Shown here: positions 1 through 64,000 of the stretch, piece by piece | How the letters are laid out: the number at the start of each line of letters is the position of its first letter | Position numbering within the stretch: the first letter of the stretch is position 1 | Assembly (NCBI RefSeq): GCF_011008565.1 | Contig: NZ_JAAIWK010000012.1 | Coordinates: 30,353-94,352 of the forward strand | Source of the DNA: Heyndrickxia ginsengihumi | GTDB lineage: Bacteria; Bacillota; Bacilli; Bacillales; Bacillaceae_C | Length of the DNA: 64,000 nucleotides | Direction of reading: 5' to 3' | Notes under the pieces: model-generated | Seen by the model: only the letters and a program-made list of their open reading frames with translations | Databases searched by the model: none | What the model was told of the DNA's origin: nothing | Translations under genes and position numbers: made by a program

Positions 1-114
1 AGCGATATCTTTTGCAATCTTTATATGTTCAGAAAAAAGAAATAGATAGATCAATATTAAAAAAAGAACATTTACGATTAGAGATTTTGAGAACCTCATT
101 AAAAATCCATACAT
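1..114 (-). CDS. N-terminal fragment of an unknown membrane protein (cut by window edge)
   Basis: A minus-strand reading frame starts with ATG at 114 and stays open for 38 codons to the window edge. An AGGAGG ribosome-binding site (complement of 121-126) lies 6 nt upstream, so the start is convincing. The visible part is a short basic N-terminus followed by one hydrophobic segment (about residues 12-27), so this is a membrane protein. It is divergent from the CobW-family gene and shares its promoter region, including a Zur box centred on 180, so zinc-responsive control is possible. The fragment is too short to assign a family; a permease is only a guess. Confidence 0.55.
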   Translation of the reverse strand, partial: MYGFLMRFSKSLIVNVLFLILIYLFLFSEHIKIAKDIA

Positions 115-172
115 AGTGTTCCTCCTATTAAAATCTTTTAAATTTACTATAAACAAACATATGTTGAACTTT

Positions 173-230
173 CCGTAATTATTACGATTTAGGTTGCTAT
201 TTTTCTTTTTTGAAAAACATAATCATTACG
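173..230 (+). promoter_or_regulatory. Two Zur boxes ahead of the CobW/ZagA-like gene
   Basis: Positions 174-186 read CGTAATTATTACG, a perfect 6-1-6 inverted repeat that matches the Zur core of Bacillus (TCGTAATNATTACGA over 173-187 with one mismatch). A second copy at 218-230, CATAATCATTACG, matches 5 of 6 base pairs. The centres are 44 bp apart. Double Zur boxes in front of a CobW-type GTPase are known for B. subtilis yciC (zagA). The first box could also control the divergent gene. Confidence 0.75.
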
Positions 231-286
231 CTTTGTGAATAATGTTAAATATCAAGCAAATTAATAGAGAAAAGGAGAGGTATTTT

Positions 287-1249
287 GTGAAACAAAAAAT
301 TCCCGTTTATATTCTTACAGGGTTTTTAGGAAGCGGAAAAACAACAGTATTACTAAATATGCTAGAGCACGCTCGAAAATCTGGATTAAAGCCAGGACTG
401 CTCTTAAATGAAGCTGGCAGTGTAAATGTAGAAAGATATCTTTTCCAAGAAGAAAACATGATAGAACTTTTAGATGGTTGCATTTGCTGTTCGATTAAAG
501 ATGATTTGGTGAAAGCATGTCAATTTTATTTAAGGGAAGAAACTCAAATAGATATCCTTTTCATTGAAGGTACAGGAGTATCCAATCCGAAAGATATTGT
601 GGCAGCTTTTCATAATAGAGGACTTTCACATTATTTTGAAATAAATTCTATTATAAATGTCATAGATGCAAGTAAGTATTTAGAATATAAAAGCGTTTTT
701 TCAAGTTCCAAGGAAATAAGGGAGTTGCTGAAGGATCAGTTAGAGATAAGTACATTGGTACTGTTAAATAAAATAGATTTACTAAACGGACGGAAAAAGG
801 AGAAAGTAATCAATCATATACGTGCCCAATTAAATAGTAATGATCAAATTGTAGAAACGACATACGGAAGAGCGAACGGTGAGATTTTATTGAAAAATAG
901 ATATATAGAAGAAAGACAAACGAAAGAAGTTCAAGGAAACCATCATCACCATGCAAACGGACAGCATCTTCATAGTTTCCAAACGATAAAATTAGAATTA
1001 TGGTCATATGTTGAGAAGGAAGTGCTAGAAAAATGGCTTATTTCACTGCCAGATTATATATATAGAGGGAAAGGAATTATTCAGACAAAGGAAAAACGAT
1101 TGCTTCAATTTCAATTTTCTTCTCGAAATGTTGTCTTTAAAGAGATCGATCAGTTTTATCATGTAACACCGTGTGTGATTTTAATCGGACAAGATATGAA
1201 TAAACAGTTGATTCAAAATAGCTTTCAGGAAAATGTTTATTCACGTTGA
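287..1249 (+). CDS. CobW/COG0523-family GTPase, ZagA (YciC)-like zinc metallochaperone
   Basis: Predicted G3E-family GTPase that delivers metal, here probably zinc, under zinc starvation. The P-loop GFLGSGKTT is at residues 12-20, the family metal-binding CxCC motif (CICC) at about 65-68, and an NKID guanine-specificity motif near 160. A histidine-rich linker with four consecutive His and more His behind it lies at about 222-232. The C-terminal CobW domain follows. The GTG start at 287 is preferred over the ATG at 242 because AAAGGAGAGG lies 6 nt upstream of it; the protein is then 320 residues. Two Zur boxes upstream support zinc regulation. The family also has cobalt and nickel members, so the metal is inferred from the operator. 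Confidence 0.8.
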   Translation: MKQKIPVYILTGFLGSGKTTVLLNMLEHARKSGLKPGLLLNEAGSVNVERYLFQEENMIELLDGCICCSIKDDLVKACQFYLREETQIDILFIEGTGVSNPKDIVAAFHNRGLSHYFEINSIINVIDASKYLEYKSVFSSSKEIRELLKDQLEISTLVLLNKIDLLNGRKKEKVINHIRAQLNSNDQIVETTYGRANGEILLKNRYIEERQTKEVQGNHHHHANGQHLHSFQTIKLELWSYVEKEVLEKWLISLPDYIYRGKGIIQTKEKRLLQFQFSSRNVVFKEIDQFYHVTPCVILIGQDMNKQLIQNSFQENVYSR

Positions 1250-1327
1250 CAATTGGCTATACTTTCGAAAAACTTATTTTTAAATAAAACTCCTTGAATT
1301 AGACTCCAGTGATTAATTGCTCAATAG

Positions 1328-1368
1328 AAAAAGAACTCAAATCACATAAGATGATTTGAGTTCTTTTT
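1328..1368. terminator. Bidirectional intrinsic terminator
   Basis: A perfect 17-bp inverted repeat (1328-1344 and 1352-1368) with a 7-nt loop ends in T-runs on both strands. It lies between the convergent cobW-like and L,D-transpeptidase genes and can terminate both. Confidence 0.9.
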
Positions 1369-1379
1369 TTGGTTATTTA

Positions 1380-2021
1380 TTATTTATGAACTACTACCTT
1401 TGTTCCTGTTGGAATATGATCATAAATCCACTTTGCATCAGGAATTGTTAAATGGAAGCATCCGTGAGAATCTTTTTGCCCTAATTTTTTAGCATCAGCC
1501 GGAATTACCTTTTTATCTTCCGTCATAGGGACACTATGGAATAAGAACTCACCATGATTTTTCCATGATACCCAATACTCCGCGCCTTCTTTATATTTTG
1601 GAGAATAAAACCATGTGCCGCGTTCAGCTTGAACATGGAATGTTCCCTCTGGAGTGGAGTTATCAGGATTTGTATCTAATCCACTTGAAGTGATCATTGT
1701 ATAAATTGTTTTATTATTATGCTTTATATACACTTTTTGATCATTGATCGAAACATCAATCCATAGTTTCTCATTTGCAGATAATGTTGGATAGGGACCG
1801 CCTGATGGGGCGTTCCAATCAATTGTTTTTTTGGTAGATTTCTTTTTTGTTGTATCACTTTTTGTTTGTGATGAAGCAGTATGATGAGCTGTTTTCTTTT
1901 GCTTTGTCTGTTCTGCTGCAGAGGCAGCAACATTTGAATTATGTTTATGAATGTAAGTTGCCGCACCAACCACTATTGCAACTGCCAGTAGTGCAACAAT
2001 GGAAGTATATAAGTATTTCAT
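1380..2021 (-). CDS. Membrane-anchored L,D-transpeptidase (YkuD domain)
   Basis: Predicted peptidoglycan cross-linking or remodelling enzyme. A single hydrophobic anchor (about residues 5-24) is followed by a Lys/Thr/Ser-rich linker (to about 68) and a C-terminal YkuD domain with the catalytic histidine and cysteine in SHGCFHL (Cys about 188). The usual arginine of HGCxR is replaced by histidine. The ATG at 2021 is preferred because AGGAG lies 10 nt upstream; an in-frame ATG at 2042 precedes the ribosome-binding site. The product has 213 residues. There is no LysM domain, unlike YkuD itself. It shares a bidirectional terminator with the cobW-like gene and lies divergent to the spoIIIA operon. 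Whether it acts in vegetative wall or spore cortex is not visible. Confidence 0.8.
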   Translation of the reverse strand: MKYLYTSIVALLAVAIVVGAATYIHKHNSNVAASAAEQTKQKKTAHHTASSQTKSDTTKKKSTKKTIDWNAPSGGPYPTLSANEKLWIDVSINDQKVYIKHNNKTIYTMITSSGLDTNPDNSTPEGTFHVQAERGTWFYSPKYKEGAEYWVSWKNHGEFLFHSVPMTEDKKVIPADAKKLGQKDSHGCFHLTIPDAKWIYDHIPTGTKVVVHK

Positions 2022-2251
2022 TAGGTGTACACTCCTATCCATTTCGATATCGAAACAAGGTTAATAACAAATCGAAACAATTACGATTCAAATTATATAG
2101 AAGTCTATCAATATCGTCAAACACTTTTACCAGATCTTAATATATTAGAAGGAATTTAACTGATTTTGACAATGATCAATGTTGCTATCGATGGGAAATA
2201 TATGTTTTGCCCAGTCTCTAGCAATTTATGCTATCTATTTCTACGAATTCA

Positions 2252-2280
2252 GTCATAATCTCTTTTAAAATGAATAAATT
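2252..2280 (+). promoter_or_regulatory. Candidate SigE promoter of the spoIIIA operon
   Basis: GTCATAATC (2252-2260) and GAATAAATT (2272-2280) resemble the SigE -35 and -10 elements at suitable spacing. spoIIIA is SigE-dependent in B. subtilis. The -10 is not a close match, so confidence is moderate. Confidence 0.4.
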
Positions 2281-2290
2281 GTAGTATCAA

Positions 2291-2321
2291 TGTAAACGAA
2301 GCTTATAAAGATTCGCTTACA
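2291..2321 (+). promoter_or_regulatory. Imperfect palindrome in the spoIIIAA leader
   Basis: Two 14-nt arms (2291-2304 and 2308-2321) match in 12 of 14 positions around a 3-nt centre, ending just upstream of the GGGGGA ribosome-binding site at about 2325-2330. It could be an RNA hairpin in the leader or a DNA operator; no known protein is assigned. Confidence 0.4.
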
Positions 2322-2336
2322 TCAGGGGGATTCAAT

Positions 2337-3266
2337 ATGGAAGACGTACTTGAATGTTTACCGAGAACAATGGCTGAAAAAATAACAGAGCTCCCAGAAC
2401 AGATAAAAAGTGAGATAGAAGAAATCCGAATTCGGGTAGATCGGCCACTTGAAGTGATGGCAGGAGGAAATCCAGTTTTTTTACGTTATATCCCGACTGA
2501 ACATGATGCAGAGCATCTCATGAATCGTTTAGCTCATTTTTCATTTTATACATTAGAAGAAGAATTAAAAAAAGGATATATCACAATTGAAGGAGGGCAT
2601 CGCGTAGGTATTGCCGGTAAAGTGATTCTGGAAAATGGACAAGTAAAAGCCATTCGTCATTTTTCCTCATTTAATATCCGGATTGCACGAGAAAAAATTG
2701 GCATCGCTCAGCAGTTTACTTCTGTTCTGTATAAAAAACGCTGGCTTTCGACCATGATCATCGGTGCACCGCAAACAGGGAAGACAACCTTTTTACGGGA
2801 TATTGCGCGAATCATCTCGACGGGAGTACCAGAAAGAAATATACCTCCATATAAAGTAGGCATTGTAGATGAACGTTCAGAAATTGCTGGTTGTGTGCAT
2901 GGTATCCCCCAACTGCATTTTGGACCTCGTGTAGATGTATTGGATGCCTGTCCGAAAGCTGAAGGGATGATGATGCTTATTCGTTCAATGAGCCCAGATG
3001 TTCTTATTGTAGATGAAATTGGCCGCGAGGAAGATGCTCAAGCGATTTTAGAAGCGGTCAATGCAGGGATTTCATTAATTATGACGACACATGGAGATTC
3101 AATAGAAGATATTAAGAAACGTCCAATTTTAAAAAACATATTAGATCAACAAACTTTTCAGCTGTTTATTGAATTAATACGGAAGGAGAAGCCAGGAATC
3201 GTTGCAAAAATACGAGATAGTAGAGGGTTGATCTTGAAAAACAATGAAGGTGGTTTACATGTTTAA
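2337..3266 (+). CDS. spoIIIAA: Stage III sporulation protein AA, secretion-type ATPase
   Basis: ATPase of the SpoIIIA-SpoIIQ channel (feeding tube) linking mother cell and forespore; related to type II/IV secretion ATPases. Walker A GAPQTGKTT is at residues 143-151 and a Walker B stretch (LIVDEIG) lies near 223-229. The length of 309 residues fits the family. It is the first gene of the eight-gene operon, and its 3' end overlaps spoIIIAB by 8 nt. Expression should be mother-cell specific through SigE. Assignment rests on strong motif and gene-order agreement. Confidence 0.96.
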   Translation: MEDVLECLPRTMAEKITELPEQIKSEIEEIRIRVDRPLEVMAGGNPVFLRYIPTEHDAEHLMNRLAHFSFYTLEEELKKGYITIEGGHRVGIAGKVILENGQVKAIRHFSSFNIRIAREKIGIAQQFTSVLYKKRWLSTMIIGAPQTGKTTFLRDIARIISTGVPERNIPPYKVGIVDERSEIAGCVHGIPQLHFGPRVDVLDACPKAEGMMMLIRSMSPDVLIVDEIGREEDAQAILEAVNAGISLIMTTHGDSIEDIKKRPILKNILDQQTFQLFIELIRKEKPGIVAKIRDSRGLILKNNEGGLHV

Positions 3267-3774
3267 AATGATTGGCGCCGTGTTAATTGTAATGGCGACA
3301 ACTCTTATTGGGTTTGAAATATCAAAACGTTTGAGTGAACGACCAAAACAATTAAGGCTTTTTAAAAGTGCTTTGCAATCTTTAGAAGCAGAAATTATGT
3401 ACGGGCACACGCCGCTTCATGAAGCATCAAGAAAATTATCATTACAAATGCCGAAACCGTTATCAACCTTTTTTGAGGAGTTTTCCAATCAATTAACCTC
3501 CATTGAAACAACAGTAAAGGATGCTTGGCAAAACAGTTTACAGCATATTTGGAAAGAAACCGCGTTAAAACAAAGTGAGTATGAAATTTTATTGCAATTA
3601 GGTGAGAACTTAGGGAAACATGATCGTTATACAGAACAAAAACAGATTATTTTAACATTGACCCATTTAGAAAGAGAAGAAAAAGAGGCCCACGAAAAGC
3701 AAAATCGTTATGAAAAAATGGCAAAAAGTTTAGGGGTTTTATCTGGATTATTGATCGTCATTTTGTTGATGTAA
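3259..3774 (+). CDS. spoIIIAB: Stage III sporulation protein AB
   Basis: Membrane component of the SpoIIIA channel, resembling type II secretion GspF-like inner-membrane proteins. A hydrophobic N-terminal segment (about residues 2-18) and a C-terminal one (last 18 residues) flank a helical, charged central region. The ATG at 3259 is chosen because AAGGTGG lies a few nucleotides upstream and it gives 171 residues, the usual size; an in-frame ATG at 3244 has no such site. It overlaps the end of spoIIIAA. Confidence 0.93.
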   Translation: MFKMIGAVLIVMATTLIGFEISKRLSERPKQLRLFKSALQSLEAEIMYGHTPLHEASRKLSLQMPKPLSTFFEEFSNQLTSIETTVKDAWQNSLQHIWKETALKQSEYEILLQLGENLGKHDRYTEQKQIILTLTHLEREEKEAHEKQNRYEKMAKSLGVLSGLLIVILLM

Positions 3775-3820
3775 AAGCGTTAATGTTCACATTGTATCGC
3801 TTAAGTAGGAGGAAAAATGG

Positions 3821-4024
3821 ATGGGAATTGACGTCGATATCATTTTTAAAATTGCTGGTGTTGGAATCGTTGTCGCATTTTTGCACACGATCTTAGATCA
3901 AGTCGGAAAAAAAGAATATGCACAGTGGGTTACACTATTAGGGTTTATCTATATTTTATTTATGGTTGCTTCAATTGTGGGAGATTTATTTTCTAAAATT
4001 AAATCTGTTTTCTTATTTCAATAA
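3821..4024 (+). CDS. spoIIIAC: Stage III sporulation protein AC
   Basis: Small membrane protein of the SpoIIIA channel, 67 residues with two hydrophobic helices (about 8-24 and 38-56). GTAGGAGG lies upstream; the ATG at 3817 is out of frame and stops after four codons, so 3821 is the start. The order spoIIIAB-AC-AD is that of other Bacillus operons. Confidence 0.93.
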   Translation: MGIDVDIIFKIAGVGIVVAFLHTILDQVGKKEYAQWVTLLGFIYILFMVASIVGDLFSKIKSVFLFQ

Positions 4025-4069
4025 GTCAAATGAATACCCTTTAAGTGGTACGAGAAGGGGGGATTAACC

Positions 4070-4462
4070 ATTGAAATTTTGCAAATTGTAGGAATTGCAT
4101 TGATTGCGACATTTCTTGTTTTAATTTTGAAAGAACAAAAACCTAATTTTGCTTTTCTATTAACATTATTTGTTGGCTGCAGTATTTTTCTTTTTTTAGT
4201 GGATAAGATTTATGAAATTGTCCAATTACTTGAAAATATCGCACAAAAAGCAAATGTAGATACGATGTATATACAGACTATATTAAAAATTATTGGTATT
4301 GCTTATATTGCCGATTTTGCCTCCAACATTACAAAAGATGCAGGTCAAGGAGCACTGGCGGCAAAAGTGGAATTAGCAGGGAAAATTCTTATTTTAACAA
4401 TGGCGATACCAATTATTACGGTTTTAATTGAAACCATTATTAATCTGGTTCCAACCGGATAA
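4070..4462 (+). CDS. spoIIIAD: Stage III sporulation protein AD, probably from an ATT start codon
   Basis: Membrane protein of the SpoIIIA channel with three or four hydrophobic helices and the conserved ITKDAGQGA segment. Homologues begin with a few residues before QIVG (recalled: MQIDIVQIVG in B. subtilis). Here the equivalent codons are ATT GAA ATT TTG CAA, beginning at 4070, and GGGGGG (4057-4062) sits 7 nt upstream of that ATT. The first conventional in-frame start is TTG at 4079, 16 nt from the same ribosome-binding site. The TTG at 4071 is out of frame. The ATT start gives 130 residues. Gene identity is near certain; the start codon is an inference. Confidence 0.93.
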   Translation: MEILQIVGIALIATFLVLILKEQKPNFAFLLTLFVGCSIFLFLVDKIYEIVQLLENIAQKANVDTMYIQTILKIIGIAYIADFASNITKDAGQGALAAKVELAGKILILTMAIPIITVLIETIINLVPTG

Positions 4463-4480
4463 AGCAAGGAGTGAAAATCG

Positions 4481-5674
4481 TTGCGGCAATGGATGCAGAT
4501 TCTTATCGTCATACTCATCGTTTTTTTTTCAAAACAAGCTATCGCTTATGGAGCCACCGATGAATCAAGTTCGCAGGAAGCTATCCCGGAAAAATTGGTA
4601 AATCAGCAATTGAATCAGTTAGATTTGTCTGATTTAAAGAAATACTGGAATGAAATTAATTCAGAATACGGCGGATTTTTACCCGAAAGCCAAAAAGGTA
4701 GTCTTATTGATTTTATTAAAGGCGAGAAACATTTCTCATTACAAGCATGGTTTAAAAGTTTATTAACGTTTATTTTTCAAGAATTATTAATTAACGGGAA
4801 ATTACTCGGGTCCCTTATCATTTTAACGGTATTAAGCGTCCTGCTTGAAACACTTCATCATTCTTTCCAGCAAGGGATGATTAGTAAGATTGCATATGCA
4901 GTTATTTTTATGGTACTTGTCATTATTGCTTTGAACAGCTTCCATGTTGCATTGGATTATGCCAAACATGCAATAGAGACGATGAATGGATTTATGATTG
5001 CATTAATGCCGCTCATTCTAGCACTTTTATCAACGACAGGCAGTGTGACTTCTGCGACATTTTTCCATCCGGTTGTCGTATTTTTATCTAACACGAGCGT
5101 AATGTTTATACAATATATCGTCTTACCATTATTACTATTATCAACATTACTAAGTATTGTCAGTACGTTATCTGAACAGTATAAAGCTACCCAATTAGCA
5201 AAATTGTTAAGGAATATTAGTATCGGCGGTTTAGGAATTTTTATGGCAATTTTTTTAGGAGTTTTATCTGTACAAGGTACGGCTACAGCAATTACAGATG
5301 GACTTGCCATTCGGACAGCTAAATTTGTCACTGGCAATTTTATTCCTGTTATCGGAAGAATGCTAACGGATGCAACAGATACAGTCATAAGTGCATCTGT
5401 GTTGCTGAAAAACACTGTAGGCATTGCTGGCGTGGCAATGATTCTATTAATAGCTGTTTTCCCAGCGATAAAGATTTTTGTTATGTCTTTTATGTTTAAA
5501 TTAGCAGCAGCTATTATGCAGCCATTGGGGAGCGGCCCCGTAATTGCTTGTCTGGATACAATTAGCAAAAATATGTTATACGTTTTTGCCGCTTTAGCAA
5601 TTGTTACGATTATGTTTTTCTTAACGATCACGATTATTATCACAGCTGGAAATATTACGATGATGATGAGGTGA
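4481..5674 (+). CDS. spoIIIAE: Stage III sporulation protein AE
   Basis: Large polytopic membrane protein of the SpoIIIA channel, 397 residues. A signal-like hydrophobic N-terminus (about residues 4-22) is followed by a short extracytoplasmic region with an acidic and glutamine-rich stretch, then about seven or eight membrane helices from residue 100 onward. The TTG start at 4481 has AAGGAG 9 nt upstream (4466-4471). It follows spoIIIAD by 18 nt. Confidence 0.93.
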   Translation: MRQWMQILIVILIVFFSKQAIAYGATDESSSQEAIPEKLVNQQLNQLDLSDLKKYWNEINSEYGGFLPESQKGSLIDFIKGEKHFSLQAWFKSLLTFIFQELLINGKLLGSLIILTVLSVLLETLHHSFQQGMISKIAYAVIFMVLVIIALNSFHVALDYAKHAIETMNGFMIALMPLILALLSTTGSVTSATFFHPVVVFLSNTSVMFIQYIVLPLLLLSTLLSIVSTLSEQYKATQLAKLLRNISIGGLGIFMAIFLGVLSVQGTATAITDGLAIRTAKFVTGNFIPVIGRMLTDATDTVISASVLLKNTVGIAGVAMILLIAVFPAIKIFVMSFMFKLAAAIMQPLGSGPVIACLDTISKNMLYVFAALAIVTIMFFLTITIIITAGNITMMMR

Positions 5675-5717
5675 AAGGAAAATCTGTCATTTTTGCACAG
5701 CGCAAAAGGAGGCGTTT

Positions 5718-6365
5718 TTGCATATGGAATACATTACAAAATGGGTACTGAATATCATTATTTTTATTTTACTAGCAATGGTTGTTGATATGTTACTACC
5801 AGATTCCAGTATGCGTAAATATACAAAGCTTGTAATTGGATTGTTGCTAGTGACGATCATCGTTACCCCGATTTTTCAGCTGTTTTCCAAAAATTTTAAC
5901 ACGGTCATGACGAATGTTGTAAATCATGGAGATGTCAATCAAACTTCATTGGAAAATTCAATAGAAATAAAGAAAAAAGAAATAATTTCAAATCAACAGG
6001 AATATACATTAAAACAAATGGCTGTCCAAATGAAAAAGGATGCAGAGGGGGAGGTAGAAAAGAAGTTTGGTAAACAGATTACCGATATTCAACTAACATT
6101 AAAAAATGATAATACGCTTGGGGAGAATGGCGCTGAATCAATCGATGCCAACGACCTGAAAAAAATTATCGTTTATGTAAAACAAGACAATGCAACTGGG
6201 GCCATCGCTTCTATTGAACCTGTTAACATTTCAGCAACAGAACATGCAAAAAACAATAACTCCGTAGATACGAAATCTATTATTTCAACACTGTCTAATC
6301 ATTGGAATGTATCGAAGCAAAAGATTGAGCTTCATATCGAAGGGGGGACAGAATCTTCGCAATGA
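5718..6365 (+). CDS. spoIIIAF: Stage III sporulation protein AF
   Basis: Component of the SpoIIIA channel. Two N-terminal membrane helices (about residues 9-27 and 37-55) precede a soluble domain with lysine-rich helices. The start is TTG at 5718 (5 nt from AAAGGAGG) or ATG at 5724 (11 nt); spacing slightly favours the TTG. The 3' end overlaps spoIIIAG in an ATGA arrangement, implying translational coupling. Confidence 0.92.
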   Translation: MHMEYITKWVLNIIIFILLAMVVDMLLPDSSMRKYTKLVIGLLLVTIIVTPIFQLFSKNFNTVMTNVVNHGDVNQTSLENSIEIKKKEIISNQQEYTLKQMAVQMKKDAEGEVEKKFGKQITDIQLTLKNDNTLGENGAESIDANDLKKIIVYVKQDNATGAIASIEPVNISATEHAKNNNSVDTKSIISTLSNHWNVSKQKIELHIEGGTESSQ

Positions 6366-7018
6366 ACAATAAGCATGGGCCGTTGGATCAATTAAAAGAA
6401 TGGTTGTCAATAAAACCTTCATCATCAAACAAAAAGAATAAAAAATATCCTATTATATTACTTCTTTTTATTTGTGGAATAAGCGTTATGGTGCTTAATA
6501 ATTTGTTTTCTCATCATCAAAGCAAAAATAATTTAACTGCAGCAGCTATGTCGGACCAAAGTAGTAAAAGTCAAGAAACGATATCTCTCAATAAAAATAG
6601 TTCTAGTAAGAAAAAATCGATTAACTCCTATCAAGAACAGTATCAAGAAGAGCTGAAACAAATTTTAGAACAAATGTCTGGAGTCGGTTCAGTTAAGGTT
6701 CTTGTAAATGTTGCTTCAACAGAAAGCAAGGTATATGAGAAAAATTCAACCGTTCAAAACCAAATTACGACGGAAACCGATAAAAATGGTGGAGAAAGAA
6801 AAATCGATAATATTTCAAAAGACGATAAAGTGGTTACTGTGCAAGATGGAGAAAAACAAGTTCCGCTTGTTACAGAAACGAAAAAACCAAAAATTACAGG
6901 TGTTCTTGTTGTTTGTCAGGGGGGCAATGACATTGCCATACAAAGAGCAGTAAAAGAAGCAGTTTCAAATGCACTAGACGTTCCAAGCTATAGAGTTTCC
7001 GTCATGTCGAAAAAGTAA
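6362..7018 (+). CDS. spoIIIAG: Stage III sporulation protein AG, ring-forming channel subunit
   Basis: Single-pass membrane protein whose extracytoplasmic domain forms a large ring in the channel (known for B. subtilis SpoIIIAG). The hydrophobic segment is at about residues 29-46, followed by a Ser/Asn/Lys-rich linker and a ring-building domain with the insertion containing KNSTVQNQ and KPKITGVLVV. Length is 218 residues. It starts inside the last codons of spoIIIAF. Confidence 0.92.
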   Translation: MNNKHGPLDQLKEWLSIKPSSSNKKNKKYPIILLLFICGISVMVLNNLFSHHQSKNNLTAAAMSDQSSKSQETISLNKNSSSKKKSINSYQEQYQEELKQILEQMSGVGSVKVLVNVASTESKVYEKNSTVQNQITTETDKNGGERKIDNISKDDKVVTVQDGEKQVPLVTETKKPKITGVLVVCQGGNDIAIQRAVKEAVSNALDVPSYRVSVMSKK

Positions 7019-7033
7019 TAGGGGGAATTTAAA

Positions 7034-7573
7034 ATGTTATTAAAAAAGCAAACAGTTTGGTTATTAACGATGTTAAGTTTAGTAGTTGTTCTATCTGTCT
7101 ATTATGTAACATCTGACCCAAGTTCTACTAATCAAGTGGCGAAAAATGAGGCAAGCAAGACAAAAACAGAGTCGAAAGAGCAAGCATCCTCTTCTAAAAA
7201 TAACGTAAAAATTACAACAAAAACAGCAAGTAATGAAGTATTTGAAGCACTTCGTCTAGAAAGACAAGATGAAATGAGCAAACAGCAAGAAGAACTTACA
7301 AACAAACTGGCATCAAATGATTTGACACCAGATGAAAAAAGCAAAGCATATGACGAAATGCAAAAATTAACAGAAAGAGCAAACAAAGAACAAGTATTAG
7401 AGACATTAATTAAATCAAAAGGTTATGATGATGCACTTGTACAAGCTGATGGTAACCAAGTAATTGTTACTGTAAAATCAAGTAAGCATGACAAAGCTGC
7501 AGCAAACCAAATACTTAAGCTTGTCAATGAAGAGTTAGGCAACTCTCCAAAACTAGCTGTTGAATTTAAATAA
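7034..7573 (+). CDS. spoIIIAH: Stage III sporulation protein AH, SpoIIQ partner
   Basis: Single-pass mother-cell membrane protein; in B. subtilis its YscJ/FliF-like extracellular domain binds forespore SpoIIQ across the septum. The hydrophobic segment is at residues 8-26, then a Lys/Ser/Gln-rich linker, then the ring-building domain (about 70-179). Last gene of the operon, followed by an intrinsic terminator. Shorter than the B. subtilis protein, mainly in the linker. Confidence 0.92.
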   Translation: MLLKKQTVWLLTMLSLVVVLSVYYVTSDPSSTNQVAKNEASKTKTESKEQASSSKNNVKITTKTASNEVFEALRLERQDEMSKQQEELTNKLASNDLTPDEKSKAYDEMQKLTERANKEQVLETLIKSKGYDDALVQADGNQVIVTVKSSKHDKAAANQILKLVNEELGNSPKLAVEFK

Positions 7574-7579
7574 TCAAGA

Positions 7580-7616
7580 AGGCATAAACTTTTCGGAGGG
7601 AATGCCTCCTTTTTTT
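7580..7616 (+). terminator. Intrinsic terminator of the spoIIIA operon
   Basis: GGAGG (7595-7599) pairs with CCTCC (7605-7609), followed by seven T. An alternative longer pairing uses AGGCAT (7580-7585) and ATGCCT (7602-7607). Confidence 0.8.
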
Positions 7617-7777
7617 ATATTTCAACCTTTTCCCTTAAAAGTTTATAAAAATATGAAATAGAGCATCCTGGAGCGAAGAAACAACTGTTCTTTTTTTGAT
7701 GAACAAGTATTAAAGGTTATAAAAACAACCTAATTTAAAAAAATACTGGATAAAAATAACTGTTTCTCATTCAAATA

Positions 7778-7807
7778 TTGAATTCTTTCTAGTTCTTATC
7801 GTATGAT
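7778..7807 (+). promoter_or_regulatory. SigA-type promoter candidate of accBC
   Basis: TTGAAT (7778-7783) and TATGAT (7802-7807) are separated by 18 bp, about 70 bp upstream of the accB start. Confidence 0.5.
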
Positions 7808-7875
7808 ATTGATAGTTATTCATTAAAATGTGAAAAACTTTAAAACGAATTTTATTTATTTAAGGAGTGTCTAAT

Positions 7876-8364
7876 ATGTTAAAAGTTCAAGATATTAGGG
7901 AGTTAATCGAACTCGTTGATCAATCAAGTATCAATGAATTTGAATATGAAAACGAAGGTGTATCCATTAAGTTGAAAAAGAATACAGGCGTTCAAATTGT
8001 TGAACGAGCTGCAGCCGAAGCACCGTTCGTTGCTGCCGTTCAAGCACCGCAAGTCGCTCAAACACAACAACCTGCACAAGCAGCTCCGCAAGCTTCTGAG
8101 GCGGAAAAAGCTGCAGATGAGAATTTACATAAAATTGTTTCTCCAATGGTAGGAACTTTCTATCAAGCGCCATCACCTGATAAAGAAGCTTATGTAAGAG
8201 TCGGATCAAAAGTAAGCTCAGATTCAATTGTTTGTATGATTGAAGCAATGAAACTATTTAATGAAATTGAAGCAGAAGTAGAAGGAGAAATTGTTGAGAT
8301 TTTAGTAAATAATGGCCAACTAGTAGAATATGGACAACCATTATTCTTGGTGAAGACAAAGTAA
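7876..8364 (+). CDS. accB: Biotin carboxyl carrier protein of acetyl-CoA carboxylase
   Basis: Carries the biotin that is carboxylated by AccC in the first step of fatty acid synthesis. An Ala/Pro/Gln-rich flexible linker (about residues 45-85) separates an N-terminal helix region from the biotinyl domain, where the biotinylated lysine lies in EAMKLF (Lys about 126). The ATG at 7876 is chosen because GGAG (7864-7867) is 8 nt upstream and the protein then starts like other AccB proteins; a GTG at 7867 lies inside the ribosome-binding site. 162 residues. accC follows after 13 nt. Confidence 0.97.
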
Positions 8365-8377
8365 GGAGCGGACATTA

Positions 8378-9727
8378 ATGATAAAAAAAGTATTGGTTGC
8401 CAATCGAGGAGAAATTGCGGTACGTATTATTCGTGCTTGCCGCGATTTAGGAATTGAAGCAGTAGCTGTCTATTCAGAGGCAGATAAAGATGCTCTTCAT
8501 GTACAATTGGCTGATGAAGCTTATTGTATTGGACCAACTGTGGCAAAAGATAGCTATTTAAACATGATGAATATCGTTAGCATTGCTACATTAACGGGGT
8601 GTGATGGAATTCATCCAGGATATGGCTTTTTAGCTGAAAACGCGGATTTCGCTGAATTATGTCGCGAATGTAATATTAAATTTATTGGCCCTAGCCCAGA
8701 AGCGATTTCGAAAATGGGGACAAAAGATGTAGCAAGAGAAACAATGAAAGTAGCGGGAGTTCCAATTGTCCCAGGATCAAATGGAATTGTGGAAAGCACA
8801 GAGGAAGCGATTGAAGTCGCAAATTCAATAGGATATCCTGTCATTATTAAAGCAACGGCAGGTGGCGGTGGTAAAGGTATCCGTGTTGCTAAAAATGAAG
8901 AAGAATTGTTAAAAGGAATTAGCATTACACAGCAAGAAGCAGCAACAGCATTTGGAAATCCTGGTGTATATATAGAAAAATATATCGAAGATTTCCGCCA
9001 CGTTGAAATTCAAGTAATGGCAGATGAACATGGAAATGTCATTCACTTAGGTGAACGCGATTGTTCAATTCAAAGACGTTTACAAAAACTGCTTGAAGAA
9101 TCACCTTCACCAGCATTATCAAGTGAAATTCGTGAAGAAATGGGGCAAGCAGCTGTAAAAGCAGCCAAAGCGGTGAACTATACAGGTGCAGGAACGATCG
9201 AGTTTATTTTTGATCATCATGAACAAAAATTTTATTTCATGGAAATGAACACACGTATTCAAGTAGAACACCCGGTTACAGAAATGGTGACTGGTGTTGA
9301 CTTGGTGAAAGAACAAATTCTCGTAGCATCTGGTGAGCCATTATCTATTACACAGGATGAAGTACAATTCAATGGTTGGGCAATTGAATGCCGGATTAAT
9401 GCTGAAAACCCTGCGAAAAACTTTATGCCATCACCAGGTAAAATTAATTTTTATTTGCCACCAGGTGGTATTGGTGTTCGTGTTGATTCAGCTGTATATC
9501 CTGGCTATAAAATTCCGCCATTTTATGACTCAATGATTGCAAAAGTGATTGCTTATGGGGCAACACGTGATGAAGCAATAGCTAGAATGAAACGTGCTTT
9601 AAGTGAATTTGCAATCGATGGAGTTGAAACAACCATTCCTTTCCACTTAAGACTGCTTGAACATAATGTATTTGTCGAAGGAGATTTTAACACGAAATTC
9701 CTTGAAAAATATAACGTAATGGAATAA
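8378..9727 (+). CDS. accC: Biotin carboxylase subunit of acetyl-CoA carboxylase
   Basis: ATP-dependent carboxylation of biotin on AccB with bicarbonate. The biotin carboxylase N-terminal domain, the ATP-grasp domain with the glycine-rich loop [10 protein letters not shown] (about residues 163-172) and the C-terminal domain with [14 protein letters not shown] (about 288-301) are all present. 449 residues, as usual. It is cotranscribed with accB and probably with the following Asp23-family gene. Confidence 0.98.
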
Positions 9728-9752
9728 CTTGTTACTAGGAGGTGTGTTAAGT

Positions 9753-10151
9753 ATGACAGAAACAAATCAAATGTTAGCGATGCACCATGAGAATGATGAT
9801 TTAGGTAAAGTAGAAATTGCACCAGAAGTGATTGAAGTCATTGCAGGAATTGCTGCCACTGAGGTGGAAGGCGTTGCACAAATGCGCGGTAATTTCGCGA
9901 GCGGAGTAGCCGAGCGACTTGGAAAGAAAAATCACGGTAAAGGTGTTAAGGTTGATCTAACTGATGATGGAATTATTGTTGATGTTTTTTGTACAATGAG
10001 TTTTGGCGTTTCAATTCCAACTGTTGCGCAAAAAATACAAGATAATATTAGACAAGCACTATTGACGATGACAGCTCTTGAAGCGTCTGAAGTTAATATT
10101 CATATTGTAGGGATTCAATTCGAAACCCAAAAGAGTGAAACCGATTTCTAA
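9753..10151 (+). CDS. yqhY: Asp23/Gls24-family envelope stress protein, YqhY
   Basis: Small conserved protein of the Asp23 family (132 residues); B. subtilis YqhY is encoded in the accBC operon and has been linked to fatty acid synthesis balance. The whole protein from EIAPEVIEVIAGIAATE to the C-terminus is a single Asp23 domain. The ATG at 9753 has AGGAGGTG 9 nt upstream; the longer reading frame from 9729 starts before that site. The operon ends in a terminator right behind. Confidence 0.92.
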   Translation: MTETNQMLAMHHENDDLGKVEIAPEVIEVIAGIAATEVEGVAQMRGNFASGVAERLGKKNHGKGVKVDLTDDGIIVDVFCTMSFGVSIPTVAQKIQDNIRQALLTMTALEASEVNIHIVGIQFETQKSETDF

Positions 10152-10165
10152 ACAGAAGAGTAAAC

Positions 10166-10206
10166 AAAAAAAGAGTCAAAGACGGAGTGTCTTGGCTCTT
10201 TTTTTG
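10166..10206 (+). terminator. Intrinsic terminator of accB-accC-yqhY
   Basis: AAAGAGTCAAAGAC pairs with GTCTTGGCTCTTT (mismatches near the middle), followed by a T-run ending at 10205. Confidence 0.85.
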
Positions 10207-10361
10207 TCATAGAAAATGATTTGTTTGAATTAAAGCAATACTCTCTCTATTGATTCTTTTACTGCAATTATTGCGGGGCTTCTTTTTTTGCTACAATCTT
10301 TTTGGTAAAATGATTTATGCAAATAAAAAGTATGAATTATTTAAAGGAGTTTTAACTTAAT

Positions 10362-10754
10362 ATGATGAAAAGAAGAACCGCCCGTGAAAAAGCATTACAA
10401 GCTTTATTCCAAATAGATATGAATCAATCAACTCCAGAAGAAGCAATAGAAAATGTATTACATCATCAAGAGCATGATCCTTACTTAAGTGACCTTGTAG
10501 AAGGAACTTACGCACATATAAAAGAGATTGATGCATTAATTAGTGATCACCTTGACAAATGGTCAATTGATCGTCTAGCAAAAGTGGATTTAAATATTTT
10601 GCGGCTAGCAGTATATGAATTAAAGTATGTTGAAGATGTTCCGGCAAATGTTGCAATTAATGAAGCACTTGAAGTTTCAAAACGCTTTGCTGATGAACGT
10701 TCTAGTAAATTTATAAATGGTGTATTGAATCATATTAAACAAATGATTCAATAA
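10362..10754 (+). CDS. nusB: Transcription antitermination factor NusB
   Basis: NusB forms the antitermination complex with NusE on boxA RNA, mainly at rRNA operons. It is a 130-residue all-helical protein starting [16 protein letters not shown], typical of the family, with [23 protein letters not shown] near the C-terminus. Two consecutive ATGs (10362, 10365) are possible; AAAGGAG lies 12 nt before the first, so that one is listed. Confidence 0.96.
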
Positions 10755-10779
10755 AGAATATGAACTGGGGGATAAAGAA

Positions 10780-11628
10780 ATGTCTGCAAAAATTATTGAT
10801 GGGAAACAACTAGCAAATACTATTCGTCAAGATATTAAAAAGGAAGTAGAGCACCTGCAAACAAAAGGGGTAACACCAGGATTAGCTGTGATTTTAGTTG
10901 GGGATAATCAAGCTTCACGTACATATGTTGCGAATAAAGAAAAAGCATGTAAACAACTGGGAATGAAATCTGTATTAATTGAATTACCGGCAACAATTGA
11001 CGAACAAACTTTATTAACTAAAATTGTTGAATTAAATAATGACGCTTCAATACACGGTATTTTAGTACAGCTCCCATTGCCAAAACATATTTCTGAGAAA
11101 AAAGTCATTGAGACTATTTCTCCTGAAAAAGATGTTGATGGTTTCCATCCCATTAATATCGGCAGAATGATGACGGGACAGGACGCCTTTCTTCCTTGTA
11201 CCCCATTTGGTATATTAAAGATGATTCAGTCTACTAATATTGATGTCACGGGCAAACATGTTGTTGTCATTGGCCGCAGCAATATTGTAGGGAAACCTGT
11301 TGGACAATTATTTTTAAACGAAAATGCGACGGTTACTTACTGTCATTCGAAAACGACTGATTTGGCAAGCTATACAAGGCAAGCAGATATTTTAATTTGT
11401 GCGATCGGAAAAGCCAAATTTGTAACGGAAGAGTATGTGAAAGAAGGGGCAGTTGTCATTGACGTTGGAATGAGTCGTGATGAAAATGGAAAATTATGCG
11501 GGGATGTAGATTTTGAGTCAGTACAGGACAAGTCATCTTTTATTACGCCTGTACCAGGGGGTGTCGGTCCAATGACAATTACGATGTTAATGTATAACAC
11601 ATTAAAATCTGCCGCCAAAGAGATTTAA
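10780..11628 (+). CDS. folD: Bifunctional methylene-THF dehydrogenase / methenyl-THF cyclohydrolase
   Basis: Interconverts 5,10-methylene-THF and 10-formyl-THF. Substrate lysine in the YVANKEKAC region (about residues 50-58), conserved VQLPLPKH (near 97-104) and the Rossmann segment GRSNIVGKP (about 165-173) are present. 282 residues. GGGGG lies 10 nt upstream of the ATG. Same position after nusB as in B. subtilis. Confidence 0.97.
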
Positions 11629-11698
11629 AAAGTAGCATAATTTTTATATAAAGACGTTATCATCGCTAATAAGCTTCTATTTTGATAAAATAGAAAGG

Positions 11699-11740
11699 AA
11701 AAAGCTGCCTTCCTTTGTAAAGGGAGCAGCTTTTCTTCTT
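11699..11740 (+). terminator. Hairpin terminator behind folD
   Basis: AAAAGCTGC (11700-11708) pairs with GCAGCTTTT (11726-11734), with CCTTT/AAAGG pairing inside. The T-tract is interrupted (TTTTCTTCTT), so termination may be partial. Confidence 0.65.
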
Positions 11741-11761
11741 GAAACAGGAGGTGTTTTCAAG

Positions 11762-13117
11762 ATGAACAGTCAACCATATTTAAGTGTACAGGCTTTAACA
11801 AAATACATAAAACGTAAATTTGATGCTGATCCATATATGCTTAATATTTTTGTAAAAGGAGAAATTTCTAATTTCAAACGTCACTCAAGCGGACATATGT
11901 ATTTTACTTTAAAAGATGATAAAGCACGGATCTTAGCTGTCATGTTTTCATCTGCCAATAAAATATTGAAATTCGAACCGGAAAATGGGATGAATGTCTT
12001 AATACGAGGATCTATTTCTGTATATGAAGCAAGCGGAAATTACCAATTGTACGTGAAGGAAATGCAACCAGATGGAATTGGTGAATTATATTTAGCGTAT
12101 GAACAATTAAGAGCCCAATTAGAAAAAGAAGGGCTGTTTGCTCCTGAACATAAACAAAAAATACCGCCCTATCCCCATGCCGTTGGTGTAATTACCTCGC
12201 CAACAGGTGCTGCTGTCCGTGATATTATTACGACGATTAGAAGAAGATTTCCGATTGCAAAAATCATTCTTTATCCTGCGCTTGTCCAAGGAGGAAATGC
12301 AGCCCCCACCATTGTACGCGCAATTGAACGGGTGAATCAGAATGAAGAAGTCGATGTTTTGATTGTCGGCAGGGGTGGAGGATCGATTGAAGAATTATGG
12401 GCATTTAATGAAGAGTCAGTAGCGCGAGCGATTTTTCAATCTACCATTCCTGTAATATCCGCTGTTGGTCATGAAACAGACTTTACAATTGCTGATTTTG
12501 TTGCGGACTTACGCGCACCAACTCCAACAGCAGCTGCTGAGATGGCAGTTCCTCATATTGAAGAATTAATTGAACGGATTTTGAATCGTAAAACGAGATT
12601 AATACGCAGTGTGCGTGAGAAAGTTCATAGAGAAAAAAATCGGCTGGAATATATTGTACGTTCTCCTATATTTAGAAATCCGCATCGACTGTTTCAACAA
12701 CAAATTGAGACTGTCGACAGGTTATTAACACGGTTGCAACGTGAAATAAAGCACCACTCTTTACTTTCTATGCGTACATATCAAGAATTAAACCGCCGTT
12801 TAATAAACAATCGCCCAACACAAAGGTTACAGCTTGAACAGCAACGTTATGCTAAGTTAAACCAAGAGCTAACAAAACAAATGAAATCCATTTTAAAAGA
12901 CAAACAGCATCAGTTCGCCAAAAATTTATCAGCCCTCGAAGCTTTAAGTCCTTTGAAAGTAATGGAAAGAGGATATAGTCTTGCCTATACAAAAGATCAA
13001 ACATTGATCAAATCTACGAAACAAGTTCAAAAGGATGACGATATCCAAATTCAATTATCTGACGGATTACTATGGTGTAATATAAAGCAAATTGAAAGGG
13101 GAAATGGACATGTCTAA
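11762..13117 (+). CDS. xseA: Exodeoxyribonuclease VII large subunit
   Basis: Catalytic subunit of ExoVII, which degrades single-stranded DNA. An N-terminal OB-fold domain (about residues 5-100, with [20 protein letters not shown]) is followed by the catalytic domain with GAAVRDI and [14 protein letters not shown], and a C-terminal coiled-coil region (about 290-400). 451 residues. AGGAGGTG lies upstream of the ATG. The 3' end overlaps xseB by 8 nt. Confidence 0.97.
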
Positions 13118-13337
13118 GACGTTAAGTTTTGAAGAAGCAATGGAACAATTAGAAGCGATTGTGCATCAACTAGAAGAAGGCGATGTGCCGTTAGAAGAGG
13201 CAATTTCAATTTATAAAAAAGGGATGGAATTATCACAATTATTGCATGACAAACTAAAAAATGTTGAAGAACAGCTGACAAAAGTAATGACGGAAGACGA
13301 ACAAGAAGTTGATTTTGTTATTGAAGAGGAGGAATAG
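13110..13337 (+). CDS. xseB: Exodeoxyribonuclease VII small subunit
   Basis: Small subunit that wraps the coiled coil of XseA. 75 residues with the family core [26 protein letters not shown] split over residues 5-30 and an acidic tail. ATG at 13110 is favoured by the AAAGGGGA site at 13096-13103; an ATG at 13104 in the same frame abuts it. It is translationally coupled to xseA and followed by ispA after 2 nt. Confidence 0.95.
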
Positions 13338-13339
13338 GC

Positions 13340-14209
13340 TTGGATGATTTGCGGCCTTATATAAAAAAAGTTGAAAGTCAATTAGTTCAAGAAATATCAG
13401 CATTAAATGCACCATTTATCCTGAAGGAGGCAATGAATTATTCATTACAAGCTGGTGGTAAAAGAATTCGTCCTCTTCTTTTACTATCGACGATCCATGC
13501 GCTTGGCGAGGAAATTGAAAAGGGAATACAAGCTGCGTGTTCTCTTGAAATGATTCATACTTATTCGCTCATTCACGATGATTTACCAGCGATGGATAAT
13601 GATGATCTTCGTAGAGGAAAGCCAACAAATCATAAAGTATTTGGTGAAGCGATTGCGATTCTTGCAGGTGATGGTCTTCTCACCTATAGCTTCCAATGTT
13701 TGGCAAAGGATCCATTATTAACACTTGAACAAAAAGTAGCATTACTTGAGTTATTGGCACAATCGGCAGGTCCAGAAGGAATGGTAGGCGGACAAGTAGC
13801 GGATATGGAAGGCGAAAATAAGTCATTAACACTTGAAGAATTGCAATATATTCATGAAAATAAAACGGGCAAGTTATTGTCATATAGTGTATTAGCGGGC
13901 GCGATTATAGGTGGAGCAACGGAAGAACAGCAAGCTTTATTCCATCAATTTTCACAGCATCTTGGACTCGCTTTTCAAATTCAAGATGATATTTTAGATA
14001 TCGAAGGAGATCAAGAAAAAATAGGAAAGCCAGTTGGAAGTGATCAATCGAATCATAAAAGTACATATCCATCTCTACTTACACTTGAAGGCGCAAAAGA
14101 AAAATTAAAAGTCCATATTGAAGCAGCCCAGTATTTTCTAAAACAAACAAAATTAGATATCACATTTTTAAATGAAATTACGCAATTAATTGCTCAACGT
14201 GATCATTAA
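13340..14209 (+). CDS. ispA: Farnesyl diphosphate synthase
   Basis: Condenses DMAPP/GPP with IPP to farnesyl diphosphate for the isoprenoid pathway. Both aspartate-rich motifs are visible: the first with DDLPAMDNDD (about residues 83-92) and the second QDDILDIEGD (about 214-223). The TTG at 13340 has GAGGAGGA 6 nt upstream; the nearby ATG at 13344 is out of frame. 289 residues. Confidence 0.96.
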   Translation: MDDLRPYIKKVESQLVQEISALNAPFILKEAMNYSLQAGGKRIRPLLLLSTIHALGEEIEKGIQAACSLEMIHTYSLIHDDLPAMDNDDLRRGKPTNHKVFGEAIAILAGDGLLTYSFQCLAKDPLLTLEQKVALLELLAQSAGPEGMVGGQVADMEGENKSLTLEELQYIHENKTGKLLSYSVLAGAIIGGATEEQQALFHQFSQHLGLAFQIQDDILDIEGDQEKIGKPVGSDQSNHKSTYPSLLTLEGAKEKLKVHIEAAQYFLKQTKLDITFLNEITQLIAQRDH

Positions 14210-14270
14210 GGTAGAAAAGCAATTGAGATATGTTATAATACAGTTACCATCTTTTAATGACCATGATCAT

Positions 14271-14298
14271 TTGACAACGCTTAAATATTTGATATAAT
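14271..14298 (+). promoter_or_regulatory. SigA-type promoter ahead of dxs
   Basis: TTGACA (14271-14276) and TATAAT (14293-14298) are both consensus hexamers with a 16-bp spacer, about 150 bp before dxs. It implies that dxs is not only read through from xseA-xseB-ispA. A further TATAAT-like element lies at 14232-14239. Confidence 0.75.
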
Positions 14299-14449
14299 AC
14301 CGTTTCACATTAGTGTTAACGGTTCTTTTCATGATAATAAACTGGTCGAAAATAGGAAAATCTTGTAGAAAAAGTAGAATCGTTTATAATAAGAATACAA
14401 TCAAATTGTAGAAGAACGAATACTAAGACATGAAAGTGAGTGATCCGTA

Positions 14450-16345
14450 TTGGATCTTACATCAATTAAGGACCCGTCGTTTTTAAAGGAAATGGACATT
14501 CCTGAGTTGAAAAAGTTGAGTAAAGAGATACGTCGATTTTTGATTGAGACGTTATCAAAAACAGGTGGACATATTGGACCTAATTTAGGTGTTGTTGAAT
14601 TGACGCTTGCATTGCATAAATGCTTTAATAGCCCGAAAGACAAACTTCTTTGGGATGTCGGCCATCAATCATATGTTCATAAGATATTAACAGGAAGAGC
14701 AGACCAATTTGATACTTTAAGACAATATAAAGGACTTTCTGGATTTCCAAAACGCAATGAGAGCATGCACGATGTTTGGGAAACAGGTCATAGTTCCACT
14801 TCACTGTCAGCTGCAATGGGCATGGCAGTTGCCCGGGATTTAAAAGGTGAATCTTCCTACATTGTTCCTGTTATTGGCGATGGTGCCCTTACAGGTGGAA
14901 TGGCATTAGAGGCATTGAATCATATAGGACATGAGAAAAGTGATATGATTGTTGTTTTAAATGACAATGAGATGTCAATAGCACCAAATGTTGGTGCTAT
15001 CCATAACATGCTTGGTAAGCTTAGAACTGATAGTAAGTATCAGCGTGCAAAAGATGAACTTGAAATGTTTCTTAAAAAAATTCCTGCTGTTGGTGGCAAG
15101 CTTGCTGGTACAGCGGAAAAATTAAAGGATACATTAAAATATTTATTTGTTTCTGGCATCTTTTTTGAAGAGTTAGGTTTTAAATATTTGGGACCTGTAG
15201 ACGGCCACAATTTTGATTCTTTGCTTGAAAATATTCAATATGCGAAAAAGACAAAAGGTCCGGTCTTATTGCATGTTATTACGAAAAAGGGAAAAGGTTA
15301 CGAGCCAGCAGAAAAAGATAAAAAAGGTGCGTGGCACGGAACAGGCCAGTATAAAATTGAGACTGGTGATTTTATAAAACCGGTGGATACTCCGCCGGCA
15401 TGGAGTAAACTCGTAAGTGATACTGTACTAAAATTAGCAAAAAAAGACCCGCGTATTGTGGCAATTACACCTGCAATGACAGTTGGATCCAAACTTGAAA
15501 AATTTCAAGAAGAGCTTCCAAACCGTGTATATGATGTCGGGATTGCAGAGCAGCATGCAACGACTTTTGCAGCGGGGCTGGCAACGCAACAAATGAAGCC
15601 ATTTTTAGCAATTTATTCAACCTTTTTGCAACGTGCATACGATCAAGTTGTCCATGATGTTTGTAGGCAAGATTTAAATGTATTTTTTGGAATTGATCGG
15701 GCCGGTTTGGTAGGTGCAGATGGTGAAACACATCAAGGTGTGTTTGATATTGCATTTTTACGTCATATTCCCAATATGGTTTTGATGATGCCTAAAGATG
15801 AAAATGAGGGCCAGCATATGGTAAATACTGCCATTCAATATAATGATGGGCCAATTGCGATGAGATTTCCGCGTGGCAATGGCTTAGGTGTGCCGCTTGA
15901 TGATGAGTTAAAAAAGATCCCGATCGGTTCCTGGGAAGTATTAAGGGAAGGATCAGATGCATGTATTTTAACTTTCGGCACAACGATTCAGATGTCATTG
16001 GAAGCTGCAAATAACTTACAAAAATTAGGGATTTCGGTTAAAGTTGTCAATGCACGTTTTATTAAACCAATGGATGAAGCAATGTTATTATCTATTTTAA
16101 ATACAGGCATGCCAATATTAACTGTTGAGGAAGCTATTCTACAAGGCGGATTTGGCAGTGCAGTAATTGAATTTGCTCACGACCATGCCTTCTATCAGCT
16201 GGTCATCGATCGAATTGGTATACCAGATCAATTTATTGAGCATGGCAGTGTCAAAGATTTACTTCAAGAAATTGGGTTAACGGCAGAAAGTATTGTACAC
16301 AAAATTCAAAATATCTTACCAAATAAACAACAAAAAAGGGCTTAG
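14450..16345 (+). CDS. dxs: 1-deoxy-D-xylulose-5-phosphate synthase
   Basis: Thiamine-diphosphate enzyme joining pyruvate and glyceraldehyde-3-phosphate, first step of the MEP isoprenoid pathway. The ThDP motif begins with GDGALTGG (about residues 144-151) and ends with [10 protein letters not shown] (about 173-182); the transketolase-type pyrimidine domain ([10 protein letters not shown], near 361) and C-terminal domain follow. 631 residues. The TTG at 14450 fits the family N-terminus; the ribosome-binding site is weak. Confidence 0.97.
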
Positions 16346-16352
16346 TCGCTAT

Positions 16353-17183
16353 ATGAAAAAGGAACGAATAGATGTACTCCTCGTTGAGCGAGGACTAATG
16401 GAAACAAGAGAAAAAGCAAAAAGGGCCATTATGGCAGGGCTTGTTTATGCAAATGAAACACGCTTGGATAAACCCGGAGAGAAAATTAGCATCGATACAC
16501 CGCTTGTTGTGAAAGGAAATCCATTGCCATATGTTAGCAGAGGTGGCTTAAAACTTGAAAAAGCATTAAAGGTATTTGCTGTTGACATAAAAGATAAAAT
16601 TTTATTAGATATTGGCGCTTCTACAGGCGGATTTACAGACTGTGCCCTGCAACATGGGGCAAAAATGTCTTACGCTCTTGATGTGGGCTATAATCAATTG
16701 GCTTGGAAACTGCGCAATGATGACCGTGTCGTTGTAATGGAACGTACAAACTTTAGATATGTAACAGCAAGTGATCTTATAAAAGGGTTGCCTAGTTTTG
16801 CTTCCATTGATGTTTCATTTATTTCTTTATCTTTAATTTTACCCGTATTGAACAAGTTGCTTCTTCCTAACAGTGATGTCATCGCATTAATTAAACCGCA
16901 GTTTGAAGCTGGTAGAGAGCAAGTAGGGAAAAAAGGAATTGTAAGGGATAAGAAAGTTCATAAACAAGTAATTGAAAAAATTATTCAACTAGCAGTAGAG
17001 GAAAATTATATCGTTGAAAACCTTTCTTATTCACCAATTACTGGCGGAGAAGGAAATATTGAATTTTTAATCCATCTAAAATGGACCGGTGCAGAACAAG
17101 GAGAAAATAAACTAAATACAGCAACAGTGGAAGATGTTGTGAATGACGCTCATTCCACATTGCAAAAAAGAGCAGATCATTGA
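16353..17183 (+). CDS. tlyA: TlyA-family rRNA 2'-O-methyltransferase (YqxC)
   Basis: Predicted 2'-O-methyltransferase of rRNA. An N-terminal S4 RNA-binding domain (about residues 3-60) is followed by an FtsJ-like methyltransferase domain with the SAM-binding LLDIGASTGGFTDC segment (about 83-96). The ATG at 16353 matches the family start (KKERIDVLLVERGL); the longer frame from 16293 overlaps dxs. 276 residues. It is 7 nt behind dxs and followed by a terminator that includes its last codons. Confidence 0.92.
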   Translation: MKKERIDVLLVERGLMETREKAKRAIMAGLVYANETRLDKPGEKISIDTPLVVKGNPLPYVSRGGLKLEKALKVFAVDIKDKILLDIGASTGGFTDCALQHGAKMSYALDVGYNQLAWKLRNDDRVVVMERTNFRYVTASDLIKGLPSFASIDVSFISLSLILPVLNKLLLPNSDVIALIKPQFEAGREQVGKKGIVRDKKVHKQVIEKIIQLAVEENYIVENLSYSPITGGEGNIEFLIHLKWTGAEQGENKLNTATVEDVVNDAHSTLQKRADH

Positions 17184-17196
17184 TTTGCTCTTTTTT
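17164..17196 (+). terminator. Intrinsic terminator behind tlyA
   Basis: AAAAAAGAGCAGATCA pairs with GATTTGCTCTTTTTT across a short loop; the tlyA stop codon lies inside the hairpin. Confidence 0.85.
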
Positions 17197-17244
17197 AAGG
17201 TTTTTCATTTATCATTCGTGTACAATTTTTTTAAAATAGGCTAA

Positions 17245-17262
17245 TATACAAGTAGTTGTATA
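17245..17262. promoter_or_regulatory. Palindrome TATACAA-4-TTGTATA ahead of ahrC
   Basis: A perfect 7-bp inverted repeat with a 4-bp centre lies about 70 bp upstream of ahrC. It does not match the ARG-box consensus (TGAATwwwwATTCA). A half-site resembling an ARG box (ATGAAT on the minus strand, near 17297-17303) lies closer to the gene. Regulator unknown. Confidence 0.4.
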
Positions 17263-17331
17263 AATACTAAATCATTTTACGATTTTTTCATAATATTATT
17301 CATAATTAGCTACTTTATCGAGGTGAGAATA

Positions 17332-17781
17332 TTGAATAAAGGCCAACGATTAATCAAAATCCGCGAAATGATTACGAATTTTGATATTGAAACACAAGAC
17401 GAGCTTGTAGAACAACTGCGGAATGCAGGCTTTAATGTTACGCAAGCAACTGTTTCCCGAGATATTAAAGAACTTCATCTCGTCAAAGTACCGTTAAGTA
17501 ATGGCAGATATAAATACAGTTTACCAGCTGATCAACGTTTTAACCCTACACATAAATTAAAAAGAGCATTAATTGACGCGTTTGTCAGCATTGATACTGC
17601 TGGGCATTTAATAGTGATGAAAACTTTACCAGGGAATGCTCATGCGATTGGTGCATTAATTGATATATTAGATTGGGAAGAAATTATTGGAACATTATGC
17701 GGCGACGATACATGCTTGATCATTTGCAAAAATGCAGATCAAACAGAGAAAATTGCCCAAGATTTTTTAGATATGTTGTAA
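17332..17781 (+). CDS. ahrC: Arginine repressor/activator AhrC (ArgR family)
   Basis: Hexameric arginine-dependent regulator of arginine biosynthesis and catabolism. N-terminal winged helix (residues 1-70) and C-terminal arginine-binding, hexamerisation domain with [12 protein letters not shown] (about 124-135). The TTG at 17332 follows GAGGTGAG by about 5 nt and gives 149 residues starting [12 protein letters not shown], as in B. subtilis; the GTG at 17323 lies inside the ribosome-binding site. The ahrC-recN pairing is conserved. Confidence 0.96.
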
Positions 17782-17798
17782 TAATAGAGGTGACATAA

Positions 17799-19532
17799 TT
17801 GTTACAAGAGTTAGCAATCAAAAATTTTGCCATAATTGATGAATTGTCGCTTTCATTTGAAAAAGGATTAACCGTGTTGACTGGTGAAACAGGAGCAGGT
17901 AAATCGATTATCATTGATGCTGTTCATTTGCTAGTTGGAGGCAGAGGGTCCTCTGAATTCGTACGCCATGGTGAGGGGAAAGCAGAAATTGAAGGGCTTT
18001 TTCTTTTAGATCAAGAACAGCACCCTTGTGTTGAACGTGCCCGGGAATTTGGAATTGAAATTGAAGAAGGCATGATCATTTTACGCCGTGAAATTTCAAA
18101 GTCTGGGAAAAGTGTTTGCCGAATTAACGGTAAGCTCGTTACGATCTCTACTTTACGGGAAATTGGCGGGACGCTGATTGATATTCACAGTCAGCATGAA
18201 ACACAAGAGCTATTAAACGAAACCTTTCATTTACCGCTTCTTGACCAATATGGACAGCAAGAAATTAGTACAAGCTTAGTGAATTACGAAGAGATCTATA
18301 AGCAATATGAGACAGCGTTAAGCCGTTTAAAACGGTTTAATGAAAATGATCAGCAGCTTGCACATCGTCTTGATCTAATACAATTCCAGTATCAAGAGAT
18401 TCAAAAGGCAAATTTGCAATTGAATGAAGATGAAGAACTATTAGAGGAAAAAAGAAAACTTGTTAATTTTGAACGTTTGTTTGAATCCTTAAATACAAGT
18501 TATCAGTCCCTTCAAGGGGAACAGCGTGGTCTTGATTGGATTGGTTTATTGATGAGTCAATTAGAAACTGCAGCAGAAGTTGATAAAGATATGGAGCCAA
18601 TTTTAGAATCCGTTCAAAATAGTTATTATATGCTTGAAGATGCTGCACATAGTATTCGTGATCAACTGGACAATTTAGAATTTAATCCTGAACGTTTAAA
18701 CCAAATTGAAAGTCGTCTAAATGAAATCAATCAACTAAAACGCAAGTACGGAACGACAATTGAAGATATTTTGGAATATAGTTCGAAGATTGAAGAAGAA
18801 ATTGAAACCATCCAGCATCGTGATCATCATATTGAAGAATTACAAAAAGAATTGGACATATTACAAAAGGATCTTTATTTAGAGGCAAAACAACTAAGTG
18901 ATCTTCGGCAAAAATGGGCAAAAACATTAACTGAAAACATTCATTCAGAATTAAAACAATTATATATGGACAAAACAATATTTGAAGTTAGATTCCATTC
19001 AACATCGGATCAGTACATAGACGAAGCATCCCCCATTCCATTCCGTAAAGATGGTTTGGACAATGTTGAATTTTATATTTCTACAAATCCGGGTGAACCG
19101 TTAAAACCATTAACAAAAGTTGCCTCAGGAGGAGAACTTTCACGTATTATGCTTGCCCTAAAAACAATTTTTTCTAAGCATCAAGGTGTAACATCCATTA
19201 TTTTTGATGAGGTAGATACTGGTGTAAGCGGCAGGGTTGCACAAGCAATTGCAGAAAAAATTTATCAAGTATCAATTCATTCGCAAGTGCTATGTATTTC
19301 CCATTTACCTCAAGTTGCTTCGATGGCGGATACTCATTTCTTTATTATGAAAGAAACATCTCAAGGTAGAACGAGAACGAAAGTAAAGACTTTAAATAAA
19401 GAGGAAAAAATTAAAGAAATTGGCCGCATGATTTCTGGAGTTGAAATGACTGATTTAACAAAGCAACATGCACAAGAATTAATCGAATTGGCACATTCCA
19501 TTAAACAAGGGAAAAAATCTCTAAAGGGCTGA
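17799..19532 (+). CDS. recN: DNA repair protein RecN
   Basis: SMC-like ATPase acting early in double-strand break repair. Walker A GETGAGKS (about residues 29-36), a long coiled-coil middle (about 160-370), the signature LTKVASGGELSRIMLALK (about 439-456) and Walker B IIFDEVDTG (about 467-475). TTG start with AGAGGTGA 5-6 nt upstream. 577 residues, full length. Confidence 0.97.
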   Translation: MLQELAIKNFAIIDELSLSFEKGLTVLTGETGAGKSIIIDAVHLLVGGRGSSEFVRHGEGKAEIEGLFLLDQEQHPCVERAREFGIEIEEGMIILRREISKSGKSVCRINGKLVTISTLREIGGTLIDIHSQHETQELLNETFHLPLLDQYGQQEISTSLVNYEEIYKQYETALSRLKRFNENDQQLAHRLDLIQFQYQEIQKANLQLNEDEELLEEKRKLVNFERLFESLNTSYQSLQGEQRGLDWIGLLMSQLETAAEVDKDMEPILESVQNSYYMLEDAAHSIRDQLDNLEFNPERLNQIESRLNEINQLKRKYGTTIEDILEYSSKIEEEIETIQHRDHHIEELQKELDILQKDLYLEAKQLSDLRQKWAKTLTENIHSELKQLYMDKTIFEVRFHSTSDQYIDEASPIPFRKDGLDNVEFYISTNPGEPLKPLTKVASGGELSRIMLALKTIFSKHQGVTSIIFDEVDTGVSGRVAQAIAEKIYQVSIHSQVLCISHLPQVASMADTHFFIMKETSQGRTRTKVKTLNKEEKIKEIGRMISGVEMTDLTKQHAQELIELAHSIKQGKKSLKG

Positions 19533-19568
19533 GGATTAGCCGAAAGAAAATTAAAGGTCAATTAACAC

Positions 19569-19601
19569 AACTATCCATTTTGGGTAGTTTTTTTTCTTTT
19601 T
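19569..19601 (+). terminator. Intrinsic terminator behind recN
   Basis: AACTATCC pairs with GGGTAGTT (one wobble) followed by eight T. Confidence 0.8.
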
Positions 19602-19704
19602 CAGTTGTTATAATTCATCATCATCAAGGCTAAATTAAAACCATAGCCAAGATAAATAAAGGCTTTATAAAAAGGGTGGACTAGAAGCGAGGAGAGTGAA
19701 CAGT

Positions 19705-21003
19705 TTGAATTGGGAATTTGTTAGAAAAATGATTGGTGGAGTTCTCCTTGTTTCATTATTTATATTGGGGTTCTCACACCCATTTCAGCAATACCTTCAC
19801 TTTCCAAAACAAGTTCGAATGATGGAAGGTCAAGAAGTACATTTTGCGAAATCTGTGAATGTATCTGCGGCACCTGTTTCAAGTAAAAGTACCGCAGAAA
19901 TTAAAAATAGTAAAGATTCTGTTGCAATTAAAGGGAAATCTGTTGGAAAAGAAGACATGTTTTTGGAATTTGCAGGTTTGCCGATCAAAAAAGTAAATGT
20001 CCAAGTTCTAAAAAACATTAAAATGATACCTGGCGGCCAATCAATAGGTGTTAAATTAAACACATTAGGTGTATTAGTAGTTGGCCATCATCTTGTGGAA
20101 ACAACTAAAGGGAAATTCTCACCAGGGGAGCAAGCGGGAATTGAGGTTGGCGATATAATCATCAAAATTAATGATCACAAAATTGAAAAGTTATCTGATG
20201 TCGGTCCAATTGTTCAGTCAACGGCCCAAAACGGAAGGCCTTTAAAGATTACATTAAAACGTGATCAGAAAACGATACAAACGAGTTTAACGCCACTAAA
20301 AGACAAATCTGAAGATCATTACAAATTAGGTTTATACATTCGTGATTCTGCTGCAGGAATTGGAACGATGACTTTTATCGATCCTAAATCAGGAAAATAT
20401 GGTGCTTTAGGACATGTTATCTCTGATATGGACACGAAAAAACCAATTGTAGTAGAAAATGGACGAATTGTAAAATCAACCGTTACTTCAATTGAAAAAG
20501 GTAAAAACGGAAATCCTGGTGAAAAATTAGCTCGTTTTTCTGCAGAAGATCAGGAATTGGGAAATATTACGAAAAATAGTCCGTTCGGAATCTTCGGCAC
20601 GTTAAAGCACAGTTTCAGTGACGATAAATATGATAAACCAATGCCGATTGCTTTATCCAATCAAGTAAAAACAGGTCCTGCCAAAATTTTAACTGTTGTA
20701 AATGGAAGCAAAGTCGAAGCTTACGATATTAAAATCGTTAGTACAGTACCACAAAAATTCCCGGCTACAAAGGGCATGGTAATAAAAATTACAGATCCAA
20801 AATTGTTGAAAAAAACCGGAGGCATTGTCCAAGGGATGAGTGGTAGTCCAATTATTCAAGATGGCAAACTCGTAGGTGCCGTGACACATGTTTTTGTAAA
20901 TGATCCAACATCTGGATATGGTGTTCATATAGAATGGATGTTAAACGAAGCTGGAATTAAGTTATATAAAAAACAACAAACAACACAACAAGAAGCAAGT
21001 TAA
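19705..21003 (+). CDS. spoIVB: SpoIV B peptidase, forespore signalling serine protease
   Basis: Secreted from the forespore to trigger pro-SigK processing by cleaving SpoIVFA. One N-terminal membrane segment (about residues 10-26), a PDZ domain (about 115-200) and an S55 peptidase domain. The presumed catalytic residues are visible: His in GALGHVI, Asp in ITDPKLL and Ser in GMSGSPI. The TTG at 19705 is preferred because AGCGAGGAG lies 10 nt upstream; a GTG at 19696 abuts that site. 432 residues. It immediately precedes spo0A, as in B. subtilis. Confidence 0.95.
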
Positions 21004-21050
21004 GGTGCCTGACCCCTTTTGTACATTGCAGTACAAAAGGGGTCAGGCAT
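21004..21050. repeat. REP-like palindrome with GGTGCCTGACCCC core
   Basis: A perfect 19-bp inverted repeat (21006-21024 and 21031-21049) with a 6-nt loop starts at the spoIVB stop codon. Its TGCCTGACCCC/GGGGTCAGGCA arms are, from memory, a repeated intergenic motif of many Bacillus genomes. There is no T-tract, so it is not a standard terminator, although the GC-rich stem could stall RNA polymerase or protect an mRNA end. It directly abuts the first 0A box of the spo0A promoter. Confidence 0.75.
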
Positions 21051-21051
21051 C

Positions 21052-21157
21052 TGTCGAATATAGTCGTTTTCTAAAGAAAACAAAAGAATTATTAAGTAAT
21101 CATTTATTTTTTGATAAAATTTAAAGAAACAGCAGGATATTTATTGTCATTGTCGAA
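21052..21157 (+). promoter_or_regulatory. spo0A control region: two 0A boxes and a SigH-type promoter
   Basis: Two perfect TGTCGAA 0A boxes lie at 21052-21058 and 21151-21157. The sequence GCAGGATAT (21132-21140) matches the SigH -35 consensus RnAGGAWWW, and 11 bp further GTCGAAACT (21152-21160) fits the SigH -10 except for one base. The second 0A box therefore overlaps the -10 region. Autoregulation by Spo0A and a SigH promoter are known for B. subtilis spo0A. Confidence 0.65.
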
Positions 21158-21218
21158 ACTTATGTATGTAAATAAAGAAATTGGAATGTATTGGCTATTT
21201 TTGAGGAGGATACCGGTA

Positions 21219-22016
21219 GTGAAAAAAATTAATGTATTTATTGTTGATGATAATCGCGAGCTTGTACACTTATTGAATGAGTATATTTCTTCACAAGAAG
21301 ATATGGAGGTTGTTGGGGTTGCACACGATGGGTCAGAATGTATTGAAATGTTAAAAGAAACGACTCCAGATATTTTACTATTAGACATTATTATGCCGCA
21401 TTTAGATGGTCTTGGGGTGTTAGAAAAATTAAGAGAGTCAAACTACATGTCCATGCCAAACGTAATTATGTTAACTGCTTTTGGACAGGAAGATGTAACG
21501 AAAAAGGCAGTAGAGCTTGGGGCTTCTTATTTCGTCTTAAAACCATTTGATATGGAAATGCTTGTCTCGAATATACGGCAAGTAAGCGGAAAAGCAAATT
21601 CATTTGTTAAATCAAACACTAGTTCAGCAGTACGCAATAATACACCAGTTGAAACAAAGCCAAAGAATTTAGATGCTAGCATTACAAGCATCATCCACGA
21701 AATTGGAGTACCTGCTCATATTAAAGGATATATGTACTTAAGAGAAGCGATTTCCATGGTTTATAATGATATCGAATTGCTTGGTTCCATTACAAAAGTA
21801 CTATATCCTGAAATTGCAAAAAAATTCAATACAACCGCAAGCAGAGTCGAGAGAGCTATTCGTCATGCGATCGAAGTAGCATGGAGCCGCGGTAACATTG
21901 ATTCCATTTCATCATTATTTGGTTATACTGTTTCTATGTCAAAAGCAAAGCCAACAAACAGTGAGTTTATTGCAATGGTAGCAGATAAATTACGTCTGGA
22001 GCATATGGCTTCATAA
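21219..22016 (+). CDS. spo0A: Sporulation master regulator Spo0A
   Basis: Response regulator at the end of the sporulation phosphorelay. Receiver domain (about residues 1-125) with the acidic pair in VDDNREL, phospho-acceptor Asp in [11 protein letters not shown] and Lys in LKPFDME; a linker; and the C-terminal effector domain with the invariant segments [19 protein letters not shown] (about 145-163) and [19 protein letters not shown]. The GTG at 21219 has GAGGAGGA 8 nt upstream and gives 265 residues; the upstream extension to 21111 includes the promoter and is not translated. Confidence 0.98.
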
Positions 22017-22506
22017 CTATTTTATAAAACAAGATAAATTAGACCACGTTTGTCATTAAATTGTTATCATATTACTCATTTTTCCAACACTTTCAATTTA
22101 TTGGATGAATAAAATCTGATAAATGCGGAGGTGTTTTATTTTTTCTGAAAATTCATCTATTAAAGAAGTTGCCTATGTACTTGCATCAGGGAGTATGTAA
22201 GCGCATACATTAAATTGAAATCCGCATTAGCGTTTCCTTTCAGGTGCCCGTTTTCAACGGGGGGCCAAATATCTAGAATTATTTACTATGACCATAATAG
22301 AAAAGAAATGATTGTAATGAAATGTATATAGAAAGTAAACAATTAGAATAAGAAGTTTCTATTAAATATTCCCTTTGTAAAAAGTTCGGTTTTATATAAA
22401 AAATTATGTTCTTAACAAATCATCAGGCTTCATATTAACATTGAAAAAGCTATCACAAATATAATATAACTGAAAATGTTTTGACTTTTATTGAGGATGT
22501 GACAAC
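22017..22506. other. Intergenic region spo0A-glpQ-like gene
   Basis: About 490 bp. It contains a perfect match to the CcpA operator consensus (22195-22209), a small hairpin CCCGTT/AACGGG (22247-22261), and a promoter candidate for the downstream gene (TTGAAA 22441-22446, TATAAC 22465-22470, 18-bp spacer). A GGAGGTG at 22127-22133 is followed only by a 20-codon frame without a good start. No convincing gene. Confidence 0.45.
22195..22209. promoter_or_regulatory. cre (CcpA) site, perfect consensus
   Basis: ATGTAAGCGCATACA fits WTGNAANCGNWNNCW at every specified position. It lies about 300 bp upstream of the glycerophosphodiesterase gene and 180 bp behind spo0A. Its target is not obvious from position. 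Confidence 0.55.
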
Positions 22507-23226
22507 ATGACACTTATTTTTGCACATCGTGGATCTGCTGGTACACACCCCGAAAATACGATGGCTGCATATGTAGAAGCAGAAAGGGCCGGAGCCGATG
22601 GTATTGAGCTGGATGTCCAGCTTTCAAAAGATGGGCAGCTTGTTGTAATCCATGATGAAACAATTAATCGAACGACAAATGGAAAAGGATACGTGAAAGA
22701 TTATACTTTGAATGAATTAAAGCGATTCAACATTTTAACAAAGCAGCAGCATATTTTAAAAATTCCAACATTGGAGGAAGTATTTGATTGGCTGAAAACT
22801 AATGATCTTTATTGCAATATTGAATTAAAAACTTCAAAAATTCGCTATGATTTCATTGAAGAAAAAGTTATTGCTTTAATTAAACGATATCACTTTGAAG
22901 ATCGCATGCTTATATCATCTTTCAATCATTATTCGATCATTCAATGCTATCGGTTAGCACCTGAAGTTGAAATTGCCCCACTTTATTCGGAAGTATTATT
23001 TATGCCGTGGGTATATGCAAAGTCCATTCAAGCAAAGGGAATCCATCCGAATGTAAAAACGATAAATGATGCCCTTATTCAAGCTTCAATGGAAAACGGG
23101 ATTGCAGTCAGACCTTATACTGTGGATAAAGAAGAAGATATGAAAAGATTATTCAAGCTTCAATGTTCAGCAATCATTACTGATTATCCTGAAAAAGCTG
23201 TAACGTTACGAAGAAAACATACGTAA
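22507..23226 (+). CDS. Glycerophosphodiester phosphodiesterase (YqiK/GlpQ family)
   Basis: Cytoplasmic GDPD-family enzyme hydrolysing glycerophosphodiesters to glycerol-3-phosphate and alcohol. Conserved HRGSAGTHPENT (residues 7-18), ELDVQLSKDGQLVVIHD (about 38-54) and NIELKT carry the metal-binding and catalytic residues. No signal peptide, 239 residues. GAGGATGTG lies upstream. The position behind spo0A resembles B. subtilis yqiK. Confidence 0.9.
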   Translation: MTLIFAHRGSAGTHPENTMAAYVEAERAGADGIELDVQLSKDGQLVVIHDETINRTTNGKGYVKDYTLNELKRFNILTKQQHILKIPTLEEVFDWLKTNDLYCNIELKTSKIRYDFIEEKVIALIKRYHFEDRMLISSFNHYSIIQCYRLAPEVEIAPLYSEVLFMPWVYAKSIQAKGIHPNVKTINDALIQASMENGIAVRPYTVDKEEDMKRLFKLQCSAIITDYPEKAVTLRRKHT

Positions 23227-23590
23227 TTGCTTGAAAAATGTCTCCCTTTATGAGGCTGGTATACGAACAAAATAGTTCATTATTCGTTTATTATCGTTCA
23301 CATATTTGCTATTATATATTGATATGAGCAAGACAATGGATGCACTAATATTCTGAATTTACGATTATTTGCAGAAACGCATAAAAAGTTGCAAACTAGA
23401 AAAAAGGAATGTTTTTCTAAAGGGAGAAATTCTGCTGTAAATCGTTTATGTAGACAGCATTTCTATGAGTTGCTCGTAGAAATGTTGCTTCCTTTCAAAA
23501 ATGCTAATATGCAATCTCTTTTTACGAAGGAAAGATCATCCCATTTACGTATAAAATAACAGAAATCTTCTTTGAAAAGGAGGAGTTAAT
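23227..23590. other. Leader region of the lpdV-bkd operon
   Basis: About 360 bp. A 12-bp stem-loop CATTTCTATGAG/CTCGTAGAAATG (23458-23484, one wobble, 3-nt loop) lies about 110 bp before lpdV. A weak CodY-like sequence (23347-23361, four mismatches) is noted. No SigL (-24/-12, TGGCAC-N5-TTGC) promoter was found, unlike the B. subtilis ptb-bkd operon. No gene seen. Confidence 0.4.
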
Positions 23591-25015
23591 TTGGCAAGAG
23601 ATTATGATGTAGTTGTATTAGGCGGTGGGACCGGAGGATATGTTGCAGCCATTCGTGCTTCACAGCTAGGATTAAAAACAGCTATTGTTGAAAGAAATAA
23701 ATTAGGCGGAACATGTTTACATAAAGGATGTATACCTAGTAAAGCGCTATTAAGAAGCGCTGAAGTATACAGTACAATTAAACGAAGTGAAGATTTTGGC
23801 ATTCAAGTTTCCGATACAGTTTTACAGTTTCAACGTGTTCAGGATAGAAAGAATGCGATTGTAAATCAATTACATAAGGGAGTTCAACATCTAATAAAGC
23901 AAGGAAAAATTGACATTTTTAAAGGAACTGGCCGTATTCTCGGACCTTCTATCTTTTCACCGCTATCTGGAACAATTTCAGTTGAAATGGAAAATGGTGA
24001 AGAAAATGAAATGCTTATTCCTAAAAATGTCATTATTGCGACGGGATCACGTCCCCGCTCATTGCCAAATTTAGAGATTGATGGACAGTTTGTTCTAACA
24101 TCTGACGAGGCATTAGAGCTAAATGAATTACCTAAATCTATTATTATTGTAGGTGGTGGGGTAATTGGCATTGAATGGGCCTCTATGTTAGCTGATTTTG
24201 GTGTGCAAGTAACGATTTGTGAATTTTCAAAGCATATCGTACCAACAGAGGATCAGGAAATCTCAAAAGAAATTCATCGATTGCTAAAGAAAAAGGGTGT
24301 AACAATTTGTACCGATGCCAAAATTATGCCAGAGACTTTGAAGATAGAAGCAGGACAAGTAACGATACAAGCAGCAATGGAGAAAGAAACGCGGTTGTTT
24401 CAAGCTGAAAAAATTCTCGTTTCTGTTGGCAGAAGGGCTAATATAGAAAGCATTGGTCTTGAAAATACAGACATTGAAATAGACCATGGCGTGATAAAAG
24501 TAAATGAACATTTACAAACGAAAGAGGCTCATATTTATGCCATTGGTGATGTCATTGGTGGCTTGCAATTGGCACATGTTGCTTCACGTGAAGGGATCGT
24601 TGCTGTTGAACATATTGCTGGCTTGGATCCTGAACCAATTGATGCTCATCTTGTACCAAAATGTATTTATACGAGTCCTGAAATTGCAAGTGTTGGGTAT
24701 ACAGAAGAGGAAGCAAAGGATAAAGGATACAATGTTAAAGTTGGCAAGTTCTCATTTAAAGCAATTGGAAAAGCACTTGTCTATGGAGAATCAGACGGTT
24801 TTGTAAAAATTATAGCTGATCAAGAAACCAACGATGTCCTTGGGGTGCATATGATAGGTCCCCATGTAACAGATATGATCTCTGAAGCAGGCTTGGCCCG
24901 GGTATTGGATGCAACTCCTTGGGAAATCGCCCAGACGATTCATCCACATCCTACTTTAAGTGAAGCAATTGGTGAGGCAGCGCTAGCAGTCGATGGGATT
25001 GCGATTCATTCATAA
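23591..25015 (+). CDS. lpdV: Dihydrolipoyl dehydrogenase of branched-chain 2-oxoacid dehydrogenase (E3)
   Basis: Reoxidises the lipoyl groups of the E2 subunit with NAD+. FAD-binding GGGTGGYVAAIRA (about residues 11-23), redox-active disulfide GGTCLHKGC (about 39-47), NAD-binding GGGVIGIEWA (about 182-191) and the C-terminal His-Glu pair in HPHPTLSEAIGEA are present. TTG start behind AAAGGAGGAG. 474 residues. First gene of a four-gene operon, so the branched-chain complex is the likely partner. Confidence 0.95.
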   Translation: MARDYDVVVLGGGTGGYVAAIRASQLGLKTAIVERNKLGGTCLHKGCIPSKALLRSAEVYSTIKRSEDFGIQVSDTVLQFQRVQDRKNAIVNQLHKGVQHLIKQGKIDIFKGTGRILGPSIFSPLSGTISVEMENGEENEMLIPKNVIIATGSRPRSLPNLEIDGQFVLTSDEALELNELPKSIIIVGGGVIGIEWASMLADFGVQVTICEFSKHIVPTEDQEISKEIHRLLKKKGVTICTDAKIMPETLKIEAGQVTIQAAMEKETRLFQAEKILVSVGRRANIESIGLENTDIEIDHGVIKVNEHLQTKEAHIYAIGDVIGGLQLAHVASREGIVAVEHIAGLDPEPIDAHLVPKCIYTSPEIASVGYTEEEAKDKGYNVKVGKFSFKAIGKALVYGESDGFVKIIADQETNDVLGVHMIGPHVTDMISEAGLARVLDATPWEIAQTIHPHPTLSEAIGEAALAVDGIAIHS

Positions 25016-25049
25016 GTGTTCAAATAAAAATGGCTAAGGAGGATATCAA

Positions 25050-26045
25050 ATGACAGAAAATCGACATAAAGCATTAGGGCTGACAGATCAAGAAGCCCTC
25101 AACATGTATGAAACGATGTTAGAGGCACGCAGAATTGATGAACGTATGTGGCTATTAAATCGTTCAGGAAAAATACCATTTGTTATTTCTTGTCAAGGAC
25201 AAGAGGCAGCACAAGTAGGAGCTGCATTTGCGCTAGATAATCAAAAAGATTATATATTGCCATATTATCGTGATTTAGCTGTTGTATTACGATTTGGAAT
25301 GACAGCTAAAGATTTATTTCTTGCCGCTTTCGCAAAGGCGGAGGACCCGAATTCAGGAGGGCGACAAATGCCTGGTCACTTTGGGCAAAAGAAGAATCGA
25401 ATTGTGACACAGTCATCACCAGTTACAACGCAAGTTCCGCATGCGGTTGGGATTGCTTTAGCGGCGAAGATGGAGAAAAAGGATATTGTTTCATTTGTTA
25501 CATTTGGAGAAGGTTCATCAAACCAAGGTGATTTTCATGAAGGAGCAAATTTTGCAGCAGTTCAAAAATTACCTGTCATCTTAATGTGTGAAAATAATCA
25601 ATATGCGATTTCTGTTCCGGCTGAAAAACAATTAGGAAATACGCGTGTTTCAGATCGAGCGATCGGCTATGGAATGCCTGGATTCACAGTTGATGGAATG
25701 GACCCGTTAGCAGTCTATGAAGTAACAAAAGCAGCGGCTGATCGTGCAAGACGCGGAGAAGGACCAACATTGATCGAAACAGTAACATATCGTTTCACAG
25801 CCCATTCATCAGATGACGATGATCGTTCATATCGTTCACAAGAAGAAGTGGCAACTGCAAAGGCAAATGATCCAATTTATAAATTCGGGCAATACTTGAG
25901 AGAAATTGGACTGTTAAATGATCAACTAGAAAAGGATATCAATGATCGTATCATGAAAGCAGTCAACGAAGCCACTGATTATGCTGAAAATGCTCCGTAT
26001 CAAGAACCGGAACAAACATTGAAATATGTCTATGCTGAGGAGTAA
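25050..26045 (+). CDS. bkdAA: Branched-chain 2-oxoacid dehydrogenase E1 alpha subunit
   Basis: Thiamine-diphosphate-dependent decarboxylation of branched-chain 2-oxoacids with BkdAB. The ThDP motif runs from GEGSSNQGDFHEG (about residues 148-160) to NNQYAIS (about 176-182); the phosphorylation-loop region RFTAHSSDDD follows. 331 residues. GGAGGATATC lies upstream of the ATG. The products feed branched-chain fatty acid synthesis and energy metabolism. Confidence 0.96.
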   Translation: MTENRHKALGLTDQEALNMYETMLEARRIDERMWLLNRSGKIPFVISCQGQEAAQVGAAFALDNQKDYILPYYRDLAVVLRFGMTAKDLFLAAFAKAEDPNSGGRQMPGHFGQKKNRIVTQSSPVTTQVPHAVGIALAAKMEKKDIVSFVTFGEGSSNQGDFHEGANFAAVQKLPVILMCENNQYAISVPAEKQLGNTRVSDRAIGYGMPGFTVDGMDPLAVYEVTKAAADRARRGEGPTLIETVTYRFTAHSSDDDDRSYRSQEEVATAKANDPIYKFGQYLREIGLLNDQLEKDINDRIMKAVNEATDYAENAPYQEPEQTLKYVYAEE

Positions 26046-26057
26046 GGGGGAACATAT

Positions 26058-27041
26058 ATGGCGGTAATTTCATATATAGATGCAATTACAATGGCAATAC
26101 GTGAAGAAATGGAACGTGATTCCAAAGTTTTTATTCTTGGTGAGGATGTTGGTAAAAAGGGCGGTGTCTTTAAAGCAACCACTGGTTTATTTGAACAATT
26201 TGGCGAAGAGAGAGTCATTGACACGCCCCTAGCCGAATCTGCAATCGCAGGGGTAGGTATTGGCGCTGCGATGTATGGAATGCGGCCGATTGCTGAAATT
26301 CAGTTTTCAGATTTCATTTTACCTGCAGTTAATCAAATTATGTCAGAAGCAGCCCGCATTCGATATCGCTCAAATAATGATTGGCATTGTCCGATTGTTA
26401 TTCGCGCCCCATATGGAGGCGGTGTTCATGGTGCTTTATATCACTCACAATCAATGGAAGCGATTTTTGCAAATCAGCCAGGTTTGAAAATTGTGATGCC
26501 TTCAACCCCTTATGATGCAAAAGGACTATTAAAAGCAGCTGTACGTGATGAGGATCCTGTTCTATTCTTCGAGCATAAACGCGCATATCGTTTAATTAAG
26601 GGGGAAGTACCTGAAGATGATTATGTACTGCCGATCGGTAAGGCAGATGTAAAACGTCAAGGTGACGATATTACAGTGATTACGTACGGACTATGCGTTC
26701 ATTTTGCATTGCAGGCAGCTGAGAAATTAGCTCAAGATGGTATAGAAACGCACATTCTTGATTTAAGAACTGTGTATCCTCTTGACAAAGATGCAATTAT
26801 CGAAGCGGCTTCTAAGACAGGAAAAGTATTATTAATTACGGAAGATAACAAAGAAGGAAGCATTATTAGTGAAGTATCGGCTATTATTGCTGAAAACTGC
26901 CTTTTTGATTTAGATGCGCCGATCATGCGTTTAGCAGGTCCTGATACACCTGCAATGCCATTTGCACCAACAATGGAAAAATATTTTATGATGAATCCTG
27001 AAAAAGTGGAAAAAGCAATGCGTGAATTGGCTGAATTTTAA
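26058..27041 (+). CDS. bkdAB: Branched-chain 2-oxoacid dehydrogenase E1 beta subunit
   Basis: Second half of the E1 heterotetramer. Transketolase pyrimidine domain (about residues 4-180, with GEDVGKKGGVFKAT and DTPLAESAIAG) and C-terminal domain (about 200-320). 327 residues. It follows bkdAA after 12 nt behind a GGGGG ribosome-binding site. Confidence 0.96.
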   Translation: MAVISYIDAITMAIREEMERDSKVFILGEDVGKKGGVFKATTGLFEQFGEERVIDTPLAESAIAGVGIGAAMYGMRPIAEIQFSDFILPAVNQIMSEAARIRYRSNNDWHCPIVIRAPYGGGVHGALYHSQSMEAIFANQPGLKIVMPSTPYDAKGLLKAAVRDEDPVLFFEHKRAYRLIKGEVPEDDYVLPIGKADVKRQGDDITVITYGLCVHFALQAAEKLAQDGIETHILDLRTVYPLDKDAIIEAASKTGKVLLITEDNKEGSIISEVSAIIAENCLFDLDAPIMRLAGPDTPAMPFAPTMEKYFMMNPEKVEKAMRELAEF

Positions 27042-27092
27042 TCAGCTTAATATAACAATGAATGACTTTTTATTGCTAGGGAGGAAATCTTA

Positions 27093-28379
27093 TTGGCTAT
27101 TGAAAAAATGAAAATGCCTCAATTAGGGGAAAGTGTAACAGAAGGAACGATCAGCAAATGGCTTGTTTCTCCTGGAGACCATGTTCAAAAATATGATCCA
27201 ATTGCAGAAGTTATGACTGATAAGGTAAATGCCGAAGTGCCCTCATCCTTTTCGGGCGAAATTGTGGAACTGATTGCAAAAGAGGATGAAACTTTAAGCG
27301 TTGGTGAAGTGATTTGTACGATAAAACTAGAGGGCCAAGAAGAAGATAGTAGTTCTATGTCAAACATAGTTGAAGAAGATCAACAGGATTCAACTGCTTC
27401 TATTGCTCCTGTCAAACTTGGGGATCAAGGGAAGAAACTCCGTTATTCTCCAGCTGTACTAAAACTTTCGCAGGAACATCAAATTGATCTTACGAAAGTG
27501 AATGGAACTGGTAAAGACGGGAGAATCACACGGAAGGATTTATTGAAACTGATTGAACATGGTAACATTTCGACAGCAAATAATGCTGAAGTTGTAACAG
27601 GTAAGCAAGAAGTGAAAGAGGCTAAGCAAACAAGTATATCTATACCTGTTTCTTCGGGAGCACAAGGTATTCAGAAAGGCGATATTGTCAAACCAGTAAG
27701 TGGCGTTCGTAAGGCTATTGCTAATAATATGCTACGCAGTAAGCATGAAATTCCACATGCATGGATGATGATGGAAGTCGATGTGACAAATCTTGTTGCC
27801 TATCGTGATTCTCTTAAACAAGAATTTAAACAACGTGAAGGCTTTAATCTTACTTACTTTGCTTTCTTTGTGAAGGCTGTTGCTCAGGCATTAAAGGAAT
27901 TTCCAGAATTGAATTCAATGTGGGTTGACGATCAAATTGTTCAAAAACAAGAGGTTAATCTTTCGATTGCCGTCGCAACAGAAGATGCTCTTTTCGTTCC
28001 TGTCATAAAGAATGCTGATGAAAAGTCTATTAAAGGAATTGCCCGCAATATTACGGAATTGGCACAAAAAGTACGAACTGGTTCTTTGAAAGCCGAAGAT
28101 ATGAGCGGCGGTACTTTTACTGTCAATAATACTGGTTCGTTTGGATCAGTACAATCGATGGGCATTATTAATTATCCACAAGCTGCGATTTTACAAGTAG
28201 AAGCGATCGTAAAACGCCCAGTTGTCATGAATAACGGAATGATTGCTGTTCGAGATATGGTAAACCTATGTTTATCTCTTGATCATCGTATTTTAGATGG
28301 CCTTATTTGCGGTAAATTTTTAAAACGAGTTAAAGAATTGCTTGAAAATATATCAGCAGAAAATACTTCTGTATATTAG
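27093..28379 (+). CDS. bkdB: Branched-chain 2-oxoacid dehydrogenase E2, lipoamide acyltransferase
   Basis: Core acyltransferase of the complex. Lipoyl domain (residues 1-78; lipoylated Lys in MTDKVNAEV, about 44), a flexible linker, the peripheral-subunit-binding domain (about 114-150, SPAVLKLSQEHQIDL) and the catalytic domain with the active-site motif DHRILDG (about 402-408). TTG start behind GGAGG. 428 residues. Last gene of the operon, followed by two hairpin terminator candidates. Confidence 0.95.
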   Translation: MAIEKMKMPQLGESVTEGTISKWLVSPGDHVQKYDPIAEVMTDKVNAEVPSSFSGEIVELIAKEDETLSVGEVICTIKLEGQEEDSSSMSNIVEEDQQDSTASIAPVKLGDQGKKLRYSPAVLKLSQEHQIDLTKVNGTGKDGRITRKDLLKLIEHGNISTANNAEVVTGKQEVKEAKQTSISIPVSSGAQGIQKGDIVKPVSGVRKAIANNMLRSKHEIPHAWMMMEVDVTNLVAYRDSLKQEFKQREGFNLTYFAFFVKAVAQALKEFPELNSMWVDDQIVQKQEVNLSIAVATEDALFVPVIKNADEKSIKGIARNITELAQKVRTGSLKAEDMSGGTFTVNNTGSFGSVQSMGIINYPQAAILQVEAIVKRPVVMNNGMIAVRDMVNLCLSLDHRILDGLICGKFLKRVKELLENISAENTSVY

Positions 28380-28574
28380 TAACAACGTGTTATAAGCAGT
28401 CTACCAAAATGAAGTTTATGTTAGAAATGGCTTCCTTTAAGATTTAAAAAGGATGGAAGGCTTCCTTGGGAAAAGCAAATCAAACGGGAGACGCTGGGGA
28501 TTGTATCGCCCTGGAAAGCGAATATTTGAAGCGGAAAATAGCTTTCTTTTTTAATTACTGTTTATATACAATCA

Positions 28575-28614
28575 TGAGGGTCTGACCTTTGTTAAAAGGC
28601 GGGCTCTTTTTTGT
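28575..28614 (+). terminator. Intrinsic terminator candidates behind bkdB
   Basis: GAG...CCTTT pairs with AAAGG...CTC and is followed by six T. A second candidate upstream (GGAAAGC 28513-28519 with GCTTTC 28541-28546 and TTTTTT) has a larger loop. Confidence 0.6.
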
Positions 28615-28749
28615 ATATGACTCATTCTTCTGTTTTCTTTCAAAACCAGTCATGCTCTATAAAAATAGACTTATGATATTATGTCTATTTTGTTAATTAA
28701 ATCGCTCACAAAATAGAAATGCTAGTTAGGAACCTTTATATAGCAGTGT

Positions 28750-28764
28750 TGAGAGCGGTTTCTT
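28750..28764 (-). promoter_or_regulatory. Candidate cre (CcpA) site of the fru operon
   Basis: Read on the minus strand, AAGAAACCGCTCTCA matches the cre consensus WTGNAANCGNWNNCW with one mismatch. It lies about 110 bp upstream of fruR. Catabolite control of fructose operons is known in Bacillus. Confidence 0.45.
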
Positions 28765-28875
28765 CATCCATAGATGTTTATGACTGATTTTGAATGAATT
28801 TTGTTGATTTCTGTCGGTTTTGATTGTAAAATGAAGTTGTGTAGAAATGAATGCACTTACAAGGTAGGGATGTTG

Positions 28876-29625
28876 ATGTTAACTGAACAAAGGCATCGAA
28901 TGATACTAGAGCTATTAAAAAGTAAAAATATCGTTAGTATCCAGGAATTTACTGCATATACAAATTCATCCGAATCTACGATCCGCCGAGATCTAACACA
29001 GCTTGAAAAAAAGAAGCTGTTAAAACGAATTCACGGTGGAGCCCAACGTTTACATGGTAAGTTACAGGAACCAAATATTGTTGAAAAAACGGCTCAAAAC
29101 ACACGGGTAAAGGAGAAAATCGGACTTTATGCAGCTTCATTAGTGGAAAAAGATGATTGTATTTACTTAGATGCAGGCTCAACGACTATGCAAATGATTC
29201 AATACTTAAATCCTGGTAATCATATGGTAGTCGTAACAAATGGTATTACGCTTATTCCTCATTTGCTAGCAAAGGGGATTAAAACATATTTAATTGGTGG
29301 ACTTGTCAAACCAAGGACAGAAGCTGTCATTGGGAGCGGTGCTTTGAACGATATTAATGGGTATCGTTTTGATAAATGCTTTTTAGGCACAAATGGCATA
29401 CATCCGAAGCTAGGATGTACGACACCTGACCCTGAAGAAGCAATTCTTAAATCTAAAGCTTTAGAACTATCACAAGAAGGGTTTATTCTTGCTGATGATT
29501 CAAAATTTGGAGAGATTTCTTTTTCAAAATTCGCAGAACTATCAGATGTTACGATTATTACGAATGAGCTAGAACAGGAAATACTATCAATCTATCAAGA
29601 AAAAACAGAAATAAAGGTTGTGTAA
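28876..29625 (+). CDS. fruR: Fructose operon repressor, DeoR family
   Basis: DeoR-type repressor, probably released by fructose-1-phosphate. N-terminal helix-turn-helix (about residues 6-57, with SSESTIRRDLTQLEKKKLLKRIHGG spread over 33-57) and a C-terminal sugar-phosphate-binding DeoRC domain with the typical DAGSTT motif (about 96-101). The ATG at 28876 (LTEQRHRMILELL) follows AGGTAGGGA closely; an ATG at 28870 overlaps that site. 249 residues. Its stop is 5 nt before fruK. Confidence 0.93.
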   Translation: MLTEQRHRMILELLKSKNIVSIQEFTAYTNSSESTIRRDLTQLEKKKLLKRIHGGAQRLHGKLQEPNIVEKTAQNTRVKEKIGLYAASLVEKDDCIYLDAGSTTMQMIQYLNPGNHMVVVTNGITLIPHLLAKGIKTYLIGGLVKPRTEAVIGSGALNDINGYRFDKCFLGTNGIHPKLGCTTPDPEEAILKSKALELSQEGFILADDSKFGEISFSKFAELSDVTIITNELEQEILSIYQEKTEIKVV

Positions 29626-29629
29626 AATC

Positions 29630-30541
29630 ATGATTTATACTGTAACACTTAATCCATCCGTCGATTATATCGTCAAAGTGAATGATTTTGAGGTTGGCGG
29701 GTTGAATCGTTCTATCATGGATACTAAATTCCCAGGTGGTAAAGGAATTAATGTTTCACGAGTATTAAAAAGATTGAATGTTTCTTCCACTGCGTTAGGA
29801 TTTATCGGCGGATTCACGGGGAACTATATCGAACAATTTTTAAAAACTGAAGGCATTTCAACTGATTTTGTACAAGTTGAGGAAGATACAAGAATCAATA
29901 TTAAATTGAAAACTGAAAAAGAAACCGAGATTAATGGCCAAGGTCCAATTATTACAGAACAAACGTTAAAACAATTTATTGGAAAAATTGAGCAGCTTAA
30001 TGAAGATGATCTTATTCTTTTCTCTGGAAGTATCCCGAGTTCATTGCCAGCAACAATATATGTAGATCTAATAAAAAGATGCCAAGAAAAACATATTCGC
30101 GTAATTGCCGATGTTTCTGGAGAATCTTTAAATCATGTGATCCATGCAAATCCTTTTTTAATTAAACCAAATCATCACGAAATTGGCGAAATTTTTAATA
30201 CGAAAATAGAAACAGTAGAAGATGCCCATTTGTATGGACGCAAGCTTCTAGATCTAGGTGTGCAAAATGTGATCGTTTCAATGGCTGAAAAAGGAGCACT
30301 TTTCTTAAATAAAGATAGTGCATACTATGCAACGGCCCCTAGAGGGATAGTGAAAAATTCCGTTGGTGCTGGGGATTCTGTTGTTGCAGGTTTTCTTAGT
30401 CAATTTTCACAAGGTAAATCTTATGAGGAAGCATTTCGAGTGGGAGTTGCATGTGGTAGTGCGACAGCGTTTTCTTTGGAGTTATGTACAAAAGATGAAG
30501 TAGAAACCCTTTTACCGCAAGTAAAAGTTCAAAACCTTTAA
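29630..30541 (+). CDS. fruK: 1-phosphofructokinase
   Basis: Phosphorylates fructose-1-phosphate to fructose-1,6-bisphosphate. PfkB-family fold with TLNPSVDYIV (residues 5-14), FPGGKGINVSRVL (about 37-49) and the C-terminal GAGDSVVAGFL motif (catalytic Asp about 247). The ATG at 29630 gives 303 residues; an upstream in-frame start at 29618 overlaps fruR. The ribosome-binding site is weak, consistent with coupling to fruR. Confidence 0.95.
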   Translation: MIYTVTLNPSVDYIVKVNDFEVGGLNRSIMDTKFPGGKGINVSRVLKRLNVSSTALGFIGGFTGNYIEQFLKTEGISTDFVQVEEDTRINIKLKTEKETEINGQGPIITEQTLKQFIGKIEQLNEDDLILFSGSIPSSLPATIYVDLIKRCQEKHIRVIADVSGESLNHVIHANPFLIKPNHHEIGEIFNTKIETVEDAHLYGRKLLDLGVQNVIVSMAEKGALFLNKDSAYYATAPRGIVKNSVGAGDSVVAGFLSQFSQGKSYEEAFRVGVACGSATAFSLELCTKDEVETLLPQVKVQNL

Positions 30542-30555
30542 AGGGGGAGACAACG

Positions 30556-32430
30556 ATGAAGATTACTGAGCTTCTTACAAAAGAAACAATGAAACTAGAT
30601 TTGCAAGCGACATCAAAGACATCTGTCATTGATGAGCTTGTAAATGTACTAGCATCTGCTGATAAACTAAGTGATAAAGAACAATACAAACAAGCGGTAT
30701 TAGCACGTGAGGCCCAAAGTACAACAGGGATTGGGGAAGGAATTGCAATCCCGCATGCGAAAACGGCTGCCGTAAAGTCGCCGGCAATTGCCTTCGGTCG
30801 CTCAATACAAGGCATTGATTATGAAGCTTTTGATGGAACAGACAGTCATTTGTTTTTTATGATTGCTGCAAGTGAAGGAGCAAATAACACTCATTTAGAA
30901 GCACTTTCAAGACTTTCAAGTATGCTTATGAATGCTGAAGTTAGAAATGCTTTATTAGCAGCAAAAACAAAAGATGAAGTGATTTCTATTATTAATCAGC
31001 ATGACGAAGATGACGAAGAACACCATGAAAACGTCGAAGCAACAAATAAAGGCCTCGTATTGGCAGTAACAGCTTGTCCTACTGGTATTGCCCACACATA
31101 TATGGCCGCTGATTCATTGAAAGAAAAAGCAAAAGAATTAGATATTCCTTTTAAAGTGGAAACGAATGGTTCTACAGGAGCGAAAAATATTTTGACCCCT
31201 GAGGAAATTGAACAGGCAACAGCGATTATTGTTGCAGCAGATAAGCAAGTTGAAATGGAGCGTTTTAAAGGTAAACATGTTATTGAAGTACCTGTAGCAG
31301 ATGGAATTCGCCGTCCGAAAGAATTACTTGAACAAGCTTTAAAACAAGATGCCCCAATTTTTAAGGGATCTGGTGAAAAGGCAAGCAGTAATGATGGGAA
31401 AGAAGTAAAGCAACGAAATGGATTTTATAAGCATTTAATGAATGGTGTTTCTAATATGTTACCGCTTGTTGTAGGCGGTGGAATTTTGATTGCGATTTCA
31501 TTTATGTTTGGAATTCATTCATTTGAACCAAAAGATCCGTCATATAATCGTTTTTCGGAGGCATTGCATTTCATTGGTGGCTCAAATGCCTTTACATTAA
31601 TGGTGCCAATTTTAGCAGGTTTCATTGCAATGAGTATTGCTGATCGTCCAGGTCTTGCTCCAGGGTTAGTCGGCGGTTTCATGGCTTCCCAACAAGGTGC
31701 TGGGTTTTTAGGAGGACTTATTGCCGGATTTTTAGCTGGTTATGTTACAAATTTAGTGAAAAAGCTTTTTGTAAAGCTACCACAATCATTAGAGGGAATT
31801 AAACCAGTATTCTTATATCCGTTATTTAGTATCTTCATTACCGGTGTTATTATGTTTTTCGTCATTGATAAACCAGTTATGATGTTTATGAACTATTTAA
31901 CACATTTCTTAAATGAACTAGGAACAGGGAACTTAATGCTACTCGGTATCATTCTTGGCGGTATGATGGCAATCGATATGGGTGGTCCATTTAATAAGGC
32001 AGCCTTTACATTCGGTATTGCCATGATTGATGCCGGAAATTACGCACCACATGCAGCTGTAATGGCAGGCGGTATGGTTCCACCTTTAGGTATTGCACTT
32101 GCAACGACGATTTTTAGAAAAAAATTCACAAAAAAAGAAAGAGATACAGGGCTTTCATGTTATGTACTTGGTGCATGCTTCATTACAGAAGGAGCAATTC
32201 CATTTGCAGCTTCTGATCCAGCCCGTGTGCTCCCGGCTTCCATTATTGGTTCTGCGGTAGCTGGTGCCCTTACAATGATGTTCCATATTCAATTACGTGC
32301 ACCACATGGAGGAATTTTCGTTATTCCTTTTGTCGGCGGAAATCCTTTACTTTATGCATTAGCAATTATAATCGGGGCAGTTGTTACAGCTGTGTTGCTT
32401 GGAATCTTGAAGAAAAAAGTTGTTGAATAA
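30556..32430 (+). CDS. fruA: PTS fructose-specific enzyme IIABC
   Basis: Imports fructose and phosphorylates it to fructose-1-phosphate. IIA domain (residues 1-150) with phosphorylated His in GIAIPHAKT (about 64); IIB domain (about 165-265) with the active Cys in TACPTGIAH (about 174); IIC membrane domain (about 290-620) with eight to nine helices. 624 residues, full length. The fruR-fruK-fruA operon ends in a long terminator stem. Confidence 0.96.
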   Translation: MKITELLTKETMKLDLQATSKTSVIDELVNVLASADKLSDKEQYKQAVLAREAQSTTGIGEGIAIPHAKTAAVKSPAIAFGRSIQGIDYEAFDGTDSHLFFMIAASEGANNTHLEALSRLSSMLMNAEVRNALLAAKTKDEVISIINQHDEDDEEHHENVEATNKGLVLAVTACPTGIAHTYMAADSLKEKAKELDIPFKVETNGSTGAKNILTPEEIEQATAIIVAADKQVEMERFKGKHVIEVPVADGIRRPKELLEQALKQDAPIFKGSGEKASSNDGKEVKQRNGFYKHLMNGVSNMLPLVVGGGILIAISFMFGIHSFEPKDPSYNRFSEALHFIGGSNAFTLMVPILAGFIAMSIADRPGLAPGLVGGFMASQQGAGFLGGLIAGFLAGYVTNLVKKLFVKLPQSLEGIKPVFLYPLFSIFITGVIMFFVIDKPVMMFMNYLTHFLNELGTGNLMLLGIILGGMMAIDMGGPFNKAAFTFGIAMIDAGNYAPHAAVMAGGMVPPLGIALATTIFRKKFTKKERDTGLSCYVLGACFITEGAIPFAASDPARVLPASIIGSAVAGALTMMFHIQLRAPHGGIFVIPFVGGNPLLYALAIIIGAVVTAVLLGILKKKVVE

Positions 32431-32435
32431 TGAAA

Positions 32436-32505
32436 AATAGGAGCTGTGATGAACTGACTTTAAGCATTATACTTAAGGCAGTTCAATCAGCTCCTATTAT
32501 TTTTT
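32436..32505 (+). terminator. Long intrinsic terminator of the fru operon
   Basis: AATAGGAGCTG (32436-32446) pairs with CAGCTCCTATT (32488-32498), extended inward by TGAACTG/CAGTTCA and TTAAG/CTTAA, followed by a T-rich tail. Confidence 0.88.
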
Positions 32506-32798
32506 AATAAAAATTGGATAGCAAATAAAGCTATCCAAAACATCTAGGGAGTTTAGGGGTATGGATCTAGATGTAATACTATTGTTACCAATAATATGCG
32601 AATTTAAACTTACTCGTACTAATAGCAAGATCTCTAGAGCGGAAGGAAACGAACATCCTGAAGCGGGAATCACCCTCTCCCATTTTAAAAAAATTAAAAG
32701 TGAAAAGTTAAAGAAAATGAACAGAAAAATTGAAAGATTAACGGTAAACCTGCTATGATAAAGAGTAGTATTGTAAGTATGAAGAAAGGATGAGTTAA
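32506..32798. other. Intergenic region fruA-brxB
   Basis: Together with the fru terminator this is a gap of about 370 bp. A 65-codon frame (32561-32758) has a TAGGGGT sequence before its ATG but no recognisable family, and its composition is not convincing. AAAGGATGAG precedes brxB. Confidence 0.35.
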
Positions 32799-33236
32799 AT
32801 GAGCGTAGAATTTAATATGTTTATGAATGATGTTGTACGACAAGCTCGTGAAGATGCCATTCAAGCAGGCTATCAAGAATTAAAAACCCCAGAAGAAGTC
32901 GATGAAGCATTTGCTAAAAAAGGAACAACACTTGTACTCGTAAATTCAGTATGTGGCTGTGCTGGAGGTATTGCTCGTCCAGCAGCAGCGCATGCTGTCC
33001 ATTATGACAAACGTCCTGATCAACTTGTTACTGTATTTGCAGGTCAAGATAAAGAAGCTACAGCAAAAGCACGTAGCTATTTTGAAGGCTATCCACCATC
33101 ATCACCATCATTTGCATTATTAAAAGATGGGAAAATTGTCAAGATGATTGAACGTCATCAAATAGAAGGACATGATCCAATGTCTGTTATTACACAATTG
33201 CAAGATGCCTTTGAACAATATTGCGATGAAATCTAA
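32799..33236 (+). CDS. brxB: BrxA/BrxB-family bacilliredoxin (YqiW-like)
   Basis: Disulfide reductase removing bacillithiol from S-bacillithiolated proteins. The CGC active-site motif lies in NSVCGCAGG (about residues 50-58). DUF1094/YphP fold, 145 residues. The position before the yqjA-like gene matches yqiW of B. subtilis. An intrinsic terminator follows. Confidence 0.93.
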
Positions 33237-33241
33237 AAATG

Positions 33242-33268
33242 AAATCCGGTTAACAGCCGGATTTTTTT
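33242..33268 (+). terminator. Intrinsic terminator behind brxB
   Basis: AAATCCGG (33242-33249) pairs with CCGGATTT (33257-33264), followed by T. Confidence 0.88.
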
Positions 33269-33294
33269 CAAATCACTTAGATAGGGGTAAATAA

Positions 33295-34293
33295 ATGTTT
33301 CGCATCGGTTATCGTACTTTAAAAACAGCTGTGGCTACTCCTATTGCGATTAGTATTGCACAATTTTTTCATTTACATAATTTCTTATCTGCAGGAATTA
33401 TCGCCATACTATGTATTCAAAATACGAAAAAGAAATCTTTAAGTGCGGCATGGAGCCGTTTTGTGGCATGTATGCTTAATATGGTGATATCTTCTATTCT
33501 TTTTACAGTTTTTGGTTATCATTCGTTCGTAATAGGTCTCGTATTATTTCTTTTTATCCCAATTACGGTCATGTTAAAAGTCAATGAAGGAATCGTCACT
33601 TCTAGTGTTATCCTTCTTCATTTTTATGCAAATGGACATGTTACTTGGTCATTTCTCTTTAATGAATTTCTGATTATTATGATCGGCATTGGGGCTGCTC
33701 TAATCATGAACTTATATATGCCCAGCCTTGATCAAACGCTCATTAACTACCAGCAGCAAATAGAAGCGAATTTCAGGATTATTTTTGAAGAAATGATTCA
33801 ATATTTAAGAATGGATAAAATGACATGGGAAGGGAAGGAAATTACGGAAACAGCTAGCTTGTTGGAGGAAGGAAGAAAACTTGCATTTCGGGATGTTGAA
33901 AATCGAATCACCACAAGGGACTCTTTTTATTATGAATATTTTAAAATGCGTGAACAACAATTTGAAATTATTGAACGTTGTTTACCGACTCTTACCTCTA
34001 TCTCAACAATGGTCAGTCAGCGTAATTTAGTAGCCGATTTTATTGAAGAAGTAAAAAACAATATTAAACCAGAAAATACGGCACAAAACAGATTGGATTC
34101 ACTTTATCGTTTGCAGGAAGAGATGAAAACAATGGCACTTCCGAAAGATAGAGAAGAGTTTGAAGCACGGGCAGCGCTTTATCATTTTTTGCAGGAAATG
34201 GAACAATATCTTTTAATTAAAAGTGAATTTAAAGATACGGTGAATGGAAATAAAAATGAGGAGCAAACTAGTAGAAAACGTGAAACTAGGTGA
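33295..34293 (+). CDS. yqjA: Aromatic-acid-exporter-family membrane protein (YqjA-like)
   Basis: Membrane protein of the ArAE_1/DUF939 family. Four to five hydrophobic helices occupy about residues 8-145; a helical cytoplasmic C-terminal domain (about 150-320) follows. Substrate unknown. 332 residues. Its stop codon overlaps the next start in a TGATG arrangement, so the transpeptidase behind it is translationally coupled. The location matches yqjA of B. subtilis. Confidence 0.85.
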   Translation: MFRIGYRTLKTAVATPIAISIAQFFHLHNFLSAGIIAILCIQNTKKKSLSAAWSRFVACMLNMVISSILFTVFGYHSFVIGLVLFLFIPITVMLKVNEGIVTSSVILLHFYANGHVTWSFLFNEFLIIMIGIGAALIMNLYMPSLDQTLINYQQQIEANFRIIFEEMIQYLRMDKMTWEGKEITETASLLEEGRKLAFRDVENRITTRDSFYYEYFKMREQQFEIIERCLPTLTSISTMVSQRNLVADFIEEVKNNIKPENTAQNRLDSLYRLQEEMKTMALPKDREEFEARAALYHFLQEMEQYLLIKSEFKDTVNGNKNEEQTSRKRETR

Positions 34294-34799
34294 TGGATTT
34301 GCGTCTACTAATCATGATGTTCCTTGCGTTTATTTTTTCAATGGCGAATGTACAAGCGGAAAAGTCAGACGCTTCATATATCATTGTAAATAAGCAATAT
34401 AACCAATTGGTTTATATTGAGAACGGTAATATTGTATTGCAAACTAAAATTGCAACGGGAAGGACAAAGGAATTAACACCTGAGGGTCTTTTTACTGTCA
34501 CAGTGAAGGCGAAAAATCCATATTACCGCAAGAAAGATATTCCGGGTGGTGACCCACAGAATCCTTTAGGCAGTAGATGGATCGGCTTTAATGCGCGAAA
34601 TACAGACGGTAGAATTTATGGTCTTCATGGAACGAATCGCCCGAATTCAATTGGTCTTTATGTATCAAATGGATGTATTCGCCTGCCGAAAGAAGCACTT
34701 GAAACATTATATGACAAAGTTTCAAGTGGTACGAAAGTCTATATTACACATTCGCCAAAGTCAATGATCCAAATTGCAAAGGATATAGGAGCACTATGA
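34293..34799 (+). CDS. Secreted L,D-transpeptidase (YkuD domain)
   Basis: Predicted peptidoglycan L,D-transpeptidase. A cleavable signal peptide (about residues 1-22, ending in a VQA-like site) is followed directly by a compact YkuD domain with catalytic SNGCIRLP (Cys about 129) and the upstream HG of LHGTNRP. The ATG at 34293 overlaps the stop of the yqjA-like gene (TGATG); a GTG at 34290 is an alternative. 168 residues. A second enzyme of this family is at 1380-2021. Confidence 0.88.
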   Translation: MDLRLLIMMFLAFIFSMANVQAEKSDASYIIVNKQYNQLVYIENGNIVLQTKIATGRTKELTPEGLFTVTVKAKNPYYRKKDIPGGDPQNPLGSRWIGFNARNTDGRIYGLHGTNRPNSIGLYVSNGCIRLPKEALETLYDKVSSGTKVYITHSPKSMIQIAKDIGAL

Positions 34800-34807
34800 C
34801 AGAAAGA

Positions 34808-35017
34808 GGCTGGGATAAAGGTATGTTAACGATATTGTGGTCTAACCTCGCTCCGGAAATATACTTCACTTTCCGCGGGCAGTTGGTGAGTTTCCTCGTG
34901 CTAACATGCTGCGGGGTCTCGTCGATCCTATCCTCCCACAGGAGTTTACGTATATTTCCGGAGCTGATTTGTGCAATATTCGTTCTTCATTAACCATTTT
35001 TAGTTTTTATCCCAGCC
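34808..35017. repeat. MITE-like long palindromic repeat
   Basis: A 210-bp element bounded by a perfect 12-bp inverted repeat, GGCTGGGATAAA (34808-34819) and TTTATCCCAGCC (35006-35017). Inside is a perfect 15-bp inverted repeat (34850-34864 and 34950-34964), plus imperfect pairing between them, so most of the element can fold into one long hairpin. The centre holds the CTTTCCGCGGGC ... GCGGGGTCTC ... CACAGGAGT pattern that I recall as a widespread non-coding repeat of Bacillales. It starts 8 bp behind a stop codon. The 65-codon frame across it is spurious. Confidence 0.75.
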
Positions 35018-35047
35018 GCTTTAATATGCAGAAAAACAAAAGTCTGC

Positions 35048-35140
35048 TTAAAATAAAATTGAAATACCTGATAAAATAGTTGCTGCCAGCATGGCAAACA
35101 ACATAACATAAACAACAATTTTTTGTACTCTTTTAGACAA
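35048..35140 (-). CDS. prli42: Prli42-like stressosome-associated miniprotein
   Basis: A 30-codon frame: a basic start (SKRVQK) and one membrane helix rich in Met, Leu and Ala with LFAMLAATILSGIS near the end. This closely fits the Prli42 family, known in Listeria as a membrane anchor of the stressosome. The TTG at 35140 lies 9 nt from AGGAG (complement of 35150-35154); an ATG at 35146, two codons earlier, is only 3 nt from that site. Too short for standard gene finders. It lies alone between the repeat and the ydaJ-like gene. Confidence 0.72.
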   Translation of the reverse strand: MSKRVQKIVVYVMLFAMLAATILSGISILF

Positions 35141-35267
35141 TCTCATTCACTCCTGTCTGACGACGCAAAGTATATGATCATTGTATATGGAGAAAGTTAA
35201 ATAGACAAGTAATATATAGATAAACATTCCAAACTAGTGAGTGATCAACCTGGCATGAATATCCCAA

Positions 35268-36290
35268 CTATTTTATTTGTCGATACCGATAATCAGCAAT
35301 CATTGAGTAGATATAGTCGAAAAAGTGTATATTTGAATACATTGTTTTATTAAAAAATGGCGGCTGTTCTAACAGCTTCCGATGTAATTGTTCCGCGTAT
35401 TTTAAATCTCCTTGCTGAATGAAGTATAATGTGGCTAATGCATATACTGCGCTTGATTCATAAGATGAGGCAGGACTTAGTGTCGTTCGGTTATATTGCC
35501 CATAAATTTTTCCTTGCTTGCTCCATTCCTTACGTAGCCAACGATCAAACATTGTTGGAGGTTTGCCTTCTATTTCCTCATATTGGAGGGCAATTAAGAG
35601 CTGATCAATCATATTAACACTCTTTGTATTTGCTTTTTCATATTGTTTTGTATCAACGTTTACGATCTCTAAAAAGAAAGGGGAAGACGAAACGCTTGCT
35701 TGCTCCAGATCATTTTTATAAGTAGATATTGAAATGGAGTTTAGCTTTTTGAAAGCCGATATATTAATGTAACTTAAATGAAGCGTATTTGCCTGTTCAT
35801 TTGTTGACCAATTATAGAAATCAATGAGTGCTCCATTTCTTTTCTGTTTCGTAAGTAACGATGCACTAATTTTGCTCGCTAATTGTTGGTATTTATTGTC
35901 TTTAAAAAGATGAGATGCATCCGTTAAGACATCGATGAGTCGGAGATCATCGACTAGTGCATCTGTTGAAGTATTTTTAGTTAATTTCCATTTTACGTAC
36001 GTATTTTGACCGTCAATAACAAAGTATTTATAAAGAATCTTAAATTGACGATCAAACTCTTCATGATTTTTCGTCATTAGTAAGTAGTCCATATACAAAC
36101 CAATGCTTTCAGATAAATACTCTATATGCTGATTTCGCCCGTAGGACTTAATTTCGCCTTTATTGTTTTGATAGTAGTGATCTACTGTAGCAATTACATG
36201 TGATTGTTTGCGATGAAACTGAACGAGCGTAATGCTGGCCCCTAAAACGAACAGTACTATAATGACCGCAAAATAATTTCTTTTTTTCAC
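35268..36290 (-). CDS. ydaJ: YdaJ-like GH8-related protein of an exopolysaccharide operon
   Basis: Extracytoplasmic protein with one N-terminal membrane helix or signal anchor (about residues 6-22), then an alpha/alpha-barrel-like domain reminiscent of glycoside hydrolase family 8 (LSESIGLYMDYLL, about 59-71; DALVDDLRLIDVL near 110). B. subtilis YdaJ is the corresponding operon member. The GTG start overlaps the synthase stop codon (GTGA). 340 residues. It is the last gene of a ydaK-ydaM-ydaJ arrangement. Hydrolase activity is inferred, and I could not place catalytic acids with confidence. Confidence 0.65.
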   Translation of the reverse strand: MKKRNYFAVIIVLFVLGASITLVQFHRKQSHVIATVDHYYQNNKGEIKSYGRNQHIEYLSESIGLYMDYLLMTKNHEEFDRQFKILYKYFVIDGQNTYVKWKLTKNTSTDALVDDLRLIDVLTDASHLFKDNKYQQLASKISASLLTKQKRNGALIDFYNWSTNEQANTLHLSYINISAFKKLNSISISTYKNDLEQASVSSSPFFLEIVNVDTKQYEKANTKSVNMIDQLLIALQYEEIEGKPPTMFDRWLRKEWSKQGKIYGQYNRTTLSPASSYESSAVYALATLYFIQQGDLKYAEQLHRKLLEQPPFFNKTMYSNIHFFDYIYSMIADYRYRQIK

Positions 36291-37516
36291 ATAGGTTCTC
36301 CTCTGAATCTTTCTGTTTTATCCCACTTAATCGTCTTTTTCCTATAGCGGCTCCATAAATAAGCACATGCACTTTTCATTAAGAGCAGTAAAAATAGTTG
36401 GGCATAGGTAAAATACATAATAGTAGCAACGAAAACATTCATAGGTGTCACTGTAAGTTCAAGAACTAAGCTACTAATAATTTGTACTGTATAGATAATA
36501 TAGCTCATAAACCAAAATAAAAGTAATGGTGATTGGAATTCCGGTAATTTATACCCGAATATTCCTAATATAAACCAAATGTCAGAAAAGAGTAATAATA
36601 GTACGAAAAGAAAATAGGTAAGTACGTGTTGTATGCTATGAACGAGAGTCTTACCTTTCCAATAAGAAAGGTCATGGAATGCCTTTTCTAGTAAATAAAG
36701 ATTTCCGATAAGCCAGCGTGTTCTTTGCCGGATAAAGATGTTCATTTTTTCGGGTTCTTGTTCCCATGTACGTGATTGAGGAACAACAGGGAGCTTTTTG
36801 TTTATTGCTGTGATACGTATAGTTAACTCGGCATCTTCAGCCAAAGCAAAAGGATCATATCCTCCAAGTTTTTCAATCACTTCCCGTTTTAGCAACATAT
36901 TTGTTCCTGCTAATGAGCCTGTTTTGAATGCTTTCCATCTTCCGCTTTGCATCAATAACTGAAAAACTTGGAACTCGATGGCGATCATACGTGTAAGCAA
37001 ATTTCGATTTGCATTTATCGTCTTTACGTATCCTACTGCCCCAGCTGCATTTACTGTCGTTTCTGCAGCATGGACCAGCTCTACTACAGCATTTTTTTCA
37101 GGTTGATTATCGGCATCAAATACTAAAAAATAATCAGATGTTGTAATCGATAAACCGTAATTTAAGACACGAGATTTTCCTTTAGGTTGACCTGGTGGAA
37201 CTTTAATATAATGAATTCTAGTAAAAACATCACTGAAATGTTTAATAATCGATGCTGTATCATCTGTTGAGGCGTCATCCAAGACGTATACATCTAATTT
37301 TCCAGGATATTCTAGTTTTATCATCGCTTCTAACGTATTTTTGATGACAATTCCTTCATTATGTGCTGGAATGAGGATCGCTACAGATGGATATTTCTCT
37401 AGTATTGTAATACGGCGTTTTTTTAAACGGTGTAACACTCCTGCAACTGTTAAGATAGAATAATAAATTAATAAAAACCAAAAGAAAAACATGATTACTA
37501 CTAATATGAGTTTCAT
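36287..37516 (-). CDS. ydaM: Membrane glycosyltransferase family 2, YdaM-like polysaccharide synthase
   Basis: Processive-type GT2 synthase. N-terminal membrane helix (about residues 3-25), cytoplasmic catalytic domain with IPAHNEG (about 50-56), DDASTDDT (about 79-86), the DAD-like VFDADNQPE (about 133-141), LAEDAELT (about 228-235) and the QRTRW motif (about 268-272), then about four C-terminal membrane helices. These are the standard substrate-binding and catalytic motifs of cellulose/PNAG-type synthases. 409 residues. ATGA overlap with the preceding gene. The polymer is unknown. Confidence 0.85.
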   Translation of the reverse strand: MKLILVVIMFFFWFLLIYYSILTVAGVLHRLKKRRITILEKYPSVAILIPAHNEGIVIKNTLEAMIKLEYPGKLDVYVLDDASTDDTASIIKHFSDVFTRIHYIKVPPGQPKGKSRVLNYGLSITTSDYFLVFDADNQPEKNAVVELVHAAETTVNAAGAVGYVKTINANRNLLTRMIAIEFQVFQLLMQSGRWKAFKTGSLAGTNMLLKREVIEKLGGYDPFALAEDAELTIRITAINKKLPVVPQSRTWEQEPEKMNIFIRQRTRWLIGNLYLLEKAFHDLSYWKGKTLVHSIQHVLTYFLFVLLLLFSDIWFILGIFGYKLPEFQSPLLLFWFMSYIIYTVQIISSLVLELTVTPMNVFVATIMYFTYAQLFLLLLMKSACAYLWSRYRKKTIKWDKTERFRGEPM

Positions 37517-38301
37517 AGGGGATTTACCTCTTTTGCGTAATATGTTAAATCATTTAATGTTTGATTGATATTTTCTTCCACTTTTACGATTTGGTAGCTA
37601 ACTGGTATTTCGGCGACTTGCAACTGTTGATGTAAGCTTTTGAATAAACGATCTAATACGATGTAGCATCCTTCTTTCGTTGTATTTTGTAAGAAAATAA
37701 GTGGTTTTCCATCAATTAAAGTAACTAAATCAAAGTCAGCCCGTACAGTTTGCAGGATAATCTCTGTAATCACATGTAACATAGAAGCCTCGACATCATT
37801 ATTTGCATTGACATGATTGAACCATATTACATAGCAATCTTCATTTCTTCTTTTAACGCCTGTCAATATAATCGTTGCGCGATTTATAAATTCCGAATAA
37901 GACAGAAGGTGTGGGAGATGCTCAAATTTTTTTAATTGATTTATTTGTTTTTTAAATTCTACGTTTTGTTGAAATACTTTTCGTAAATAGGTAAAGAGTA
38001 ACCACAAAAGGATTAAGGTTACGGTGATCAGTAAATCTTGAATCATGAAAGTTACCTGCTCTGTTAGTAGCGAATGGTGAAAAAATGCGTAAAATAAAAA
38101 ACTGAATCCTATCGTGAGACTAATTATTAAAATAAATATGTAATTTTGAGCACTTGTAAACAAACTCATCGGTATAAATGCGAGCGCTAGTATAATTAAA
38201 TCCATGATAAAAAAGAAAGGCGTAGAAAAGTGAAGTAAGGCTACAATACTGCAAATTAGCGAAAATATAAGTATAGATAATGAGAGGAAGTAAGCTTTCA
38301 T
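37513..38301 (-). CDS. ydaK: YdaK-like membrane protein with degenerate GGDEF domain
   Basis: Four to five N-terminal membrane helices (about residues 1-125) followed by a divergent GGDEF-like domain (about 140-262) that lacks a GG(D/E)EF active-site signature. B. subtilis YdaK has this architecture and binds c-di-GMP as a receptor. Here the domain begins around FEHLPHLLSYSEFINRAT and no catalytic motif is visible, so it should not make c-di-GMP. 262 residues. AAGGAG lies 6 nt upstream of the ATG. First gene of the operon. Confidence 0.62.
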   Translation of the reverse strand: MKAYFLSLSILIFSLICSIVALLHFSTPFFFIMDLIILALAFIPMSLFTSAQNYIFILIISLTIGFSFLFYAFFHHSLLTEQVTFMIQDLLITVTLILLWLLFTYLRKVFQQNVEFKKQINQLKKFEHLPHLLSYSEFINRATIILTGVKRRNEDCYVIWFNHVNANNDVEASMLHVITEIILQTVRADFDLVTLIDGKPLIFLQNTTKEGCYIVLDRLFKSLHQQLQVAEIPVSYQIVKVEENINQTLNDLTYYAKEVNPL

Positions 38302-38340
38302 TGTTTTCTCCTTATATATTAGAAAGTTCTTATTTTTACA

Positions 38341-38468
38341 AACAAAAAACCACCTAAAAAATAGGTGGTTGCACTACTGGCTCCTTGTTATCTAAGTGCC
38401 CAAATACAGATAACAATTCATGGCTTATTTTTTTAAGCAATACTATTAACTTAAAAATATGCTATTCT
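38341..38468 (-). promoter_or_regulatory. Structured leader with attenuator-type terminator ahead of ydaK
   Basis: The predicted transcript folds a stem TTGTTATCT/AGATAACAA (complement of 38408-38416 and 38385-38393) with a 14-nt loop. A loop segment GCACT can pair with AGTGC (complement of 38371-38375), giving a possible pseudoknot. Immediately behind, AACCACCTA/TAGGTGGTT with a 5-nt loop and a T-tract forms an intrinsic terminator (38341-38370), about 40 nt before ydaK. No known riboswitch class was recognised; the GEMM core is absent. Confidence 0.6.
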
Positions 38469-38474
38469 TAAAAA

Positions 38475-38503
38475 ATTTTAACAGAGGCAAAAAATAGCGT
38501 CAA
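38475..38503 (-). promoter_or_regulatory. SigA-type promoter of the ydaK-like operon
   Basis: On the minus strand TTGACG (complement of 38498-38503) and TAAAAT (complement of 38475-38480) are separated by exactly 17 bp. Transcription would start near 38468. Confidence 0.65.
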
Positions 38504-38677
38504 ACATTTATTAAATGTAAATAATGGAAAGAACTTAATCTATTACTAAAATATAATTTCACATTATTTTTTTATGAAATGAGTCAATGAAAAAGAGTTG
38601 TTACATGAATAAAATAAAAGGAAAGTTAGATGATATGAAGGTGTCTAAATTTTACATAGTTGAAAAAACATGAATCA

Positions 38678-38706
38678 TTGTCGTTAACGAGATTTAGCGC
38701 TATACT
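38678..38706 (+). promoter_or_regulatory. SigA-type promoter of yqjE
   Basis: TTGTCG (38678-38683) and TATACT (38701-38706) with a 17-bp spacer, about 35 bp before the yqjE start. Confidence 0.6.
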
Positions 38707-38739
38707 GAAAGAGTTAATACATAGTTTGGAGGTTTTTCC

Positions 38740-39861
38740 ATGGTAAACGAAGAAAGATTAGTAAAAGAATTTTTTGAATTAGTTCAAATCGATTCTGAAA
38801 CTGGAAATGAAGCTGAAATCGCAAAAGTTTTAAAGAAAAAATTTGAAGATCTCGGTGTTGAAGTAGTTGAAGATGATACAAAGGAAAAAACTGGTCATGG
38901 TGCTGGTAACCTTATTTGTACATTAAAAGGAACTGTTGCTGAAGCTGATACAATTTACTTTACATCCCATATGGATACTGTTGTGCCTGGCAAAGGTATA
39001 AAACCTTCTATTAAAGACGGCTATATTGTTTCTGACGGTACTACGATTTTAGGTTCAGATGATAAAGCTGGACTAGCAACGATTTTTGAAACAATTCGTG
39101 TATTAAAAGAGGATAACATCGCACACGGTGATATTCAATTTATCATTACAGTTGGCGAAGAATCTGGCTTAGTAGGGGCGAAAGCATTAGACCCTTCCGT
39201 TATGAAAGCAAAATATGGTTTTGCTTTAGACAGTGATGGGGAAGTCGGAACAATTGTTGTGGCTGCACCTACACAAGCAAAAATTGCGACAACGATATTT
39301 GGAAAAACAGCGCATGCCGGAGTAGCTCCTGAAAAGGGTGTTTCTGCAATTACAATTGCTGCAAAAGCGATTTCCAAAATGCCGCTAGGTCGTATTGATA
39401 GTGAAACAACTGCAAATATCGGACGTTTTGAAGGTGGAAAAGCAACAAATATTGTTTGTGACCGCGTTGATATTTTAGCTGAAGCCCGCTCATTAGTACC
39501 AGAAAAAATGGAAGCTCAAGTGGCAAAAATGAAAGAAGCTTTTGAAACAACTGCAGAAGAAATGGGCGGAAAAGCTGAAGTAGATGTAAAAGTGATGTAC
39601 CCAGGATTCAAATTCCAAGATGGCGACCAAGTTGTTGAAGTTGCTAAACAAGCTGCTGCTAAAGTTGGCCGTCAAGGAAAACTTGAACAAAGCGGCGGGG
39701 GCAGTGATGCAAATGTCATTGCTGGCTTTAATATCCCGACAGTAAATCTTGGTGTCGGCTACGAAGAAATTCATACAACAAATGAACGTATTCCAGTAAA
39801 AGAACTTGTAAAACTCTCTGAAATGGTCGTCGCAATCGTTCAAATTGTGGCTGGCGAATAA
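38740..39861 (+). CDS. yqjE: M20-family metallopeptidase, PepT-like (YqjE)
   Basis: Predicted zinc di- or tripeptidase. Metal-binding motifs: SHMDTV with the first His-Asp (about residues 75-80), SDDKAG (about 107-112), GEESG (about 133-137), DSDG (about 154-157) and the C-terminal HTTNE (about 347-351). The dimerisation domain begins with KTAHAG. 373 residues. TTGGAGG lies upstream. Substrate unknown. Confidence 0.9.
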   Translation: MVNEERLVKEFFELVQIDSETGNEAEIAKVLKKKFEDLGVEVVEDDTKEKTGHGAGNLICTLKGTVAEADTIYFTSHMDTVVPGKGIKPSIKDGYIVSDGTTILGSDDKAGLATIFETIRVLKEDNIAHGDIQFIITVGEESGLVGAKALDPSVMKAKYGFALDSDGEVGTIVVAAPTQAKIATTIFGKTAHAGVAPEKGVSAITIAAKAISKMPLGRIDSETTANIGRFEGGKATNIVCDRVDILAEARSLVPEKMEAQVAKMKEAFETTAEEMGGKAEVDVKVMYPGFKFQDGDQVVEVAKQAAAKVGRQGKLEQSGGGSDANVIAGFNIPTVNLGVGYEEIHTTNERIPVKELVKLSEMVVAIVQIVAGE

Positions 39862-39892
39862 GCAATGAGACGTTTTATGTTTGTTGTAAGAA

Positions 39893-39914
39893 GGAGTAGA
39901 TCTTTTATTGGATC
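39893..39914 (+). terminator. Intrinsic terminator behind yqjE
   Basis: GAGTAGATC pairs with GATCTGCTC (one wobble) followed by TTTTT. Confidence 0.75.
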
Positions 39915-39953
39915 TGCTCTTTTTATCAATTAAGCGGAGAAAGGGGTTATTTT

Positions 39954-40445
39954 ATGAATATCCTTGAAAAGTATCTTGTATTTAAAGTAGGAGAAGAGGA
40001 ATATGGAATTTCCATTCAGTCCATTATTTCAATTGAAAAGATCGACAAAATTAGACGTATTCCCCAGTTGCCAAACTATGTTAAAGGAATTGTCAAAGTT
40101 CGGGACGAATTAATTCCTGTTATAGATTTACAAAGTATTATGTATCAATCACCATTGCAAGTAGATGATCAAGTACGTCTCATTGTGTTACAAACAGCTG
40201 CTTTATCGATTGGTTTGCTTGTAGAAGAAGCTTCAGACATCATCGAAATCCCTGAAGAAGCTATGAAACAAATTGGTCTGATTGCTTATCAAAAAACGCA
40301 ATATTTTTCTGCGATTGCAAATTTAGAAAATCGTTTAATTACAATCATTGATCCTGATATTTTAGTAAACTCGTTAGATGGAATTAAAGAGATTGTAGAG
40401 TACATGGATCAAGAAAAGCTAGAATCTGAATCAATTACATTGTAA
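39954..40445 (+). CDS. Orphan CheW-domain protein
   Basis: Single CheW domain, 163 residues, with KYLVFKVGEEEYGISIQSIISIEK at the start and the typical PNYVKGIVKVRDELIPVIDL (about residues 41-60) that couples CheA to receptors. No receptor, CheA or CheV gene is nearby, and the B. subtilis gene order I recall has no cheW here. It could be an additional coupling protein or act outside chemotaxis. GAGAAAGGGG lies upstream of the ATG. dinB follows after 28 nt, so the two may be cotranscribed. Confidence 0.85.
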   Translation: MNILEKYLVFKVGEEEYGISIQSIISIEKIDKIRRIPQLPNYVKGIVKVRDELIPVIDLQSIMYQSPLQVDDQVRLIVLQTAALSIGLLVEEASDIIEIPEEAMKQIGLIAYQKTQYFSAIANLENRLITIIDPDILVNSLDGIKEIVEYMDQEKLESESITL

Positions 40446-40473
40446 TAGTTGTCCATGAAATGGAGTGATGATC

Positions 40474-41691
40474 ATGAATGAGTATTATCCGAAAAATGGC
40501 CGTGTCATCCTTCATATTGATATGAATAGTTTTTTCGCCTCTGTTGAGATCGCCGATCATCCTGAACTTAAAGGAAAACCGATTGCCATTGCAGGGGATC
40601 CTAAAGAACGGAAGGGAGTCATTGTCACATGTAGCTATGAGGCTCGAGAATATGGAGTGAAAACGACAATGCCTGTGTGGGAGGCGAAAAAATTATGTCC
40701 ACATTTGCTGATTATTCAACCTCATCATGATAGATACCGGGAAGCTTCTAGAGATTTTTTTTCAATTCTTCACCAAATAACACCGCTTGTTGAACCTGTA
40801 TCAATTGATGAGGGATATGTTGATATAACAGAGGAACATCACCTCGGGAGCCCTGTCCAAATATCCAAATTCATTCAGCAACGTATTTTCTCTGAGCTAT
40901 CTTTGCCATGCAGCATTGGAATTGCTCCTAATAAATTTTTGGCAAAAATGGCGTCGGATATGAAAAAACCAATGGGAATTACAATCTTACGGAAACGCGA
41001 TGTTGCAAATAAATTATGGCCGCTCCCCATTTTAGACATGCATGGTATTGGTAAAAAAACAGCTGAAAAACTGCAAAGTATTCATATTTTTACGATACGA
41101 GATTTAGCACATGCGAATGATATTCAGTTAAAACAGCTTTTAGGGATAAGAGGTATTCAATTAAAGGAAAGGGCCAATGGAATTGATGCACGTCCTGTTG
41201 ATCCTGAGTCGATCAACATAACGAAAAGTATTGGCCGTTCCAGAACTTTCCCTGAAGATATAATAGAAGATCATGTGATTGATGTCGTGCTACAAAATCT
41301 TGCAAAAGAAACATCATTAAGATTAAAACGGAAAGGATACTTAACGGCCAATATTATGATTACAATTCGTTATCATAATAGAAAAACGATTACGCGAAGC
41401 CGAAAGCTACATCGGCCGATACAAGAAACAGAAGAACTTTTTTATGAAGCAAGATCATTGTTTATTCAACATTGGAATGGGAATCCTGTGCGACTTTTAG
41501 GGGTGACTGGTTCAGATTTAGTGGAAGAACAACAAGCTAATGAGCAGCTAGATTTATTTACTTATGAAGAAATTGCCAAAAAAGAGCCTTTATATAAAAC
41601 AATCTCTCAGCTGCGTGATAAATTTGGAGAAAATGTTATTCAAACAGGGCGTGCTATTAAACAAACTTCTGCAAAAAATAAAAAGAAGTAG
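40474..41691 (+). CDS. dinB: DNA polymerase IV (Y family)
   Basis: Translesion polymerase without proofreading. Palm with the metal-binding Asp in HIDMNSFFASVE (about residues 14-25) and the SIDEGYVD motif (about 112-119; the usual second acid pair DE), thumb helix-hairpin-helix (HGIGKKTAEKL, about 190-200), and little finger. The C-terminus ends in a QLDLFTYEE stretch, a plausible beta-clamp-binding motif (QLDLF). The ATG at 40474 lies 8 nt from GGAG. 405 residues; the gene matches yqjH of B. subtilis. Confidence 0.95.
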   Translation: MNEYYPKNGRVILHIDMNSFFASVEIADHPELKGKPIAIAGDPKERKGVIVTCSYEAREYGVKTTMPVWEAKKLCPHLLIIQPHHDRYREASRDFFSILHQITPLVEPVSIDEGYVDITEEHHLGSPVQISKFIQQRIFSELSLPCSIGIAPNKFLAKMASDMKKPMGITILRKRDVANKLWPLPILDMHGIGKKTAEKLQSIHIFTIRDLAHANDIQLKQLLGIRGIQLKERANGIDARPVDPESINITKSIGRSRTFPEDIIEDHVIDVVLQNLAKETSLRLKRKGYLTANIMITIRYHNRKTITRSRKLHRPIQETEELFYEARSLFIQHWNGNPVRLLGVTGSDLVEEQQANEQLDLFTYEEIAKKEPLYKTISQLRDKFGENVIQTGRAIKQTSAKNKKK

Positions 41692-41693
41692 GG

Positions 41694-42152
41694 TTACTTT
41701 TTCGTAAATGGGAATAAAAACGGAAATCGCTTCTTTTTCTTTTCTTTTTTTTGCGGTAGTTTGTTCGGTGTTTCATTTGAGGCAAGATAAATATTTTCTT
41801 GATCGATGGCGTAATCGTATGCGAGGACAAAACCGATATCTGTTTTCGTATCTTTTCTTTCTACAATGGAGAAAGGAATATTGTATGTTTCTGCCGCTTG
41901 AATATATTTAGATAGAAAGTCATAATCAATCGTACCGTTAAGTAATATTTTCGCCTTTGGATGTTCTCTTAAGCAATCAATGACTTCAGAGCGAATATGT
42001 TTTTCTCTCACTTGTTTTACCGTTAAAGCAAGAACAATTCTTTCACGCAAAGTGCCTAAAAATTTACGGCGCTCCTCTGGCAAAAGCTCTTTTTCACCAT
42101 AAATCCCTTGTTGTAAATAATCATCAAGCTCTTTTTTTCCTGTCAAGATCAT
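41694..42152 (-). CDS. yueI: YueI-family protein (DUF1694)
   Basis: Conserved small Firmicute protein of unknown function, 152 residues, with the family core RRKFLGTLRERIVLALT (about residues 28-44) and an L7Ae-like alpha/beta fold prediction (KAKILLNGTIDY). The C-terminus is a very basic tail (KKEKKKKRFPF) followed by aromatic residues. It is convergent with dinB with only 2 nt between the stops. Confidence 0.8.
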   Translation of the reverse strand: MILTGKKELDDYLQQGIYGEKELLPEERRKFLGTLRERIVLALTVKQVREKHIRSEVIDCLREHPKAKILLNGTIDYDFLSKYIQAAETYNIPFSIVERKDTKTDIGFVLAYDYAIDQENIYLASNETPNKLPQKKEKKKKRFPFLFPFTKK

Positions 42153-42171
42153 GACACCTCACAGTTTTTTA

Positions 42172-42214
42172 ATAAAAATGGAATACGCTTTGGAGTAGCG
42201 TATTCCATTTTTAT
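42172..42214 (-). terminator. Intrinsic terminator of zwf
   Basis: A perfect 17-bp stem with a 7-nt loop and T-rich flanks on both strands lies 12 nt behind zwf. Confidence 0.88.
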
Positions 42215-42225
42215 CATATCTAATA

Positions 42226-43725
42226 TTAACAAACATCAACTTCAAGATTTTCAACTGGCCACCAGAAAAATCCATCTTTTTCTAGTAGCTCATCAGCTGC
42301 TTTAGGTCCCATCGTTCCTGCTTCATAGTTAGGGAATTCCATTTTCTTTTCTTCCCATACATTTGAAATTTTATCAACGAAATTCCAAGATAATGCAACT
42401 TCATCCCAGTGAGTAAAGTTAGTTGCATCACCATGCAAGCAGTCATAAATTAATTTTTCGTAAGCTTCCGGAGTATTAATTCCCTCCATGCTGCTGCTAG
42501 CAAAACTTAATTGAACAGGAGTTGTTTCCATATTTTGACCAGCTTTTTTTGCATTTAAATGAAGCGTAATCCCTTCTTCAGGTTGAATATGGATAACGAG
42601 CAAGTTTGGATTTAATTGCTGGTCTTTATTGTAATAAAGATTCATTGGAATATCTTTAAATTGTACGACAATTTTTGTTGATTTCGTAGCCATTCTTTTA
42701 CCTGTGCGAATATAGAAAGGAACTCCTGCCCATCTAAAGTTATCAAACATTAGTTTACCAGCGACATATGTTTCAGTATTTGATTGCGGATCTACATTCA
42801 CCTCATCGCGATAGCCAACCACTTTTTCTCCTTGAATATTGCCTGCACCGTATTGACCACGGACAAAATATTTTTGTACATCTTCACCTTCAATTGCTCT
42901 TAAAGAGCGAAGGGCCCGCACTTTTTCGCTGCGGATTTCATTAGTTGTTAAATTAATCGGTGGTTCCATTGCTAATAAAGCAACCATCTGGAGCATGTGG
43001 TTTTGCACCATATCGCGCAATGCACCACTGTTTTCATAATAACGTGCACGTTCTTCTACACCAAGCATTTCACTTGAAGTAATTTGGATATTAGAGATAT
43101 AACGGTTATTCCATAATGGCTCGAAAATAGCATTAGCAAAACGAATGACCTCGATATTTTGTACCATCGCTTTTCCTAAATAATGATCAATACGATAAAT
43201 TTCACTTTCTGAGAAAGATTTACGAATTTGTTTATTTAAAGCTTTAGCAGATTCTAAATCATGACCAAATGGTTTCTCAATCACTAGACGTTTAAAACCA
43301 TTTGTATTTGTAAGGCCGTCATCTTTCAAATGATCTGAAATTGTTCCAAAATATTCTGGAGCCATCGCTAAATAAAATATGCGATTTCCTTCTAATTGAT
43401 ACTGTTGATCAAGATCATCTGCTAATTTTTTTAGTTGTATGTATGACTCTGAATCAGTAACATCATGCGCTTGATAATAAAAATGAGAGATGAATTCATC
43501 AATCTTTTCAGCTGTTTTTCTTGCTGTTAAGACTGAGTCTTTAACGTGATCACGAAATACTTCATGGCTCCAATCTCGTCTAGCAGTACCGATGATTGCA
43601 AAGTTTTCAGAAAGTTTTCCTTTCCGATACAAATTGTATAAGGATGGAAACAGTTTACGTTTCGCTAAATCACCTGTAGCGCCAAATAACATAATTAATG
43701 ATTTAGGAGTTTCAATTGCTTGCAT
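42226..43725 (-). CDS. zwf: Glucose-6-phosphate 1-dehydrogenase
   Basis: First enzyme of the oxidative pentose phosphate pathway, NADP-dependent. N-terminal Rossmann motif GATGDLAKRKLFPSLY (about residues 14-29) and the active-site RIDHYLGK (about 178-185). 499 residues. GAGGT precedes the ATG. In B. subtilis a 6-phosphogluconate dehydrogenase gene sits between dinB and zwf (recalled); it is not here. Confidence 0.97.
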   Translation of the reverse strand: MQAIETPKSLIMLFGATGDLAKRKLFPSLYNLYRKGKLSENFAIIGTARRDWSHEVFRDHVKDSVLTARKTAEKIDEFISHFYYQAHDVTDSESYIQLKKLADDLDQQYQLEGNRIFYLAMAPEYFGTISDHLKDDGLTNTNGFKRLVIEKPFGHDLESAKALNKQIRKSFSESEIYRIDHYLGKAMVQNIEVIRFANAIFEPLWNNRYISNIQITSSEMLGVEERARYYENSGALRDMVQNHMLQMVALLAMEPPINLTTNEIRSEKVRALRSLRAIEGEDVQKYFVRGQYGAGNIQGEKVVGYRDEVNVDPQSNTETYVAGKLMFDNFRWAGVPFYIRTGKRMATKSTKIVVQFKDIPMNLYYNKDQQLNPNLLVIHIQPEEGITLHLNAKKAGQNMETTPVQLSFASSSMEGINTPEAYEKLIYDCLHGDATNFTHWDEVALSWNFVDKISNVWEEKKMEFPNYEAGTMGPKAADELLEKDGFFWWPVENLEVDVC

Positions 43726-44344
43726 GTGTTTTACCTCACTTTGTTTTTAAAAATTTTTATTAGTGAACCTTCTCTTAACATGTTTTTTCATCAAATATTG
43801 TTTAGGAAAATGAGCGCCTTAAGCAATTTTTATATAGGCTGTTTTTTTATCAAAGGAGTAGTCGATTTCTACTTTAGGATGTTTACTTTCCGTACGCGGG
43901 TGCTGAGCCCTGCAGGAGTCCCGCACTTTGCGCTCGAATCAGCCTTTAAAAACAACAATTTTTTAGAAAAGACTCTTTATATAACATGGCAATGGCAGAA
44001 ATACATGATTATTATATAAAATTATTGCGTTTGTCATACAATCTTTAAGAAATATGCGCATGTTAAAAAGTATACATGTTATTATACAGTTATAGTGTAG
44101 CTTATTTTATTTAAATTATCTTAAAGCGAACAACATTAATGATCAATATGAATGAAAAAACAAATAAAGATAAGAAAGATTGAGATTGTGCACCTTTTCT
44201 CAAGAAACATTTTCACTTTATTCTAGTCTTTCAGACGAAAATACGCAAATGATATGCAAAAGATTCCTTTTAAAAAAAATTATGATAAGATAGTTTACAA
44301 CATTATAATCGGAAAAAAATCAAGTTTGAATAGGGGGAAGATGT
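43726..44344. other. Divergent intergenic region zwf-rnz with a degraded repeat copy
   Basis: About 620 bp, very AT-rich outside 43880-43950. That part carries CTTTCCGTACGCGGGTGCT ... CTGCAGGAGTCCCGCACTT, the same type of core as the repeat at 34808-35017 but without clear terminal inverted repeats. A 99-codon frame (43720-44019) crosses it and is not considered coding. Confidence 0.5.
43880..43952. repeat. Degenerate copy of the Bacillus CCGCGGGC/CAGGAGTC repeat
   Basis: The GC-rich core CTTTCCGTACGCGGG followed by GCAGGAGTCCCGCACTT stands out from its AT-rich surroundings and recalls the core of the element at 34808-35017. Terminal repeats are not recognisable, so it is probably an old remnant. 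Confidence 0.5.
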
Positions 44345-45262
44345 TTGGAACTTTTATTTTTAGGAACGGGCGCGGGAGTACCTGCCAAATCCCGCAATGT
44401 TACATCTATTGCGTTGAAACTGTTGGAAGAAAGAAACGCGATATGGCTCTTTGATTGCGGGGAAGCAACACAGCATCAAATTTTACATACATCCTTAAAG
44501 CCTCGAAAGATCGAAAAGATTTTTATTACTCATTTACACGGTGATCATATATTTGGATTACCAGGTTTTCTCGGGAGCCGTTCTTTCCAAGGGGGAATTT
44601 CTACATTAGATATATATGGCCCACCAGGAATTAAAGCTTTTGTGGAAACTGCACTAAGTGTGAGTGAAACCCATTTACAATATGCACTGAATATCCATGA
44701 AATTCATCAAGGAATAGTTTTCGAAGATGAACAATTTACGGTCGAAGCCCAGCTGCTTGAGCATGCGATTCCAAGCTTCGGTTACCGAATTATTGAAAAG
44801 GATAAGCAAGGAACGTTAGATGCCGAAAAATTAAAATGCGATGGAATTCAGCCAGGTCCGATTTATAGTCGAATTAAAAACGGGGAAACCATTGTATTAG
44901 ATGACGGCAGAGTGATTCATGGGTATGAATATCTTGGACCTGCCAAAAAAGGGAAGATTGTTACGATCTTAGGAGATACAAGACATTGTGAAGCAGCACT
45001 AGAGCTTGCAAAGGATGCTAATATCGTCGTTCATGAGGCAACTTTTAACGAAGAAAGCGAGCAAATGGCTTTTAATTATTTCCATTCGACAACTGCTCAA
45101 GCTGCAAACACGGCAAAACAAGCTAATGCAAAATGTTTATGTTTGACACATATTAGCTCCAGATACGGAAAAGAAGAGTGGAAGAAGCTTGAAGAGGAAG
45201 CAAAACAAATATTTGCCCAAACTATTTTAGTGCATGATTTTATGGAAGTAGATATTCATTAA
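44345..45262 (+). CDS. rnz: Ribonuclease Z
   Basis: Removes 3' trailers from tRNA precursors. Metallo-beta-lactamase fold with the zinc motif [13 protein letters not shown] (about residues 62-74) and the further metal ligands in LGDTRHC (Asp about 212) and LTHISSRY (His about 270); exosite arm around residues 140-190. The TTG at 44345 follows AGGGGGAAG and gives the family start [14 protein letters not shown]; the ATG at 44341 is in another frame. 305 residues. Confidence 0.96.
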
Positions 45263-45422
45263 AAAAATAAAGCTATTGATCTCGCTATATGGTTGCAATT
45301 AATGTAACAAAAATGTTCATTTCATGATCATCCGGTTAATATTTCTTTTTATCCGCAGCTTACTGTTTGCGGAAATCGACTCTTTTTGATAGTTAAGCAA
45401 CAAAGTGTAAGAAAACAGCGTT

Positions 45423-45463
45423 AAAAGCCCTCCTTTGAGGAATCTCAGAGGGGGGCTTTTTCG
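45423..45463. terminator. Bidirectional intrinsic terminator between rnz and namA
   Basis: AAAAGCCCTCC pairs with GGGGGGCTTTT around an internal GAG/CTC stem; T-runs lie on both sides. Confidence 0.85.
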
Positions 45464-45478
45464 CTTTTATCTATTTTG

Positions 45479-46501
45479 TTAGTTCCAGCCACGTTCATAT
45501 TGAACAGGGCTTTGTAGTTCCACGCCTAGTTCCTTCGCGGCTGTACGAGGCCAATATGGGTCTCGTAGCAATTCTCTAGCTAAAAATACTAAATCAGCAC
45601 GTCCGTTTTGTAAAATTTCTTCAGCATGCAGAGGAGATGTAATCAGCCCAACTGCACCTGTTGCAATATTGGCATTATGCTTAATTTCATCAGCTAATGG
45701 CACTTGGTAGCCAGGGAAAGAGTTGATTTTTGCAGGAACAACTGCTCCAGAGCTTACATCAATTAAGTCAATTCCTTGCTGTTTAAGCAGACGGGCAATT
45801 GCTACATAATCCTCAACATCTAGACCGTCAGGATGATATTCACGTGCGGAAACACGGACAAATAATGGACCTTCCCAAACAGATTGAATCGCATCAATAA
45901 TTTCCTTTAAAAAACGATAGCGATTTTCTTGTGATCCGCCATATTCATCGGTACGTTTGTTTGATAATGGAGATAAAAATTGATTAATCAAATAGCCGTG
46001 TGCTCCGTGTATTTCAATCACATCAAATCCGGCCTTTTTGGCACGGATCGCGGCTTGTTTAAAATCTTCTATCGTATCCAAAATATCCTGTTTTGTCATT
46101 TCCTTAGGCGTTTGATATCGGTCATTAAAGGCAATGGCGGATGGGGCTACGATTTCCTCTTTTAGTTCTGCTTTTCGGCCAGCATGGCCAAGCTGAATGC
46201 CGATTTTTGCCCCGTGTGTTTTTACCATGTTTACGAGCTTCGTTAGCCCTGAAAGATGATCATCGCTCCAAATTCCTAAATCATATGGAGAAATTCTGCC
46301 AATTGGAGATACCGCTGTCGCTTCTACAATAATGAGTCCAACTTGACCAACAGCACGACTTGTATAGTGTGTGTAATGCCAATCTTGAAGAGTTCCGTCT
46401 TCATTCATTGAAGAATACATGCACATTGGAGACATAACGATTCTGTTCTTCAATGTTACATTTTTAATGGTATATGGCTCAAATAATTTTACATTTGACA
46501 A
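45479..46501 (-). CDS. namA: NADPH dehydrogenase, old yellow enzyme family (YqjM/NamA)
   Basis: FMN-dependent ene-reductase. Conserved FMN-site [14 protein letters not shown] (about residues 16-29), substrate-binding HXXH-type [25 protein letters not shown] (spread over about 168-192) and [16 protein letters not shown] near the C-terminus. TTG at 46501 lies 9 nt from GGGGGG (complement of 46511-46516); another in-frame TTG at 46507 is only 3 nt away. 340 residues from the chosen start. Confidence 0.93.
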
Positions 46502-46591
46502 AGCCAATGGCCCCCCTTATTGATTATTTAACGGTCTCCATTATAGCAATAACTTTTTTAAAATAAAAAGAATATGATTTCCTCATAAAGT

Positions 46592-47419
46592 TTACTTTGA
46601 AGATACTTGCTCAAATGTTTGCGCAAGCACAGCAGATTGTTTAGTCGCTGCTTTGACGCAATCAATAAATGCTTCCTTAACAGAATGCTGCTCTAATACT
46701 TTGATTCCTGCTTCAGTCGTACCGCCAGGACTTGTAACAGCTTTGCGTAAATTTTCTGGCGCTTCTCCAGAATGTTTTAACATTTCAGCCGCACCGATAA
46801 GTGTTTGGATAACAAGTTGTTTTGCAATTTGTTCTTCTAAACCAATTTCATTTGCAGCTTGTTCCAATGCTTCGGCAATATAGTAGATATAGGCAGGACC
46901 ACTTCCAGATAATCCTGTGACAGCATCTAATTGATTTTCTTCCACCACTTTTGTTAATCCTATAGCTGAAAATAGTTTTAATGCCATCTTTTGATGAGCA
47001 TCGCTTACAGATTGATTAAATGCTATGGCAGTTGCAGATTTTCCAATCATTGCTGAAGTATTTGGCATTGCCCGCACGATGGGGACATCATTATGCAGTT
47101 GGCTTTCTATAAAAGATAAGGATATTCCTGCGGCAACGGACACTAATAATTGTCCTTGCTGAATATAGGATTGAATGGACTGAAGAGCAGTTAAAATATC
47201 CTTTGGTTTGACAGCAAGAATAATTACATCTGTATGTTTTTCAAGCTCCGATAAGGATGTTAATTTTTTTATTCCATATTTTTCTTGTAATTGTGTTATC
47301 CGATGTCCATTTGAACGGTTCAAAACTGTTATCTCATTTCCAGCTACAATCTTTTTTTCAATAATGCCGCTGATCATCGCCTCCGCCATGGATCCAGCCC
47401 CAATAAAAGAAATATTCAT
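46592..47419 (-). CDS. proI: Pyrroline-5-carboxylate reductase
   Basis: Last step of proline biosynthesis. N-terminal NADP-binding FIGAGSMAEAMISGI (residues 5-19) and C-terminal domain with GSGPAYIYYIAEAL (about 173-186) and the TSPGGTTEAGI motif (about 229-239). The ATG at 47419 has GAGGAGGC upstream; the longer frame to 47461 runs into the T-box terminator. 275 residues. Expression is predicted to depend on uncharged tRNA-Pro through the T-box leader. Confidence 0.95.
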   Translation of the reverse strand: MNISFIGAGSMAEAMISGIIEKKIVAGNEITVLNRSNGHRITQLQEKYGIKKLTSLSELEKHTDVIILAVKPKDILTALQSIQSYIQQGQLLVSVAAGISLSFIESQLHNDVPIVRAMPNTSAMIGKSATAIAFNQSVSDAHQKMALKLFSAIGLTKVVEENQLDAVTGLSGSGPAYIYYIAEALEQAANEIGLEEQIAKQLVIQTLIGAAEMLKHSGEAPENLRKAVTSPGGTTEAGIKVLEQHSVKEAFIDCVKAATKQSAVLAQTFEQVSSK

Positions 47420-47469
47420 AGTTAATGCCTCCTCTAGTAGTATGCACATGATAAAGTTCATTCAACATG

Positions 47470-47712
47470 AAAACCCTTCAATCCATTAAAGGACGAAGGG
47501 TTTATATTCGCGGTACCACCTTTATTACTAGAATACTTTATATTCTAGTATCTCTCAGTTGATAACGGTCATTTTCCGGTTTGGTTTGCCAAACAGCTCG
47601 CAAGGTAGGTTCAATGGAAGAGTGGATGATGAAGTTTTTCAGCCGTTGAACTTCATTCTCTTTTCATCATCTTCTATTTACTGATCTTGGTCATTGCAGA
47701 TACTTCATATTC
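47470..47712 (-). promoter_or_regulatory. T-box leader with proline (CCU) specifier ahead of proI
   Basis: On the minus strand the conserved T-box sequence AAAGGTGGTACCGCG is at the complement of 47509-47523. The specifier region reads GAA-CCT-ACC, with the proline codon CCT at the complement of 47607-47609. The terminator stem AAACCCTTC/GAAGGGTTT is at 47471-47502. Uncharged tRNA-Pro should stabilise the antiterminator and allow proI transcription. Confidence 0.93.
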
Positions 47713-47718
47713 ACTTTG

Positions 47719-47747
47719 ATTATGCACAAATACAAAATTGATGTCAA
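47719..47747 (-). promoter_or_regulatory. SigA-type promoter of the proI T-box transcript
   Basis: On the minus strand TTGACA (complement of 47742-47747) and CATAAT (complement of 47719-47724) with a 17-bp spacer; the start would fall near 47712. Confidence 0.7.
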
Positions 47748-47847
47748 GAATGTTTTTAAAATTTTCAGTCAATCTTAATATATTTAAATGACAAAAAACA
47801 TATATTTCGCTACAATTTAAATACAGATATAAAAGGAGAGAAACGTT

Positions 47848-48821
47848 ATGATCGGCGATAAAAGTGTCGTGAAAATATCACTTCCAACACCATTAGTAGT
47901 TGGCAATGTAATGTCTATTTGATAAAAGGGGATGTGCTCACTCTAATAGATGCGGGCGTAAATACTGAAGCAGCATGGAATGTTTTTCAAACGCAGCTTG
48001 CTGAAATGGGCTATCGACCTGATGATATTGAGCAAGTTGTGCTTACTCACCATCATCCCGATCATATTGGCCTGCTAGCAAGATTGCGTGAAGATATTCC
48101 TGTTTTTGGTCATTCATATTGTGTTCCTTGGCTAATAAATGATCCAAATTTTATGCGCCACCATGATGCTTTTTATATGGAACTATTTCATGAGCTCGGT
48201 CTTACTAATCAAAGAAAAAGCAGTGACGTATTAAAACAGATGAAGTCAACATTGGCATTAGGATCTGTTAAACCATTAACAAATACAATAGCGGAAGGGG
48301 AAACACTTCCAAATTTAGATGAATGGAAAATTATTGAAACGCTTGGTCATGCACAAAGTCATCTTTCATTTTACCGTGAATCAGATGGGGTCTTAATTGC
48401 AGGCGATCATATTTTAGCACATATTTCATCAAATCCATTATTAGAGCCGCCTTTACAGCTGGACAAAGAGCGTCCCAAGCCGCAATTACAGTATCGAGAT
48501 TCTTTAATGAAATTATTGCCTATTGATATTCATATAGCATATACAGGTCATGGGGAAAATGTGAGAGATATTCAAACATTAGTTCAACAGCGCCTGCGTA
48601 CTCAGCATGAAAAAGCTTTATTAGTGAAAGAAATGGTGCAACGGGAAGCACTTCCAGCTTTGAAAATTTGTGAACAATTATTTCCAACATTATTTAGGAA
48701 ACAGATGGGTTTTACCTTGTCTGCAACGATTGGCTTACTAGATTATTTACAATCATTAGAAATGATAGATAAGAAACTTGACGATTTTGGCGTTGCTTAT
48801 TATGCTACTAAAAGTAAATGA
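47848..48821 (+). pseudogene. yqjP: MBL-fold hydrolase YqjP, frameshifted near the N-terminus
   Basis: AAAGGAGAG precedes an ATG at 47848 whose frame encodes the expected YqjP N-terminus (KISLPTPLVVGNV) but stops after 24 codons. The remainder continues in another frame from about 47912 (ATAAAAGGGGATGTG, i.e. IKGDVLTLIDAG). Homologues read GNVNVYLIKGD; restoring one A near 47909-47912 joins the frames exactly. The zinc-binding THHHPDHIGL (around residue 65 of the repaired protein), AGDHIL and GHGEN are intact. It is a one-base deletion, a recent mutation or a sequence error. A truncated product from TTG at 47919 is conceivable. Confidence 0.8.
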
Positions 48822-48838
48822 AATAAGAGGAGTACAGA

Positions 48839-49636
48839 ATGAGTAATCAGCGAATAAAAAGTAAAACGATTGTTATCACAGGTGCTTCGGGAGGATTAGG
48901 AAAAAATATAGCCTATGCATGTGCTAAAAATGGAGCAAATCTTGTATTGCTTGCTCGCAATTTGAATAAATTAGAAGCGATCAAGTATGATATTGAAGAG
49001 CATTACGGCGTTCAATGTGATATTAAATCATTTGATGTTTCAGAATATCATAAAATTGATGACGTATTTGAAACAATCTATCGCGAAAAAGGAACGATTG
49101 ACGTTCTCGTAAATAATGCTGGATTTGGTATATTTGATGAAGTACAGGATATTGATATGGCTGATGTAGAAGGAATGTTTAATGTTAATGTTGTTGGATT
49201 AATTGCTTGTACGAGAGCAGTAGTTCCAAATATGCAATTAAAAAGAAGCGGTCATATTATCAATATTGCTTCACAAGCTGGAAAAATGGCTACACCTAAA
49301 TCGAGTGTATATTCTGCTACAAAGCATGCAGTGCTTGGTTTCACGAACGGTTTAAGAATGGAAATGTCAAGGTTTGGCGTCTATGTAACAGCTGTGAACC
49401 CAGGTCCGGTTGCAACAAATTTCTTTAACATTGCAGATAAATCTGGAACTTATATGAAAAATATTGAAAAATTAATGCTGAATCCTGAAAAGCTTGCGCT
49501 AAAAATAGTTGATGCCATGTTTACAAAACGGCGGGAAATTAACGCGCCAGGATGGATGAATGCAAGTAGTGTGTTCTATTCCCTTTTTCCTAAAACAGTT
49601 GAAACAATTGGGAAAAAGGCATTTTTTAAAAAATAA
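48839..49636 (+). CDS. yqjQ: Short-chain dehydrogenase/reductase YqjQ
   Basis: Classical SDR. NAD(P)-binding TGASGGLGKNIA (about residues 14-25), NNAG (about 89-92), catalytic Tyr-Lys in YSATKHA (about 155-161) and the preceding Ser in NIASQAG. 265 residues, substrate unknown. The ATG has an AAGAGGAG site. It is 17 nt behind the yqjP frame, as in B. subtilis. Confidence 0.9.
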   Translation: MSNQRIKSKTIVITGASGGLGKNIAYACAKNGANLVLLARNLNKLEAIKYDIEEHYGVQCDIKSFDVSEYHKIDDVFETIYREKGTIDVLVNNAGFGIFDEVQDIDMADVEGMFNVNVVGLIACTRAVVPNMQLKRSGHIINIASQAGKMATPKSSVYSATKHAVLGFTNGLRMEMSRFGVYVTAVNPGPVATNFFNIADKSGTYMKNIEKLMLNPEKLALKIVDAMFTKRREINAPGWMNASSVFYSLFPKTVETIGKKAFFKK

Positions 49637-49649
49637 TTTGGTTATACTG

Positions 49650-49686
49650 ACCATCCATCAATCATCGTTTTTGGATGGTTTTTTCG
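49650..49686 (+). terminator. Intrinsic terminator behind yqjQ
   Basis: ACCATCCA pairs with TGGATGGT (long loop) followed by a T-run. Confidence 0.7.
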
Positions 49687-49861
49687 TTCAGTAATAACGG
49701 TCAGTCATGAAGGCTGTCTGCCATAAAAAATATAAAAAAAGCTGTTATACGATCAAAAGAAACTGTAACATATGCGATGATCCTATCATCCTGCTTCTGC
49801 CCGCCAATCAATTGATCGAGCAAAGAATATGAATCATTAAGAAAAGAGGGGGAGGGAACAT

Positions 49862-49890
49862 AAAAAGGCTGCCTATTTATAGCAACCTTT
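49862..49890 (-). terminator. Intrinsic terminator of the LysM-GH18 gene
   Basis: On the minus strand AAAGGTTGC pairs with GCAGCCTTT (one wobble) followed by TT; it overlaps the stop codon. Confidence 0.6.
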
Positions 49891-51302
49891 CATCGCTTTC
49901 TTGTTTGGATTAGATCTTCTTGCACAAGCCAATTTTGCGGAAAAGGATTTCCTAATACCCAGTAACTAATCCCCCTAAGACCGTATTGAATCAGTAAATT
50001 GAATTTTGCTTGCATACTGCGTGCATCTTCAAACCAAACTTCATGCTGCTGACCGTTTTCATCTGTATATCGGAAAAATGGAGATTGATATGTTTGGTTG
50101 TATTGGATTGTTGCACCGTACTTGGCTGCTAGAGCAACAGCTTCTTGAGGACTGACAGTGCGTGCGATTGTTCCTTGCTGCCAAGGAATTTTCCAATCAC
50201 GGCCATAGAGAGGGGCACCCATCATAATTTTATTTGCAGGAATGACGGTAACAGCATAATCTAGCACCTTCTTAACCTCATTGATAGGTGCAATTGCCCA
50301 CGGTCTTCCGCCAGCCCATCCCCATTCGTATGTCATCAAAATGATAAAGTCTACGATTGCCCCATGTGCGCCGTAATCATGAGCCTCATAAAGTAAACCT
50401 GATTGGGTACCGGAAGTTTTAGGGGCAAGAGCGGTAGAAACGAGATAGCCTTCTGCGTGCAAGCGATTGACAACCTTTCTAAGAAAAGCTGTATAACGAT
50501 CACGATCTTCAGGATAGACATACTCAAAATCAAAATTAACACCGCGATACCCTTTTTGTCTCATGACGGTTAAAACATTATTAATTAAAGTATCTTGAAT
50601 TGATTCGTTACGTAATAAACTTGCGGCTAAATCAGAATTAAATCCATTTTCAGTAAAGTTCGCTAAAATTAGTAATGGTGCAACACTTGTCGAATGTGCA
50701 GCTTCTAATACAGAGCTCTCGTTTAATTGAGATAGGCTTCCATCCGCCCGAAAAGAATAACGGAAAGGGGATAAATACGTAAAATAGCGCCCTAAATTGC
50801 GAACTTCTTGCACAGCATCATTGTTAAATTGTGTTGTGTAAGCATTCACTTCTTTTATAGGCCGTTGCCGTGTCGGAATTCTCAGCACTTGATTCACATA
50901 AAGATTTGTTGTACTAGTCAGATGATTGATCTCTATAAGCCTTTGTAAATTAACGCCATATTTTTGGGCAATTTCATATAAAGTTTCACCAGCTTTTACA
51001 GTGTGGTAACGGATCGGAATTGTTAATGTTTGCCCAACGCGTATAGCAGTTGGATTCGTAATTTGATTTGCTTCTAAAATCGCTTGTGCTGTAGTCCCGA
51101 AACGGGCTGCGATTTCCCAAATTTGATCACCTTGCTGAACAGTATACTGTCGAGCTGGTGTCGGAATGACTAAAGCTTGCCCGATTACTAAATTTCCAAT
51201 ATTGGGTAACTGATTTGCGGACTGCACTTGTGTTATATCCACGCCAAATCGATTGGCAATCTCCCAAAGCGTATCGCCATGTTGTACAACATAAATTTGC
51301 AT
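49890..51302 (-). CDS. Spore cortex-lytic-type glycosidase: three LysM domains plus GH18 (SleL/YaaH-like)
   Basis: Predicted N-acetylglucosaminidase acting on spore cortex or cell wall. Three LysM repeats at about residues 2-45, 50-93 and 97-140 (each YxVxxGDTLWEIA-like, then VGQxLxIP). The GH18 barrel spans about 155-465 and carries the DxxDxE-type motif in GVNFDFEYV (about 252-260). The ATG at 51302 follows GGGAGAG; the frame extends upstream to 51356 without a site. 470 residues. I recall two LysM domains in B. subtilis YaaH, so the third is an extra. No signal peptide, as in SleL/YaaH. Confidence 0.88.
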   Translation of the reverse strand: MQIYVVQHGDTLWEIANRFGVDITQVQSANQLPNIGNLVIGQALVIPTPARQYTVQQGDQIWEIAARFGTTAQAILEANQITNPTAIRVGQTLTIPIRYHTVKAGETLYEIAQKYGVNLQRLIEINHLTSTTNLYVNQVLRIPTRQRPIKEVNAYTTQFNNDAVQEVRNLGRYFTYLSPFRYSFRADGSLSQLNESSVLEAAHSTSVAPLLILANFTENGFNSDLAASLLRNESIQDTLINNVLTVMRQKGYRGVNFDFEYVYPEDRDRYTAFLRKVVNRLHAEGYLVSTALAPKTSGTQSGLLYEAHDYGAHGAIVDFIILMTYEWGWAGGRPWAIAPINEVKKVLDYAVTVIPANKIMMGAPLYGRDWKIPWQQGTIARTVSPQEAVALAAKYGATIQYNQTYQSPFFRYTDENGQQHEVWFEDARSMQAKFNLLIQYGLRGISYWVLGNPFPQNWLVQEDLIQTRKR

Positions 51303-51379
51303 ACAATCTCTCCCTATCATCATCATTCTTAATACTCTATTCAAGATTGTAGGCAATTGTTTTAAAAAATTGATCTTTG

Positions 51380-52315
51380 TTAAGAGAAATTGTTTTTTTG
51401 GACCTTTAGGTGAACAATCTGTATTAAAAATTCATCAATCGTTTTTTCATATAGTTCACGATTCATATTAAATGATTGGGCATGAGCGCCATTTTTCGCA
51501 ACAAGTAGCTTCTTAGGACCTTTTTTTCTTTCGTAAAGTGCCTTCGTCATTTCAGGTAAAATATAGTCGTCTTTTTCACTGTGAATAAATAAAATTGGTT
51601 TCTTAATTCGTTCAACAACGCTGATTGGTGAAACATGTTTAATTGCATAACCATCCCGGACACGAATGAAAAAATCAGTGAGTGGTAAAAAATATTTTCC
51701 GGGTAGTTTTATTTCTCTTGTAAACATTCGAATCAACAGGTCAGGAAAATCGGAAAATGGGCAATCTGCGATATAAAAGTTCGCGCGATCTTCAAGCAAT
51801 CCTGCATATTGAAGAAGAGTTGCAGCCCCCATTGATTCCCCATGTATCCCGAAAATAATATCTTCACCTTCGCGGTTGAGAAGGGCATCGACAACTGCTT
51901 TTAAATCAAACTTTTCGTAATAACCGTAGCTAGTTGTTTTTCCTCCAGATTCCCCATGTCTACGATGATCATATATGACGGCATTAAATCCCCTATTAAG
52001 AAAAATATTCATATATTTAATGGAATTCATTTTATTTTCGGTCACGCCGTGACAAAAAATCATATATTGATTTGAAGCTGGAAAAGGTTTAACAAATACT
52101 GCTTTAATTGGGTAGCCAAAAGGAGATTCAATAAAAACTTCTTCCTTTGGCAATTCATCATAAGAGCGAAGATCAACACGCTTTGCTTTTGTTTCCCGAT
52201 CAATTATGTATTGTTGATCCTTTCTTCTAATATGCATAATCCTTTCAGAAATATAAATACCTAGCCCTGTAGTTAAAACGGCGGCACCGCCTAATACTGA
52301 TAAAAATTTTTTCAT
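51380..52315 (-). CDS. yqkD: Alpha/beta hydrolase YqkD
   Basis: Membrane-anchored alpha/beta hydrolase. One N-terminal hydrophobic segment (about residues 3-20), oxyanion-region FCHGVTENK (about 86-94), nucleophile serine in GIHGESMGAAT (Ser about 153), Asp in SEKDDYILP and His in NGAHAQS near the C-terminus. The ATG at 52315 lies 8 nt from GGAGG. 311 residues. Substrate unknown. Confidence 0.9.
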   Translation of the reverse strand: MKKFLSVLGGAAVLTTGLGIYISERIMHIRRKDQQYIIDRETKAKRVDLRSYDELPKEEVFIESPFGYPIKAVFVKPFPASNQYMIFCHGVTENKMNSIKYMNIFLNRGFNAVIYDHRRHGESGGKTTSYGYYEKFDLKAVVDALLNREGEDIIFGIHGESMGAATLLQYAGLLEDRANFYIADCPFSDFPDLLIRMFTREIKLPGKYFLPLTDFFIRVRDGYAIKHVSPISVVERIKKPILFIHSEKDDYILPEMTKALYERKKGPKKLLVAKNGAHAQSFNMNRELYEKTIDEFLIQIVHLKVQKNNFS

Positions 52316-52413
52316 TGAGGGATCCTCCGGCACTTAGTGGCAAAAATTCGTCATTGACATTCACGCTCTGTTTTGAATAAAGAACAAGGGAGATATCCCC
52401 CAAGTCCGCAATG

Positions 52414-53595
52414 TCATTTCAAATCTAATAGTTTTTGTTTTAGTTCATTTTCCATCGTTGCAAGTTCTTGTTCAGCTTGGTAGCGCTTTGCACGGCCATC
52501 TTGCTGAATCCGTATCGTTTCTTCCAACGTAGCAATCAAGTGTTCCTGTGTTTTTTTCAATGTTTCAATATCAACAAGACCTCTTTCATTTTCCTGAGCT
52601 GTCTCAACAGTATTTGCTTTTAACATTTCAGCATTTTTCAGTAATAAGTCATTTGTTGTTTTTGTAACTTGCTTTTGTGCTTCCACAGCATGGCGTTGGC
52701 GCAGCAATGTTAGCGCAATTGCAATTTGATTTTTCCATAGTGGAATCGATGTCATAATAGATGATTGAATCTTTTCTGCTAACGTTTGATTCGTATGTTG
52801 AATCAAGCGGATTTGCGGTGCACTTTGAATGGTGATTTGCCTGCTTAATTTTAAATCATGTAATCTTTTCTCTAAGCGATCAGTAAATTGAATCATATCA
52901 TTTACTTCCTGAAAAGCCATTTGATCTCCAGATGTTTCGGCTTTTCGGCGTAATTCAGGAATTGTTTTTGAGTGAAGTTCCTCAATCTTTAATTCTCCAG
53001 CAGCGATATAAATATTTAAGGCATGAAAATAATCTTTGTTTTTCTCATATAATTGTTCTAAAAGTTGAATATCTTCCAATAAAGTTTTTTTGGACATATC
53101 CAACTTCACGGTAATGCGATCAATTTGTGCACTCGTTTTTTGATATTTGGATAGTAGTTCTTGAACAGAACTCGAAATTTTTCCGAACATACGTGAAAAA
53201 AAGCCCTTTTTTTCTGCTTGTAATTCTTCAGGATTCACTTGCTCTAGCTTGTGCATGAGTTCATTTAAGATGTCGCCAATTTCACCAATATCTTTTTGTT
53301 GAACATGATCAAGCATGGAGTGGGAGAATTGCAGCAATTTAGATTGAGCTTGTGTTCCATATAAAATAACAGCTTGGTGATCAGCTGGATCAATTTGCTT
53401 AGATAGTTCCAAAGCCTTTTGGCGGTTTTCTTCTGGAAGCATATCAATCATACGGGTAGGTTTTATGTTATTGCTTTCTTTTGATTTATCTATAGAATCA
53501 AGGATAGACTCATGATTTCCAAAAGGATTTGCAAGTAAATCTTCCAATCTATCGCTTGCTTGTTCTCCCCATAGAGGTTCTTTTGCTTCAGTCAT
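52414..53595 (-). CDS. yaaN: TelA/YaaN-family protein (toxic anion resistance)
   Basis: TelA-family protein, mostly helical with long coiled-coil stretches (about residues 130-390) and no membrane segment. Members are linked to tellurite and other toxic-anion or antimicrobial resistance, mechanism unknown. 393 residues. AAAGGAGAAAG lies upstream. It overlaps the xpaC-like gene by 4 nt (ATGA), the same pairing as xpaC-yaaN in B. subtilis, where the pair is located elsewhere (recalled). Confidence 0.88.
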
Positions 53596-54245
53596 TTTTT
53601 CTTTCTCCTTTCCTCACGCGTAAGTGGACGGTTTTGGTCAATAGAATGTTTTGCATATTCTAGTTCAAAATGAAGATCGTCGATATCCCTTTTTAGCATA
53701 CTGTATAAATCTTTCTCTATTTCGTGAGTTAATTCCTTTAAAGTGTGTCTTGTTTCGTCTATGTTTTGGATAATCTCTTTATTTTTTACAGGTTGAGCAT
53801 TTAATAATGAAAATTTTTCTGAGAGCTCTACCATTGAGTTTAAATGAACATAGAAAAAAGATTCGGCTAAATAAAAACGTCTTGGTTCTTTTTGAATTAA
53901 ACTATATATTTTTCTAACGATTTTGTTGATATCATAATAAAGCTTAAACGTCCTAATATCACGTATACTAAAAAACGTTTTTTGAAGCCTTCTGATTTTA
54001 TATTTTGCTTCTTTTAAATTTTTAAGTATGAATCGATATTCTTTTCGTGATATTTTCTGTTGCTTTATAAATTGTCCGGTGCGGACCCATTTAGTACATT
54101 GATAAATGAAGAGACCAGCAATTAAAGAAGAAACACTAGTCGCAAAAAATAAATGATTCGTACTGAAATATACAAGGAACCAAATGATGACCATTGAAGG
54201 TATAGTTATAAGCAGGCGGATAATCAATTCCAAAATAGCTTTCAT
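53592..54245 (-). CDS. xpaC: XpaC-family membrane protein
   Basis: Member of the 5-bromo-4-chloroindolyl phosphate hydrolysis (XpaC) family. Two hydrophobic helices near the N-terminus (about residues 5-50), then a helical cytoplasmic domain. The ATG at 54245 ([11 protein letters not shown]) is taken as start; AGGAG is 13 nt away, which is long, and the open frame extends to 54317, so the start is uncertain. 217 residues. Coupled to the TelA-family gene. Confidence 0.82.
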
Positions 54246-54593
54246 AGTACATAAGGCACTCCTATCAAAAGTAAACTTGATTATACTATATACGATTTTC
54301 GCTAAAAAAGGATTCATTTCTACAAAATATCTTTTATAAGATGTTCGCTTTGGCTAAAGCAATTGCTGCAGAATACACTATTGATTATCGATGGGAGATA
54401 GGAAAGCGCATATGAATCAGTGAAAATGTTTTTTTAAACAGTATTCATTATTTTTACAAAAAGAAAGAAGTAGATATATAATAGTAGAAACATCATTCGA
54501 TTCATATTCATTTTTTGAAAGGTGGCGAAATTCCTACGAATAGTCATTTAAAAAGATCATGTATGTCTATTCACTTTTGCGTAGGAAGAAGAA
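54246..54593. other. Intergenic region xpaC-yqkE with RBS-covering inverted repeat
   Basis: About 350 bp. TTCCTACG (54531-54538) pairs with CGTAGGAA (54580-54587), with an inner GAATAG/CTATTC stem; the 3' arm contains the AGGAAGAAG ribosome-binding site of yqkE. Otherwise only AT-rich sequence was seen. Confidence 0.4.
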
Positions 54594-54836
54594 ATGGCAA
54601 AAAAATCACAGCAAAAAAAACAAAAACAAGCTGAAAAGGTTAGTTTACAAGATACATTAAATGAAGATCTTCTCAAAATGTTAAAACAAACAAAGCAGCA
54701 GTTAATAGATGATGAAGAACAGAAGAAAAGAGAGGAAGCGGAGAGAAAAAGAAAAGAGCAAAAACAACGGGAAAAAAATAAATCATTTGCAGAATTGCTA
54801 GAAGAAAATCCTATGGATTGGAAAAAATATAAATAA
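54594..54836 (+). CDS. yqkE: YqkE-like small charged protein (DUF3886)
   Basis: 80-residue, extremely charged, helical protein (Lys/Glu/Gln-rich coiled coil, about residues 30-66) ending in NPMDWKKYK, the conserved C-terminus of the YqkE family. Function unknown. Located between yqkD and yqkF equivalents as in B. subtilis. Its ribosome-binding site can be hidden in a stem-loop. Confidence 0.82.
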   Translation: MAKKSQQKKQKQAEKVSLQDTLNEDLLKMLKQTKQQLIDDEEQKKREEAERKRKEQKQREKNKSFAELLEENPMDWKKYK

Positions 54837-55013
54837 TGAATATCTATCTCATTTTTATGTAACAAAGAAATAAAGCAGGCTGGATTATAAGGGTATCACA
54901 ACGTAATTCCCCATATGATTCAGCCTATTAGTAGTTTAGTATACTACTATTATACTGCGTCAGTATTACATGGTAATTTCTTTTATGACATGCTACTACA
55001 TGACTTGGAAGGA

Positions 55014-56513
55014 CTATGCTTTATGTCTACCGCGTAACGTCCAAATTTGATGCAGCATGCAAAGCATTTCAAATACGGTCAAACACGTGAGGGTGATCCA
55101 GCCCGCCATTAAATAAGGTTGAATAACCGTTTTTACTGATTCACTCGTTAAATAATCTCTAAAATAGAAGCAACAGAAGGCAGCAATAAGCAAAATGAAG
55201 ATACAAAAGAGAATTCCTTGGACTAATTTACTTCTTGTTTTTCCTGCTTCAGCAGCATATTGCTTATCCCATCCATTACTGCTGTTTGCTGATAGTTTTT
55301 CCAACCATACTTGAGAAAAGGTTACTAAATTGACCCATAAATAAATCTCAGGACTAATTAGTAATGTTGCTAGGATGACATCAATTGGCCGATGCATAGG
55401 CGTTTTAATAGCTAACATCATATTTAAAATCGATGCTATCACAATAGGGGTGAGCCATATCCAGTTCCAATAAAATTGATCGGTCGCTAGGGAAACAGCC
55501 ACTAACGAAATAAAAATAAGGCGAACGATTAAATCAATAAATGTTTTTGCTTGGGAACGCCATAGCTTTCCTGTATGCCTTGTTCTAATGTTGAGATCGC
55601 GGTTTGTCAATAAATCAACAGTGCCTGATTTCCATTTGTTACGCTGTTCACGATACGTATGGTAAGATCTCATTGCATCAACAAAACAGCGGGCATGGGG
55701 ACTGATTAAAGTTTTCCATCCGGATTTTTGCAGCTGCCAAGTTAGTAGCATGTCTTCAACATCACTTTCATTTTCCCAAGGACCATCGAGTTTATTTCGA
55801 TCGACAACATCTTGTAATGCTTCAGGGCGAAATAATGTCGCTTGCCCGCCAAGTACATAAGTGCTGCCGCCACGGTATTGTAAATCTAATAGCCAACTTG
55901 CCATATCTTGCTTTTGTTGGTGTGTCCACCATCTAGATATTGGTCCGCCATATTCTCCGCTGGCAATTTTTTCTTCATAGTGGACATCATCTTTAGAAAG
56001 GAGACTCTTTTTCTTAGGCATTCTCATCGTGTATTTTGCCATAACCCCGCCAATATTGCGTGCGCTCATTAAATCATCCCAAAGATAGGTTAAGGCGTTC
56101 GGTGCTAGTCTGCTATCGGCATCCATACCGAGAATAGCCTTAATTGATTGTTTGTAGAATTCTTGAAAAGGTGTTAGTTTTTTATCATATAAATCTAACA
56201 CATCTCCGTAAAGATACTTCCATGCTGTATTTAAGGCACCAACTTTTCGAAGCTTATTATTTTCAGTCACTAATACTTTTAAATTTAAGTGAAATTCTTC
56301 TCCAGCTTCCAGTGCTTTTTCTTCAGTACGATCTGTACAATTATCGGCAATTACATAAACATCAAGTTCAATATCTTTTGGTAAGGATTGATCGCCTAGA
56401 CCGGCCAAGCAATCACGTATTGACTTTTCTTCATTGTGGGCAGGTATAAATACAACGATTCTTGGGCGCATGAATGTATTTTTGACGGAAGGGACATTTA
56501 CATTCTTTTCCAC
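55014..56513 (-). CDS. Membrane glycosyltransferase family 2, candidate SinR-controlled polysaccharide synthase
   Basis: Catalytic GT2 domain with FIPAHNEE (about residues 22-29), ADNCTDRTEE (about 56-65), GMDADS (about 132-137), VEDMLLTW (about 244-251) and a QRNKW variant of the QxxRW motif (about 291-295). At least four membrane helices follow (about 320-490). The catalytic domain is N-terminal without a preceding helix. 499 residues. The GTG start has AGGAGGAATAAA directly before it. The gene lies behind sinI-sinR on the same strand, and a SinR-type operator overlaps its promoter region, so a role in biofilm matrix is inferred. The polymer is unknown. Confidence 0.82.
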   Translation of the reverse strand: MEKNVNVPSVKNTFMRPRIVVFIPAHNEEKSIRDCLAGLGDQSLPKDIELDVYVIADNCTDRTEEKALEAGEEFHLNLKVLVTENNKLRKVGALNTAWKYLYGDVLDLYDKKLTPFQEFYKQSIKAILGMDADSRLAPNALTYLWDDLMSARNIGGVMAKYTMRMPKKKSLLSKDDVHYEEKIASGEYGGPISRWWTHQQKQDMASWLLDLQYRGGSTYVLGGQATLFRPEALQDVVDRNKLDGPWENESDVEDMLLTWQLQKSGWKTLISPHARCFVDAMRSYHTYREQRNKWKSGTVDLLTNRDLNIRTRHTGKLWRSQAKTFIDLIVRLIFISLVAVSLATDQFYWNWIWLTPIVIASILNMMLAIKTPMHRPIDVILATLLISPEIYLWVNLVTFSQVWLEKLSANSSNGWDKQYAAEAGKTRSKLVQGILFCIFILLIAAFCCFYFRDYLTSESVKTVIQPYLMAGWITLTCLTVFEMLCMLHQIWTLRGRHKA

Positions 56514-56656
56514 TTTATTCCTCCTGTTTCATTTTATTTACTAAGAAATCGATTGGTTGTTTACACTTGTATTAATTTCTAAGCTGTGTATAAAGAAAAT
56601 TAAGGCGGGAATTAACGTAAATGGTTGATTCAAACTTTCCCATCTTTATTTATGAA

Positions 56657-56686
56657 ATTATACTCACTTATAATGTTCTTTAGAAC
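56657..56686 (-). promoter_or_regulatory. Promoter with overlapping SinR operator ahead of the glycosyltransferase
   Basis: GTTCTTTAGAAC (56675-56686) is a perfect 12-bp palindrome containing the SinR consensus GTTCTYT. On the minus strand it covers the weak -35 TTCTAA, which is 17 bp from a consensus -10 TATAAT (complement of 56657-56662). A further GTTC lies next to the palindrome (GTTCGTTC on the minus strand). SinR binding here should block transcription. Confidence 0.7.
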
Positions 56687-56889
56687 GAACAAAACATGAA
56701 ATAAATCATTAATAATTAGATGGGAATGGGGTGATTCTGTTTGTTATAAGGAACAAATTGGCAGCCTTATATAGGCTGTTTGTAGGGGATGGGATACAAT
56801 AATTTCCATTGGTAAATTATAAGAGTCTTTATTTTTCGCTACAGAGATTCGCTTTCATTGCGCAGGGTCTAATGTTTACTTCAAAACGA

Positions 56890-56919
56890 AACGCCAACAG
56901 GTATAAGGCTGCTGGCGTT
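56890..56919 (-). terminator. Intrinsic terminator of sinI-sinR
   Basis: AACGCCAGCAG pairs with CTGTTGGCGTT (one wobble) on the minus strand, followed by TCGTTTTG. It separates sinR from the glycosyltransferase transcript. Confidence 0.7.
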
Positions 56920-56920
56920 C

Positions 56921-57250
56921 TTATTTGTTCTTTAATTTCCATTTGTTAAATTCTAAAAATTGCCGAAATTCTTCTTTGGATACTCCTGAGTTCATCGCTT
57001 CAACAACAAGTTTTTTCCATTCTCCATCTAATTCAGCTGTTTCTAAATCGTTTATTTCTTCATGCAATAATGTATCGACAGAAATTTCTAGTACGTAAGC
57101 AATTTTTTCTAAAAAATGAATGGAGGGATTCGTTTGAATATTACGTTCAATTGAACTAAGGTAAGATTTGGCAACTCCAGCTTTTTCAGCTAATTCTGAA
57201 AGGGAAAACCCATTTTGTAAACGGTACTTTTTAATCTGTTGTCCAATCAC
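56921..57250 (-). CDS. sinR: Biofilm master repressor SinR
   Basis: Xre-type repressor of biofilm matrix genes. Helix-turn-helix at about residues 5-60, with SLSELAEKAGVAKSYLSSIER nearly identical to B. subtilis SinR (recalled), and a C-terminal SinI-interacting helical hairpin (DGEWKKLVVEAMNSGVSKEEF, split over about 78-98). The GTG at 57250 begins IGQQIKKYR as in SinR and has AGGTGA 5 nt upstream; a GTG at 57259 is possible. 109 residues. It has its own -10 region and lies behind sinI. Confidence 0.93.
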   Translation of the reverse strand: MIGQQIKKYRLQNGFSLSELAEKAGVAKSYLSSIERNIQTNPSIHFLEKIAYVLEISVDTLLHEEINDLETAELDGEWKKLVVEAMNSGVSKEEFRQFLEFNKWKLKNK

Positions 57251-57262
57251 TCCTGTCACCTA

Positions 57263-57292
57263 CCTTCGTTTTATTATATCATATAACGAAGG
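57263..57292 (-). promoter_or_regulatory. Extended -10 promoter of sinR inside an inverted repeat
   Basis: On the minus strand TGATATAAT provides an extended -10 (TATAAT at the complement of 57273-57278) about 25 bp before sinR. It is enclosed by a perfect inverted repeat CCTTCGTT/AACGAAGG (57263-57270, 57285-57292), which may be an operator. A separate constitutive sinR promoter also exists in B. subtilis. Confidence 0.55.
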
Positions 57293-57365
57293 TATCGTTC
57301 CATATTTCGAACAAAAGGAGAGTAAAGAAGGAGAACAATCAGAAGTTCACGAGATAGGAAATTTT

Positions 57366-57494
57366 TTATTGTTCCCCATTTCTTAGGAAAACTTGAATAT
57401 CATTTACTGTTAATCCAATGTTCAAGGCACTTAAAATTAATTCTACCCACTCCGAATCCAATGATTGCTCAGTTTCTAATGGATTTTTTTCCAT
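57366..57494 (-). CDS. sinI: SinI-type anti-repressor, 42 residues
   Basis: ATG at 57494 with a perfect AGGAGG (complement of 57500-57505) 5 nt upstream opens a 42-codon frame. The segment LDSEWVELILSALNIGLTV (about residues 12-30) followed by DIQVFL is the SinI dimerisation helix-hairpin that titrates SinR, and resembles the SinR C-terminus downstream. It lacks the C-terminal extension of B. subtilis SinI. It is 115 bp upstream of sinR on the same strand and directly behind a c-di-GMP-I riboswitch. Confidence 0.85.
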   Translation of the reverse strand: MEKNPLETEQSLDSEWVELILSALNIGLTVNDIQVFLRNGEQ

Positions 57495-57499
57495 GGTCT

Positions 57500-57612
57500 C
57501 CTCCTAAAATACATAGTATTTCAGGTAGCCCAGCCGTCGTAGTACGTATCGTACCTTAGACCCGTGACTTTGCGCCCCTTTTTTTCAAGAAGGTTTGCCC
57601 TTTGCTGAAAAA
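57500..57612 (-). promoter_or_regulatory. Cyclic-di-GMP-I (GEMM-I) riboswitch controlling sinI
   Basis: Read on the minus strand the class-defining segments occur in order: GGGCAAACC (complement of 57592-57600), a GAAA tetraloop, GCGCAAAG (57568-57575), CACGGGTCTAAGG (57554-57566) and GGCTGGGCTACC (57524-57535). TTTCA/TGAAA (57606-57610 with 57519-57523) can close the outer stem. The aptamer end can instead pair as CCTGAAATAC/GTATTTTAGG (57516-57525 with 57503-57512), hiding half of the sinI AGGAGG. This suggests a translational on-switch. There is no terminator. Confidence 0.85.
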
Positions 57613-57976
57613 TAGAACTATACGCAAGCGTTATCTTTAAGTCTAATGTTTCAAATTCAGTATAAAAAAAATAAATCAATGTTGCTCGTAAAATATGTCG
57701 GCAGTAAATAACATTTCGTTGACAAAAAAAATCAAATTGATTGATGAAATGACGAGTATTTCACGCGTGAGGGAAAATAAAAATGATTAAACATATTCAA
57801 GCGTATTACAGCATCATTTTTTGTTGGAACGAGAAGAAATATAGCGGAAAAATTACGGGTTTTTTTGGCAAAATAAGTAAATAATATACATATGTGCTAG
57901 TGTTCACGATGAACTATAAAGAACGATGCCAGGTTATATGTTTTGTCTTCGAATAGTCTCTCGTTTAAATAAGTAT
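57613..57976. other. Region upstream of the sinI riboswitch
   Basis: About 360 bp. The minus strand should hold the sinI promoter; TATAGT (complement of 57618-57623) is a -10 candidate with only a weak -35. A perfect palindrome TCACGCGTGA (57761-57770) stands in AT-rich sequence. A 33-codon plus-strand frame (57783-57884) is preceded by GAGGG but has no recognisable family and is not called. Confidence 0.35.
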
Positions 57977-58007
57977 AAAAAGCAAAGAACCACTATTGAT
58001 TCTTTGC
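57977..58007 (-). terminator. Intrinsic terminator of yqkF
   Basis: On the minus strand GCAAAGAA pairs with TTCTTTGC (10-nt loop), followed by TTTTT; located just behind the stop codon. Confidence 0.8.
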
Positions 58008-58015
58008 AATGTAGA

Positions 58016-58930
58016 TTAACGATGTGACTCATATTGATTCTGCACTGTTAACGAACGAAGGATATGTAATTCTTCAGCGGTGAGAGGTTTGGCGTTAACA
58101 GCTTTAGCATTCGTACGCAATTGCTCTATCGAACTAGCCCCAGCGACAACAGCGGCAACCGGTTTATGTGCTAAGTTAAATTGGAGAGCAAGTTCTGTTA
58201 GAGAACGCTTGTCAGAAACAAGTTGCTCTTGAAGTTGTTCTAGTAGCGATTTAATTTTTGCATAGGAATAGTTCATATATCCGCTTTCCGGAATTTTTTT
58301 CAAACCGTTAGAGCTGAAAATTCCTTTTGCAACAGGTCCCCTTGTAACAATACTAATTCTTTTCTGTTCTAAGAGATCCATTATAGTTTCTTCGGGTCTG
58401 CGGTCTAATAAACTGTATTGCATCATTACACTAACGATCGAAGATTTACTAACATACTCGCGAATGACATTTGGGCGAATAGAAGAAATACCATAATAGC
58501 GAATGATTCCTTCTGACTTTAATTCTTCAAAAGCTTCAATCGTTTCTTCAATATTGTCTTCAATCATTCCACCATGTAATTGATAGAGGTCAATATATTC
58601 GGTTTGTAATCTTTTTAAACTTTGTTTGACCGCTTCTTTTATATAGGCTTTTGAAGCATCCCAATGCCAGCCTTGTCCATCTTCATTCCAGCGATTCCCA
58701 ACTTTTGTTGCGATTACTACTTGGCTGCGAACATGTTTTAATGCTTCACCAACAATTGTTTCATTTACACCGTGGTCATAGAGATCAGCGGTATCAAAAT
58801 AATTAACGCCTTCTTCGAGTGCCGCTTCGATAATGCCGCGTGCTTTAGTAGGATCGGTTCCAAGTGACATGCAGCCTAGACCTAGTTTCGAAACAAATAG
58901 ATTAGATGTTCCTAAACGATTTTTTTCCAT
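58016..58930 (-). CDS. yqkF: Aldo/keto reductase YqkF
   Basis: NADPH-dependent oxidoreductase with a TIM barrel. Family residues: GCMSLG (about 19-24), FDTADLYDHGVNE with the catalytic Asp-Tyr (about 45-57), the catalytic Lys in IATKVG (about 73-78) and the His in LYQLHGG (about 115-121). 304 residues, complete. Substrate unknown; position matches yqkF of B. subtilis. Confidence 0.92.
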   Translation of the reverse strand: MEKNRLGTSNLFVSKLGLGCMSLGTDPTKARGIIEAALEEGVNYFDTADLYDHGVNETIVGEALKHVRSQVVIATKVGNRWNEDGQGWHWDASKAYIKEAVKQSLKRLQTEYIDLYQLHGGMIEDNIEETIEAFEELKSEGIIRYYGISSIRPNVIREYVSKSSIVSVMMQYSLLDRRPEETIMDLLEQKRISIVTRGPVAKGIFSSNGLKKIPESGYMNYSYAKIKSLLEQLQEQLVSDKRSLTELALQFNLAHKPVAAVVAGASSIEQLRTNAKAVNAKPLTAEELHILRSLTVQNQYESHR

Positions 58931-59007
58931 ATAATCGTGTTCATCCTTTCAAACGTTAGTTTTCTATATAAATATAGCGTAGAAAGATTAATAAACACAA
59001 TGAATAA

Positions 59008-59136
59008 CTATGCATGAACAGATTGTATCCAATCGTGTATCGTATTGTGCTGTTTACTATAGTGTTTTAATGCTTTACGTACTTCCCATGCTTTTCCTTT
59101 AATAATAACACCTTTGTCATGAACAATAATAGTCAT
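59008..59136 (-). CDS. mciZ: Mother-cell FtsZ inhibitor MciZ, 42 residues
   Basis: ATG at 59136 with AGGAGG (complement of 59143-59148) 6 nt upstream opens a 42-codon frame. The residues KGV...GKAWEVRKALKHY followed by DWI match the pattern I recall for B. subtilis MciZ (KGV, GKAWEIR, LK-Y, DWI). MciZ caps FtsZ filaments in the mother cell during sporulation. A perfect SigE -10 (CATACATT, complement of 59178-59185) lies at the right distance; the -35 is poor. Located between yqkF and nudF. Confidence 0.85.
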   Translation of the reverse strand: MTIIVHDKGVIIKGKAWEVRKALKHYSKQHNTIHDWIQSVHA

Positions 59137-59177
59137 GAAATTCCTCCTATTCATAATTTAAAATATGCATGTGTTAA

Positions 59178-59185
59178 AATGTATG
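59178..59185 (-). promoter_or_regulatory. Candidate SigE -10 element of mciZ
   Basis: CATACATT on the minus strand fits the SigE -10 consensus CATACAnT. The -35 position does not match well. It overlaps the leader of the divergent nudF gene. Confidence 0.45.
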
Positions 59186-59220
59186 AAGAAGAATTGCAAA
59201 AAGAACAAGGAGATAGAGAC

Positions 59221-59769
59221 ATGCAAAAATTTGAAGAAAAAACGTTAAAAACAGAAGAAATCTTTTCAGGAAAAATCATTAACTTACAAGTACAAGATGT
59301 TGAACTGCCTAATGGAAAAACGTCTAAAAGGGAAATTATTAAGCATCCTGGGGCTGTTGCAGTTTTAGCGATTACTGAAGATGGAAATGTTGTACTTGTA
59401 GAGCAATACCGAAAACCGATGGAGAAATCATTAATAGAAATTCCGGCAGGGAAATTGGAAGGAAATGAAGATCCTCAGGAAGCGGCTCTTCGTGAGTTGG
59501 AAGAAGAGACGGGCTATGCTTGCAAAAACATTGAATTGATTACTTCATTTTATACTGCACCAGGCTTTGCTGATGAACTCATTCATCTATATATTGCAAC
59601 AGATTTAAAAAAATTAGAAAACCCGAAGTCTGCTGATGAAGATGAGTTTGTTGAATTAATCGAAGTTAGTTTGCAAAAAGCAAGCGAATGGATAAAATCA
59701 GGAAAAATATGCGATGCGAAAACGCTGATTGCCATTCAATATTGGCAACTGCAATCGAGTGAACGATGA
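59221..59769 (+). CDS. nudF: ADP-ribose pyrophosphatase NudF (Nudix hydrolase)
   Basis: Hydrolyses ADP-ribose to AMP and ribose-5-phosphate. The Nudix box lies at about residues 77-99 (GKLEG ... REL-EETG, with EAALRELEEETG). The ATG at 59221 follows AAGGAGATAG; the frame extends to 59119 through the divergent mciZ gene and is not the real start. 182 residues. It overlaps yqxK by 4 nt (ATGA). Confidence 0.94.
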   Translation: MQKFEEKTLKTEEIFSGKIINLQVQDVELPNGKTSKREIIKHPGAVAVLAITEDGNVVLVEQYRKPMEKSLIEIPAGKLEGNEDPQEAALRELEEETGYACKNIELITSFYTAPGFADELIHLYIATDLKKLENPKSADEDEFVELIEVSLQKASEWIKSGKICDAKTLIAIQYWQLQSSER

Positions 59770-60944
59770 AACAACAAGAAATATATTTTGTTGATCTTCA
59801 TATTCATATAGGACGAACGAAAACAGGAAAGCCGGTGAAAATAACAGGTTCGCGTACATTAACATTAACGAATATTCTTCAAGCAGCAAAAACTCGTAAA
59901 GGGCTTGATATTGTTGGTGTAATTGATTGCCATTCTCCGGAAGTTATTTTAGAAATGAATGAGCTTATTCAGTCCGGTGATTTAATTGAACAAGAGGATG
60001 GAGGATTAAGATATCAGCAATCTGTTACATTGATTCCAGGAGTGGAAATTGAAGTTAATGATGAGCAATGCCAAGGACCAATTCATGTATTGGGTTATTT
60101 TCCTACAGTGCAGATGCTTACAGAGTTTGCAAATTGGTATCAGCATAGAGTAAAAAACGTTCAATTAAGTACGCAAAGGATACACGAGAATGCCCATGTT
60201 TTACAAGAAAAAATTAAATCATTATCAGGTTTGTTTATACCAGCGCATGTGTTTACTCCGTTTAAAAGTCTTTATGGAAAAGGAGTAAAACATTCATTAT
60301 CAGAAGTTTTGGAGCCTAAGCTTATAGATGCGATCGAACTTGGATTAAGTTCAGATACTTCTATGGCTGACCGCATTAAGGAACTGCACAATTACACATT
60401 TATTACAAATTCCGATGCTCACTCATTAGCTAAAATTGCAAGAGAATACCAAGTAATGCGCTTAGAAGCACCAACCTTTCTTGCTTTACAAAAGGCATTG
60501 CATCATCAAGATGGCAATGAAATGATTGCTAATTACGGTTTAAATCCGCAACTTGGAAAATATTTCAAAACGACTTGTGCAAAATGTCAAACGCAATATG
60601 ATGAGGGAGTTTGTCCAAATTGTGGTTCCACAATGCAGACAAAAGGAGTATCTGAAAGAATTGAGGAATTGGCGACAGCGAAAGCGAAAGCATTTCCGAA
60701 AAGACCGCCATACATTCATCAAGTACCACTTGAGTTTCTTCCAGGGCTTGGTCCGAAGACGATGGAAAAATTACTTGATCATTTTGGGACAGAAATGAAT
60801 ATTTTACATCGCGTCCCTGAAAAGGAATTAGAACGAGTAGTTAAATCCGAACTTGTTGATCTAATCGTCCATGCAAGAACAGGCGAATTAGCTTTTCTAT
60901 CAGGTGGCGGCGGTAAATATGGAAAGGTGAAACGCGAAGTTTAA
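59766..60944 (+). CDS. yqxK: Endonuclease Q-like PHP-domain protein (YqxK)
   Basis: PHP-type metal-dependent nuclease family whose members include EndoQ, which cuts 5' of deaminated bases. N-terminal PHP motifs: DLHIHIGR (about residues 10-17), DCHSP (near 53), PGVEIEVND (near 96), IPAHVFTPF (near 160) and TNSDAHS (near 218). A zinc-ribbon CAKC-...-CPNC (about 276-297) and a helix-hairpin-helix LPGLGPKTMEKLL (about 328-340) follow. 392 residues. Translationally coupled to nudF. Confidence 0.88.
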   Translation: MKQQEIYFVDLHIHIGRTKTGKPVKITGSRTLTLTNILQAAKTRKGLDIVGVIDCHSPEVILEMNELIQSGDLIEQEDGGLRYQQSVTLIPGVEIEVNDEQCQGPIHVLGYFPTVQMLTEFANWYQHRVKNVQLSTQRIHENAHVLQEKIKSLSGLFIPAHVFTPFKSLYGKGVKHSLSEVLEPKLIDAIELGLSSDTSMADRIKELHNYTFITNSDAHSLAKIAREYQVMRLEAPTFLALQKALHHQDGNEMIANYGLNPQLGKYFKTTCAKCQTQYDEGVCPNCGSTMQTKGVSERIEELATAKAKAFPKRPPYIHQVPLEFLPGLGPKTMEKLLDHFGTEMNILHRVPEKELERVVKSELVDLIVHARTGELAFLSGGGGKYGKVKREV

Positions 60945-61312
60945 TAAAACAGAATATGTTTAGATTTAAATGAACTAAAATATCATTCACTATTTAAAAT
61001 AGCTGAAAAAAATCAATCATACTACTACAAGCTGCCGGCAAACTTAATGTTTTTCGTTTGTCTGCAGTCTTTTTAGTTTAAATAAAGGTTCGCCGAACAA
61101 TAAAATATTTGCTTTGATGTTTCTTTCATCGCTCATTTTTTACAGATGTTTTCTGCATAATATTCAATTCTTTCACTCCAAAAGACCACATTTGCTTTTT
61201 CCTATTCTACTATTCTTCTAAATCTATCTTTTCATGGCATATTTTTTTCCTAGAAATCATAAATTGATGGTAAGAATGTATTCGTCAGTTTAAGTTTGAG
61301 GGAGGGAAAGTC
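60945..61312. other. Intergenic region yqxK-spoIIM
   Basis: About 370 bp with a terminator hairpin (61032-61076: CTGCCGGCAAAC with GTTTGTCTGCAG, then TCTTTTT) behind yqxK and a SigE promoter for spoIIM (61237-61265). No gene seen. Confidence 0.55.
61237..61265 (+). promoter_or_regulatory. SigE promoter of spoIIM
   Basis: GCATATT (61237-61243) matches the SigE -35 consensus KMATATT exactly and CATAAATT (61258-61265) matches the -10 CATACAMT in all but one or two positions, with a 14-bp spacer. spoIIM is SigE-dependent in B. subtilis. Confidence 0.7.
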
Positions 61313-61963
61313 GTGCATAATAATCGTCGTTCTACTAATCCTATAAGTCGTCATATCCAAGAGAATTCCTCTATCTATTCATTTATTATTGTATTGTTTT
61401 TAATGGGAGTGATATTTGGAGCTATCATTGTGAACAGCCTATCAATTGCGCAGAAAGAAGATTTATTTTACTATTTAAAACAATTTTTTGGACAAGTATC
61501 TACTGGAAAAATTGCCACAAATGACGATTTGTTCCGCTCAAGTTTCTTTCATAATGTGAAGTTTCTAGGATTGATGTGGGTATTGGGGATTTCTATTATA
61601 GGTTTACCTCTTATTCTCGTACTACTATTTTTAAAAGGGCTTGTTGTCGGTTTTTCTATTGGATTTCTCGTCAATCAAATGGGATGGGGAGGGTTTCTTC
61701 TTTCTTTCGTAACGGTATTGCCACAAAATCTGTTAGTCATTCCAGGTTTTATTTTTACAGCCGTTATGTCTGTTATGTTTTCATTAACATTAATCCGTAA
61801 AATCTTTATGAAGCAAAACATACATTTTCCTTTTTTTCAAATTTTCATGAACTACTGTTTAACATTTATTATTGCAATGGCTGTTGTTGGATTAGCTGCA
61901 TGTATTGAAGCATACTTATCACCAGAATTAATGAGGGCGGTCATCAAATATGTTCATGTTTAA
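61313..61963 (+). CDS. spoIIM: Stage II sporulation protein M
   Basis: Polytopic membrane protein of the SpoIID-SpoIIM-SpoIIP engulfment complex; recruits the peptidoglycan hydrolases to the septal membrane. About five hydrophobic helices (residues 22-42, 82-110, 115-135, 140-160, 180-205). GTG start behind GAGGGAGGG. 216 residues. Position before fur is as in B. subtilis. Confidence 0.94.
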   Translation: MHNNRRSTNPISRHIQENSSIYSFIIVLFLMGVIFGAIIVNSLSIAQKEDLFYYLKQFFGQVSTGKIATNDDLFRSSFFHNVKFLGLMWVLGISIIGLPLILVLLFLKGLVVGFSIGFLVNQMGWGGFLLSFVTVLPQNLLVIPGFIFTAVMSVMFSLTLIRKIFMKQNIHFPFFQIFMNYCLTFIIAMAVVGLAACIEAYLSPELMRAVIKYVHV

Positions 61964-61995
61964 TCTTCTAGTATTATATAATAATTAATATCTAA

Positions 61996-62010
61996 ATATA
62001 ATTATTATAA
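61996..62010. promoter_or_regulatory. PerR/Fur-family box ahead of fur
   Basis: ATATAATTATTATAA matches the PerR box TTATAATNATTATAA in 14 of 15 positions and lies about 25 bp upstream of the -35 element of fur. B. subtilis fur is under PerR control. The surroundings are very AT-rich, so chance is not excluded. Confidence 0.55.
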
Positions 62011-62034
62011 TATATACATTAAAATCATTTCATT

Positions 62035-62062
62035 TTGACTATTTTCCTTAATCTGCTATAAT
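62035..62062 (+). promoter_or_regulatory. SigA-type promoter of fur
   Basis: TTGACT (62035-62040) and TATAAT (62057-62062) with a 16-bp spacer, about 30 bp upstream of fur. Confidence 0.75.
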
Positions 62063-62093
62063 AACATCAATAGTGGCAGAGGGGAGTAGCTAA

Positions 62094-62573
62094 ATGGAAG
62101 AAGCACGTATTGATAGAATAAAAAAACAGTTACACTCAGCAAGTTACAAGCTTACACCGCAACGCGAAGCAACGGTGCGTGTATTGCTAGAAAATGAAGC
62201 AGATCATTTGAGCGCGGAAGATGTATATCTCCTCGTCAAAGAGAAATCCCCTGAAATTGGGTTAGCCACCGTTTATCGGACATTAGAATTACTAACTGAA
62301 CTAAAAGTTGTAGATAAAATAAATTTTGGTGATGGAGTATACCGTTACGATTTACGTCAAGAAGGTGCTGCGCATTTTCATCATCATTTAGTCTGTATTG
62401 AATGTGGAGCAGTTGATGAAATTCAAGAAGATTTACTAGAGAATGTTGAAAAAATTGTTGAAAGCCGCTGGAATTTTAAAATTAAAGATCATCGCTTAAC
62501 ATTTCATGGGATTTGTCATCGATGTCAGGCGAAGCATGATGAAAAAGAAGAAAGTATGACAAAAGAAGAATAG
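62094..62573 (+). CDS. fur: Ferric uptake regulator Fur
   Basis: Iron-dependent repressor of siderophore and iron uptake genes. Winged-helix domain (about residues 1-85, SYKLTPQREATVRVLL and GLATVYRTLELL), HFHHHLVCIECG metal-binding segment (about 90-101) and the C-terminal CHRC zinc site (about 138-141). The sequence follows B. subtilis Fur closely (recalled) rather than PerR or Zur. 159 residues. A terminator follows. Confidence 0.96.
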   Translation: MEEARIDRIKKQLHSASYKLTPQREATVRVLLENEADHLSAEDVYLLVKEKSPEIGLATVYRTLELLTELKVVDKINFGDGVYRYDLRQEGAAHFHHHLVCIECGAVDEIQEDLLENVEKIVESRWNFKIKDHRLTFHGICHRCQAKHDEKEESMTKEE

Positions 62574-62576
62574 TAG

Positions 62577-62606
62577 AACCTTTTCGTATATTGAAAAGGT
62601 TTTTCT
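62577..62606 (+). terminator. Intrinsic terminator behind fur
   Basis: AACCTTTTC (62577-62585) pairs with GAAAAGGTT (62593-62601), followed by TTTT. Confidence 0.82.
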
Positions 62607-62752
62607 TATAGAAAAGAAGATTATGAGATCTAAATACGTTTCTGTTTCCTCTGTTTATCGTTCATACATTTCTTATGATAAAAGGTATAAATTCCAGAAA
62701 GTCTGTCATAGCTTGTATAAAGAGAAAGAAAAGCGAAAGGGCGGACAAAGAG

Positions 62753-62974
62753 ATGTTATGGATTAAGCTTACTTTGAAAACATTAAAAATTTTTATTTTG
62801 TTTTCGGTTTGCACTGTACTTTTTTATTATGGAATTTTGTGGGTGAACGAAGAATATGAAAACTATCACCGCTACGATAAACCAGAGGGCACAGCAGTTA
62901 AAGTTAGTACTCAAGCAGATAAAGATCCAAATTGGGTTCATCGTCTTTTATTGTTTTATTCAGATGGGGAGTAA
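62753..62974 (+). CDS. yqzK: YqzK family small membrane protein
   Basis: 73-residue protein (DUF4227 type) with one membrane helix (about residues 12-30) and an extracytoplasmic or cytoplasmic tail with YHRYDKPEGTAVKVS and ending YSDGE, the YqzK family pattern. Function unknown. The ATG at 62753 follows AAAGGGCGG; the frame extends to 62675 without a site. It stops 6 nt before xerD, as in B. subtilis. Confidence 0.88.
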   Translation: MLWIKLTLKTLKIFILFSVCTVLFYYGILWVNEEYENYHRYDKPEGTAVKVSTQADKDPNWVHRLLLFYSDGE

Positions 62975-62980
62975 TCATTT

Positions 62981-63874
62981 ATGAAAGATCAATTGAAAGA
63001 CTTTATTCATTTTTTGGTCGTTGAAAAAGGGCTAGCAAAAAATACAGTCGTTTCCTATGAACGGGATTTAACGAGCTATTTAACATATATGGAGCAAGTA
63101 GAACAAATTTCATCACTGAATGATATTAATAGAGTTCATATCATGCATTTTTTACATTTCTTGAAAACTCAAGGGAAATCTGCAAAAACGCTTGCAAGGC
63201 ATGTTGCCTCCATACGATCTTTCCATCAATTTTTATTGAGAGAAAAAGTGACAGGACAAGATCCTACAGTACATATCGAAACACCACATGCCGAAAGAAA
63301 CTTACCAAAAGTATTAAGTATACAAGAAGTTGAAGCACTGCTAGCAGCTCCAAACGGCAATAAACCTTTAGATATTCGGGATCGGGCAATGCTGGAGCTC
63401 TTATATGCAACAGGTATCCGAGTAAGCGAACTTATTAGCTTAAATTTAGATGATCTTCATTTAACAATGGGGTTCATAAAATGTATTGGCAAAGGAAGCA
63501 AAGAACGAATTATTCCAATCGGCACGACGGCAACAAATGTTATTCAATTATATATACAAGAGAGCAGGCCAAAACTTGTTTCAAAAAAACAAATGTCAGA
63601 TGCTTTGTTCCTAAATCACCATGGAAACAGGTTATCTAGGCAAGGTTTTTGGAAAATCTTAAAAGGACTTGCTAAAAAGGCAAATATAGAAAAAGATATT
63701 ACTCCGCATACGCTTAGACATTCATTCGCGACACATTTAATTGAAAATGGCGCCGACTTAAGAGCGGTTCAAGAAATGCTTGGACATGCTGATATTTCAA
63801 CGACGCAAATTTATACACACGTATCAAAGACAAGATTAAAAGATGTCTATGCAAAATTTCATCCACGTGCTTAA
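62981..63874 (+). CDS. xerD: Site-specific tyrosine recombinase XerD (RipX)
   Basis: Works with the partner recombinase at dif to resolve chromosome dimers. N-terminal SAM-like core-binding domain (about residues 1-90), catalytic domain with Arg in ATGIRVSEL (about 146-154), [11 protein letters not shown] (about 242-252), the second His in [15 protein letters not shown] and the nucleophile Tyr near 277. 297 residues. Complete, with an IS element starting 18 bp behind its stop. Confidence 0.96.
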
Positions 63875-63892
63875 ATTAGAAAACCGCTGCTG

Positions 63893-64000
63893 TGAACTGC
63901 CCCCCAATTGTTAGACACCATCTAACAGTTGGAGGTGCAGTTTTTCTATGGTTAAATTTACTGCCGAAGATAAATTACAAGCAGTTAAGTGTTACTTAAA
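63893..64000 (+). mobile_element. Left end of an IS3-family (IS150-type) insertion sequence
   Basis: The sequence from TGAACTGC (63893) onward looks like a left inverted repeat, followed by a stem-loop of CAATTGTTAGA with TCTAACAGTTG, the outer AACTGC/GCAGTT pair, and a transposase start. Such hairpins near the end of insertion sequences reduce translation from readthrough transcripts. The element is cut off by the window. Exact boundary and target duplication cannot be seen. Confidence 0.65.
63948..64000 (+). CDS. IS3-family transposase OrfA, N-terminal fragment
   Basis: ATG at 63948 behind GGAGGTG (63931-63937) encodes VKFTAEDKLQAVKCYL before the window ends. This resembles the helix-turn-helix start of IS150-group OrfA proteins (KF-xEdKlxAVkxYL). 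The ribosome-binding site is inside the stem-loop described for the element. Confidence 0.65.
   Translation, partial: MVKFTAEDKLQAVKCYL

What the first reader, a model, noticed from the sequence alone, without database searches (positions are those of the whole stretch)
57366..57612. c-di-GMP-I riboswitch placed directly on a sinI anti-repressor gene
Seen: the ordered GEMM-I core segments on the minus strand (57524-57600) and a 42-codon sinI frame whose AGGAGG lies just behind. Known: GEMM-I aptamers bind c-di-GMP; SinI antagonises SinR. Inferred: the aptamer 3' strand (CTACCTGAAA) is shared with a 10-bp hairpin CCTGAAATAC/GTATTTTAGG that occupies AGG of the Shine-Dalgarno. Ligand binding would hold that strand in the aptamer and free the ribosome-binding site, so c-di-GMP would switch SinI on. 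In B. subtilis sinI is controlled by Spo0A, not by a riboswitch as far as I recall. This would wire the second messenger directly into the biofilm switch.
Basis: partly seen in the sequence, partly recalled or inferred. Interest (0 to 1): 0.93.

Follow-up and report, generated by a model that had tools for sequence, protein, structure and literature searches.

The report
c-di-GMP switch on biofilm gene sinI
An RNA leader that matches the c-di-GMP-I riboswitch family lies directly on the ribosome-binding site of sinI, the anti-repressor gene of the Bacillus biofilm switch; it is predicted to turn SinI production on when the messenger c-di-GMP is high, and the same arrangement recurs in many related genera, with what looks like a broken remnant in the B. 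subtilis group.

Summary
The minus strand at 57521-57609 matches c-di-GMP-I (RF01051) with 70.7 bits (cut-off 35); sinI (Pfam SinI) and sinR follow. The strand 57516-57525 can either close the aptamer (P1; ligand cytosine) or pair with the sinI Shine-Dalgarno, so c-di-GMP is predicted to switch SinI translation ON. The pairing of riboswitch and sinI is already in print as one table row for Bacillus methanolicus, without mechanism. New here: (1) it is widespread: 58 of 80 named SinR loci, and 69 of 70 high-scoring loci read from 397 genomes of the order. (2) It has two mirrored designs: usually the 3' strand of P1 is the anti-Shine-Dalgarno, in 30 of 133 leaders the 5' strand is; both predict ON. 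(3) The B. subtilis group keeps the sequestering hairpin on sinI, with the ligand cytosine mutated and the aptamer decayed: an apparent fossil. Spo0A boxes are enriched upstream, suggesting a Spo0A AND c-di-GMP gate. Binding, switching and sign are untested. In silico the hairpin is much more stable than P1, so binding would have to act during transcription.

The parts
57718..57726 (-). Spo0A-box-like TTTGTCAAC (one mismatch to TTTGTCRAA, consensus recalled)
   Evidence: sequence; such boxes are enriched upstream of related leaders
57617..57646 (-). predicted sigma-A promoter: TTAGAC, 18 nt, TATAGT (the scan gives TAGACT-17-TATAGT)
   Evidence: 9 of 12 consensus matches, number of sites not above shuffles (2 found, 2.3 expected), so weak; would place the transcript start near 57610
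57605..57610 (-). P1 5' strand TTTCAG
   Evidence: P1 pairs 3 and 4 covary over 119 leaders
57521..57609 (-). c-di-GMP-I (GEMM-I) aptamer
   Evidence: RF01051, 70.7 bits, E 7.5e-12
57516..57525 (-). switching strand CCTGAAATAC: P1 3' strand (57519-57524) and 5' arm of the SD hairpin; C57525 corresponds to the ligand-contact cytosine C92 of Vc2 (mapping from the recalled Vc2 sequence)
   Evidence: C92 named as important for ligand interaction in PMC11218506 (passage)
57503..57512 (-). 3' arm GTATTTTAGG of the sequestering hairpin; overlaps the SD by AGG
   Evidence: conserved
57500..57505 (-). sinI Shine-Dalgarno AGGAGG
57366..57494 (-). sinI, 42 aa, SinI-domain anti-repressor
   Evidence: PF08671 37.3 bits, cut-off 31.4; NCBIfam equivalog NF046031 29.5 bits, cut-off 80 not reached
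56921..57259 (-). sinR-type repressor (HTH_3 + SinI domain; start probably GTG 57250)
   Evidence: PF01381 56.8 and PF08671 53.3 bits; 61-75% identity to the proteins encoded at 80 named loci

Best explanation
The minus strand at 57500-57610 carries a c-di-GMP-I aptamer directly on the Shine-Dalgarno of sinI, and it likely works as a translational ON switch. Shown by sequence: one strand (57516-57525) is complementary both to the 5' end of the aptamer (P1) and to the sinI SD region. Inferred: with little c-di-GMP the strand folds into the hairpin that covers the SD, and SinI is not made, so SinR stays free to repress. With much c-di-GMP the aptamer captures the strand while it is being transcribed (ligand cytosine C57525 plus P1), the SD stays open, SinI is made and removes SinR. 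Transcription of sinI is probably still under Spo0A, so the gene would need both signals. The element is a widespread, apparently ancestral wiring of the Bacillaceae sinI gene. It occurs in two mirrored designs, and was apparently lost in several lineages, where the B. subtilis group retains only the hairpin.
For: Aptamer: 70.7 bits, twice the cut-off. Linkage in the family: 24 of 34 genomes have an RF01051 place less than 300 nt upstream of a SinI-domain hit, 25 of 102 places. Order: of 397 genomes, the 30 best R1 loci all lead into a SinI-domain ORF, and 39 of 40 fetched from the next 42 rows. Named loci: 58 of 80 SinR loci, i.e. 58 of the 76 that have a sinI, carry the element within 60 nt of the SinI domain (partly the same genomes as above). 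Platform: CC..GG hairpin on the SD in 79 of 82 distinct leaders, median shuffle z -4.3. P1: pair 3 canonical in 111 of 119 (shuffled 100.2, sd 1.5), pair 4 in 79 of 119 (66.3, sd 2.3), with C-G/T-A exchanges. Second design: in 30 of 133 leaders the 5' strand of P1 is the stronger anti-SD (median duplex -11.4 against -3.8 kcal for the 3' strand; CCTCC in 16 of 30, against 0 of 103 in the first design); the same sign follows. Own genome: 12 GGDEF places. Present in a mapped 5'-UTR in a relative: PMC4342826 (passages).
Against: No binding or expression data. The P1-forced fold is 12.4 kcal/mol weaker than the hairpin fold (-24.2 against -36.6; no ligand or tertiary energy), so the switch would have to be kinetic. 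P1 is only 3-4 bp in 73 of 103 first-design leaders, and in the first-design set alone pair 4 has no support (40 of 82, shuffled 40.9). The hairpin covers only half of AGGAGG. Stem arms are nearly invariant, so covariation of the hairpin itself is modest. In the second design cognate pairing beats swapped partners in only 20 of 30. The shuffles do not correct for relatedness. 18 of 76 sinI genes in the named set lack an intact element, the window's own genus-mate H. acidiproducens among them, and two of the 58 counted as linked are decayed. A c-di-GMP-I riboswitch of B. thuringiensis (Bc1) did not respond to c-di-GMP in vivo (PMC11218506 abstract), so an aptamer does not prove function.
Confidence: 0.82

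Rival explanations
1. The aptamer binds c-di-GMP but switches sinI OFF, or acts on transcription or mRNA decay rather than on translation.
For: c-di-GMP riboswitches of either sign are known (PMC7793685 passages name an off and an on one in B. thuringiensis). The hairpin leaves AGG of the SD free.
Against: No terminator-like site between aptamer and sinI. In both designs the strand that pairs with the SD is a P1 strand, which a ligand-bound aptamer would occupy; an OFF switch would need the reverse.
Confidence: 0.1
2. The leader is a decaying or non-responsive riboswitch; the hairpin alone sets a fixed low level of SinI translation.
For: The hairpin outlives the aptamer in the B. subtilis group and in L163 (H. 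sporothermodurans J6TS2) and L179 (B. zhangzhouensis). It is far more stable than P1 in silico.
Against: In the window the aptamer scores 70.7 bits and the ligand positions are intact. Many aptamer core positions are invariant across 23 family leaders.
Confidence: 0.08
3. The hairpin is conserved as the site of a protein or small RNA, and its complementarity to P1 is incidental.
For: The arms are nearly invariant in sequence, and in the B. subtilis group even the loop is.
Against: The second design keeps the logic with different sequences and the other strand. Loop length and sequence vary in the first design.
Confidence: 0.05

Closest known systems
(c-di-GMP)-sinI of Bacillus methanolicus MGA3 (BMMGA3_08510), PMC4342826, 2015 (passages read)
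   Same: A putative c-di-GMP riboswitch in the mapped 5'-UTR of sinI.
   Different: In the passages seen, one table row and one clause: no structure, sign, mechanism, conservation or relation to B. subtilis.
Vc2 and other c-di-GMP-I riboswitches acting on translation (Vc2 recalled; class described in PMC11218506, passages)
   Same: Aptamer class; translational sequester / anti-sequester logic.
   Different: Target is the SinI anti-repressor; a target-specific platform conserved across genera, in two mirrored forms.
Bc1 (mcpE) and the cbpA riboswitch of the B. cereus group (PMC11218506 and PMC7793685, passages)
   Same: c-di-GMP riboswitches in Bacillaceae, that of cbpA ON for an adhesin.
   Different: Bc1 has two terminators and up to 220 bp between aptamer and start codon; neither is on sinI.
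B. subtilis sinI control by Spo0A (recalled)
   Same: Same gene pair; Spo0A-type boxes also upstream here.
   Different: The B. subtilis control genome has no RF01051 match; its group keeps only the hairpin.

Membership tests
c-di-GMP-I riboswitch (RF01051) | covariance-model score above the gathering score | tested here: met
   70.7 against 35 bits, positions 1-87
c-di-GMP-I riboswitch (RF01051) | ligand-contact nucleotides G20, A47, C92 (Vc2 numbering) | tested here: met
   G57599, A57571, C57525 by alignment; the mapping uses the recalled Vc2 sequence; the three positions are named in PMC11218506
c-di-GMP-I riboswitch (RF01051) | GAAA tetraloop in P2 | tested here: met
   loop GAAA in the cmscan alignment
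c-di-GMP-I riboswitch (RF01051) | specific binding of c-di-GMP | not testable with these tools
   needs in-line probing or similar
translational ON riboswitch | aptamer strand that alternatively pairs with the SD | tested here: met
translational ON riboswitch | ligand raises translation | not testable with these tools
   no experiment possible
SinI anti-repressor (Pfam PF08671) | profile score above cut-off, beside a SinR with the same domain | tested here: met
   37.3 against 31.4 bits; sinR downstream
SinI anti-repressor (NCBIfam equivalog NF046031) | score above cut-off 80 | tested here: not met
   29.5 bits; so I call it a SinI-domain protein of the sinI-sinR pair, not a member of that equivalog

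The most novel reading that the evidence does not exclude
c-di-GMP control of SinI translation is the ancestral wiring of the Bacillaceae biofilm switch, evolved with two mirrored anti-Shine-Dalgarno designs. The B. subtilis group is the derived case: its sinI mRNA still carries the riboswitch's sequestering hairpin, with the ligand-binding cytosine and the aptamer lost, a molecular fossil in the model organism's lineage.
Probability: 0.6. Interest if true: 0.88.

Novelty: new variant of a known kind. Interest (0 to 1): 0.8.

Why it matters
SinI/SinR is the textbook Bacillus biofilm switch, and in B. subtilis c-di-GMP is not thought to act on it (recalled). If right, in most of the SinR loci sampled by name here the second messenger would act directly on the anti-repressor, on top of Spo0A, as a two-input gate. 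It would also give an origin for the conserved hairpin on sinI in the B. subtilis group, and makes the question of how c-di-GMP reaches the biofilm switch directly testable with one reporter.

Tried and rejected
Transcriptional attenuation was rejected: no terminator-like site in 57240-57800. Chance occurrence was rejected by the comparative data. A general c-di-GMP-I platform was set aside: four other aptamers of the same genome (L001-L004) show no CCTGAAATAC-type hairpin on an SD, by eye and fold. RNAalifold on A1 did not propose the SD hairpin or P1, probably because MAFFT shifted the arms of one clade; the pair count on A1 shows weak hairpin covariation (helix 6, 86.8% of cells paired, no pair with a change on both sides; helix 7, one such pair). 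P1 beyond pair 4 has no support, and pair 4 has none in the first-design set alone. In the window's own genus the element is not universal: G002 has sinI without it, and G003 and G004 have no SinI match. L093 is the one platform locus in which I found no SinI gene. R1 filters-off scores of the B. subtilis-group leaders are weak alone (21.0 and 14.7 bits, E 0.0013 and 0.07); the case rests on their position and on the DNA match to a sister genus (E 3e-9). For H. acidiproducens (L110) the remnant is by eye only (best filters-off match at the leader 7.9 bits, E 5.5). Borderline by duplex energy: L228, L219 and L167:937. Rows dropped before counts: L029 (insertion), L163 and L179 (decayed); 14 of 133 leaders without a YRG motif in the anchored P1 count; 30 of 148 upstream regions (duplicates, short or N). 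The literature is an open-access library only (10 searches); subscription papers could hold more.

Full report
Observation. The minus strand of the window at 57521-57609 scores 70.7 bits against c-di-GMP-I (RF01051, gathering score 35, E 7.5e-12), full length. The SD AGGAGG is 57500-57505 and the ATG starts at 57494; the arms CCTGAAATAC and GTATTTTAGG are at 57516-57525 and 57503-57512. I add P1: TTTCAG (57605-57610) pairs with CTGAAA (57519-57524). A weak sigma-A-like promoter would start the RNA near 57610, right at P1; there is no terminator-like site. The MFE of the leader contains the SD hairpin. Forcing P1 costs 12.4 kcal/mol in a calculation without ligand.

Where it comes from. The genome has 3.74 Mb in 63 contigs. 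The genome has five RF01051 places and 12 GGDEF places.

Conservation in the family. In 34 genomes of the family I intersected RF01051 places (102, one below the gathering score) with SinI-domain places (138): 24 of 34 genomes have an aptamer less than 300 nt upstream of a SinI domain, and 25 of the 102 places are so placed. The aptamer search scored only part of its first-look candidates, so these are lower bounds. MAFFT of 23 leaders shows the aptamer core and the platform.

Conservation in the order. A covariance model R1 from these 23 leaders was run on 397 genomes. All 30 best loci lead into a SinI-domain ORF, and 39 of 40 fetched from the next 42 rows. By the tool's labels these 69 genomes fall in 19 families and 28 genera (my count from the table). 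R1 was trained on sinI leaders, so its best hits are expected to be such; the point is how many genomes have them. In 28 of the 70 loci a SinR-length gene lies convergent to sinI rather than in tandem (my count), so the element travels with sinI, not with sinR. As a check that does not start from the aptamer, 80 named loci were taken by SinR similarity (the best 80 of 472; they overlap in part with the genomes above). 76 have a sinI, and 58 of these have R1 directly on it. 17 have sinI without it, one has an aptamer split by an insertion, and 4 have no sinI nearby. Of the 20 weak or negative loci tested with Rfam only the split one reaches the gathering score, so two of the 58 (L163, L179) are decayed. 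Sixteen other weakly scoring or unusual named loci, and four loci, were tested: all 20 pass RF01051 or its sister family RF03167.

First design. In 79 of 82 distinct leaders the two cytosines after the aptamer pair with the G-run of the SD, with median shuffle z -4.3; the loop varies in length and sequence while the arms stay complementary. Changes such as T-A to C-G at the third pair occur but are few. The first of these cytosines corresponds to C92 of Vc2, a ligand position (PMC11218506, passage; mapping from the recalled Vc2 sequence). Ligand binding and sequestration would therefore compete for the same base even where P1 is short.

Second design. Twelve named loci (14 leaders; Alkalihalobacillus, Pseudalkalibacillus, Evansella, Salibacterium, Salipaludibacillus, Alteribacter and unnamed Bacillus) lack the conserved 3' hairpin and most of them carry CCTCC- or CTTCT-like stretches in the 5' strand of P1. 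A second model from 12 of these leaders run on the order gave 30 loci, 30 of 30 on a SinI domain, several of them already known. Over 133 leaders (SinI downstream in all but L093) the duplex energies split into 103 with a stronger 3' strand (median -11.6 against -4.5 kcal) and 30 with a stronger 5' strand (-11.4 against -3.8). CCTCC is in 16 of 30 of the second group and in 0 of 103 of the first. Cognate 5'-strand/SD pairs are stronger than swapped ones (mean -11.03 against -10.28, sd 0.32, p 0.013; stronger in 20 of 30), a modest difference. In both designs P1 removes the anti-SD, so both predict ON. P1 itself is supported at pairs 3 and 4 (111 and 79 of 119, shuffled 100.2 and 66.3); the C-G to T-A exchange at pair 3 is seen in genus g5 and again in Evansella and Salipaludibacillus. 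In the first-design set alone pair 3 is supported (60 of 82, shuffled 52.3) and pair 4 is not (40, shuffled 40.9). None of these shuffles corrects for relatedness.

Loss and fossil. The sinI leaders of B. tequilensis (L178) and Bacillus sp. SKDU12 (L180) give no R1 match with default filters and no Rfam match, yet carry CTGAAATAC ATAAACAA GTATTTTAGGAGG on the sinI SD. With filters off the best R1 match in each locus is that leader. Used as a DNA query on 397 genomes the L180 leader matches 11: five of one genus (82-100% identity), two of a sister genus in the same family, and four in other families; the sister-genus match covers positions 103-150 at 88%, E 3e-9, and lies in an intact riboswitch. 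In the alignment the seven subtilis-group rows (L190 and L180 may be the same genome) are invariant over the hairpin and its loop and keep the 3' part of the aptamer; the ligand cytosine is G, the stem is 9 bp, and the 5' half of the aptamer is not recognisable. I did not have B. subtilis 168 itself. The named control genome of B. subtilis has SinI matches but no RF01051 match. Similar remnants with an intact hairpin are in L163 and L179.

Second input. TGTCGAA (Spo0A box core, recalled) occurs exactly in 29 of 118 upstream regions, against 2.6 expected (maximum 6 in 20 Markov resamplings); the window has a one-mismatch box at 57718-57726. Spo0A at the promoter and c-di-GMP at the SD would make a two-input gate; this is inference.

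Known and new. PMC4342826 (passages read) names a c-di-GMP riboswitch in a mapped 5'-UTR of sinI in B. methanolicus, in one clause and one table row. In PMC7793685 (passages) sinI rises in B. thuringiensis when a cyclase is overexpressed, from unpublished array data; whether a riboswitch is involved there is unknown. The listings (20 of 28 shown) show, by title and start of abstract, no study of the mechanism, the spread or the B. subtilis remnant; I read passages of three papers only (PMC4342826, PMC7793685, PMC11218506). Membership in c-di-GMP-I is established by score; function as a switch is predicted only.

Noticed in passing
window 38354-38437 (-): A class II c-di-GMP riboswitch (RF01786, 68.3 bits) precedes three genes (38301-35268), the middle one a glycosyltransferase whose best NCBIfam match is PgaC/IcaA (below its cut-off). 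Two unrelated c-di-GMP riboswitch classes thus sit on biofilm-type genes 19 kb apart.
   Followed up: partly
L139, L140, L160, L170, L172, L181: Six of 18 sinI genes without an intact switch have a palindrome GTTCTTTAAAAAGAAC (or GTTCTC..) upstream, 0 of 58 with the switch; it resembles the recalled SinR operator GTTCTYT, so SinR may control sinI there instead.
   Followed up: partly
L029 and L030 (L155 and L138 are the same contigs by length): An insertion splits the P3 loop of the sinI aptamer in two genomes; in L029/L155 it holds a Bacillaceae-1 RNA match (RF01690), in L030/L138 the aptamer still scores 61.8 bits across it.
   Followed up: partly
L028, L142, L167, L218: Some loci or genomes have two SinI genes, each with its own c-di-GMP-I aptamer.
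   Followed up: partly
L016 (G019 C29): A lone SinI-domain gene behind a 75.5-bit aptamer for which my scan found no ORF starting with ATG, GTG or TTG; ATT is the nearest candidate by eye.
   Followed up: no
L163, L179: Platform hairpin intact on sinI but aptamer decayed below the Rfam cut-off.
   Followed up: partly
L001-L004: Four other c-di-GMP-I aptamers of the genome: before a 121-aa unknown ORF, shortly after a GGDEF gene, before a response-regulator gene, and one with no same-strand ORF of 80 aa downstream in the locus.
   Followed up: partly
window 47486-47703 (-) and 32509-32576 (-): A T-box leader (105 bits) and an sbrA-like small RNA (74.2 bits).
   Followed up: no
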